Positions 1 to 34,914 of a stretch of 34,914 bases of DNA are shown here, piece by piece. The notes below the pieces were generated by a model. The model searched no databases and was not told the DNA's origin. It saw only the letters and a program-made list of their open reading frames with translations. How positions within the stretch are numbered: position 1 is the stretch's first letter; every line of letters begins with the position of its first letter. Location of the stretch: positions 1 through 34,914 of the forward strand of contig JACRGV010000093.1 of the NCBI GenBank assembly GCA_016212215.1, in the 5' to 3' direction. The stretch comes from Nitrospirota bacterium. GTDB lineage: Bacteria > Nitrospirota > 9FT-COMBO-42-15 > HDB-SIOI813. Made by a program: the position numbers and the translations under genes.

Positions 1-62
1 CGTACTTCGGCTATTTCCTCATGGGCGAATTCTCTGCCACGATATCTGACCGCCATCTCCAT
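1..62 (-). CDS. N-terminal fragment of a probable DUF4338 (DruA-like) protein, cut by window edge
   Basis: Reading leftwards from the ATG at 62, the minus strand gives MEMAVRYRGREFAHEEIAEV and then runs off the window. An in-frame TGA lies directly before this ATG, so translation starts at 62 or at the second Met at 56. The pattern RYRGREF..EEI resembles, from memory, the N-terminus of DUF4338 proteins, a family found beside or fused to transposases and including DruA of Druantia defence systems. Only about 20 residues are visible, so the family call is tentative; an IF-3-like RGRE..H match was considered but nothing upstream supports IF-3. It lies downstream of the ATPase gene, separated by about 150 bp without a recognisable gene. 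Confidence 0.4.
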   Translation of the reverse strand, partial: MEMAVRYRGREFAHEEIAEV

Positions 63-183
63 TCATCATGTTGTACCATAGATGGCAACCAGAACGCAAG
101 TAGTTTTTTCGTGTCACCACGCCTCACTGAAGGGTTACGAATAACAGTGATCATCTGTTTATAATTTCTAACTTTTGAATGTT

Positions 184-204
184 GGACAAGAATGTCCCGC
201 CTAT
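184..204. repeat. Truncated family B repeat, inverted orientation
   Basis: These 21 bases are the reverse complement of the right-hand hairpin of the family B element seen in full at 5138-5240 and inside valS (11390-11507). The remainder of the element is missing. It lies just beyond the stop codon of the ATPase gene and next to a heptamer array. Confidence 0.7.
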
Positions 205-213
205 AGCTTCCAT

Positions 214-255
214 CTAACTTCTTGCCTCTGACTTCTTGCCTCTAACTTCTAACCT
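214..255. repeat. Family C heptamer array overlapping the ATPase 3' end
   Basis: On the minus strand, 7-bp units such as GAAGTTA, GAGGCAA and GAAGTCA follow each other in phase. They encode the last residues of the ATPase (EVRGKKSEARS) and its TAG stop, so the array is coding. Confidence 0.8.
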
Positions 256-2979
256 TCGCTTTACCCATTTCTCAATCTCTACTGCAATAAAAACAACTGA
301 TGACAAAACGAGTGTAAACATTAATTCAGAAAAGGTAAGCGGCTCGGTCTTGAATACACGATTCAGGATAGGCATGTAAATTGTCGCCAGTTGGAGCAGG
401 AAGCTCAGGATTACAGTAATCAGCAGGGGTTTATTAGAAAAAATGCCGCCGGAAAACAGTGACTTGTTTTCAGATTTTATTGCCATGACATGACCGAACT
501 GGGAGAGACAGAGCACAGTAAAGACCATCGTCTGCCAGTGACCGTGTCCGGTTTTGATTGCATAAGCCTGCGTAAATAGTGTAGCCCCGCCCATTAGTAA
601 ACCGACCCAAATAATATGCTGCCACATACCACCTGAGAATAGTCCCTCATCAGGCCGCCTTGGATTTCTCTTCATCACATCACCCTCTGCCGGTTCAGTA
701 GAAAGGGCAAGGCTTGGGGCGCCGTCTGTTACAAGGTTTATCCAGAGGATATGTATGGGCAGGAGCGGTATCGGAAGTCCAAGGAAAGGCGCTAAAAATA
801 TCGTCCATATCTCTGCTGAGTTGCTTGTCAGCATATATTTAAAAAACTTTCTTATATTGTCGTATATCCTTCTTCCCTCACCTACTGCTGAGACAATAGT
901 GGCAAAATTATCATCAAGGAGAATCATGTGTGCAGACTCCTTGGAAACATCCGTACCTGTTATTCCCATTGCAATACCTATGTCAGCCCTTTTTAATGCA
1001 GGTGCATCGTTCACGCCATCCCCTGTCATTGCAACAAACTCACCCTTATCCTGCAGGCCCTTAACAATCTTGAGCTTCTGTTCAGGGGCTACCCTCGCAT
1101 ATACACTAATGTCTTCTATCTTATTTTCGAATTCATCCATTGGAAGTCTTTCAAGCCTCGGACCTGTCATCACGTCTGTGTCATCGGAGATGATTCCGAT
1201 CTTCCTCCCTATAGCCCTTGCAGTTATAGGGTGATCTCCTGTTATCATTACAGGTTTAATTCCTGCGGATTTGCATATTACAACAGCATCCTTTGCCTCA
1301 ACCCGAGGCGGGTCCATAATACCTGCAAATGCGAGAATGGTGAGATTACATTCCATACTGTCAGGCGTTATGTCTTGAGGAAGCGCATCCCATTCCCTTA
1401 TGCCGATGGCAAGCACCCTCAGCCCGTCAGCGGCCATCCTTTCACTTACCCGTATCAACTCTTCTTTATCAATATCCTTTAGGCCTGAAGACGTCAGGAT
1501 ATTCTTTGCCTTATCAATAATGACCTCTACCCCGCCTTTGGTAAAGGAAACAAAGCCATGAGATGACCCCATCCGCACCCTGCCCCTCCCACATTTATTG
1601 TCGGGGAGGGAAATTTCCTCTCCCTCAGGGAGAGGATTAAGGTGAGGGTGGGTTATCCTGTGAACCGTCGTCATGCACTTCCTGTCCGAATCAAATGGAA
1701 TCTCTGCTGTGCGTGGATAATATTTTTGAAGCTCAGTCTTTTTAAATCCTGCATTCTCTGCAGCGGAAAAAAGTGCTGTCTCTGTCGGGTCACCTGTAGT
1801 CTTCCCATTACTATCTACGGCCGCATCATTACTTAATGCCATCGCTGTCAATAGAAGATGGAGGGGCCCACCTTCCCCCTGCCCCCCTCCCGTCAAGGGA
1901 GGGGGATTTTTTGAATTTGTAAATTCCGCACTGGATAATACTTCCCCGTCTACATAAATCTCTTCAACCGACATCCTGTTCATTGTTAGGGTACCTGTCT
2001 TATCAGTACAGATATATGTCACTGAACCGAGTGCCTCTACAGCAGGAAGTTTTCTTATTAGTACGTTCTGTTTAACCAGCTTCATGGCGCCTAATGAAAG
2101 TGAAATTGTCACTACTGCCGGAAGCGCCTCGGGAATGGCCGCTACTGCAAGGCTTATTGATGTAAGAAACATCAGGATAGCAGATTCGCCTCTCAGGATA
2201 CCGACTAAAAATACTATTGCACATATAGCAATTGCTGTAATACCCAGAAGCTGCCCGACCTTCTCAAGTCGTTTTTGTAAAGGTGTTTTTACTTCCTCTT
2301 CCTCCTGAAGCATAGTTGCGATTCGCCCAAGCTCTGTCTCCATTCCGGTAGAGACAACAACACCTTTTGCACGGCCGTAACTAACCGTAGTCCCCTTGTA
2401 AGCCATGTTTCTTCTGTCTCCGAGCGGGATCATATCTTCATGTAGTTCTGATGTAGTCTTTTCAACCGGATGGGATTCTCCTGTTAATGCAGCCTCCTCT
2501 GTCTTTAGGTGGAAACTCTCCATAATCCTGATGTCAGCCGGAACTATCATACCGGCCTCTAACATTACTATGTCGCCTTTCACAATATCAGGGGAGGGAA
2601 TGGGTGTTTGCATACCCTCCCTTATAACTACTGCAGTCGGAGAGGCCATGAGCTTCAATGCCTCCATCGCCTTTTCTGCCCTGTATTCCTGAATAAAACC
2701 TATTATGGCATTGATGATAACTATCACCATGATGGCAATAGTGTCCGCTGTTTCTCCGATAATTCCTGAGACAACAGCCGCAGCAATCAGGATAATGATC
2801 ATGAAGTTTTTAAACTGATCAATAAACATCCCGACAGGCCCCTTCTTTTCCGCAGCCTTGAGTTCATTGGGACCGTTTTCAATAAGACGCCTCTTTGCCT
2901 CTTCCTGAGAAAGCCCTTCAGGATTAGAATCTAAAACCCGTAACACCTCTTCAATTGATTGCCGGTAAAATTTTTTCAT
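214..2979 (-). CDS. Cation-transporting P-type ATPase, P2A (Ca2+) type, with repeat-derived insertions
   Basis: An inner-membrane P-type ATPase of 921 residues that probably exports Ca2+. All family landmarks are visible: TGES (166-169) in the actuator domain, PEALP (283-287) in M4, the phosphorylated Asp in DKTGT (326-330), TGDHPITA and GDGVNDAP in the P domain. M5 carries SNSAE and M6 carries NLVTDG, matching the Asn/Glu and Asn/Asp ligands of both SERCA calcium sites, so Ca2+ is a better guess than Na+/K+; this remains inference. Two stretches in the nucleotide-binding domain, about 357-373 and 442-471, are translated family A repeats (Pro/Gly-rich, e.g. NPLPEGEE) and do not look like ATPase sequence. 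They lie between otherwise recognisable blocks (RKCMTTVHR before, FVSFTKGGVEVI after). The C-terminal dozen residues come from a heptamer repeat. The reading frame is intact. It is the last gene of the cluster. Confidence 0.93.
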   Translation of the reverse strand: MKKFYRQSIEEVLRVLDSNPEGLSQEEAKRRLIENGPNELKAAEKKGPVGMFIDQFKNFMIIILIAAAVVSGIIGETADTIAIMVIVIINAIIGFIQEYRAEKAMEALKLMASPTAVVIREGMQTPIPSPDIVKGDIVMLEAGMIVPADIRIMESFHLKTEEAALTGESHPVEKTTSELHEDMIPLGDRRNMAYKGTTVSYGRAKGVVVSTGMETELGRIATMLQEEEEVKTPLQKRLEKVGQLLGITAIAICAIVFLVGILRGESAILMFLTSISLAVAAIPEALPAVVTISLSLGAMKLVKQNVLIRKLPAVEALGSVTYICTDKTGTLTMNRMSVEEIYVDGEVLSSAEFTNSKNPPPLTGGGQGEGGPLHLLLTAMALSNDAAVDSNGKTTGDPTETALFSAAENAGFKKTELQKYYPRTAEIPFDSDRKCMTTVHRITHPHLNPLPEGEEISLPDNKCGRGRVRMGSSHGFVSFTKGGVEVIIDKAKNILTSSGLKDIDKEELIRVSERMAADGLRVLAIGIREWDALPQDITPDSMECNLTILAFAGIMDPPRVEAKDAVVICKSAGIKPVMITGDHPITARAIGRKIGIISDDTDVMTGPRLERLPMDEFENKIEDISVYARVAPEQKLKIVKGLQDKGEFVAMTGDGVNDAPALKRADIGIAMGITGTDVSKESAHMILLDDNFATIVSAVGEGRRIYDNIRKFFKYMLTSNSAEIWTIFLAPFLGLPIPLLPIHILWINLVTDGAPSLALSTEPAEGDVMKRNPRRPDEGLFSGGMWQHIIWVGLLMGGATLFTQAYAIKTGHGHWQTMVFTVLCLSQFGHVMAIKSENKSLFSGGIFSNKPLLITVILSFLLQLATIYMPILNRVFKTEPLTFSELMFTLVLSSVVFIAVEIEKWVKRRLEVRGKKSEARS
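1564..1655. repeat. Family A repeat (full unit) inside the ATPase gene
   Basis: Outer arms ACCCCATCCGCACCC and GGTGAGGGTGGGT enclose two inner hairpins, one of them with an altered loop. The right inner hairpin CCTCTCCCTCAGGGAGAGG matches the intergenic copies. It is read in frame as roughly residues 442-471 of the ATPase. Confidence 0.85.
1866..1908. repeat. Family A2 repeat inside the ATPase gene
   Basis: It carries the hairpin CCCCCTCCCGTCAAGGGAGG and its flank, the same subtype as the intergenic copies near 8138, 26956 and 28151. It is translated as about residues 357-373 of the ATPase (PPPLTGGGQGEGGP). Confidence 0.85.
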
Positions 2980-3047
2980 ATATGAGAAATTGTTACACTA
3001 TGCTATTAAAAAAACAAGGTCTTCGATATGGGAAAAGCTATATGCGG

Positions 3048-3069
3048 TCCCGACTGCTTTTATCGGGGA
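3048..3069. repeat. Family D hairpin between rsmE and the ATPase gene
   Basis: CCCGA at 3049-3053 and TCGGGG at 3063-3068 can pair across a short loop. Related CCCGAT...ATCGGG hairpins occur at 3955, 17453 and 18059. No T-run follows on the minus strand, so I do not call it a terminator. Confidence 0.5.
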
Positions 3070-3101
3070 TAAAGACATTCAGAGATGAGAGTGAAGTAAC
3101 A

Positions 3102-3836
3102 CTAACCCGTGAACTCATACTGCAGAATAGAAAGTGCGACTATCGGGGCTGTTTCAGTCCTGAGGATTAACTCTCCAAGTGATACCGGGATAAAGCCTGA
3201 GGATACTGCGAGTTCAACTTCTTTATCTGAGAACCCGCCTTCCGGGCCAACGAGGATAGTTACACTCTTTACTTCCCCGGCATTTCTTAAAACATCTTTT
3301 ATTCTCTTTATTTTTTCACCTTCCCATAACAGAAGGTTCAGATCACATTTTGCATAAGAGGAGAGAAAATCACGGAGGATGGCAGGTTGGGAAATATCCG
3401 GTATGTCGCGGCGGCCAGACTGTTGGGCCGCCTCAAGGGCTATCCTCTCCCAGCGAAGGTGTTTACCTTCACCGCGTTCCTTCTCAAGTTTTACTACAGA
3501 CCGTTCAGATACTACCGGCGTAATCGTGGTAACACCAAGCTCTGTTGATTTCTGAATGATAAAATCAAACTTAGGCCCTTTTGGGAGTGACTGGACTAAA
3601 TTAATATGTAACGATGTCCTTTTATCATGCTCCTCCTTACTAATAATCTCTCCGGTAAGAAGCTCCCTGCGCAGTACTGAAACTTTGATTGTGTATCCGG
3701 TTCCCTCTTCATCCACACAGGAAATTTGCTCCCCTGTTTTTATGCGGAGTGAATCACGAAGGTGATGCAATACATCACCGGTAAGCTCAATCCGGTTATC
3801 TTTTATGGAAGATTTTTTTATGAAGAAATTCGGCAA
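3102..3836 (-). CDS. rsmE: 16S rRNA (uracil1498-N3)-methyltransferase RsmE
   Basis: This SPOUT-class enzyme methylates N3 of U1498 in 16S rRNA using S-adenosylmethionine, in the cytoplasm. The 244-residue length is typical. The N-terminal part (MPNFFIKKSSI...LTGDVLHHLRDSLRIKTGE) is the PUA-like RNA-binding domain. The C-terminal part carries the knotted SAM-binding core, with LVGPEGGFSDKEV and the closing SLGELILRTETAPIVALSILQYE. The start codon at 3836 appears to be TTG with only a weak, distant AAGG upstream, so the exact start is less certain than the identity. It follows dnaJ with a repeat-filled gap of about 170 bp; this dnaJ-rsmE neighbourhood is common in bacteria. Confidence 0.95.
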   Translation of the reverse strand: MPNFFIKKSSIKDNRIELTGDVLHHLRDSLRIKTGEQISCVDEEGTGYTIKVSVLRRELLTGEIISKEEHDKRTSLHINLVQSLPKGPKFDFIIQKSTELGVTTITPVVSERSVVKLEKERGEGKHLRWERIALEAAQQSGRRDIPDISQPAILRDFLSSYAKCDLNLLLWEGEKIKRIKDVLRNAGEVKSVTILVGPEGGFSDKEVELAVSSGFIPVSLGELILRTETAPIVALSILQYEFTG

Positions 3837-3856
3837 GTGATGATAAACCTTTTACA

Positions 3857-3991
3857 CAGCTCACCCCCACCCTCACCCGGCCCCTCTCCCTGAGGGAGAT
3901 GGTGCTGAGTTTATTCCCTCCCCGCCTATTTAATATGGGGAGGGTCAGAGCCTGCCCCCGAAGTAGTAATCGGGGGGTGGGGATGGGGTTA
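3857..3991. repeat. Composite family A/D repeat between dnaJ and rsmE
   Basis: This region holds a rearranged family A copy (CACCCCCACCC, CCCTCTCCCTGAGGGAGA, CCCTCCCC with a facing GGGGAGGG) and a family D hairpin (CCCCCGA at 3955, TCGGGGG at 3970), then the outer arm GGGGTGGGGATGGGGTT. It occupies nearly the whole gap. Confidence 0.8.
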
Positions 3992-4007
3992 TTTTCAGGT
4001 GAATCCC

Positions 4008-5111
4008 TTAAAACATGTCCTTAACTTTTTTAAAAAATCCGCCGCTGTTGGAACCTGTTTCTTCGCCGGAGACTTTTGCATATTCCTCGAGCAGTTCTCT
4101 CTGTCTGTCAGAGAGTTTCTTGGGGATGTCCACGTCAACCCTTACAATCTGATCCCCAATCCCGCACCCCCTCACGTCAGCAATGCCTTTACCTTTAATT
4201 CGCAGTGTACTTCCCGGCTGTGTACCAGGTTTTATATTAAGGGTGGTATTCCCTGTAAGTGTCGGGACTTCTATATTCGCACCAAGTGTTGCCTGTACAA
4301 AACTTATTGATGCCTTACAGATTATATCGTTCCCTTCCCGCACAAAGTGCGGGTGTTCTCTGACGGAGATTACAACATACAAATCTCCGGGCGGTCCTCC
4401 ATTGACACCGCCTTCACCTTCACCTGATAACCTTAACCTCGATCCGGTCTCTACGCCAGGCGGGACTTTTAATGACAGTGTGCGTTCCCTCTGTACCCTC
4501 TTCCTGCCGCGGCATTTATCACAAGGGTCAGTAATGATACGGCCTTCACCACCGCAATGCGAACATGTCCTGCTTAGTGTAAAAAAGCCCTGTTGAATTC
4601 TTATCTGACCTGAACCTTTACATTGAGGACAAGTAGAAACCTTTGTTGAGGACTTTGCACCGGTACCATTACATGCGGTACATCCCTCCATGCGTGGGAT
4701 GTTTATCTTTTTCTCTAACCCGAAGGCCGCCTCTTCAAAGGATATTTCAATATCATATCTTAGGTCAGACCCCTTCTCTGCACGGGTTCTCCGTCTCGGG
4801 CCTCCACCGAAGAAGTCTTCAAAGATGTCTTCAAATATATCACCGAAGCCGCCTCCGCCTCCACCGAAACCTCCAAAGCCTCCGGCACCGGCAGCATGAC
4901 CGTATGTGTTATACACGTTGCGTTTCTCAGGGTCACTGAGTACCTCATAAGCCTCACTAAGTTCTTTAAACTTATCTTCAGCCTCTTTATTTCCAGGGTT
5001 TTTATCCGGATGGTATTTAATTGCAAGCTTACGGTATGCCTTTTTTAATTCATCATTTGAAGCATCGCGGCCAACCCCCAGCACTTCATAATAATCTCTC
5101 TTATCCCCCAA
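4008..5111 (-). CDS. dnaJ: Chaperone protein DnaJ (Hsp40)
   Basis: A cytoplasmic co-chaperone that delivers unfolded clients to DnaK and stimulates its ATPase. The 367 residues contain the full type I layout. The J domain (about 1-70) has the HPD motif in [10 protein letters not shown] Gly/Phe-rich linker follows (about 75-105). The zinc domain has four CxxCxGxG-type modules ([32 protein letters not shown]), and the C-terminal substrate-binding domains follow. The start at 5111 is TTG, supported by GGAG five bases upstream; no better ATG precedes the J domain. It lies downstream of dnaK across a 313-bp repeat-filled spacer, so the chaperones are probably co-transcribed but separated by elements that could modulate expression. 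Confidence 0.97.
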
Positions 5112-5137
5112 AATATCTCCTCAACTGGTCACTCGAA

Positions 5138-5240
5138 AATCCCTTCCGGCGGGGTAAGAAAACCCCGCCTATCCATTTCTATGAGGATAGGCGGGACATT
5201 CTTGTCCCGCTGATTTTCATGGCCCTTTGTGAAACCCAGT
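5138..5240. repeat. Family B repeat, full copy
   Basis: It consists of AATCCCTTCCGGCGGGG, an AACCCCGCC pairing arm, ATAGGCGGGACATTCTTGTC and the tail GATTTTCATGGCCCTTTGTG. GGCGGGGT/AACCCCGCC and CGGGACATTCTTGTCCCG can each form a hairpin. By eye it is about 90% identical to the copy inside valS at 11390-11507. Confidence 0.9.
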
Positions 5241-5265
5241 TTCATCACGGTTCACCTGAAAATCT

Positions 5266-5342
5266 CCATAGCTCACCCCCGCCCTAACCCTCCCCCCTCA
5301 AGGGGGAGGGAATTATAAGACCCCCCCTCCCCTCAAGGATGT
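5266..5342. repeat. Family A2 repeat
   Basis: It begins CATAGCTCACCCCCGCCC and contains the hairpin CCCTCCCCCCTCAAGGGGG, followed by a partial second CCCCTCCCCTCAAGG. It has the same 5' signature as the copies at 8137, 26956 and 28151. Confidence 0.85.
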
Positions 5343-5353
5343 AGGATATCTTT

Positions 5354-5416
5354 TTCTTACTTCTTGCCTCTTACCTCTTACTTCTAACTATCCACTAATC
5401 ACTAATCACTATCCAC
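5354..5416. repeat. Family C array, nine 7-bp units of two word types in phase
   Basis: Nine consecutive heptamers can be laid out without gaps. Five are of the GTAAGAA type and four of the GTGATTA/GTGGATA type (minus-strand reading), all in the same 7-bp register. The array begins shortly after the dnaK stop codon. Confidence 0.85.
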
Positions 5417-5424
5417 TGTCTTTC

Positions 5425-7353
5425 CTACTTCTTCTCTTTATCCACCTCTTCAAAATCCGCATCCACTACATCTTCCTTAGGCTTCTCTCCTTCTGCATGT
5501 TCTCCTCCGGAAGGCGGGGTAAAGCCTCCGCCGGCACCACCTTCTGCACTCGCCTTTTTATACATCTCCTCAGCAAGCTTATGAGATACAGTACTCAGTT
5601 CCTGTATTGCGTTCTTTATAGTATCCACGTTATCAGACTCCATTGCCTTCTTTGTATTGTCAATGGCCGACTGGATACTGGTTTTTTCATCCTCAGAGAC
5701 CTTATCCCCAAACTCTTTCAGCGATTTCTCAACAGAATAAACCATATTGTCTGCCTCATTCTTCGCCTCAACAAGCTGTTTCTTCTTCTTATCCTCTTCA
5801 CCATGTGCCTCTGCATCCTTAACCATCTTCTTTATCTCTTCCTCAGAGAGTCCGCTTGATGCCGTAATCCTGATGGACTGTTCCTTTCCTGTAGCCTTAT
5901 CCTTTGCAGAGACATGGACAATCCCGTTTGCATCAATATCAAATGTTACCTCAATCTGAGGGATTCCCCTCGGAGCAGGAGGGATGCCCATAAGTTCAAA
6001 CATACCTAACAACTTATTATCCGAGGCCATCTCCCTCTCACCCTGATTGACCTTGATTGTAACAGCGGTCTGATTATCAACAGCAGTAGAAAATATCTGA
6101 CTCTTACGGGAAGGTATGGTTGTATTCCTCTCTATAAGTTTAGTAAAAACCCCGCCAAGCGTCTCAATCCCAAGTGAAAGCGGTGTAACATCCAGAAGAA
6201 GCACATCCTTTACCTCGCCTTTTAATACCCCTGCCTGTATTGCTGCACCGATCGCAACAACCTCATCAGGATTCACACCCCTGTGCGGTTCTTTATTGAA
6301 AAATTCCTTTACGACCTTTTGTACCATAGGCATCCTGGTCTGCCCGCCGACAAGGACTACCTCATCTATCTGATTTGTGCCGACACCGGCATCAGACAAT
6401 GCCTTACGGCATGGTTCAACAGATCCGTCCACCAAATCATCAACAAGTTGTTCCAGTTTGGCTCTGGTAAGCTTCATAGTCAGATGTTTTGGTCCGGATG
6501 CGTCTGCTGTTATAAACGGAAGGTTTATGTCGGTTTCCATTGATGATGATAATTCTATCTTCGCCTTCTCTGCCCCCTCTTTTAATCTCTGAAGGGCCAT
6601 CTTATCATTCTTCAGGTCAATGCCCTGATCTTTTTTGAATTCATCTGCAAGCCAGTCAATTATTTTCAAATCAAAGTCATCGCCGCCGAGGTATGTATTT
6701 CCGTTTGTTGATTTGACCTCAAACACACCCTCGCCTATCTCAAGTATTGATATATCAAATGTGCCGCCGCCGAGGTCATAGACTGCAATCCTTTCATCCT
6801 TCTTCCTGTCAAGGCCGTAGGCCAGTGAAGCGGCTGTCGGTTCATTGATAATCCTCAGCACCTCAAGACCGGCTATTTTCCCGGCATCCTTTGTAGCCTG
6901 CCTCTGGCTGTCATCAAAGTAAGCGGGAACTGTAATAACGGCCTCTGTTATCGTTTCTCCAAGATAATCCTCTGCTGTCTGTTTCATCTTCTGGAGAATC
7001 ATTGCAGAGATTTCAGCAGGGCTGTATACCTTCCCTCTGACCTCAACATGGGCATCACCGTTCGGTGCCTCTACAATATGATATGGAAGTTTCTTTTTCG
7101 CCCCTGAGACCTCCGGAGAATTAAATTTGCGGCCTATAAGCCTCTTTATTGAAAATATTGTGTTCTCAGGATTTGTTATTGCCTGTCTTTTTGCAATAGC
7201 CCCGACCAACCTCTCCCCCTTGTCTGTGAACGCCACGACAGAAGGTGTTGTCCTGTTTCCTTCAGCATTCGGTATGACCACAGGTTCACCGCCGGTCATT
7301 ACAGCCACACATGAATTAGTTGTCCCAAGGTCAATACCTATAACCTTTCCCAT
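5425..7353 (-). CDS. dnaK: Chaperone protein DnaK (Hsp70)
   Basis: An ATP-driven cytoplasmic chaperone that binds exposed hydrophobic segments in cooperation with DnaJ and GrpE. It has 642 residues, the normal length. The nucleotide-binding domain begins [14 protein letters not shown] (phosphate 1 loop) and has [14 protein letters not shown] (phosphate 2) and a [10 protein letters not shown] adenosine-region motif. The interdomain linker [19 protein letters not shown] is intact, followed by the substrate-binding beta domain, the helical lid and an acidic Gly-rich tail ending [13 protein letters not shown]. The ATG at 7353 has a purine-rich GGAGGAGAAAAC upstream. It sits between grpE and dnaJ, and hrcA is absent from this window. 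Confidence 0.98.
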
Positions 7354-7415
7354 TGTTTTCTCCTCCTATTTTTTATTAAGTTAATTCCAATCCCAACATA
7401 GAAACTAACATCTCA

Positions 7416-7496
7416 GCGCCCCTCCCTATTTAATAAATCCCCCCCACCTTTGTCCTCCCCCGCCAGGGGGGAGGATATTTAGGGGCAGGGAGGGAA
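7416..7496. repeat. Divergent family A repeat between grpE and dnaK
   Basis: Outer arms GCGCCCCTCCCTATTTA and TATTTAGGGGCAGGGAGGG face each other around an inner hairpin CCTCCCCCGCCAGGGGGGAGG. The whole block can fold into one long stem. It is related to, but more diverged than, the other A copies. Confidence 0.7.
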
Positions 7497-7603
7497 GATA
7501 ATCTGAATTGTTTAGTCTTCCTCTATTTTAAGGACACACTTGCAATATTTATTAATCATCCCTAACTAAAAATTCAAGGGATTGCACCTTATCTTTTTTC
7601 AAA

Positions 7604-8137
7604 TTATTCTTTCTTTTTTGCCACACTAACAAGTGAGTGCCTTATCACCCTGTCATTCAGGATATATCCCTTACGAAATTCATCTACTATACTATTATCC
7701 TCATGGGTCTCTGACTCCACGATTGAGACCGCATGATGTTTCTCAGGATCAAATACCTCCCCGATCGTCTCAATACCTTTTACACCATACTTATCCATCA
7801 CACCCCTGAACTCTTTAAGTGTAAGGTCTAAACCATCAATCAGTGCATCAAAATCTTTTTTCTCCTTAGAGTGCTGGATTGCCCGGTCTAAATTGTCAAC
7901 CACAGTCAGTAAATCACTTAGTATCTTCTCATTTGCATATTTTACTGAATCAGCCTGTTCCCTCGCAACCCTCTTCCTGTAATTATCCATCTCAGCAAGT
8001 GCCCTGAGATACTTATCACTCATCTCTTTACATTCAGCCTCTTTCTTATTTAATGCATCTTGTAATGATTCCATAGTTTCCCCTGAAAAATCTGCTGCCT
8101 CTTCTTTCTGAATATCATCGTTATCCAACATCCCCAT
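7604..8137 (-). CDS. grpE: Nucleotide exchange factor GrpE
   Basis: It promotes ADP release from DnaK. The 177-residue protein has an acidic N-terminus (DNDDIQKEEAADFSGETMESLQDALNKKEAECKEMSDKYLRALAE is split here as the start of the long dimerising helix). The family block RALAEMDNYRKRVARE is present, as is a C-terminal beta domain with GVKGIETIGEVFDPEKHHAV and GYILNDRVIRHSLVSVAKK. Start choice: ATG 8137 or the third-codon ATG at 8131. Both are preceded by GGGAGGGTGAGCT, which belongs to a family A2 repeat, so the repeat appears to supply the ribosome-binding site. It lies between coaX and dnaK. Confidence 0.95.
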   Translation of the reverse strand: MGMLDNDDIQKEEAADFSGETMESLQDALNKKEAECKEMSDKYLRALAEMDNYRKRVAREQADSVKYANEKILSDLLTVVDNLDRAIQHSKEKKDFDALIDGLDLTLKEFRGVMDKYGVKGIETIGEVFDPEKHHAVSIVESETHEDNSIVDEFRKGYILNDRVIRHSLVSVAKKKE

Positions 8138-8183
8138 AGCTCACCCTCCCCCTACCCCCCTCCCGTCAAGGGAGGGGGAATTT
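8131..8183. repeat. Family A2 repeat upstream of grpE, supplying its RBS
   Basis: It reads CCCCATAGCTCACCCTCCCC followed by the hairpin CCCCCTCCCGTCAAGGGAGG. On the minus strand its end gives GGGAGGGTGAGCTATG, in which GAGGGTG is well placed as a Shine-Dalgarno for grpE. Confidence 0.8.
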
Positions 8184-8185
8184 CT

Positions 8186-8243
8186 TATTTCCTGCTTCTA
8201 TTTTCTTGTTTCTAACTTCTTGCTTCTTGCTTCTTACTTCAGC
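8186..8243. repeat. Family C heptamer array after coaX
   Basis: On the minus strand, GAAGTAA, GAAGCAA, GAAGCAA, GAAGTTA, GAAACAA units start within a few bases of the coaX stop codon and run towards grpE. Later units are more diverged. Confidence 0.8.
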
Positions 8244-8244
8244 G

Positions 8245-9021
8245 TCAACGGTTCATTTCAAAAATCAGCCTCAACCCCTCCAGAGTCAGCATTGGATTTA
8301 TCTCTTTTATATTCCTTGTCTGTGCGGCTATCATCTCTGCAAGGCCGCCGGTGGCGACTACATAAGGTTCACCTTCCATCTCCTGCCCCATCTCATTTTT
8401 GATACGTTCCACTAACTCATCCACTAATCCTGCATATCCATAAACAATACCGGACTGTATGCTTGTTACTGTACTCCTGCCAATCACTTTTGCCGGTGGT
8501 TCAAGTGTAACCTTGGGAAGCTTGGCAGCCCTCTGTGATAGTGCATCAAGTGAAATCATAATCCCCGGGACAATCACACCGCCCATGTATTCTGATGCCC
8601 CGCTAACCGCACAAAACGTGGTCGCAGTACCAAAGTCAACTATAATAACAGGCCCGCCGTAAATTGAATACGCTGCAACTGCATTAACTATACGGTCAGC
8701 CCCGACATCTTTGGGGTTATCATAACATATCGTAAGCCCTGTTTTAATATTCTCATCTACAAGAATAGTATCGAGCTTGAAATATCTTTTTACCATCCTC
8801 TTAATAATCGTTGTAAGAGGAGGGACTACAGAAGACATAATCACATTATCAATATTTTTTATACCAGGACTTACAGACCTGATAGCCTCACGAAATAGTA
8901 TCCCGTATTCATCTGCTGTCTTGTTCTGGTCAGAGTTAATGCGCCAATAGTCAACAATATTCTTGTCTTCATATAAGCCGAATACTATGTTTGTATTTCC
9001 AATGTCTATTGCAAGAAGCAT
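8245..9021 (-). CDS. coaX: Type III pantothenate kinase CoaX
   Basis: It phosphorylates pantothenate, the first step of coenzyme A synthesis, in the cytoplasm. The 258 residues show the ASKHA-fold motifs of the type III family: AIDIGNTNIVFGLYE at the N-terminus (phosphate binding), GADRIVNAVAAY in the middle (catalytic Asp), VIIVDFGTATTFCAVS, and the PGIMISLDALSQRAAKLPKV block. The start ATG 9021 lies 10 bp after the birA stop, with TGGGGAAC upstream. The birA-coaX pairing is common, so the two are probably co-transcribed. Nothing is missing. Confidence 0.96.
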   Translation of the reverse strand: MLLAIDIGNTNIVFGLYEDKNIVDYWRINSDQNKTADEYGILFREAIRSVSPGIKNIDNVIMSSVVPPLTTIIKRMVKRYFKLDTILVDENIKTGLTICYDNPKDVGADRIVNAVAAYSIYGGPVIIVDFGTATTFCAVSGASEYMGGVIVPGIMISLDALSQRAAKLPKVTLEPPAKVIGRSTVTSIQSGIVYGYAGLVDELVERIKNEMGQEMEGEPYVVATGGLAEMIAAQTRNIKEINPMLTLEGLRLIFEMNR

Positions 9022-9031
9022 AAGTTCCCCA

Positions 9032-10018
9032 TTACTCCATCACTGTCACATCACCTGAATAAATTACCTTTGTTGAATCTTCTCCAATCCTTATTACAAG
9101 CCCGCCTTCCGTAGTAATGTCTTCTGCAACCCCTGTAATAGCACCGCCCGCAGATGTAACCTTTATCATTTTATTAAGTGTAATACAGAGCTTACGCCAC
9201 TTACTCATAATTGACATGATGCCTTTTTTTCTCAGGTACTCATAGTTTGAATCCATTGACTCAATAAGGAAACATAAGAGTTTAGTGCGATCCGACTTCC
9301 TTCCAAGGCTATCCATAACAGACGTTGCAGGAATCCTGAAACTATCAGGAAAGTCTTCGTTTTTCATATTAACATTTATCCCGATTCCGATAACAACATA
9401 ATTTATCTTCTCTTCCTCAGCATTCATCTCAGTCAGAATACCTGAAATCTTTTTCTGATTCACAAGAATATCATTGGGCCATTTTATCCATGCCTCAAGA
9501 CCTGTTGTCCCTGCAATAGCCTCAGCCGCTGCAAGGGATGCCATCATGGTCAAAACCGGTGCATTTACAGGTGGAATCTCAGGTCTTATAAGGAATGATG
9601 CATATATATTAACACCCTTTGGTGATATCCACTGCCTCCCAAGCCGCCCCTTGCCGTGTAGTTGAGATTCAGCAATTACCACAAGACCTTCCTTGCCCCC
9701 TTTTGATGCAAGCTCCATTGTAATGTCATTAGTAGATTTAACCTCATCAAATACGAGTATGTCATTACCTATTACCGTAGTTTTTATTTCTTTTTTTATA
9801 TCTGCGGCAGAGAGTATGTCAGGCGTCTCTATCAACTTGTAACCTTTTGACGGAACACTAATGATAACGTACCCCTTCTTCCTCAACCCCTCAATATGCT
9901 TCCAGACCGCTGCCCTCGTTATCTTAATCTGATTGCTTATTGCCTGACCAGAGACAAACTCATCCTGCCTTTCTTTGAAAGTGTTTAAGATGAGATTGTC
10001 TATTTTTTCAACTTGCAT
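9032..10018 (-). CDS. birA: Bifunctional biotin--[acetyl-CoA-carboxylase] ligase / biotin repressor BirA
   Basis: It activates biotin to biotinyl-5'-AMP and transfers it to the biotin carboxyl carrier protein; with its DNA-binding domain it may also repress biotin genes. The 328 residues begin with a winged helix-turn-helix (about 1-65; QISNQIKITRAAVWKHIEGLRKKGY). The ligase domain follows, with the biotin/ATP loop GKGRLGRQWISPKGVNIYASF, WIKWPNDILV and GIGINVN. The C-terminal domain is SH3-like (GVAEDITTEGGLVIRI). The start is ATG 10018, with GGATGA upstream lying in the flank of a family A repeat. Regulatory function is inferred from the HTH; no biotin operator was identified here. Confidence 0.95.
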   Translation of the reverse strand: MQVEKIDNLILNTFKERQDEFVSGQAISNQIKITRAAVWKHIEGLRKKGYVIISVPSKGYKLIETPDILSAADIKKEIKTTVIGNDILVFDEVKSTNDITMELASKGGKEGLVVIAESQLHGKGRLGRQWISPKGVNIYASFLIRPEIPPVNAPVLTMMASLAAAEAIAGTTGLEAWIKWPNDILVNQKKISGILTEMNAEEEKINYVVIGIGINVNMKNEDFPDSFRIPATSVMDSLGRKSDRTKLLCFLIESMDSNYEYLRKKGIMSIMSKWRKLCITLNKMIKVTSAGGAITGVAEDITTEGGLVIRIGEDSTKVIYSGDVTVME

Positions 10019-10021
10019 TGT

Positions 10022-10164
10022 TATTCATCCGAAAATGACCCCATCCCCACCCTAACCCTCCCCTTGAAGGGGAGGGAATAAACTAAGCACCCTCTCCCTC
10101 AGGGAGAGGGTCCGGGTGAGGGTGGGGTTTTCATTGCCATTTGTGAACCACCAGCTCATGACAG
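10022..10164. repeat. Full-length family A composite repeat between nadC and birA
   Basis: Outer arms ACCCCATCCCCACCC and GGGTGAGGGTGGGGTTTTC enclose two inner hairpins, CCCTCCCCTTGAAGGGGAGG and CCCTCTCCCTCAGGGAGAGG. The tail CATTGCCATTTGTGAACC and GCTCATGACAG follows. The same architecture recurs at 34779-34914. The tail overlaps the 3' end of nadC. Confidence 0.9.
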
Positions 10165-11022
10165 TTCTTTATTCACATCCATACTCAGGTTGGCCCACAC
10201 CGCTGAATGTATTAATGCACCTGCTGAAATAATGTCTACGCCGGTTGCCGCAACATCTCTTATTCTGTCAAGCGTCATTCCGCCTGATGCCTCTATCAAT
10301 ATCTGTTTTGCCTTATGTTCTCTGATAATGCTGACTGCTTCACGCATCATCTGAAGGTCCATGTTGTCCAACAGGATAATATCTGCACCGCCTCTCACTG
10401 CTTCTCTAACCTCTTCAATATTACTGACCTCTATCTCTATCTTTATTGTATGAGGCACTTTTTTTTTCACAGAAGTTATAGCCACTGCAACCCCTTCTGT
10501 CAATGCTATGTGGTTTTCCTTTATAAGAATCCCGTCAAACAAACCATACCTGTGATTCCAACAGCCTCCGGCCCTCACAGCATACTTCTCAAGAGACCTC
10601 AATCCCGGAGTGGTCTTTCTTGTATCAACTATCCTGACAGGAAATCCGGCAACAGCCTCTTTGTATTTCCGTGACAGTGTCGCAATCCCTGAAAGCCTCT
10701 GCAGAAAATTTAGTGCCACCCTCTCACCGGTAAGAAGCGTCCTTGCCTTTCCGTGCAGACGTGCAATGTTAGTTCCTGACTTTACTGACTCTCCATCCCC
10801 TGCCAGAGCCTCAAATATTACTTCCACATCAAGGGTCTTGAACACCTCTTCTGCAACCCTGATACCTGCCAGAACTATATCCTCTTCTGCAATAATAGTC
10901 CCTACAGCATCCATATTCTCAGGAATCAGGAAAGCAGTTGTTATATCACCTGAACCTATATCTTCCGAAAGTGCGTTATTAACAATCTTCCCGATCTCAA
11001 TTAAAGAAAGGTCATTCTGCAT
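10156..11022 (-). CDS. nadC: Nicotinate-nucleotide pyrophosphorylase (carboxylating), NadC
   Basis: It converts quinolinate and PRPP to nicotinate mononucleotide, CO2 and pyrophosphate in de novo NAD synthesis. The 288 residues match the usual QPRTase length. Visible landmarks are the N-terminal SEDIGSGDITTAFLIPE, ERVALNFLQRLSGIAT, the PRPP/quinolinate-binding RIVDTRKTTPGLRSLEKYAVRAGGC (given in parts: DTRKTTPGLR, EKYAVRAGG), NHRYGLFDGILIKENHI, EIEVSNIEE, and the barrel-closing EASGGMTLDRI and GVDIISAGALIHS. The ATG at 11022 abuts the valS TAG with no gap, indicating translational coupling. The last residues (KELS) and the stop lie in the conserved tail of a family A repeat. Confidence 0.96.
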   Translation of the reverse strand: MQNDLSLIEIGKIVNNALSEDIGSGDITTAFLIPENMDAVGTIIAEEDIVLAGIRVAEEVFKTLDVEVIFEALAGDGESVKSGTNIARLHGKARTLLTGERVALNFLQRLSGIATLSRKYKEAVAGFPVRIVDTRKTTPGLRSLEKYAVRAGGCWNHRYGLFDGILIKENHIALTEGVAVAITSVKKKVPHTIKIEIEVSNIEEVREAVRGGADIILLDNMDLQMMREAVSIIREHKAKQILIEASGGMTLDRIRDVAATGVDIISAGALIHSAVWANLSMDVNKELS

Positions 11023-13782
11023 CTATGAACCAAGCCATGACAGGTTAGCCTCAATTCTCAATTTCTGCTCCGTCAGCTCCTGATATTTTCCTTTTTCCTT
11101 CTGAACTATCTCTTCAGGGGCCTTTTCAATAAAACTCTTATTAGACAACTTACTGTTAATCCTTTCAATCTCATTATTCATATCACTGAGACGTTTACTC
11201 AACTGCCTCTTCTCTTTATCTATATCAATTACACCTTCAAGCGGCAGGTAAATCTCACCTCCTGAGAACACAGAGATAGCAGACTTCTCAGGACGCTTAA
11301 TATCTTTACCAATCACAACATCCTTGATCCATGCAAGCCTCTTCAGATATATAAAATTGTCTTCGAGCAAATTGTTTAGGAATTCATTAGAAAATCCCTC
11401 CGGCGGGGTTGGAAAACCCCGCCTATCCGTGCCTAAATTGAGGATAGGCGGGACATTCTTGTCCCGCTGATTTTCATGCCCCTTTGTAATCGCCCCGCTC
11501 ATGAGAGATTTATCAGCAATCTTGAGATGGACATCCACAATCTGAGACGGCGGGATATTCAACTCTGACCTCATACTCCTTACAGTCTTTATAACCTCCA
11601 TAACTGACTCCATATCCTTCTCTGCAGAATCATTCAGAAGCGGCTCTTCAACTACAGGGTATCCGGAGACCATCAAAGATGGACCCTTATTATTAAAATC
11701 GCCGTTCTGATATATCTCCTCAGTAATAAAAGGCATAAAGGGATGAAGCAGTCTCAGTACATTATCCAGCGTGTTTAACAAAACCGCAGAAGTGTTCTCC
11801 TTCCTCTGTCCTCCTTCAGCAATTTGTAGTTTTGCAAATTCCAGATACCAGTCGCAGAACTCATGCCAGAAGAATTTATAGATTGTACCTGATGCCAGAT
11901 CAAACCGGTACTCACCCAGCATCCCTGAAATCTCTGCTATTGTATTATTCAAGCGGCTCAGTATCCATTTATCAGGGAGTGTCAGATAATCTTTATCAAG
12001 ACGAACCGCACCTTCTGAATTCATCATTATAAATCTTGACGCATTCCATATCTTGTTTGCAAAATTCCTGTTCCCCTCAATGCGTTCTTCGGAGAGCTTA
12101 ATGTCACGGCCCGGTGAAGACATCGAGGCCAGTGTAAATCTTAGTGCATCCGTACCATACTTCCCCATTATAATCAGGGGGTCAATAACATTCCCCTTTG
12201 ATTTGCTCATCTTCTGTCCCTCAGCATCCCTGACGAGTGCATGGATACATACCTCTTTAAAAGGGACATCCCCCATAAATTTAATCCCCATCATCATCAT
12301 ACGGGCTACCCAGAAAAAGAGTATGTCAAATCCGGTAACAAGGACAGACGTCGGATAAAACCGTTTTAGATCCTCTGTCTTCTCAGGCCAGCCTAATGTC
12401 GAGAAGGGCCATAAGGCAGAAGAGAACCATGTATCAAGCACGTCCTCATCCTGTAAAATATCAGGACTGCCGCATTGTTTGCAGGCTGAAGGATTATCCC
12501 TGTCAACTGTAACTCCCCCGCAGGCTTTACAATGCCATGCCGGTATCTGATGTCCCCACCATATCTGCCTTGATATACACCAGTCTTTGATATTATTCAT
12601 CCATTCAAAATATGTATTCTCCCAGCCTTTCGGGATAATTGTAACCTTGCCCTCTTCAACTGCCCGGATAGCCGGTTCAGCAAGCGGCTTTGTCTTAACA
12701 AACCACTGTTTTGACACATTGGGTTCTATTATAGTCTTGCACCTGTAACAATGACCCACTGCATGAAGGTGATTATCCTCTTTTACAAGCTCTCCCCTGT
12801 CGGTAAGGTCTTTGAGAATCGCCTTCCTGCACTCAAATCTGTCCATTCCTTTATACTGCCCGGCATCGTCGTTCATCTTTCCGTCATCAGTCATTACCTT
12901 TATCTTAGGAAGTCCGTGCCTGTTGCCGACCTCAAAGTCATTCGGGTCATGGGCAGGGGTAATCTTTAATGCTCCGGTACCGAATTCCATTTCAACTACA
13001 GTATCCGCGATAACAGGTATCACCCTTCCAACAACAGGAATAATTACATCCTTACCTATAAAACTGCTGTATCTTGTATCAGCCGGATTTACAGCAACCG
13101 CAGTATCTCCAAGTATCGTCTCAGGACGTGTTGTAGCAACTGTCAGCGAGCCGGATCCGTCAGCAAGTTGATAAACAAGGTGATATAACTTCCCTTGAAT
13201 ATTCTCATACTCAACCTCAAGGTCCGACAATGCGGTCATACACCTGGGGCACCAATTAATAATGTAATTTCCCTGATATATAAGCCCATCTTCATAGAGC
13301 CGTACAAAGACCTCCCGCACAGCCCTTGACATCCCATCATCCATTGTAAAACGTTCCCTGCTCCAATCACATGAACCGCCAAGGCGTTTAAGCTGATAGA
13401 TAATCGTACGGCCGTAATATTCCCGCCACTCCCAGACCTTTTTAACAAACCGTTCTCTGCCGTACTCCTTCCTGCTGTTCCCCTCTGAGGCTATATGCCG
13501 CTCTACAACATTCTGAGTTGCAATACCCGCATGGTCGGTCCCGGGCACCCAAAGAGTGTTATAACCTGACATCCTCTTCCAGCGGACAATAATGTCCTGT
13601 AAAGTAGTGTTAAGGGCATGACCCATGTGCAAAGAACCGGTGATATTAGGGGGTGGAATTACTATAGAAAAACTATTTGGATTGTCCTGCTCTGCTGCCT
13701 TAAAAAAACCATTGTCCTCCCAGAATTTGTACCACTTTTCTTCTACCTCTTCAGGGCTGTAAACCTTACTAAGTTCATTCAT
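11023..13782 (-). CDS. valS: Valine--tRNA ligase ValS, carrying an in-frame family B insertion
   Basis: It charges tRNA-Val. The 919 residues include the HIGH-type motif in NITGSLHMGHALN, the CP1 editing domain with TTRPETILGDTAVAV, a CxxC zinc pair (CKACGG, CKQCGS), KMSKSKGN, the anticodon-binding domain and the C-terminal coiled-coil arm (about 845-915). Residues about 760-796 are translated from a family B repeat (…GHENQRDKN…GFPTPPEGF…) and separate DVHLKIADKSLMS from EFLNNLLEDNF, sequence that would otherwise be adjacent. The frame is open throughout, so the enzyme is probably functional with the extra loop. The start overlaps the response-regulator stop in an ATGA arrangement, and the stop abuts nadC. 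Confidence 0.97.
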   Translation of the reverse strand: MNELSKVYSPEEVEEKWYKFWEDNGFFKAAEQDNPNSFSIVIPPPNITGSLHMGHALNTTLQDIIVRWKRMSGYNTLWVPGTDHAGIATQNVVERHIASEGNSRKEYGRERFVKKVWEWREYYGRTIIYQLKRLGGSCDWSRERFTMDDGMSRAVREVFVRLYEDGLIYQGNYIINWCPRCMTALSDLEVEYENIQGKLYHLVYQLADGSGSLTVATTRPETILGDTAVAVNPADTRYSSFIGKDVIIPVVGRVIPVIADTVVEMEFGTGALKITPAHDPNDFEVGNRHGLPKIKVMTDDGKMNDDAGQYKGMDRFECRKAILKDLTDRGELVKEDNHLHAVGHCYRCKTIIEPNVSKQWFVKTKPLAEPAIRAVEEGKVTIIPKGWENTYFEWMNNIKDWCISRQIWWGHQIPAWHCKACGGVTVDRDNPSACKQCGSPDILQDEDVLDTWFSSALWPFSTLGWPEKTEDLKRFYPTSVLVTGFDILFFWVARMMMMGIKFMGDVPFKEVCIHALVRDAEGQKMSKSKGNVIDPLIIMGKYGTDALRFTLASMSSPGRDIKLSEERIEGNRNFANKIWNASRFIMMNSEGAVRLDKDYLTLPDKWILSRLNNTIAEISGMLGEYRFDLASGTIYKFFWHEFCDWYLEFAKLQIAEGGQRKENTSAVLLNTLDNVLRLLHPFMPFITEEIYQNGDFNNKGPSLMVSGYPVVEEPLLNDSAEKDMESVMEVIKTVRSMRSELNIPPSQIVDVHLKIADKSLMSGAITKGHENQRDKNVPPILNLGTDRRGFPTPPEGFSNEFLNNLLEDNFIYLKRLAWIKDVVIGKDIKRPEKSAISVFSGGEIYLPLEGVIDIDKEKRQLSKRLSDMNNEIERINSKLSNKSFIEKAPEEIVQKEKGKYQELTEQKLRIEANLSWLGS
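11390..11507. repeat. Family B repeat inside valS
   Basis: It is the same element as at 5138-5240: AAAATCCCTCCGGCGGGG, AAAACCCCGCCTATCC, ATAGGCGGGACATTCTTGTC, then GATTTTCATGCCCCTTTGT and CGCTCATGA. It lies in frame within valS and contributes roughly 37 codons. Confidence 0.92.
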
Positions 13783-14744
13783 CCACTCTCACCCTTGAGC
13801 CTTTCTATCTCCTTTTTGACCTCTTCTTCTGCAATCCTGGGGACTACATCCATTACTATCTTTTCAATAAATTCTCTTGAGATTTTGCTTAACATTTTTT
13901 CAATTATTTCGTCGGGGAATAACCCCATCCCCACCCTATCCCTCCCCTTGAAGGGGAGGGGACTTTCACTCTCCATCTGCTCACCTGTTGTTTCTTCTTC
14001 CTGTGGGAGGGGGATGGACATATCACCTTCTGCTCTTTCCGTCGTTATAAACTCCCTCCCCTTCAAGGGGAGGGCTGGGGTGGGGATGGGGTTACTGTCA
14101 AGTGTTGTACTTACATACCCCGTCTGCTCCAATTCCTTTTCAATCTCCTCCATTGCAACTTCATTGATTTCCGCAGGAATCTGCTCTTCTATCTCCTCCA
14201 CTCCGGCTATCCCTGCAAGATTATCATTTAAGACCGCTGACTCATTTTCCAAAATAATATCTTTCTTATTTACATCCTTCTTTGACTCCTCAGAAACATT
14301 CCAGCCTAGTAGTTCTTCAATACCAATTGGGCCCATTGGTTCAACCTGTTCATAGGACGGCATTGAAGATGCTTCCATACAATCCTTTATGGTATTTACC
14401 ATCTTAGTAGGGTCTATGGGCTTGTATATAATCCCATAACCCGGTGGTATATCTTCTCCGGTTTTTAATAATGCGTCCATGTTCTCTATCACGTACAGGA
14501 TAGGGACGTATTTAAATTCTGGAAATTCCGGTCTATTCCTGATAGCCCTGCTGACCTCTATTCCATTTACCCCTGAGAGACCAGGGTCAAGGAGTATCAC
14601 ATCAGGCATAAACCTTGTGGCAACATCAAGTGCAACCGTTCCATCCGATACCGTGGAAATATCAAAACCTTCCAGTTTCAGAAAATAAGAAATAACCTGG
14701 AGAACAGTACTATCAGACTCTGCAATAAGAACCTTTTTACCCAT
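13779..14744 (-). CDS. Response regulator: REC domain, repeat-bearing linker, C-terminal helical segment
   Basis: A 321-residue cytoplasmic signalling protein. Residues 1-125 form a receiver domain: KKVLIAESDS (acidic pocket), VILLDPGLSG with the phosphoacceptor Asp, VPILYVIE, and the conserved Lys in IIYKPIDP. No DNA-binding domain follows. Residues about 130-275 form an acidic, low-complexity linker holding two translated family A repeats (NPIPTPALPLKGRE at about 217-230; SPLPFKGRDRVGMG at about 261-275). The C-terminal 45 residues (DEIIEKMLSKISREFIEKIV..., ending EEVKKEIERLKGESG) are strongly helical and resemble tails of deltaproteobacterial receiver proteins, though I cannot name the family. 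It is the first gene after the promoter at 14816-14844, and its stop overlaps valS by ATGA. Partner kinase unknown. Confidence 0.85.
   Translation of the reverse strand: MGKKVLIAESDSTVLQVISYFLKLEGFDISTVSDGTVALDVATRFMPDVILLDPGLSGVNGIEVSRAIRNRPEFPEFKYVPILYVIENMDALLKTGEDIPPGYGIIYKPIDPTKMVNTIKDCMEASSMPSYEQVEPMGPIGIEELLGWNVSEESKKDVNKKDIILENESAVLNDNLAGIAGVEEIEEQIPAEINEVAMEEIEKELEQTGYVSTTLDSNPIPTPALPLKGREFITTERAEGDMSIPLPQEEETTGEQMESESPLPFKGRDRVGMGLFPDEIIEKMLSKISREFIEKIVMDVVPRIAEEEVKKEIERLKGESG
13921..13962. repeat. Family A half-unit in the response-regulator linker, forward
   Basis: AACCCCATCCCCACCC followed by the hairpin CCCTCCCCTTGAAGGGGAGG. It is read on the minus strand as SPLPFKGRDRVGMGL. 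Confidence 0.9.
14053..14093. repeat. Family A half-unit in the response-regulator linker, inverted
   Basis: CCCTCCCCTTCAAGGGGAGG followed by GGGTGGGGATGGGGTT, the reverse complement of the copy at 13921-13962. It is read as NPIPTPALPLKGRE. The two copies form a ~40-bp inverted repeat with about 90 bp between them. Confidence 0.9.
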
Positions 14745-14815
14745 ACCGGATCCCCCCTGTTTTCTAAAAAGTTAATTTCATGGTTTTATGATATTCCCGA
14801 TTTTAACAAGCTAAC

Positions 14816-14844
14816 ATAGTATTATTTATCAGAGTTTGTGTCAA
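14816..14844 (-). promoter_or_regulatory. Sigma70-type promoter for the response regulator-valS operon
   Basis: On the minus strand TTGACA (14844-14839) is a perfect -35. TACTAT (14821-14816) is a 4/6 -10 at the optimal 17-bp spacing. Transcription would start near 14809, about 65 bases before the ATG at 14744, which has GGGGGG as its ribosome site. It lies between the CRISPR array and the operon, so it would give the housekeeping genes expression independent of the cas operon. Confidence 0.7.
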
Positions 14845-14898
14845 GTAGAGACACCATTAATCTCTTGAATTTTCAGGGGGTTGAGGCCAATTATTGCT

Positions 14899-15375
14899 AT
14901 ATTGAGGTGAGATAAGCTGGAACCCTCTCCGCAACATAATATAGACTAGTGGGCTTATAAGGCGGTTGCAGCGCTTCAATCCTTGTTTTTATGGAAGCCT
15001 CTCCGCAACTGCGATTATTTCAGGTGCGAAGATTGCCACAGGAGCAGGTTTCAATCCTTGTTTTTATGGAAGCCTCTCCGCAACACCTTGCGCAGAAGGT
15101 ACAAGGGCAGTTACCGAATGCGTTTCAATCCTTGTTTTTATGGAAGCCTCTCCGCAAGCGCCTGCCGGTGACCATTCGGAAATATTTCCTGAGTTTCAAT
15201 CCTTGTTTTTATGGAAGCCTCTCCGCAACATTGTGTTTGACATGGAGAAAACTATAATCAATATGCGTTTCAATCCTTGTTTTTATGGAAGCCTCTCCGC
15301 AAAAATCTGTTTAATCGTCATGCTTTTGACACCCTTCGGTTTCAATCCTTGTTTTTATGGAAGCCTCTCCGCAAC
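14899..15375 (-). CRISPR. CRISPR array, six 37-bp repeats plus one degenerate terminal repeat, type I-B
   Basis: On the + strand each repeat runs from GTTTCAATCC to CTCCGCAAC. Repeats lie at 14973-15009, 15048-15084, 15122-15158, 15193-15229, 15267-15303 and 15339-15375; spacers between them are 38, 37, 34, 37 and 35 bp. A seventh copy, 14899-14935, keeps only about its last 19 bases and is followed by a 37-bp spacer, marking the old end. The last + strand base varies (C, G or A), so 36 bp are strictly conserved. Read on the minus strand the repeat ends ATTGAAAC, the usual crRNA 5' handle of type I-B, so transcription follows the cas genes and the leader is at the 15376 side. The repeat at 14973 has one change, T to C, at its second base. 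Confidence 0.97.
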
Positions 15376-15548
15376 TCAATTTTGTCTCACTCCCTTTATT
15401 TATGCGGTCTCCTGACAATTTTACTCTTCCTATTTCCCCCCTTTCCAAGCCCTCTGATATAAAATAAATTGCCATATTTTCACCCCCTTTACATCGTCTC
15501 AGCCTCGAAAAATCTAAAGTATTCCATGCAGTTACGATTCTGATCTAT
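15376..15548 (-). promoter_or_regulatory. Probable CRISPR leader
   Basis: This is the 173-bp stretch between the cas4 stop and the first (newest) repeat on the minus strand. The degenerate repeat at the other end places the leader here. I see no convincing promoter hexamers. It does contain a well-placed GGGGGTG and an ATG at 15475 that opens a 54-codon frame into the first repeat (see findings). Confidence 0.6.
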
Positions 15549-16142
15549 TCACACACAAATATTTTTATAACAACAGTCAACGCACCTGTTATTCCATCTT
15601 GTCCTTTTAGGATAATAACCTTTCAAAATAACAGCTAATATCTCCTCAACTAAAGCCATAGCATACTCAAAATCCTCAGGCTTGTAAACCACTTCTTTTA
15701 ATGTGATACCATCCCGCACATAGCAGAGATAACCCCTGTAAACAGGCTTCTTATATGTTTCCCTGATCAGCATTGCATAAAGAACAGACTGAACTTTATG
15801 GGTTTCAAACAGGAAATCCCTGAACTCGGTATATTTATAATCAAGAGTCGCCATACTGCCGTCTGAGAGGGTCAGCACCTCATCAATCACCCCTCTTACC
15901 CGAATAACCGGTGATGCCACATAAACGGAAAGTTCCTTATCCACACATCCGATCTTTTTCCTCAGGTATTCCTTATTCTCCTTTTCACGCCGTTCATGCA
16001 GTTCCCGCCCTTTCAAAACTTTATATCTAAGTTCCTCGTGCTGGGGTATTTTCAGGCAATTCATAAAGTATGTAAACCTTGGGCAGAAGAGATGTTCGAT
16101 TACCTCAGAGGGAGTAATCATGACTGTAGATTCTGTGTCCAT
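15549..16142 (-). CDS. cas4: CRISPR-associated exonuclease Cas4
   Basis: A RecB-family nuclease with an iron-sulfur cluster that trims and PAM-selects prespacers for Cas1-Cas2. The 197 residues from MDTESTVMITPSEVIEHLFCPRF contain the first cluster Cys (LFCPRF), the nuclease core with TLDYKY and the Q-x3-Y motif (KVQSVLYAML), and the C-terminal Cys group CVDCCYKNIC. I start at ATG 16142, 10 bp after the cas2 stop and preceded by GAGGTG at good spacing. A longer frame to 16211 would overlap cas2 by 59 bp and adds a non-family N-terminus. It is the last cas gene before the leader; Cas4 after Cas2 is less usual for I-B loci. Confidence 0.93.
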   Translation of the reverse strand: MDTESTVMITPSEVIEHLFCPRFTYFMNCLKIPQHEELRYKVLKGRELHERREKENKEYLRKKIGCVDKELSVYVASPVIRVRGVIDEVLTLSDGSMATLDYKYTEFRDFLFETHKVQSVLYAMLIRETYKKPVYRGYLCYVRDGITLKEVVYKPEDFEYAMALVEEILAVILKGYYPKRTRWNNRCVDCCYKNICV

Positions 16143-16152
16143 CACCTGCACC

Positions 16153-17434
<1,282 letters not shown>

Positions 17435-17452
17435 ATAGGTTCCTTTGCCATT

Positions 17453-17482
17453 GACTTCCCGATGCCATAAGGTAATCGGGGC
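17453..17482. repeat. Family D hairpin and direct-repeat copy 1, downstream of ORF6N gene 1
   Basis: It begins GACTTCCCGATGCC (17453-17466), which recurs exactly at 18059-18072. CCCGAT (17458-17463) and ATCGGG (17475-17480) can pair. It sits immediately after the stop codon of the ORF6N gene. Confidence 0.7.
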
Positions 17483-17989
17483 TTAAAATCCTATCCTCTT
17501 TTTTTTCTTTTGAGGAGGCTCAATCAATTGCTTTATTGCCTCAAAGACAACCTTGAGCTGATAATCATATTTCTTCTCCATCTCCTCAATTTTTATCCTC
17601 AGGTCCTTATGAGTCGCCAGCATTTCTCTGATTTTTGTAAAAGTCCTCATTATCAGGATGTTAACTTCTATCGCCCGCTCACTATTCAGAACACTTGATA
17701 GCATAGCTACTCCGTTTTCTGTAAAGGCATACGGTAAATACTTGATATTATGTCCTCTCTTCAAGATCACAAATTGTGATCTTGAAAGTTCAGCGGCTTC
17801 TTCCCTGTTCAGTTGAAACATAAAGTCATCGGGAAACCTGTTTATATTTCTCCTAATAGCCTGGTTCAATGTCCTTGTTTCAACCTCATAAAGAGCAGCC
17901 AAGTCTTTATCCATCATTACCTTTTTACCTCTTATGATAAGTATCTTACTCTCGATCAGTTGTTGTGGTACGACTTCTGTATTCTGCAT
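17483..17989 (-). CDS. ORF6N-domain (KilA-N/Bro-related) DNA-binding protein, copy 1, inside cas operon
   Basis: A 168-residue protein of the ORF6N family, a DNA-binding domain known from phage and bacterial proteins. Visible blocks are LIESKILIIRGKKVMMDKDLA, LYEVETRTLNQAIRRNINRFP, DFMFQL, then a variable segment with SQFVI, PYAFTENGVAMLSSVL, and a C-terminal helical/coiled-coil part (THKDLRIKIEEMEKKYDYQ) ending in a Lys-rich tail KKKKRIGF. I start at ATG 17989, which has GGAG at good spacing and aligns with the start of copy 2; six extra codons up to 18007 have no RBS. It lies 26 bp after cas6 and 48 bp before cas1. By eye it is about 77% identical to copy 2 before the variable segment and about 84% after it. 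Function in CRISPR is unknown; regulator or hitch-hiking gene are both possible. Confidence 0.88.
   Translation of the reverse strand: MQNTEVVPQQLIESKILIIRGKKVMMDKDLAALYEVETRTLNQAIRRNINRFPDDFMFQLNREEAAELSRSQFVILKRGHNIKYLPYAFTENGVAMLSSVLNSERAIEVNILIMRTFTKIREMLATHKDLRIKIEEMEKKYDYQLKVVFEAIKQLIEPPQKKKKRIGF
17760..17786. repeat. Perfect 27-bp palindrome inside ORF6N gene 1
   Basis: The left arm TTCAAGATCACAA (17760-17772) and right arm TTGTGATCTTGAA (17774-17786) are exact reverse complements around a single A. It lies in the variable central segment, over the codons for SQFVI. See the paired palindrome at 22019-22045. Confidence 0.95.
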
Positions 17990-18015
17990 ACTAATCTCCG
18001 TTTTCATAAGTTTAT

Positions 18016-18696
18016 TTATTCCTCAATGCTCTTCACCGTCCCAAATCCCCTCGATACCGACTTCCCGATGCCCCAGTAGTCGGGGATTTCGAAGTTGACG
18101 GAGAAGGCGCCAAGGAAGCCGAGCATGGGGGTGCCTTTGAGAGATGTCTGGACTTCTTTGATATTGATGATGTTGGCCTTAATCGGCCCCGGAACTGTAT
18201 AACTCAGGCTCTTTGACATGGAGATGATATTGCCGATGAGAATCTTCTCCAGTAGTTCCTTCCTCTTGTCCCAGCTTCCAAGTCTTTGATATTTATCATA
18301 GTTAGTTTCATTCAGGGCAAGCCAGGGGGTTAGGAAGGAGTAGGGGATTTGTTCTGATGAGATAGAGAAATAAGCTGTATAGCTTTCTAATCCTTTACTC
18401 AGTATCTCCTCCCACTTACCATTTAAGTTTATTAATCCCAATTGATCAAAGGTCTTTTTAATTACTTCAATACCCTCTTGAAATCCTAAAAGTAAACATA
18501 TACCGTTTATTACTTTATATTGAATACAAGGATAACGATATATAAAACTACCATCTGCGTTATGATGATGGACTGACGGGTTATCCCAAAACATATTGCC
18601 AAGATAACCCCTTATTTTTTCAGCGTCGGACTTCTTCAAAACAGAATCTAAAGTAAGCCAGAGCCTTAAAATATTTATCTCCACATTAGCTACCAT
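18016..18696 (-). CDS. cas6: CRISPR repeat endoribonuclease Cas6
   Basis: It cuts the CRISPR transcript within each repeat to make crRNAs with an 8-nt 5' handle. It has 226 residues. The family mark is the C-terminal Gly-rich loop, here YWGIGKSVSRGFGTVKSIEE; the body carries GTPMLGFLGAFSVNFEIPDY. Assignment rests on this loop, the size and its position after cas3 in a I-B operon. No single catalytic His is obvious to me. The ATG at 18696 overlaps the end of cas3 by 7 bp. DNA coding for the Gly-rich loop is GC-richer than its surroundings and includes the 14-bp direct repeat shared with 17453-17466. Confidence 0.88.
   Translation of the reverse strand: MVANVEINILRLWLTLDSVLKKSDAEKIRGYLGNMFWDNPSVHHHNADGSFIYRYPCIQYKVINGICLLLGFQEGIEVIKKTFDQLGLINLNGKWEEILSKGLESYTAYFSISSEQIPYSFLTPWLALNETNYDKYQRLGSWDKRKELLEKILIGNIISMSKSLSYTVPGPIKANIINIKEVQTSLKGTPMLGFLGAFSVNFEIPDYWGIGKSVSRGFGTVKSIEE
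18059..18087. repeat. Family D hairpin and direct-repeat copy 2, within cas6
   Basis: GACTTCCCGATGCC (18059-18072) matches 17453-17466 exactly, and the following bases up to TCGGGG are also similar. It encodes the PDYWGIGKS part of Cas6. The two copies bracket ORF6N gene 1. Confidence 0.7.
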
Positions 18697-20999
18697 ATAG
18701 CCACAGACCTATTGTCTTTTGTTTTAAAACCAGTCACTTGATCATAATAGTCTTCTAAAACAGACTGTTTTACATAACCGAGTTCCCCCCATAATGGCGG
18801 CATATTTTCAATATGTGCAGGAATGGATATAACGAACCGGTAAAAGTCAGCTTTAATAGAATCAAACTGTTTTTTCCTTTCAAACAACTCAGTTACAGCT
18901 TTTAAGTCAAGGTACTGCTGCCAGACTTCCTTTGCATCCTCATCCAGTTCTATAAAGACATCCCTTTTGGGATAGTCTTCTTCAATAAGTTTAAAATCTG
19001 ATATTGATGTTTTGTCGTCCTCACTGTCGTATCTGAGCTTTGTTATTGATTCTAAAAGCCGCTTAGAATCGTCTTGTGATTTTTTCCTTTCTGTTTCTCT
19101 GTAATATTCGCTGTTTAACTGTAGAAGCTCCCGCTCTTTTATTTCTATCCGGCTGCTTAATACTTTTCGTGTTATATCTATCAGGACAGAGTCATAAACA
19201 TATAAATAATAGGGATGTCCTCGGTCATCCTTTAGCGATACAACATAAACTTCTCCTTTTTGCCTCCCGTTTCTATTGCATCTGCCTGCTGCCTGATTTA
19301 TGGAGTCCAGAGGAGCTATATCCCGAACAACAACATCAAAGTCTATGTCAACCCCGGCCTCCACAATCTGCGTTGAGACAGCCACTTTATAGTCTCCCTT
19401 TTTAATCTTTTCTATTCTTTCAAGACGCTCATTAGGCGTTATATGTGTTGATAGATAAGTGCTTGATATCCCGATATCCTTAACCATGTTATGGAAGTCT
19501 CTGGCCGCAGTGATCGTATTGAATATAAATAGATAGCTCCTTCCATCAATCAAATTAAAATGTTCTGACAATTCTTTTATAGTGATGTCCCTTTCCAGCA
19601 TAGGCTTCATTGAAACCCTATCCAGCGCATTAAAATAGAAATCTTTGTCCGCAAGCCCTTTAATCTCCCCTTTCCCAAATATCAACGGTTCTGTAGCTGT
19701 TACAAGAATTATGTACGTATTAAGCATTTCAGAAAGTTGTGTAAGAATATTTTTTAAAAGCAGCCAGTATTTGATAGGAATGGATTGAATCTCATCAAGG
19801 ATAATTATGGAATTGGCAAGTCTGTGAAATTTCCTGATGCTTTTGTTCCGGTTTGAAATCAATGAATGGAACAACTGAACAAAGGTGGTGATGATTATTT
19901 CTGAGTTCCACCCCTCAATGAGTATTTTGGCCTCATCAGGTTCAAATTCATTGTCACCTTTTTTGTAGAAAATCTCTGAAAGATGATGGTGTTTTAATAG
20001 GATATTGCTGTAAGATTCAATGCCGTTTGCCTTTATCACAGACTCGAAAACAAGGCTGTTCTGGTCAATGATGCTTAAAAACGGGAGGGCATATATAATA
20101 CGGTGAGTCAGGCCTGCCTTTTCCCGTAGCTTCAAGGCAAAAGACAATGATGTCAGAGTCTTGCCAAGCCCTGTCGGAAGGTTAATGGAATAAACCTTCT
20201 CATCAGTATTTATGCGGCTATGTGCTACCTCCAGATAAGCCTTTTCTCTTAAATAATTAACCGGGGATTCATCAAAGGTACTCTGTGCCTTGTAGTTATC
20301 TACAAGACTGCCGGATATAAATTCTCTTCGCTCAAATAATGAAATATCTCTTATGACAACATCGCTTTTGTCTGCATCGAGTAAGAGTGAGTAAAGCAAG
20401 TTCAAAGTTATAAAATCAACTGTGCCATTGCTTAGTCCTCGTATGTACTTTTTTATTGATTTTAATTCTTTAGTAAGATTATTAATCCAGTTTTCGATAA
20501 TATTTTTATTCAAAAGTATTGGAAGGCCTGCATCGTGCAGTATTTCAGAAAGTATAGAAAATTTATTATCGTCTATATTTTTAAGCTGATTCTGCAAAGT
20601 TTTTATATCATCATCGGCATACCATGTTACCTCATCTGATATATCTATAAGATTTCCATGATGTCTTCTTACAGTAATAAAGGCAAAAAAGGGGTGAAGT
20701 TTATCATCTGTGATTTGTGTTGTGAGATAATAGGCGCTCACTGCTGAGAAAAGGCTGTGTTTTGTCAGGTTGGTTTTGAGTCTTGCCTTCTCATTTTCTT
20801 CAGCAACCAAATATTCCTGGAAATAGCCTGTAGCCTTACCAATATCGTGTGAGAGGGCAATTATCTTGCACACCCTGGATAATTGCTCTTGTATGGTCAG
20901 TGGTTTTTCAGCAAGAAATAGCTCCGAGAGTTTAGCAACTCCAATGAGATGGTCTTCCAATAACCTTTCTGGATGGGAATAAAGATTAGAAGAAGGCAA
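18690..20999 (-). CDS. cas3: CRISPR-associated helicase/nuclease Cas3 (HD + DExD/H)
   Basis: The effector recruited by Cascade, unwinding and degrading target DNA. The N-terminal HD nuclease domain (about 1-240) has HPERLLEDHL, ALSHDIGKATGYF and a VRRHHGNL motif. The superfamily 2 helicase follows: LPTGLGKTLTSLS (Walker A), IIILDEIQSIP (motif II, DEIQ in place of DEAH), LVTATEP (motif III), and QAAGRCNRNGR (motif VI). From the start I prefer, a TTG at 20999 with GGAG six bases upstream, it has 769 residues. A TTG at 21017 is possible but has no ribosome site. It overlaps cas5 by 14 bp. HD and helicase are fused, as is common in I-B. Confidence 0.95.
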   Translation of the reverse strand: MPSSNLYSHPERLLEDHLIGVAKLSELFLAEKPLTIQEQLSRVCKIIALSHDIGKATGYFQEYLVAEENEKARLKTNLTKHSLFSAVSAYYLTTQITDDKLHPFFAFITVRRHHGNLIDISDEVTWYADDDIKTLQNQLKNIDDNKFSILSEILHDAGLPILLNKNIIENWINNLTKELKSIKKYIRGLSNGTVDFITLNLLYSLLLDADKSDVVIRDISLFERREFISGSLVDNYKAQSTFDESPVNYLREKAYLEVAHSRINTDEKVYSINLPTGLGKTLTSLSFALKLREKAGLTHRIIYALPFLSIIDQNSLVFESVIKANGIESYSNILLKHHHLSEIFYKKGDNEFEPDEAKILIEGWNSEIIITTFVQLFHSLISNRNKSIRKFHRLANSIIILDEIQSIPIKYWLLLKNILTQLSEMLNTYIILVTATEPLIFGKGEIKGLADKDFYFNALDRVSMKPMLERDITIKELSEHFNLIDGRSYLFIFNTITAARDFHNMVKDIGISSTYLSTHITPNERLERIEKIKKGDYKVAVSTQIVEAGVDIDFDVVVRDIAPLDSINQAAGRCNRNGRQKGEVYVVSLKDDRGHPYYLYVYDSVLIDITRKVLSSRIEIKERELLQLNSEYYRETERKKSQDDSKRLLESITKLRYDSEDDKTSISDFKLIEEDYPKRDVFIELDEDAKEVWQQYLDLKAVTELFERKKQFDSIKADFYRFVISIPAHIENMPPLWGELGYVKQSVLEDYYDQVTGFKTKDNRSVAIW

Positions 21000-21714
21000 T
21001 GTTTTCTCCGTTTTCAAGTTTGCAATATGTATTTACAGATGCCTTTATAGTCTTCCCATCAGGCTCAAAGATGACATCATCGTATCTTTCAACAACTCTA
21101 TTCTGATTCATAAAAAGAGGAATCTTCTCTTTGAAATATTTTTTGCCTGTTTCTATCTCAAGGCTATTTGGAATCAGGTTGTCCATAGTTATAGGGGTAG
21201 TTAATTCTGCTACCTCTCCGCTGCTGTTCTCTTCGCAATCATAAAGTCCAATATATTTGAAATCAGATAGAAGCTCGCTTAACCCAAGAGAGACTGTATA
21301 AACTGACTTGTGCTCAACGATATTCCTATAGAGATTATCAAGAATATCATTATCTTTGTGGCATACATGAATTCTGTAACGGGGGTCTTTAAGAAATTCT
21401 GTTCTGATCTGTGTACGTGGTGCAAGATTTTTATCACTCATCGGAATTTTTAAATTTGCCCCTTTCGTTTCTAATAGATTCAGTCCCATCCTTACTTTTT
21501 TCACAGGTCTTAATATCTGTAAAGCAATCCGGCACTTATTACTTCCAAACACACTTAAATATTCATTTGTATTCTTATCAGTTCCAATCATAGCCCCTAA
21601 TATTCCGGCAATTGTCGGCGGGGGTGGGAATGAAAAAGTGAGTGGTGAGGTAGTGGTATAGAACTTTCGGAAATGACCCAAATCTCCCCATATATCAAAA
21701 ACCAGAACTCTCAT
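20986..21714 (-). CDS. cas5: Cascade subunit Cas5 (Cas5h/I-B type)
   Basis: It caps the crRNA 5' handle in the Cascade complex. It has 242 residues. The N-terminal RAMP fold signature is clear: MRVLVFDIWGDLGHFRKFYT, then SPLTFSFPPPPTIAGILGAMIG, the typical Cas5 P.PT..G..GA motif, and a long basic hairpin region (PVKKVRMGLNLLETKG). Placement between cas7 and cas3 fits the I-B operon. It is separated from cas7 by ORF6N gene 2; the gap to that gene is only 6 bp. Confidence 0.93.
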   Translation of the reverse strand: MRVLVFDIWGDLGHFRKFYTTTSPLTFSFPPPPTIAGILGAMIGTDKNTNEYLSVFGSNKCRIALQILRPVKKVRMGLNLLETKGANLKIPMSDKNLAPRTQIRTEFLKDPRYRIHVCHKDNDILDNLYRNIVEHKSVYTVSLGLSELLSDFKYIGLYDCEENSSGEVAELTTPITMDNLIPNSLEIETGKKYFKEKIPLFMNQNRVVERYDDVIFEPDGKTIKASVNTYCKLENGENIAFF

Positions 21715-21720
21715 TTCATC

Positions 21721-22245
21721 TCAATCCTTTTTCCCATGTAGAAAACCAATTCGTGTCTTAGGTTTCAGTGAAGGCTCTATTAGTTGCTTTATCGCATCAA
21801 ATACGATCTTAAACTGATAATCATACTTCTGTTCCATTTCCTCAATCTTCTGCCTTAACTCTTTGTGGGTTGCCAGCATTTCCCTGATTTTTGTAAATGT
21901 TCTCATTATCTGTATGTTGACCGTTATCGCCCGTTCACTCTTTAATACGCTTGATAGCATAGCAACGCCGTTTTCAGTGAAGGCATAGGGTCTTTTTCTT
22001 AAACCCATTTTTTCTTTGTTGGATATCACAATTTGTGATATCCAATTATCCATCTCTTCTTTTGTTAACTGAAACATAAAGTCTTCAGGAAAACGCTTAC
22101 CATTTCTTCTAACAGCTTGATTCAATGTTCTTGTTTCCACGTTATAGAGTATTGCCAGATCTCTATCCAGCATAACCTTCTTGCCTCTGATGAAAAGTAT
22201 TTTATTCTCTATCAGTTGCTGTGGGATAACCTCAGTATCCGGCAT
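21721..22245 (-). CDS. ORF6N-domain DNA-binding protein, copy 2, inside cas operon
   Basis: A 174-residue paralog of the protein at 17483-17989. It shares LIENKILFIRGKKVM, ETRTLNQAVRRN, RFPEDFMFQL, PYAFTENGVAMLSSVL, RTFTKIREMLATHKEL and the KIEEMEQKYDYQ coiled-coil part, and ends RIGFLHGKKD. Between FMFQL and PYAF about 21 residues differ almost completely from copy 1, apart from SQ.VI. The ATG at 22245 has AGGAG at good spacing, and GGAGATTA precedes the ATG in both paralogs. It is 14 bp after cas7 and 6 bp before cas5, so it is tightly built into the operon. The role is unknown; a DNA-binding regulator acting on the palindromes described here is my inference. Confidence 0.88.
   Translation of the reverse strand: MPDTEVIPQQLIENKILFIRGKKVMLDRDLAILYNVETRTLNQAVRRNGKRFPEDFMFQLTKEEMDNWISQIVISNKEKMGLRKRPYAFTENGVAMLSSVLKSERAITVNIQIMRTFTKIREMLATHKELRQKIEEMEQKYDYQFKIVFDAIKQLIEPSLKPKTRIGFLHGKKD
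22019..22045. repeat. Perfect 27-bp palindrome inside ORF6N gene 2
   Basis: The left arm TTGGATATCACAA (22019-22031) and right arm TTGTGATATCCAA (22033-22045) are exact reverse complements around a single T. The core ATCACAA-N-TTGTGAT equals that in gene 1; the outer six bases differ but remain complementary. Confidence 0.95.
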
Positions 22246-22259
22246 CGTAATCTCCTAAT

Positions 22260-23189
22260 TTAGAAAGGAATGTCTTCAACTGTTATACCGTTAAAGGCGT
22301 CTCTGATAGCAATATCCTGAGCATCTTTTACAAAAATAACTCTTTCATCTGCTCTGAGTTTTACTTTTTCAATCTTGTCCTTATGTATCTCTATTGCCTT
22401 TACAAGTTCTGTGATGTCAATTTTAAGCTCTGAAATATCTCGGATAGATTCAGGGTTATCAATTGCATCATTATTTTTTAACTTCAAAGAAATACGCTTA
22501 TCTAATTCTCCTATGTAGAAATTTCCTTCTTTATAAATAACCTGAATAAGAAGTCTCGGCATCTGCCCGAATTTAGAGCCTGAGATTAGGTTTTTTGTGC
22601 CATTCCATATACCTTCAAGCATTAGGGAAAGATCATCTTCTGTTAATTGAAGACGTTGCTGGCGGGCAGCATTTTCATTGACAATACCGTAAAAAGCAAT
22701 CAGTGAATACGGCAGAATATACCTCTCAGTAAAAGTACCCTGATTTTTGTCAGCTTTTGAGGGCATTATAGTTGTCCCTTTTACGTAAGTTATATCTACC
22801 TTATGTAAGGACCTTCCATACTTAAATTGAATAGGTCCGGTCAACACCATTGTTTTGCCTTCTACGGCTGTTGTGGCTCCAAATAATCTAATATCAATAC
22901 ACTTTTCCAGAACTTCATCAGGGTTATTGCTAAAATCGTTAAGCCTGTCCTCCTTTGTTTTTAATTTGCCGTTCCCATCCTTTATTCCAAGGACAAAAAT
23001 ATCTTTTTTCTGATACTCATAAAGATAATCCCGAATAGTTCTTTTCAGCCGTACATCTGTAACAATATTTATTCCTGTCTCCTCATCTATTCTGGGTTTG
23101 TTTTCATCCACAGGGTCTCCGTTAGGGTTGGCGTCCTTAATGTCATACAGAAACAAAATCTCAGAACGATTCTTAACTAATTCTGACAT
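22260..23189 (-). CDS. cas7: Cascade backbone subunit Cas7 (Csh2 family)
   Basis: It polymerises along the crRNA spacer to form the Cascade backbone. The 309-residue protein begins with the Csh2 hallmark EILFLYDIKDANPNGDP, then TDVRLKRTIRDYLYEY, FGATTAVEG, GPIQFKYGRSLHKVDI, and the mid-protein block YILPYSLIAFYGIVNENAA (quoted in one run of 19). The ATG at 23189 has GGAGGG upstream. Its start lies 17 bp after the end of cas8b. The Csh2 type supports subtype I-B. Confidence 0.95.
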   Translation of the reverse strand: MSELVKNRSEILFLYDIKDANPNGDPVDENKPRIDEETGINIVTDVRLKRTIRDYLYEYQKKDIFVLGIKDGNGKLKTKEDRLNDFSNNPDEVLEKCIDIRLFGATTAVEGKTMVLTGPIQFKYGRSLHKVDITYVKGTTIMPSKADKNQGTFTERYILPYSLIAFYGIVNENAARQQRLQLTEDDLSLMLEGIWNGTKNLISGSKFGQMPRLLIQVIYKEGNFYIGELDKRISLKLKNNDAIDNPESIRDISELKIDITELVKAIEIHKDKIEKVKLRADERVIFVKDAQDIAIRDAFNGITVEDIPF

Positions 23190-23206
23190 GGGTTATCCCT
23201 CCTTAT

Positions 23207-24928
23207 TTAGTTTTTTGGATATACAATATCTGCAATGCTGTCAACCAAATTCATTCCGCAGGCAAAATAGAAATTTATTTCATCAACCGGCATCTTCCAG
23301 CCATCACCAGCATCAAGGAGATATTTTGCAGTCTCAGAAGCAGTCAGCCTTTTCCCTTTATCAAAAGCATCATACTCTTCAAGTTTATTCTGAACTTCAG
23401 GCAAAAGCGCCTTTATGTCTTTCTCATCCATTTTTAAGCCCTTCAGTTTCTTCATAAAAGGCCTCGCATTTCTTTCAATCCATTGTTTATTCAGGAGCAT
23501 CTGAGTTAGCGCTCCCATTAGAAAAACTCCCTTCTTTGCAGAGCTTCCAAAGGATTTACCATATTGAGCAAATACACTACTGAATAGACCTTCTTCCATA
23601 TTTCTCACCTCCTCAAAATTAATCAATCCAAGATATTCAAAAAAGACTGTATTCATTAAGGCATCTTTTATCCTGAAACTAAAATAGCCCTCATTAATAA
23701 ATTCTTTTCTAACAACTACCATATAAAACCTCAAAAGAAACGAAAAATCAAGCCTACTGCCTTTAAAAACGCTGTCAACTATTTCAAGGAAGTATTTGTT
23801 TAGGTCGCTTTGTTTTTTGTTATCATCTGATCTCGAGAAAAATTCTCTTATAGTACCGAAAGTAAACCCCTTGTCAGAACCGTTATTAAAAATGTGGTCG
23901 ACATTATCTTTAGATTCAAAGATTTTTCTTATCCTTGAGGGGAAAACATCTTCTATTAATAATAGAATCCTTTCAGCACTCTGTTGCCTCTGCAAAAATA
24001 AAAAGTTAAGGGTGAGGACATCTTTTTCTTCAGAAAGATATTCAAGAATTTCATCATCATCATTTGTAATTCTATTTTTTATCCGCTCTTTAAGAGCAAC
24101 TGTTTTTGTAGTATCAGATAAAATATCAAGGACTTCTTCCAGCAACGACTGTCCACCTGTTAAGAGACGAGGAATAAGCAAGTAATTCAAGCCATAGAAT
24201 TTAAATTTAAGATTGCCTTCAAGGAATTTTCTTCCGTTTTCCAAGAAGGTTCTGCATTCCATGCATACAGGAAAGTTTTTCCATGCATGTGGTTCTTGAA
24301 ATCCGCCTGTAATGAATCCCGGCTTGTCAATAGTGTAAAACCTGAATACGTCTGTCTTTCCTGATACTTCTTTGTCAGGCATACTGCAAATAGAGCATAC
24401 TCCTGAGTTAGCAGACCTCTTTCTCTTTTTTTCATCAAAAGTTACAAGACATTTCTTGAAAACCTCATATTCACCCAGATATTTTCCGTCTAATTTTACA
24501 GTTAGGAATTTAGACTCCTTCTTTGGAATATCTTTAGCCTTTTGTGCAATATCTGTAATAATTGCTTCCCTTTTTACAGTAAGAACTTCCAAAGCCTTAT
24601 TTATTAGATACCTGCTGCTATCATCTTTCAGTGTATTTTCATTTATATCATTGCACTGATTTAACCATCCTTCTATTTTTTTATATGTTTTGACTGGCTC
24701 GGTGAGTGGACAGAAAGGGGAGGGTACATTACCTTTTGAAGCTCCTTGTTTGAATAAATACCAATTCTTTTTATGCCTTTCAGAGTCAAAGTCTTCAATA
24801 TCTATAGCACTATATGATGACTTATCAGTATCAAGATTTATTGATAAAATCTTCCCACGTATCTGCTCTTCCACTTCACATGCCTTTTGGATAACCAGCT
24901 CACCAATATCTCTTATCGCAGAAAGCAT
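23207..24928 (-). CDS. cas8b: Cascade large subunit Cas8b (Csh1/TM1802 family)
   Basis: The large Cascade subunit, which recognises the PAM and helps open target DNA. The 573 residues contain a Cys pair CSICSMPD and a second pair CMECRTFLENG about 50 residues later, the probable zinc site of the TM1802/Csh1 family. The rest is poorly conserved, as is usual. I start at ATG 24928 (MLSAIRDIGELVIQK), with GGGGGGAAT upstream. A GTG at 24997 would add 23 residues that do not look like family sequence. It is the first gene of the cas operon, with a possible promoter at 25079-25107. The family identification rests on the Cys pairs, the size and the adjacent Csh2-type cas7. Confidence 0.88.
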   Translation of the reverse strand: MLSAIRDIGELVIQKACEVEEQIRGKILSINLDTDKSSYSAIDIEDFDSERHKKNWYLFKQGASKGNVPSPFCPLTEPVKTYKKIEGWLNQCNDINENTLKDDSSRYLINKALEVLTVKREAIITDIAQKAKDIPKKESKFLTVKLDGKYLGEYEVFKKCLVTFDEKKRKRSANSGVCSICSMPDKEVSGKTDVFRFYTIDKPGFITGGFQEPHAWKNFPVCMECRTFLENGRKFLEGNLKFKFYGLNYLLIPRLLTGGQSLLEEVLDILSDTTKTVALKERIKNRITNDDDEILEYLSEEKDVLTLNFLFLQRQQSAERILLLIEDVFPSRIRKIFESKDNVDHIFNNGSDKGFTFGTIREFFSRSDDNKKQSDLNKYFLEIVDSVFKGSRLDFSFLLRFYMVVVRKEFINEGYFSFRIKDALMNTVFFEYLGLINFEEVRNMEEGLFSSVFAQYGKSFGSSAKKGVFLMGALTQMLLNKQWIERNARPFMKKLKGLKMDEKDIKALLPEVQNKLEEYDAFDKGKRLTASETAKYLLDAGDGWKMPVDEINFYFACGMNLVDSIADIVYPKN

Positions 24929-25239
24929 CCTTAATTCCCCCCTATGCCCATGAAACTTCGGCCTATTTCCATAGAGACCCCCAAAGAATCCTCTCACAGC
25001 CCTGCCATCGCTTAATTACAACGCACTCTCACAGGTTATCAATCTTTAGGTCTGATGCCAAAACTCTCTTGCAATTGACTTATACTCCATTTAAAAGCCT
25101 TCTGCAATTTTAAAGAGCGTAGGTTTTTCATAGACGATATCAGGTGCCAGCATACATAAAGTATTTCAGTAAATCAAGAAGGGGGGAATAATGATCTGAT
25201 GTAGTAAACTCACGTAAAGGATGGCAGAAGAAGTAATTA
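24929..25239. other. Gene-free region upstream of the cas operon
   Basis: About 310 bp without a supported gene between the 138-aa protein gene and cas8b. Unlike most gaps in this window it holds no family A, B or C repeat. The only candidate signal is the promoter at 25079-25107. Confidence 0.6.
25079..25107 (-). promoter_or_regulatory. Possible promoter of the cas operon
   Basis: On the minus strand TATAAG (25084-25079, 5/6 match to the -10) lies 17 bp from TTGCAG (25107-25102, 3/6 match to the -35). The start would be about 145 bases before cas8b. The -35 is weak, so this is only a candidate. Confidence 0.3.
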
Positions 25240-25656
25240 TTACCCCTTAAGCAGTTCCATCCATGCCTCCGGCGGTTTTTCTCCGAGGTCTTTCAATATA
25301 TCCGTAAGCACTGATTTTTCTATTGCAGTAAACCATTCCAGATTTTCTTCAGGGAGCGCCCTTTCCAGTCTGCTGCTTGTTACTCGGGATCGCTTGATTG
25401 GATAGGTCCAGAATGAGGGGTATCCTGTGTCTGGGTCATAACGTATGCCGTTTATCTGCAGGTAAACAAACTGCATTAATGAATAATCTTTTTCTTTATG
25501 TTTTTTAAAAAAACCTATACCGGCAAGGGGGCATTTGTCTTCCAATTCATCCCATTCCGGAAGGTCTGTAAATTTTGCACCCTCGTAAGATGCCTCTCTT
25601 TCATTTGTCCAGTAATTAGGATCCCACGATGTAGCCAGCAATAAAATATTCTTCAT
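25240..25656 (-). CDS. Conserved-looking hypothetical protein, 138 aa
   Basis: I do not recognise a family. The protein is soluble-looking, with no signal peptide or membrane segment, and is rich in Trp, Tyr and acidic residues (ATSWDPNYWTNER, LPEWDELEDKCPL, GYPSFWTYPIKRSR, NLEWFTAIEKS, PPEAWMELLKG). The ATG at 25656 has GGAGGGG nine bases upstream, and codon use looks like its neighbours, so it is probably real. It lies 79 bp after the DUF4015 gene and about 310 bp before cas8b. The gap to cas8b argues against it being part of the cas operon, but it is the nearest gene upstream. Fold prediction would be needed to say more. Confidence 0.7.
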   Translation of the reverse strand: MKNILLLATSWDPNYWTNEREASYEGAKFTDLPEWDELEDKCPLAGIGFFKKHKEKDYSLMQFVYLQINGIRYDPDTGYPSFWTYPIKRSRVTSSRLERALPEENLEWFTAIEKSVLTDILKDLGEKPPEAWMELLKG

Positions 25657-25735
25657 TTATGATTTCCCCTCCAGTTGAAGACATAATAGCATACTTCAAT
25701 TTATTTGTGGTAAAAAAGTAAATGCGTTTGTCGGA

Positions 25736-26917
25736 TTATGGCTGAAGGGCTTCTCTTGTATAGTGAACTACGGGATTCCACAGAAGCCATTCGTTTATAC
25801 CGTGCTCCTGTGCAGCCTTTATCTGTACCTTGACCTGGTCAGGGCCATAATGGGGGTAACCGAGGGTAAAGTCCTGCAGCCAGGGCCTTATCTTGTTTTT
25901 CACTACATCAGGCGGCTGTGTCTCATCTTTAGATTTCCTTATGGCATCTCTTAAAGAATCTTTTACAATCTCATACGGGGCAGCATTCGGATTTTTATAA
26001 CCATAAGAACCTTTATAGTAGTGTGACGGGTATATCATCGGAGATATATAATCTGCCCTGTCTATCAACTGCTTGAAGTTCTGACCTATGCCGACACCAT
26101 CACTTAGTGTTGTAAGGCCGAACACATCAACTGAAAGTTTGACATTGTATGGGGTTAATCTTTTCTTTGCATGTTCAACAAACTTTGAAATCAGGGCAAT
26201 AGCCTTTTCTTCGTTATGCCCTTCCGGATAGGCTATATCTCTAAGAATGCCGTCGCTCGGAAACCGGACATAATCAAACTGTATCTCGTCAAACCCGCGC
26301 CTCGCCGCATCTTCTGCAAGCCTGAGGTTGTAATCCTGAATCTCCTCCAGATAAGGATTTGTAAAGGCATCTCCTTTATAGTCCCTCCACACCCCGCCGG
26401 TCTTTTTGTTTTTAATGGCAAGGTCAGGCCGCTTTTCTGCAAGGTATGTGTCTTTAAACAGGACTATCCGGGCAATCTTGTAAATATTATGTTTTTTGCA
26501 CTCTTCTATCACAGCATCAAGATTTCTTATCCTTTTTTGAATAGACCCTGAAGATACTGCAAGCGGAATAACAACCTCATAGGCAATCCTGCCGTCTGAT
26601 TCTTTCAAATCAATGACAATGGTATTCAGTTCAGTCTCGTCAATTAATTTAATTATATTGTTTCGCAGCTTGGAATCGCCTGCTACCCAGCTTGTTACAT
26701 GGATCCCCTTTACAATCGGTTTTTCTACACGCAGAAAAGGCGGATAAGGCGGTCTCTGTTCAGTTATCGGATTGCCGGTTATCAAACTGTTTGATGAGAT
26801 AATATTAAGAGGTCTTTTTGAAGAAAAAAATGTGTCTTCATTCGGGAAAAATGAAGACACCCCCAAACCAAATATAACTACAAAGGAAATGCCTGCTGCT
26901 GTTAAAACGTGCTTCAC
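25736..26917 (-). CDS. Putative glycoside hydrolase, DUF4015 family, membrane-anchored or secreted
   Basis: The 393 residues begin with a hydrophobic segment (VLTAAGISFVVIFGLGVSSFF, quoted here only in part: GISFVVIFGLGVSSFF) acting as signal or anchor, so the enzyme probably works outside the inner membrane. From about residue 70 it matches the DUF4015 putative glycosyl hydrolase pattern: VKGIHVTSWVAGD, NTIVIDLKESDGRIAYEV, ARIVLFKDTYLAEKRPDLA, GFDEIQFDYVRFPSDG, KLSVDVFGLTT, DYISPMIYPSHY, and a C-terminal WLLWNPVVHY. A TIM-barrel fold is expected. The substrate is unknown. The start at 26917 is GTG with AGGTGA about 13 bases upstream, a weak site. The upstream gap is packed with family A repeats. 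Confidence 0.88.
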   Translation of the reverse strand: MKHVLTAAGISFVVIFGLGVSSFFPNEDTFFSSKRPLNIISSNSLITGNPITEQRPPYPPFLRVEKPIVKGIHVTSWVAGDSKLRNNIIKLIDETELNTIVIDLKESDGRIAYEVVIPLAVSSGSIQKRIRNLDAVIEECKKHNIYKIARIVLFKDTYLAEKRPDLAIKNKKTGGVWRDYKGDAFTNPYLEEIQDYNLRLAEDAARRGFDEIQFDYVRFPSDGILRDIAYPEGHNEEKAIALISKFVEHAKKRLTPYNVKLSVDVFGLTTLSDGVGIGQNFKQLIDRADYISPMIYPSHYYKGSYGYKNPNAAPYEIVKDSLRDAIRKSKDETQPPDVVKNKIRPWLQDFTLGYPHYGPDQVKVQIKAAQEHGINEWLLWNPVVHYTREALQP

Positions 26918-26955
26918 AATTAAACTATATCACCTGAGGAGGAAATTACAATTAG

Positions 26956-27124
26956 CCATAGCTCCCCCTCCCCCTAACCCCCTCCCGTCAAGGGAGGGGG
27001 AATATTCTATGCACACTCTCCTGTCAAGGGAGGGAGAATAATATAAGCACCCTCTCCCTGAAGGGGAGGGAATAAACTCAGCACCCTCTCCCTCAGGGAG
27101 AGGGTCCGGGTGAGGGTGTTTTTT
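26956..27124. repeat. Family A repeat cluster, four hairpins in a row
   Basis: In + order: CCCTCCCGTCAAGGGAGGG, CTCTCCTGTCAAGGGAGGGA, CCTCTCCCTGAAGGGGAGGG, and CCCTCTCCCTCAGGGAGAGG with the outer arm GGGTGAGGGTG. AATA(A)-type linkers separate them. It fills the 230-bp gap between rpsR and the DUF4015 gene. Confidence 0.9.
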
Positions 27125-27147
27125 TTGCAAATGACAAAATTATAGGT

Positions 27148-27450
27148 TTAACCTCTTTCTGTGAACGGCAATAATGCTATATTTCTTGCGCGCTTTATTG
27201 AAACAGTAAGGTCTCTCTGATGTTTTGCACATGTACCGGAAATCCTGCGGGGAATAATCTTTCCTCTGTCAGTCACATAAGTACGCAGTGTCTGTAAATC
27301 TTTGTAATCAATTAAGGTCACTTTATCCAGACAGAATCTGCATATCTTCCTGCGGTAGAATGGCCGGAACTCCCTGTCCCCGCCTCTCTCACCGTTTTCA
27401 CTCCTGTCTCCTCTTTCACCCCTGTCTCTCCTATCGCTTCTCTCTCTCAT
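27148..27450 (-). CDS. rpsR: 30S ribosomal protein S18 with an Arg/Asp/Gly-rich N-terminal extension
   Basis: It binds 16S rRNA next to S6 on the platform of the small subunit. From ATG 27450 ([11 protein letters not shown]), which has AGGAAAC upstream, it has 100 residues; a start at 27465 lacks an RBS. The S18 core begins around residue 31 with [24 protein letters not shown] (shown in pieces: [15 protein letters not shown]), then [23 protein letters not shown] and AKHQRDLT, and ends [15 protein letters not shown] together with GTCAKH suggests the zinc-binding (C+) form. The first 30 residues are a repetitive [20 protein letters not shown] tract not found in typical S18. It is last in rpsF-ssb-rpsR. 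Confidence 0.95.
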
Positions 27451-27497
27451 ATTGTTTCCTTTCATGTTTTATTAATGGATATAGCGTCATCTAAAAA

Positions 27498-27599
27498 ACC
27501 CCATCCCCACCCTAACCCTCCCCCATATTATATAGACGGGGAGGGAATAAACTCAGCACACTCTCCCTCAGGGAGAGTGTCCGGGTGAGGGTGGGGTTG
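27498..27599. repeat. Full-length family A repeat between ssb and rpsR
   Basis: Outer arms AACCCCATCCCCACCC and GGGTGAGGGTGGGGTT, inner hairpins CCCTCCCC/GGGGAGGG (loop replaced by an AT-rich stretch) and CTCTCCCTCAGGGAGAG. It is the same layout as 10022-10164. Confidence 0.9.
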
Positions 27600-27626
27600 T
27601 GTCACCCTGAGCTTGTCGAAGGGTTT
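27600..27626. repeat. Short palindromic repeat CCCTGAGC...CGAAGGG
   Basis: CACCCTGAGCTTGTCGAAGG with the final GT is an imperfect palindrome. From memory, an identical motif is dispersed in many unrelated bacterial genomes. It abuts the family A element and a heptamer array. Confidence 0.7.
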
Positions 27627-27672
27627 ACTTGTCTTATCTCTTGCCTCTACCTTCTACCTTCAGCCTTCAGCC
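27627..27672. repeat. Family C heptamer array after ssb
   Basis: On the minus strand GCTGAAG, GCTGAAG, GTAGAAG, GTAGAGG, CAAGAGA, TAAGACA follow the ssb stop within about 15 bases. Confidence 0.7.
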
Positions 27673-27686
27673 TATTAACCTGTCTT

Positions 27687-28121
27687 TTAAAACGGTACTT
27701 CCTCTTCTACATTTCCACCTGCAGAGCCAAAAGAGTTACCAGAAGAATTAGACATGCCGCTTTCTTCTCCAGAGAATCCCTGAGAGCTTCCCTGTTTCTT
27801 GGACATGAATTGCACGCTCTGGGCAACGATCTCTATCTTGCTTCTCTTCTGGCCATCCTCAGTCTCCCAGCGTCTCTGCTGTAGTCTTCCTTCTACAAGG
27901 ATTGAGTCACCCTTATTAATATATTGTCCGCAATTCTCAGCCGACTTACCAAAGACGACTATGTCCAGGAAGCTTACCTCATCCTTAACCTCATTGTTTA
28001 TCTTATATCTCCTGTTTACAGCAATAGAGAAATTGGCAACTGCCGTTCCATTGGGGGTGTATCGTATCTCAGGGTCTTTTGTAAGATTTCCCATAAGGAT
28101 TACTTTGTTGTAGCCGCTCAT
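27687..28121 (-). CDS. ssb: Single-stranded DNA-binding protein
   Basis: It coats ssDNA during replication and repair and recruits partners through its tail. The 144 residues start MSGYNKVILMGNLTKDPEIRYTPNGTAVANFSIAVNR (key parts: VILMGNLTKDPE, NGTAVANFSIAVNR) and continue with the OB-fold blocks FLDIVVFGKSAENCGQYI, KGDSILVEGRLQQRRWE and GQKRSKIEIVAQSVQFM. A Gly/Ser-rich linker follows, and the acidic tip EEEVPF, equivalent to the usual DDIPF. The ATG at 28121 follows AGGAAGTG. It sits between rpsF and rpsR, the classic arrangement. Confidence 0.97.
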   Translation of the reverse strand: MSGYNKVILMGNLTKDPEIRYTPNGTAVANFSIAVNRRYKINNEVKDEVSFLDIVVFGKSAENCGQYINKGDSILVEGRLQQRRWETEDGQKRSKIEIVAQSVQFMSKKQGSSQGFSGEESGMSNSSGNSFGSAGGNVEEEVPF

Positions 28122-28150
28122 TTTTCACTTCCTTTCTCTTGAAAATACCC

Positions 28151-28200
28151 CATAGTTCACCCTCCCCCTACCCTCCTCCCGTCAAGGGAGGGGGAATAAA
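28151..28200. repeat. Family A2 repeat between rpsF and ssb
   Basis: CATAGTTCACCCTCCCCCTA followed by CCTCCCGTCAAGGGAGG and GGGAATAAAC. It lies just upstream of the ssb ribosome site. Confidence 0.85.
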
Positions 28201-28204
28201 CAGA

Positions 28205-28573
28205 CTACTCTGTCTCTGTTTCAGTCTCTTCTGCTTTAACCGCCTCTGCAGGCTTTGCAGCCGCTTTCTTTTCAAGCACCTCTAACTCATGTTTGCCCAA
28301 CTGTATTGTCATGAACTTTATGACATTATCATCAAATCGGTAATTCCTCTCAAGCTCATCTACAAGCGTCCCCTTGCCGCGAAAACGGAAGAGTAGATAT
28401 AACCCTTTCTTCTCTTTATTAACTTCATAGGCAAGTTTTTTCTTACCCCAGTTCTCGGTAGTAAGATATTCTCCGCCCTGTTTTATAATGCCTTCTAATT
28501 TGGTTACGGTCTTTGTGACATCATCGTCACTAATGGATGGTTTGACGATAAAAATTGATTCGTACGTATTCAT
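28205..28573 (-). CDS. rpsF: 30S ribosomal protein S6
   Basis: It binds the 16S rRNA platform as a heterodimer with S18. The 122 residues begin MNTYESIFIVKPSISDDDV and carry EGIIKQGGEYLTTENWGKKKLAYEV (key parts: NWGKKKLAYEV, KKGLYLLFRF), LERNYRFDDNVIKFMTIQL, and an Ala/Glu-rich tail AVKAEETETETE like many S6 proteins. The ATG at 28573 is preceded by AAAGGAGC. It is the first gene of rpsF-ssb-rpsR and lies 74 bp after rnfB; no promoter was recognised in the gap. Confidence 0.97.
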   Translation of the reverse strand: MNTYESIFIVKPSISDDDVTKTVTKLEGIIKQGGEYLTTENWGKKKLAYEVNKEKKGLYLLFRFRGKGTLVDELERNYRFDDNVIKFMTIQLGKHELEVLEKKAAAKPAEAVKAEETETETE

Positions 28574-28647
28574 TCTTCAGCTCCTTTTGGGTTAACAGCC
28601 CTATTAATAACGAATATAGAGCAAGGAGAAATGGTATGCAGAGTGGT

Positions 28648-29676
28648 CTAAGCTACTCCTGACATTCCCCTCCCTTTATTTAAACTTGCACTATATCCTC
28701 TTGGTGGTTTTCTCATCTCAATTACCTTTGGAGGGCATTTGTCTGCACAAATAGTACATCCAATGCACAACACAGGGTCAACAACATGCAAGGTCTTTGA
28801 TTCACCTGAAATAGCATCAACCGGACAGACCTTCTTGCAGATCAGACAGCCGATACAATCGTCATGTACATAAGCAACATCTCTGACTGGGATTAAATCA
28901 GTAATAACATTTGTCGGACATACAGGTACACACAATCCGCAGTTTGTACACTTATTATAATCTATGCGTGCAAGGAAACTGTCTATTGTAATTGCATCAT
29001 ACGGACAGACCTTCTCGCACTTGTTGCAAGCTATACATCCTACTGTACATACCTTTTTGGTGTCCGACCCTTTATCAAGGGAACGGCAGTATATATGAAC
29101 ATCTTTATTCTCAGGGACAAGCTCTATAAGATTTTTGGGACATGGTGGAATACACAATCCACACCCTGTACATTTTTCATCTATTACCACTGGAAGGCCG
29201 TCTTCACTCATGTACATAGCCTGAAAAGGACAAGCCCTGACACAGCTTGCAAGGCCAAGACAACCATGCACACAGCTTTTTGAACCACCCGAAATTAATA
29301 CGGCTGCATTACAATCCTGTATCCCGTGATATTCGGATTTATCTGTTGCCTCAGACTTTCCGCCAAGACAATAGACCCGTGCAATCATCTTCTCAGGCAT
29401 CTCAGGTGCAGACATTCCCATAACCGCCGCAACCTTCGCGGCTGTAGATGCCCCGCCCGCTGTACATCCTGAGACAGGCGCTGTACCGCTTGCTACTGCC
29501 GTTGCAAATCCCATACACCCGGGATAACCGCATGCCCCGCAGTTTGCATGAGGTAATGCACTGTCTATGTCTGCAATCTTAGGATCAATCTCTACAGCAA
29601 ACTTCTTCGCTGCAATGCCGAGTCCTACGCTTGCCAATATCCCCATTGCCCCCATTGTGACGACCGCTGCTATCAT
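28648..29676 (-). CDS. rnfB: Rnf electron transport complex subunit RnfB, polyferredoxin-rich
   Basis: The subunit that takes electrons from ferredoxin and passes them into the Rnf complex. One N-terminal membrane helix (IAAVVTMGAMGILASVGLGI) anchors it. The 4Fe4S domain NCGACGYPGCMGFA plus a later Cys follows, then a long C-terminal polyferredoxin part. I count six C-terminal cluster motifs: CLGLASCVRACP, CTGCGLCIPPCP, CIACNKCEKVCP, CTNCGLCVPVCP, CIGCLICKKVCP and CIGCTICADKCP. The 342 residues exceed the ~190 of enterobacterial RsxB and resemble the long RnfB of anaerobes. A GGAG at the end of a heptamer array supplies the ribosome site. It is the last rnf gene. Confidence 0.97.
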   Translation of the reverse strand: MIAAVVTMGAMGILASVGLGIAAKKFAVEIDPKIADIDSALPHANCGACGYPGCMGFATAVASGTAPVSGCTAGGASTAAKVAAVMGMSAPEMPEKMIARVYCLGGKSEATDKSEYHGIQDCNAAVLISGGSKSCVHGCLGLASCVRACPFQAMYMSEDGLPVVIDEKCTGCGLCIPPCPKNLIELVPENKDVHIYCRSLDKGSDTKKVCTVGCIACNKCEKVCPYDAITIDSFLARIDYNKCTNCGLCVPVCPTNVITDLIPVRDVAYVHDDCIGCLICKKVCPVDAISGESKTLHVVDPVLCIGCTICADKCPPKVIEMRKPPRGYSASLNKGRGMSGVA

Positions 29677-29693
29677 TAGTCTTTGTCTCCTAA

Positions 29694-29744
29694 TTTCTAA
29701 TTTCTAACTTCTTGCTTCTGACTTCTTACTTCTGCTTCTTGCTA
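29694..29744. repeat. Family C heptamer array upstream of rnfB
   Basis: On the minus strand GAAGTAA, GAAGTCA, GAAGCAA, GAAGTTA, GAAATTA and GAAATTA run directly into the GGAG ribosome site of rnfB. Confidence 0.85.
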
Positions 29745-29790
29745 TAACCCCATCCCCACCCTAACCCTCCCCTTGAAGGGGAGGGAATAG
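29745..29790. repeat. Family A half-unit between rnfA and rnfB
   Basis: AACCCCATCCCCACCC plus hairpin CCCTCCCCTTGAAGGGGAGG, then GAAT. It is a clean single half-unit. Confidence 0.9.
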
Positions 29791-29848
29791 TCGGCAACTG
29801 CTACCTATTATAATACAGCCTATCTTCTTCCTTCAACACTTTTCTTTT

Positions 29849-30430
29849 CTACTTCACCAGCCCTGCAAATCCAAGGAAGGCAAGTGACATAAGACCGGCT
29901 GTTATAAGCCCGATTGGTGTTCCCTGAAAAATCTTTGGAACCCTGCCGAACGCCATCTGCTCTCTTATACCGGCCATCAGAAGTAACGCTACAGTAAATC
30001 CTACTGAGGCCCCTACTGCAAAAAACAGCATAGGAAAGAACTCCATCTCTACCTGAACAACCAGCAATGCAACTGCGAGCACTGCGCAGTTTGTAGTAAT
30101 TAAAGGGAGATATATCCCGAGTGCATTATACAGTGCAGGGCTTGTCTTACGCACAACCATCTCAACAAACTGCACCAGCGCTGCAATAACAAGAATAAAT
30201 ACAATCGTTCTCAAATAAACAATGTCATAAGGTATTAATATAAACTTGTCTATCAGCCACGAACAAAGGGCCGCAAGCGTAATAACGAAGATAACAGCCA
30301 TCCCCATTCCAATACTCGTCTCTATCTTTGAAGAGACGCCGAGAAACGGACAGATGCCGAGAAATCTTGCAAGAACGAAATTAGTAACAAATATTGTACT
30401 GATTAGTATAAGGATTATCTCAACTACCAT
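29849..30430 (-). CDS. rnfA: Rnf complex membrane subunit RnfA
   Basis: One of the two homologous integral membrane subunits (with RnfE) that couple electron flow to Na+ or H+ movement. The 193 residues form about six membrane segments. Family hallmarks are [20 protein letters not shown] near the start and [20 protein letters not shown] in the middle; the Cys residues in each are those proposed to hold the membrane-embedded iron centre between RnfA and RnfE. The ATG at 30430 follows rnfE by 3 bp with AAAGGGGTGAT as ribosome site, so the two are translationally linked. Confidence 0.97.
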
Positions 30431-30433
30431 ATA

Positions 30434-31129
30434 TCACCCCTTTTTCTCTCTTACTTCATCTATCTTATTTCTGATTGCAACGAGCAGGCCAAGCCCGATA
30501 AATGCACCCGGAGGGAGTATCATAACTATCATCGGCTGATATTCATAGCCGAACATCGCCCATACCTTTGTAAGAATCGGAATGTCAAACCATGTACCTG
30601 CCCCAAGTATTTCTCTAACCGTTCCCAGCAATACAAGGGCGATTGTAAATCCAAGCCCCATACTGAATCCATCCACTGCTGACCGGATCGTATTATATTT
30701 TGATGCAAAGGCCTCAGCCCTCGCAAGTATTATACAATTCACAACTATCAGGGGGATAAAAATACCAAGCGCATGATGTAATGCCGGCGTAAATGCCGCC
30801 ATAGCAAGGTCAGCAACCGTAACAAATGTTGCAATTACAATAATAAATGCAGGTATCCTGACTGCGTCAGGGATAATCTTTCTGAGAAGGGATATTAATA
30901 TATTTGAAGCTATAAGAACAAAAGTAGTAGCAACACCCATACCGACACCATTCACAACTGAAGTGGAAACTGCAAGCGTTGCACAAGTACCAAGGACAAG
31001 CCGAAACAGGGGTATCTCATCCCACAATCCCCTTACCATATCTACATATAAATCTTTACCGCTCAGCCATGGTTCTGAGACAGGCTGGACATCGGTCACT
31101 TCAGATGCTGTTGCATTATTATCCACCAT
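30434..31129 (-). CDS. rnfE: Rnf complex membrane subunit RnfE
   Basis: Paralog and partner of RnfA in the membrane. From ATG 31129 (MVDNNATASEVTDVQ) it has 231 residues; AAGGAG stands seven bases upstream, whereas the longer frame to 31156 has no such site. About six membrane helices are present, with the family blocks NPLFRLVLGTC-like IPLFRLVLGTCATLAVS, HHALGIFIPLIVVNCIILARAEAF (key Cys in VNCIILAR) and DGFSMGLGFTIALVLLGTVRE. The soluble N-terminal ~25 residues are longer than in many RnfE proteins. It overlaps the rnfG end by 11 bp. Confidence 0.96.
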   Translation of the reverse strand: MVDNNATASEVTDVQPVSEPWLSGKDLYVDMVRGLWDEIPLFRLVLGTCATLAVSTSVVNGVGMGVATTFVLIASNILISLLRKIIPDAVRIPAFIIVIATFVTVADLAMAAFTPALHHALGIFIPLIVVNCIILARAEAFASKYNTIRSAVDGFSMGLGFTIALVLLGTVREILGAGTWFDIPILTKVWAMFGYEYQPMIVMILPPGAFIGLGLLVAIRNKIDEVREKKG

Positions 31130-31697
31130 TAGAAGACTCCTTTTTATAAATCTCAAGACCTTTTTTTACAGCCTTTACAACAGCCCGCGGAGAAATGGTA
31201 GCACCGCTGAACTGGTCTATCTCACCGCCGTCTTTTTTTACAGCAAATCTTGCACCATCTTCAAGCGACCTTCCCTTAAATTTGGCCTTCCATTCTTCCT
31301 TTGTAATCCTGCTGCCGAGGCCGGGTGTCTCCTTGTGACTGATTATCTCAATACCGGAAACCTTGCCATCAGTCCCAACCCCCATAAGGATATTTATGTC
31401 TCCTGCATAACCATCAGGGGCAACAACCTGTAATGCAGTGCCGACAGGTGCATTATCCTTCTTACCTGTATAGAACTTTACAGTTACATCCTTGCCGTTC
31501 TTATTCTTACCAACAACAACATCCCTTGAGTCTTTGACAACATCATTATCAAAAGCCGGTAAAACAGCCTTTAGGCCGTTCATTGTTCTAAGCCGTTCCT
31601 GTTCAGCAATAGGCCCTTTGGTAACATCATAAACCTTTGCTAATGAAACAGCCGCTATAAGACATGCTATTGTAAGCACAATTATTAAACGAAACAT
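31119..31697 (-). CDS. rnfG: Rnf complex FMN-binding subunit RnfG
   Basis: A periplasm-facing flavoprotein subunit carrying covalent FMN. It has about 192 residues: one N-terminal membrane helix (IIVLTIACLIAAVSLAKVYD), then a soluble domain with GYAGDINILMGVGTDGKVSGIEII, SHKETPGLGSRI, and the flavinylation motif SGATISPRAV, whose Thr is the expected FMN attachment site. I start at ATG 31697 because GGAG lies seven bases before it; an ATG two codons upstream (31703) is too close to that site. A heptamer array occupies the short gap from rnfD. Confidence 0.95.
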   Translation of the reverse strand: MFRLIIVLTIACLIAAVSLAKVYDVTKGPIAEQERLRTMNGLKAVLPAFDNDVVKDSRDVVVGKNKNGKDVTVKFYTGKKDNAPVGTALQVVAPDGYAGDINILMGVGTDGKVSGIEIISHKETPGLGSRITKEEWKAKFKGRSLEDGARFAVKKDGGEIDQFSGATISPRAVVKAVKKGLEIYKKESSNGG

Positions 31698-31707
31698 AAT
31701 CATTCTC

Positions 31708-31746
31708 CATGTTCTTACTTCTTACCTCTAACTTCTTACTTCTGCC
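31708..31746. repeat. Family C heptamer array overlapping the rnfD 3' end
   Basis: GCAGAAGTAAGAAGTTAG on the minus strand encodes the last residues AEVRS and the TAG stop of RnfD; the units GAGGTAA and GAAGTAA follow. Confidence 0.8.
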
Positions 31747-32774
31747 TTTAAAGCCCCATACCTCACCGGCCTCAGATACTTGTCAATGAGCGGTGTGACT
31801 ATATTCATAAGCAGAATCGCAAATGATACGCCTTCCGGGTAGCCGCCCCACATCCTAATGATGATAGTGATAAGGCCGCAGCCGAAGCCGAAGAGCAGTT
31901 GTCCTTTAAGTGTAACAGGGCATGTTACCATATCAGTTGCCATGAAAAAAGCCCCGATTATAAGACCGCCGGTAAGTACATGAAAAAGCGGATGTGCATA
32001 TTTTGCAGGGTTAATCATCCAGAATATCCCGCTGAATACAACAACTGTTCCTATCATCGAAACAGGAATATGCCAGCTTATATACTGCTTATAAAGAAGA
32101 TAGGCCGCCCCTATAAGAAGTGCTATGGCAGACACCTCGCCGACACTCCCGCCGATGTTTCCCCAAAATGCATCCCACAGATTAAGTTCAGACGCCTTTC
32201 CAAGCCCCTTACCCAATAGCCTCGCCATTTGTAGTTCACCAAGCGGCGTGGCACCCGTAGAAGCATCTATACCCGAAAACAGTGGAGCGGGTAAAGGCCA
32301 TCTTGTCATATGAACAGGAAATGCTATCAGCAAAAATACCCTTGCCATAAGTGCAGGGTTGAACGGGTTAAAACCAAGACCGCCATAAAGCTGTTTAACT
32401 ATTAAAATTGCAAAAAAACTACCGATTACCGAAGCCCACCATGGTAAACCAGGTGGAAGGGTAAGCCCTAAAAGCAGTCCTGTTACTGCTGCACTCCCGT
32501 CTCCGACAGTACTACCCTTGCCGCTGAACCTCTGATATAGGGCCTCTGCGACCATTGCAGAACCTGTAGAAACAATCAGCACCTGAAGTGCCTGAAAGCC
32601 GAAGAAATACACCCCTGCAAGAGCTGCCGGTATAAGGGACAGCACCACTGACCACATAATACTTTCAATCGAATCAGCCCCCAGTGCATGAGGTGATGAC
32701 GTCAATAACAGCTTAGGAGATGGTTCTTCTAATTTCCCCTTTTTATCTTCTTTCTCAGCTACGTCTTCTGCCAT
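31728..32774 (-). CDS. rnfD: Rnf complex membrane subunit RnfD
   Basis: An integral membrane subunit with covalent FMN that links RnfC/RnfG to the ion pathway. The 348 residues have a charged N-terminus (EDVAEKEDKKGKLEEPSPK), then multiple membrane helices. Landmarks are SPHALGADSIESIMWSVVLS, DGSAAVTGLLLGLTLPPGLPWW (given in part: VTGLLLGLTLPPGLPWW), GGLGFNPFNPALMARVFLL, and the FMN-attachment motif STGATPLGEL (Thr). ATDMVTCPVT and GYPEGVSFAILLMN follow. The ATG at 32774 has AGGAGAAAAC. Its final five residues come from the heptamer array. Confidence 0.96.
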   Translation of the reverse strand: MAEDVAEKEDKKGKLEEPSPKLLLTSSPHALGADSIESIMWSVVLSLIPAALAGVYFFGFQALQVLIVSTGSAMVAEALYQRFSGKGSTVGDGSAAVTGLLLGLTLPPGLPWWASVIGSFFAILIVKQLYGGLGFNPFNPALMARVFLLIAFPVHMTRWPLPAPLFSGIDASTGATPLGELQMARLLGKGLGKASELNLWDAFWGNIGGSVGEVSAIALLIGAAYLLYKQYISWHIPVSMIGTVVVFSGIFWMINPAKYAHPLFHVLTGGLIIGAFFMATDMVTCPVTLKGQLLFGFGCGLITIIIRMWGGYPEGVSFAILLMNIVTPLIDKYLRPVRYGALKAEVRS

Positions 32775-32789
32775 GTTTTCTCCTGATTT

Positions 32790-32866
32790 AAACCCATCCC
32801 CACCCTAACCCTCCCCTTGAAGGGGAGGGGAATTATTGTAAAATCCCCTCGCAGGGGAGGTATTTC
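32790..32866. repeat. Family A repeat between rnfC and rnfD
   Basis: ACCCATCCCCACCC plus CCCTCCCCTTGAAGGGGAGG, followed by a second smaller hairpin CCCCTCGCAGGGG. Confidence 0.85.
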
Positions 32867-32867
32867 T

Positions 32868-32928
32868 AATGTCTTACTTCTTATTATCTTGCTTCTGACT
32901 TCTTGCCTCTTGCTTCTAACTTCTATCT
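32868..32928. repeat. Family C heptamer array after rnfC
   Basis: On the minus strand GAAGTTA, GAAGCAA, GAGGCAA, GAAGTCA and GAAGCAA begin about 15 bases after the rnfC stop and degrade towards rnfD. Confidence 0.8.
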
Positions 32929-32933
32929 ATCGT

Positions 32934-34247
32934 TTAACTCTTCTTCGCTTTCCTCATGTCTGCCTTTATATATCTTATCTGATGAACGATTGGTCTTCGG
33001 GACGGACAGACATAGGTACAGCACCCACATTCAATGCAATCAAGGATATAATATTTTTCAGCCTCTTTCGGTTGTCCGACCTCTGCAAGTACGCTGTACA
33101 TATTAGGCAGCAGCCTTATAGGGCAGGCCTGTACACACCTGCCGCATCTAATACATGCACGGAAGTTTTCAAGCCGGATTTCATCCTTTGTCATCACAAG
33201 AATACCTGAAGTCCCCTTAACTACAGGGACATTGAGTGAATACTGTGCCAGCCCCATCATCGGGCCGCCGAACAGTATCTTCCCTGTCTCTCCAACAAAT
33301 CCTCCGCACTCTGTAATAACATGCTCAAGCATTGTCCCTACACGTATCTTAAAATTGCCCGGCCTGCTGATACCTTTACCTGCAACAGTAACAACACGTT
33401 CAACCAGCGGGATACCGAAACAGACTGCATTATACACCGCCGCCGCAGTACCCACATTCTGCACCACAACCCCAATATCCATAGGCAGGCCGCCGGAAGG
33501 CACCTCTTTTCCAATAACACTCTTGATAAGCGTCTTCTCTGCACCCTGCGGATACTTCTTTTTCAGTTTTGATACCCTGATTCCTGTCCCTGATACTGCC
33601 TTATTCATCGCATCAATGGCCGCGGGCTTGTCATCTTCAATACCTATATACCCGTCTTTCACACCCATTATATGCATCAGTATCTTCATCCCCTCAACCG
33701 TTTCTTTGGACATCTCTACCATAGTCCTGTCATCAGCACTCAGATTCGGCTCACACTCTGCACCGTTTAAGATTATTGTAGTTATCCTTTTTTCCTTTGG
33801 GGGATTCAGTTTTACATGCGTAGGGAATGTAGCACCTCCCATTCCAACTATACCTGCACTCAGGATGGCATCTCTTAATTCCTTTGGGTCTGCTTTGAGG
33901 TAATCACTGAAACCCTTTAGACCTTCTATTGGTTCATCTTTACCATCAGACTCTATTACAATTGAGTTGGACTGATTGCCTGATGGATGAGGGAAACGCC
34001 CAACCGCTATCACCTTGCCTGAGATTGATGAGTGCACAGGAGATGAAACTAATCCCTTTGCCTCACCTATCTTCTGGTATTTCTTTACAGACTCACCTAT
34101 CTTCACCAAAGGTTCGCATGGAGCGCCTATATGCTGTGACAAAGGAATAACCACCTTATCAGGCGGCCTCATAACCGCTATGGATATAGATGTTGTTTTA
34201 CTCTTCTCATCCCTTGGATGAATGCCTTCACCGGCTATAGTATGCAT
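32934..34247 (-). CDS. rnfC: Rnf complex NADH/FMN- and Fe-S-binding subunit RnfC
   Basis: The peripheral subunit that exchanges electrons with NAD+/NADH. The 437 residues show the N-terminal barrel-sandwich domain (VVIPLSQHIGAPCEPLVKIGE), the FMN/NADH-binding Rossmann part (GIVGMGGATFPTHVKL, TIILNGAECEPNLSADDR, GAEKTLI, VQNVGTA), a SLBB-type domain (RVVTVAGKGISRPGNFKI), and two C-terminal 4Fe4S motifs, CIRCGRCVQACP and CIECGCCTYVCPS. The length is typical of the short RnfC of anaerobes, without the long Ala-rich tail of enterobacterial RsxC. The ATG at 34247 lies 9 bp after nrdR with AGGG upstream. It is the first rnf gene. Confidence 0.97.
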   Translation of the reverse strand: MHTIAGEGIHPRDEKSKTTSISIAVMRPPDKVVIPLSQHIGAPCEPLVKIGESVKKYQKIGEAKGLVSSPVHSSISGKVIAVGRFPHPSGNQSNSIVIESDGKDEPIEGLKGFSDYLKADPKELRDAILSAGIVGMGGATFPTHVKLNPPKEKRITTIILNGAECEPNLSADDRTMVEMSKETVEGMKILMHIMGVKDGYIGIEDDKPAAIDAMNKAVSGTGIRVSKLKKKYPQGAEKTLIKSVIGKEVPSGGLPMDIGVVVQNVGTAAAVYNAVCFGIPLVERVVTVAGKGISRPGNFKIRVGTMLEHVITECGGFVGETGKILFGGPMMGLAQYSLNVPVVKGTSGILVMTKDEIRLENFRACIRCGRCVQACPIRLLPNMYSVLAEVGQPKEAEKYYILDCIECGCCTYVCPSRRPIVHQIRYIKADMRKAKKS

Positions 34248-34256
34248 GATATATCC

Positions 34257-34721
34257 CTATTTTTTATTCCGTTCTTTTAACAAGTCCTTCAGCTCGTCCA
34301 TGAACTCATTTATTCCTTTGAACTCCCTGTATACTGAGGCAAAACGCACATAAGCGACCTCATCAAGCGCCTGAAGTTCCCTCATGACCTCTGCCCCTAC
34401 CATTGAACTCGGAACCTCTTTCTCACCGCTCTCCTGCACCTTTTTTTCTATCCTTGAGGCAACCTCCTCAAGTGTATCTATGCCTATCGGCCTTTTTTCA
34501 CACGCCTTCTTCAAGCCGTGCAGTATCTTATTCCTGTCAAACAACTCCCTCCTGCCGTCTTTTTTTACAACCACAGGAAGCACATCTTCTATATGCTCAT
34601 AAGTAGTAAACCTTCTCCTGCACTTCAGACATTCCCTCCGCCGGCGTATTGCATCACCATCCTTACCTTCCCTTGAATCAACAACCTTATCCTCAAGATG
34701 CCCGCAAAAAGGACACTTCAT
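34257..34721 (-). CDS. nrdR: Transcriptional repressor NrdR
   Basis: It represses ribonucleotide reductase genes in response to (d)ATP. From ATG 34721 (MKCPFCGH) it has 154 residues, the family norm; AGGAG lies seven bases upstream, while six more codons to 34739 lack a site. The N-terminal zinc ribbon has CPFCGH and [13 protein letters not shown] with the basic segment AIRRRREC. The ATP-cone domain follows from about residue 49 ([20 protein letters not shown]), with [30 protein letters not shown] (key parts: [19 protein letters not shown]). No NrdR box pair was found in the window. TATAAT lies at 34758-34753 on the minus strand, without a good -35. Confidence 0.97.
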
Positions 34722-34778
34722 AAAATTACTCCTAATCAAAAATACAAATCAAATTATAAATATATGCTGTCTCTTCAT

Positions 34779-34914
34779 CCGAAAATAACCCCATCCCCAC
34801 CCTACCCCTCCCCTTGAAGGGGAGGGAATCAACATAGCCCCCTCTCCCTCAGGGAGAGGGTTAGGGTGAGGGTGGGGTTTTCATTGCCCTTTGTGAGCCC
34901 TCGGCTCATGACAG
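34779..34914. repeat. Full-length family A composite repeat at right edge
   Basis: The same order and orientation as 10022-10164: CCGAAAATAACCCCATCCCC, hairpin CCCTCCCCTTGAAGGGGAGG, AAT-linker, CCTCTCCCTCAGGGAGAGG, GGGTGAGGGTGGGGTTTTC, then tail CATTGCCCTTTGTGAGCC and GGCTCATGACAG. It may continue beyond the window. Confidence 0.9.

Follow-up and report, generated by a model that had tools for sequence, protein, structure and literature searches.

In-frame hairpin repeats in a Ca2+-ATPase of a free-living Nitrospirota bacterium are probably selfish elements tolerated as extra protein loops

How can a gene for a calcium pump contain two copies of repeats that otherwise lie mostly between genes, and still be read from end to end? 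The question is raised by a stretch of 34,914 nucleotides (contig JACRGV010000093.1 of assembly GCA_016212215.1; "the window" below means this whole stretch). It comes from a draft metagenome assembly of 2.99 Mb in 164 contigs, and the host is a free-living, groundwater-type bacterium whose nearest named relatives belong to the Nitrospirota. The best-known examples of in-frame coding palindromes come from the intracellular Rickettsiales. The answer we favor, with a probability of roughly 0.85 on the basis of sequence comparison, is that selfish hairpin elements are tolerated here as extra protein loops and work like Rickettsia palindromic elements (RPEs).

The gene and its repeat-derived parts are the following:

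214..2979, minus strand: P-type Ca2+-transporting ATPase gene, which hosts both repeats (open ORF and domain matches)
1866..1908, minus strand: loop 1 insert, a single-hairpin repeat (D8), read as NPPPLTGGGQGEGG, residues ~358-372
1564..1655, minus strand: loop 2 insert, a full-length two-hairpin element of the short-spacer (GAAATTTCC) subfamily, read as THPHLNPLPEGEEISLPDNKCGRGRVRMG, residues ~442-472
214..262, minus strand: C terminus of the ATPase (..RRLEVRGKKSEARS), formed by a third repeat, the heptamer-type D1, with copies at 197-248 and 211-262

The ORF encodes 921 amino acids, is open throughout and contains the full expected set of domains (Cation_ATPase_N, E1-E2_ATPase, Hydrolase, Cation_ATPase and Cation_ATPase_C). 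The nearest solved structures are those of Listeria LMCA1 (6zhf/9euq). Both inserts are in frame and free of stop codons, and their DNA belongs to the dispersed window repeats D4, D8 and D10 and to the inverted pair I13. The initial annotation had read them as stop-free matches to intergenic repeats within an otherwise normal ATPase; the repeat list and the ORF confirm its coordinates and frame, and both flanks are continuous with orthologues. It had also called them two repeats of one family (family A). This is not quite exact: the loop 2 insert is a full-length two-hairpin element, and the loop 1 insert is a single-hairpin relative of the PPLTGGG type. As RNA, the loop 2 insert folds with z = -4.1; the loop 1 insert forms a hairpin with z = -0.9, which by itself is not significant. 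Orthologue alignments stop near residue 909, within the C-terminal end of the protein.

Both inserts match repeats with many intergenic copies in the window. The element itself is best described from full-length intergenic copies, among them these two in the window:

10024..10131, plus strand: intergenic full-length reference copy of the long-spacer form, contains stop codons
34774..34881, plus strand: another full-length copy between genes, with 91% identity over 141 bp

The consensus of aligned full-length intergenic copies (AACCCCATCCCCACCCTAACCCTCCCCTTGAAGGGGAGGGAATAAACTAAGCACCCTCTCCCTCAGGGAGAGGGTCCGGGTGAGGGTGGGGTT) shows two hairpins flanked by inverted ends, with terminal inverted repeats AACCCCATCCCCACCC ... 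GGGTGAGGGTGGGGTT. The core measures 86-94 bp, to which short ends are added, and at least 40 full-length copies share about 90% identity or more. Allowing up to two mismatches, 270 places of the genome (2.99 Mb) match the hairpin core CCTCTCCCTNNGGGAGAGG, and none matches its reversed control. With at most one mismatch there are 251 places here versus 1-10 in each of nine other genomes of the family, which suggests that the expansion was recent and local to this genome. The spacer is mostly 20-24 bp in full-length intergenic copies and mostly 13 bp (AGGAAATTTCCCT) in genic copies (genic versus intergenic, Fisher p = 5e-4). No open frame whatsoever exists in 22 of 37 full-length intergenic copies.

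Under the reading we favor, short (~85-105 bp), GC-rich, two-hairpin selfish elements would have multiplied in this genome, mostly between genes. Genic copies would survive only if the frame stays open and the added residues land in a permissive loop or linker, and the resulting proteins would carry an added flexible loop rich in proline and glycine.

The distribution of repeats over genes was determined in a sample of 0.93 Mb that was partly picked for containing repeats. Genes were called with our own dicodon model (86% coding) and do not represent a curated annotation; a gene finder using codon usage only was dropped, as it recovered 43% coding. The sample has 232 repeat places, with 107 intergenic, 50 across a gene end and 48 internal to a gene, in frame and with coding flanks on both sides; the remainder lie at gene ends or are dubious. 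Only 48 of 232 are internal although about 86% of the sample is coding, and genic copies are therefore strongly depleted. Within the window, a response-regulator gene (13782-14744, minus) carries two repeats:

13917..14014, minus strand: in-frame repeat, C-terminal to the receiver domain
14045..14099, minus strand: second in-frame repeat, in the opposite orientation to the first

A whole-genome search for the short-spacer form yielded 36 copies: 22 internal to genes, 2 at gene ends and 12 intergenic. All 22 internal copies are in sense orientation and in a single frame, reading PHPHLNPLPEGEEISLPFKGRVRVGMG or a variant. Their host genes are unrelated to each other and include MutS, phosphoglycerate mutase (iPGM), CheA, a CCG-domain protein, a class I aminotransferase, a UvrD-like helicase, a PD-(D/E)XK nuclease, MetRS and D-Ala-D-Ala ligase, among others. 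The repeat-bearing MetRS gene is the only full-length MetRS copy found in the genome, and the repeat-bearing D-Ala-D-Ala ligase gene is the genome's best match to that enzyme. The iPGM and MutS inserts (genome G000) are absent from orthologues in relatives. The element core has three stop-free frames, and its second forward frame is also stop-free; the bias has p = 3e-11 against three stop-free core frames and p = 5e-7 against two. Such strictness exceeds the prediction from stop-avoidance alone, and it counts against the explanation we favor. The bias could instead come from the mode of insertion, that is, from a preference for certain targets or for one orientation, linked either to transcription or to a short motif, and not from selection after insertion. 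Insertion into one frame despite the second stop-free forward frame is what such a preference would produce; yet single-hairpin relatives use several frames (the main frame of H2 accounts for 16 of 27) and no insertion motif was established. We regard this origin of the bias as unlikely. It bears only on the cause of the bias, and the remainder of the tolerated-loop explanation could stand beside it; under that explanation, we infer, the overall pattern is due to selection against broken or misfolded copies rather than to targeting.

The short-spacer subfamily could also be a gene-adapted lineage, which has lost the stops in its spacer, encodes a tolerated, frame-preserving peptide and spreads mainly into coding sequence, in one frame. 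We offer this tentatively and would sooner bet against it. Testing codon positions for selection on the peptide gave a confounded result, since genic and intergenic copies do not share one subfamily consensus.

We compared the ATPase loops across 104 orthologues. Loop 2 has 7-10 amino acids in most repeat-poor orthologues and 37 in the window ATPase; LMCA1 aligns with about 5 amino acids at this place. Loop 1 is natively variable, with an orthologue median of ~20 amino acids, and its 30 amino acids in the window ATPase amount to a net gain of about 10. The initial annotation had proposed that the repeats entered surface loops of the nucleotide-binding (N) domain. In the alignment the insert residues are indeed absent from the orthologues, and no repeat-poor orthologue carries the same residues. 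An AlphaFold2 model of the ATPase, built from 62 aligned sequences (mean pLDDT 85.6), agrees with the proposed location: residues ~355-371 and ~442-475 drop to a pLDDT of ~50 and are mostly coil between ordered N-domain elements, with the loop 2 insert sitting between strands 435-441 and 476-483. This low-confidence coil, together with the short LMCA1 turn at the same place, suggests that the inserts are solvent-exposed. The full element would lie in a beta-hairpin turn of the nucleotide-binding domain and the half element in a variable loop close by, where both are presumably translated and harmless.

Inserts of at least 8 amino acids recur at only two sites in 105 aligned ATPases, and these sites are loop 1 and loop 2. 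In other Nitrospirota the same two loops hold other peptides: PPFLKGG/SPFIKGG hairpins, VKSEELKVKSE..LLTLNSQLST heptamers and PGPRTPTPGPF. In one separate clade (L142) the filling is a relative of the same element. Because the nearest relatives of the window ATPase, on a tree built without the loops, lack its inserts, the two loops look as if they were occupied independently in separate clades. In the sequences compared, loop content follows the repeat load of the genome: CCCCCTTTNNNAAAGGGGG hairpins number 262 in G002, 173 in G005 and 56 in G001, and the ATPase loops of all three carry CCCCCTTTNNNAAAGGGGG. We propose that the two loops would be permissive across the phylum and filled independently by whatever repeats are common in each genome. 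MutS behaves likewise: in six genomes (G002, G005, G007, G008, G011 and G020) it contains PPF/PFTKGG-type inserts, four of the six at one common site; the G005/G008 pair is identical over the compared region and of no use for dN/dS. As a separate observation, the frame changes near residue 392 in an ATPase from the same genus (L021, genome G001) and splits it in two, which points to either a sequencing error or a pseudogene.

One could argue that the peptide from the insert has acquired a function, such as pump regulation or contact with another protein, and that selection maintains it. Repeated reuse of the same loops would fit this idea, as would the single frame of the short-spacer subfamily. 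But different repeat families occupy the same loop, the inserts are low-confidence coil in the AlphaFold2 model, and two orthologues with ~90% identical bodies (L146 and L173) have unrelated loop sequences (body pN 0.03, loop pN 0.45). With loop content turning over between orthologues this similar, the comparison does not point to a function of the peptide, and we consider recruitment improbable. Alternatively, the repeat could be cut out of the mRNA, or the ribosome could pass over it as it does with translational bypassing elements, leaving a protein without the insert. The strong RNA structure of the loop 2 insert (z = -4.1) is in line with such a process, but frame and stops would then be irrelevant, yet all 22 genic short-spacer copies keep one open frame, in a family in which 22 of 37 intergenic full-length copies have none; this makes removal or bypassing very improbable. 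Least probable of all is an assembly artefact in which repeats fused unrelated contig pieces within the ATPase gene, as might happen in a draft assembly rich in repeats, since the gene is continuous with its orthologues on both flanks and the same always-in-frame pattern occurs in dozens of genes and in many independent assemblies from other species.

The element can be set beside several known systems. RPEs and the Wolbachia palindromic elements (WPEs) are palindromes of about 100-150 bp that form several families and sit in frame within genes unrelated to each other, where they occupy solvent-exposed sites (PMC3767692; PMC10969869). Possible insertion hot spots common to different palindromic families have been reported in Rickettsia and Wolbachia (PMC3767692). 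The likeness to RPEs that the initial annotation had pointed out holds for behavior, as our element is also a dispersed palindrome found in frame in many unrelated, intact genes, in loops. It does not extend to the hosts, which are obligate intracellular alphaproteobacteria (Rickettsiales) for RPEs and WPEs and a free-living phylum, the Nitrospirota, here. The elements also differ in being GC-rich and two-hairpin, with one subfamily that keeps to a single frame, and in that different repeat classes occupy the same loops in different species.

REP/BIME/REPIN sequences consist of two short hairpins in inverted arrangement and are found mainly outside genes, sometimes within them; REPs in Xanthomonas recB have been reported at about the same site (PMC3733652). 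Our element shares this architecture and this distribution. Unlike REPs, its consensus has neither a GTAG nor a CGTC tag at the ends, and a profile search of the draft genome for Y1_Tnp (PF01797), which covers only Y1 transposases, found no match while control genomes were positive; on this result a RAYT/Y1 transposase was set aside as mobiliser. Bacterial MITEs (ERIC/RU, QMITE) are small, have inverted ends and are at times found within ORFs or disrupting them, in some cases in frame (PMC2759123, PMC5896051). Terminal inverted repeats, small size and some in-frame copies within ORFs are common to both, but no parent insertion sequence was found here, nor a cognate transposase in the search for Y1 transposases, and one subfamily has a high in-frame internal share (22 of 36). 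The iPGM insertion shows no clear target-site duplication; the direct ATGAAA on either side of it could itself belong to the element.

Neither the peptide NPLPEGEG nor in-frame palindromes in Nitrospira turned up in searches of the literature. The principle of shared hot spots is already known, but the host group, the sequences, the scale and the one-frame subfamily appear to be new within the literature searched. Here, in-frame coding palindromes occur in a free-living phylum, and in genes as central as MetRS. The refilling of the same protein loops by different repeats across species is a natural replicated experiment on insertion-tolerant sites. The system bears on how selfish DNA turns into protein and on whether elements adapt to intragenic life. 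If a gene-adapted lineage does exist, then it and the parallel loop filling together would mean that proteins in a free-living phylum steadily gain new loops from small repeats.

Several further repeats deserve mention. The ValRS gene of the window (11023-13782, minus) contains the repeat pair D13/D15 at 11391-11487, translated in frame (..ITKGHENQRDKNVPPILNLGTDRRGFPTPPEG..); its other copy, at 5137-5230, is up to 98% identical, and a FliK-like protein (L279) contains a peptide similar to that of the ValRS repeat. Nested inserts occur in L281 (1-6209), L284 and L292, where the repeat peptide SCLPPQKRGEGFGRNLIA lies within an LPEGE element, also in frame. At four loci (L076, L082, L095 and L102) repeats end exactly at a start codon (..GWGYFKM..), and the downstream gene may owe its ATG or leader to the element. 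The window also has a CRISPR array (14918-15384) that adjoins a cas gene cluster (about 15549-25000). Inside or beside this cluster lie two copies of a small gene (17483-18007 and 21721-22245; direct repeats D7 and D9), which are 75-80% identical.
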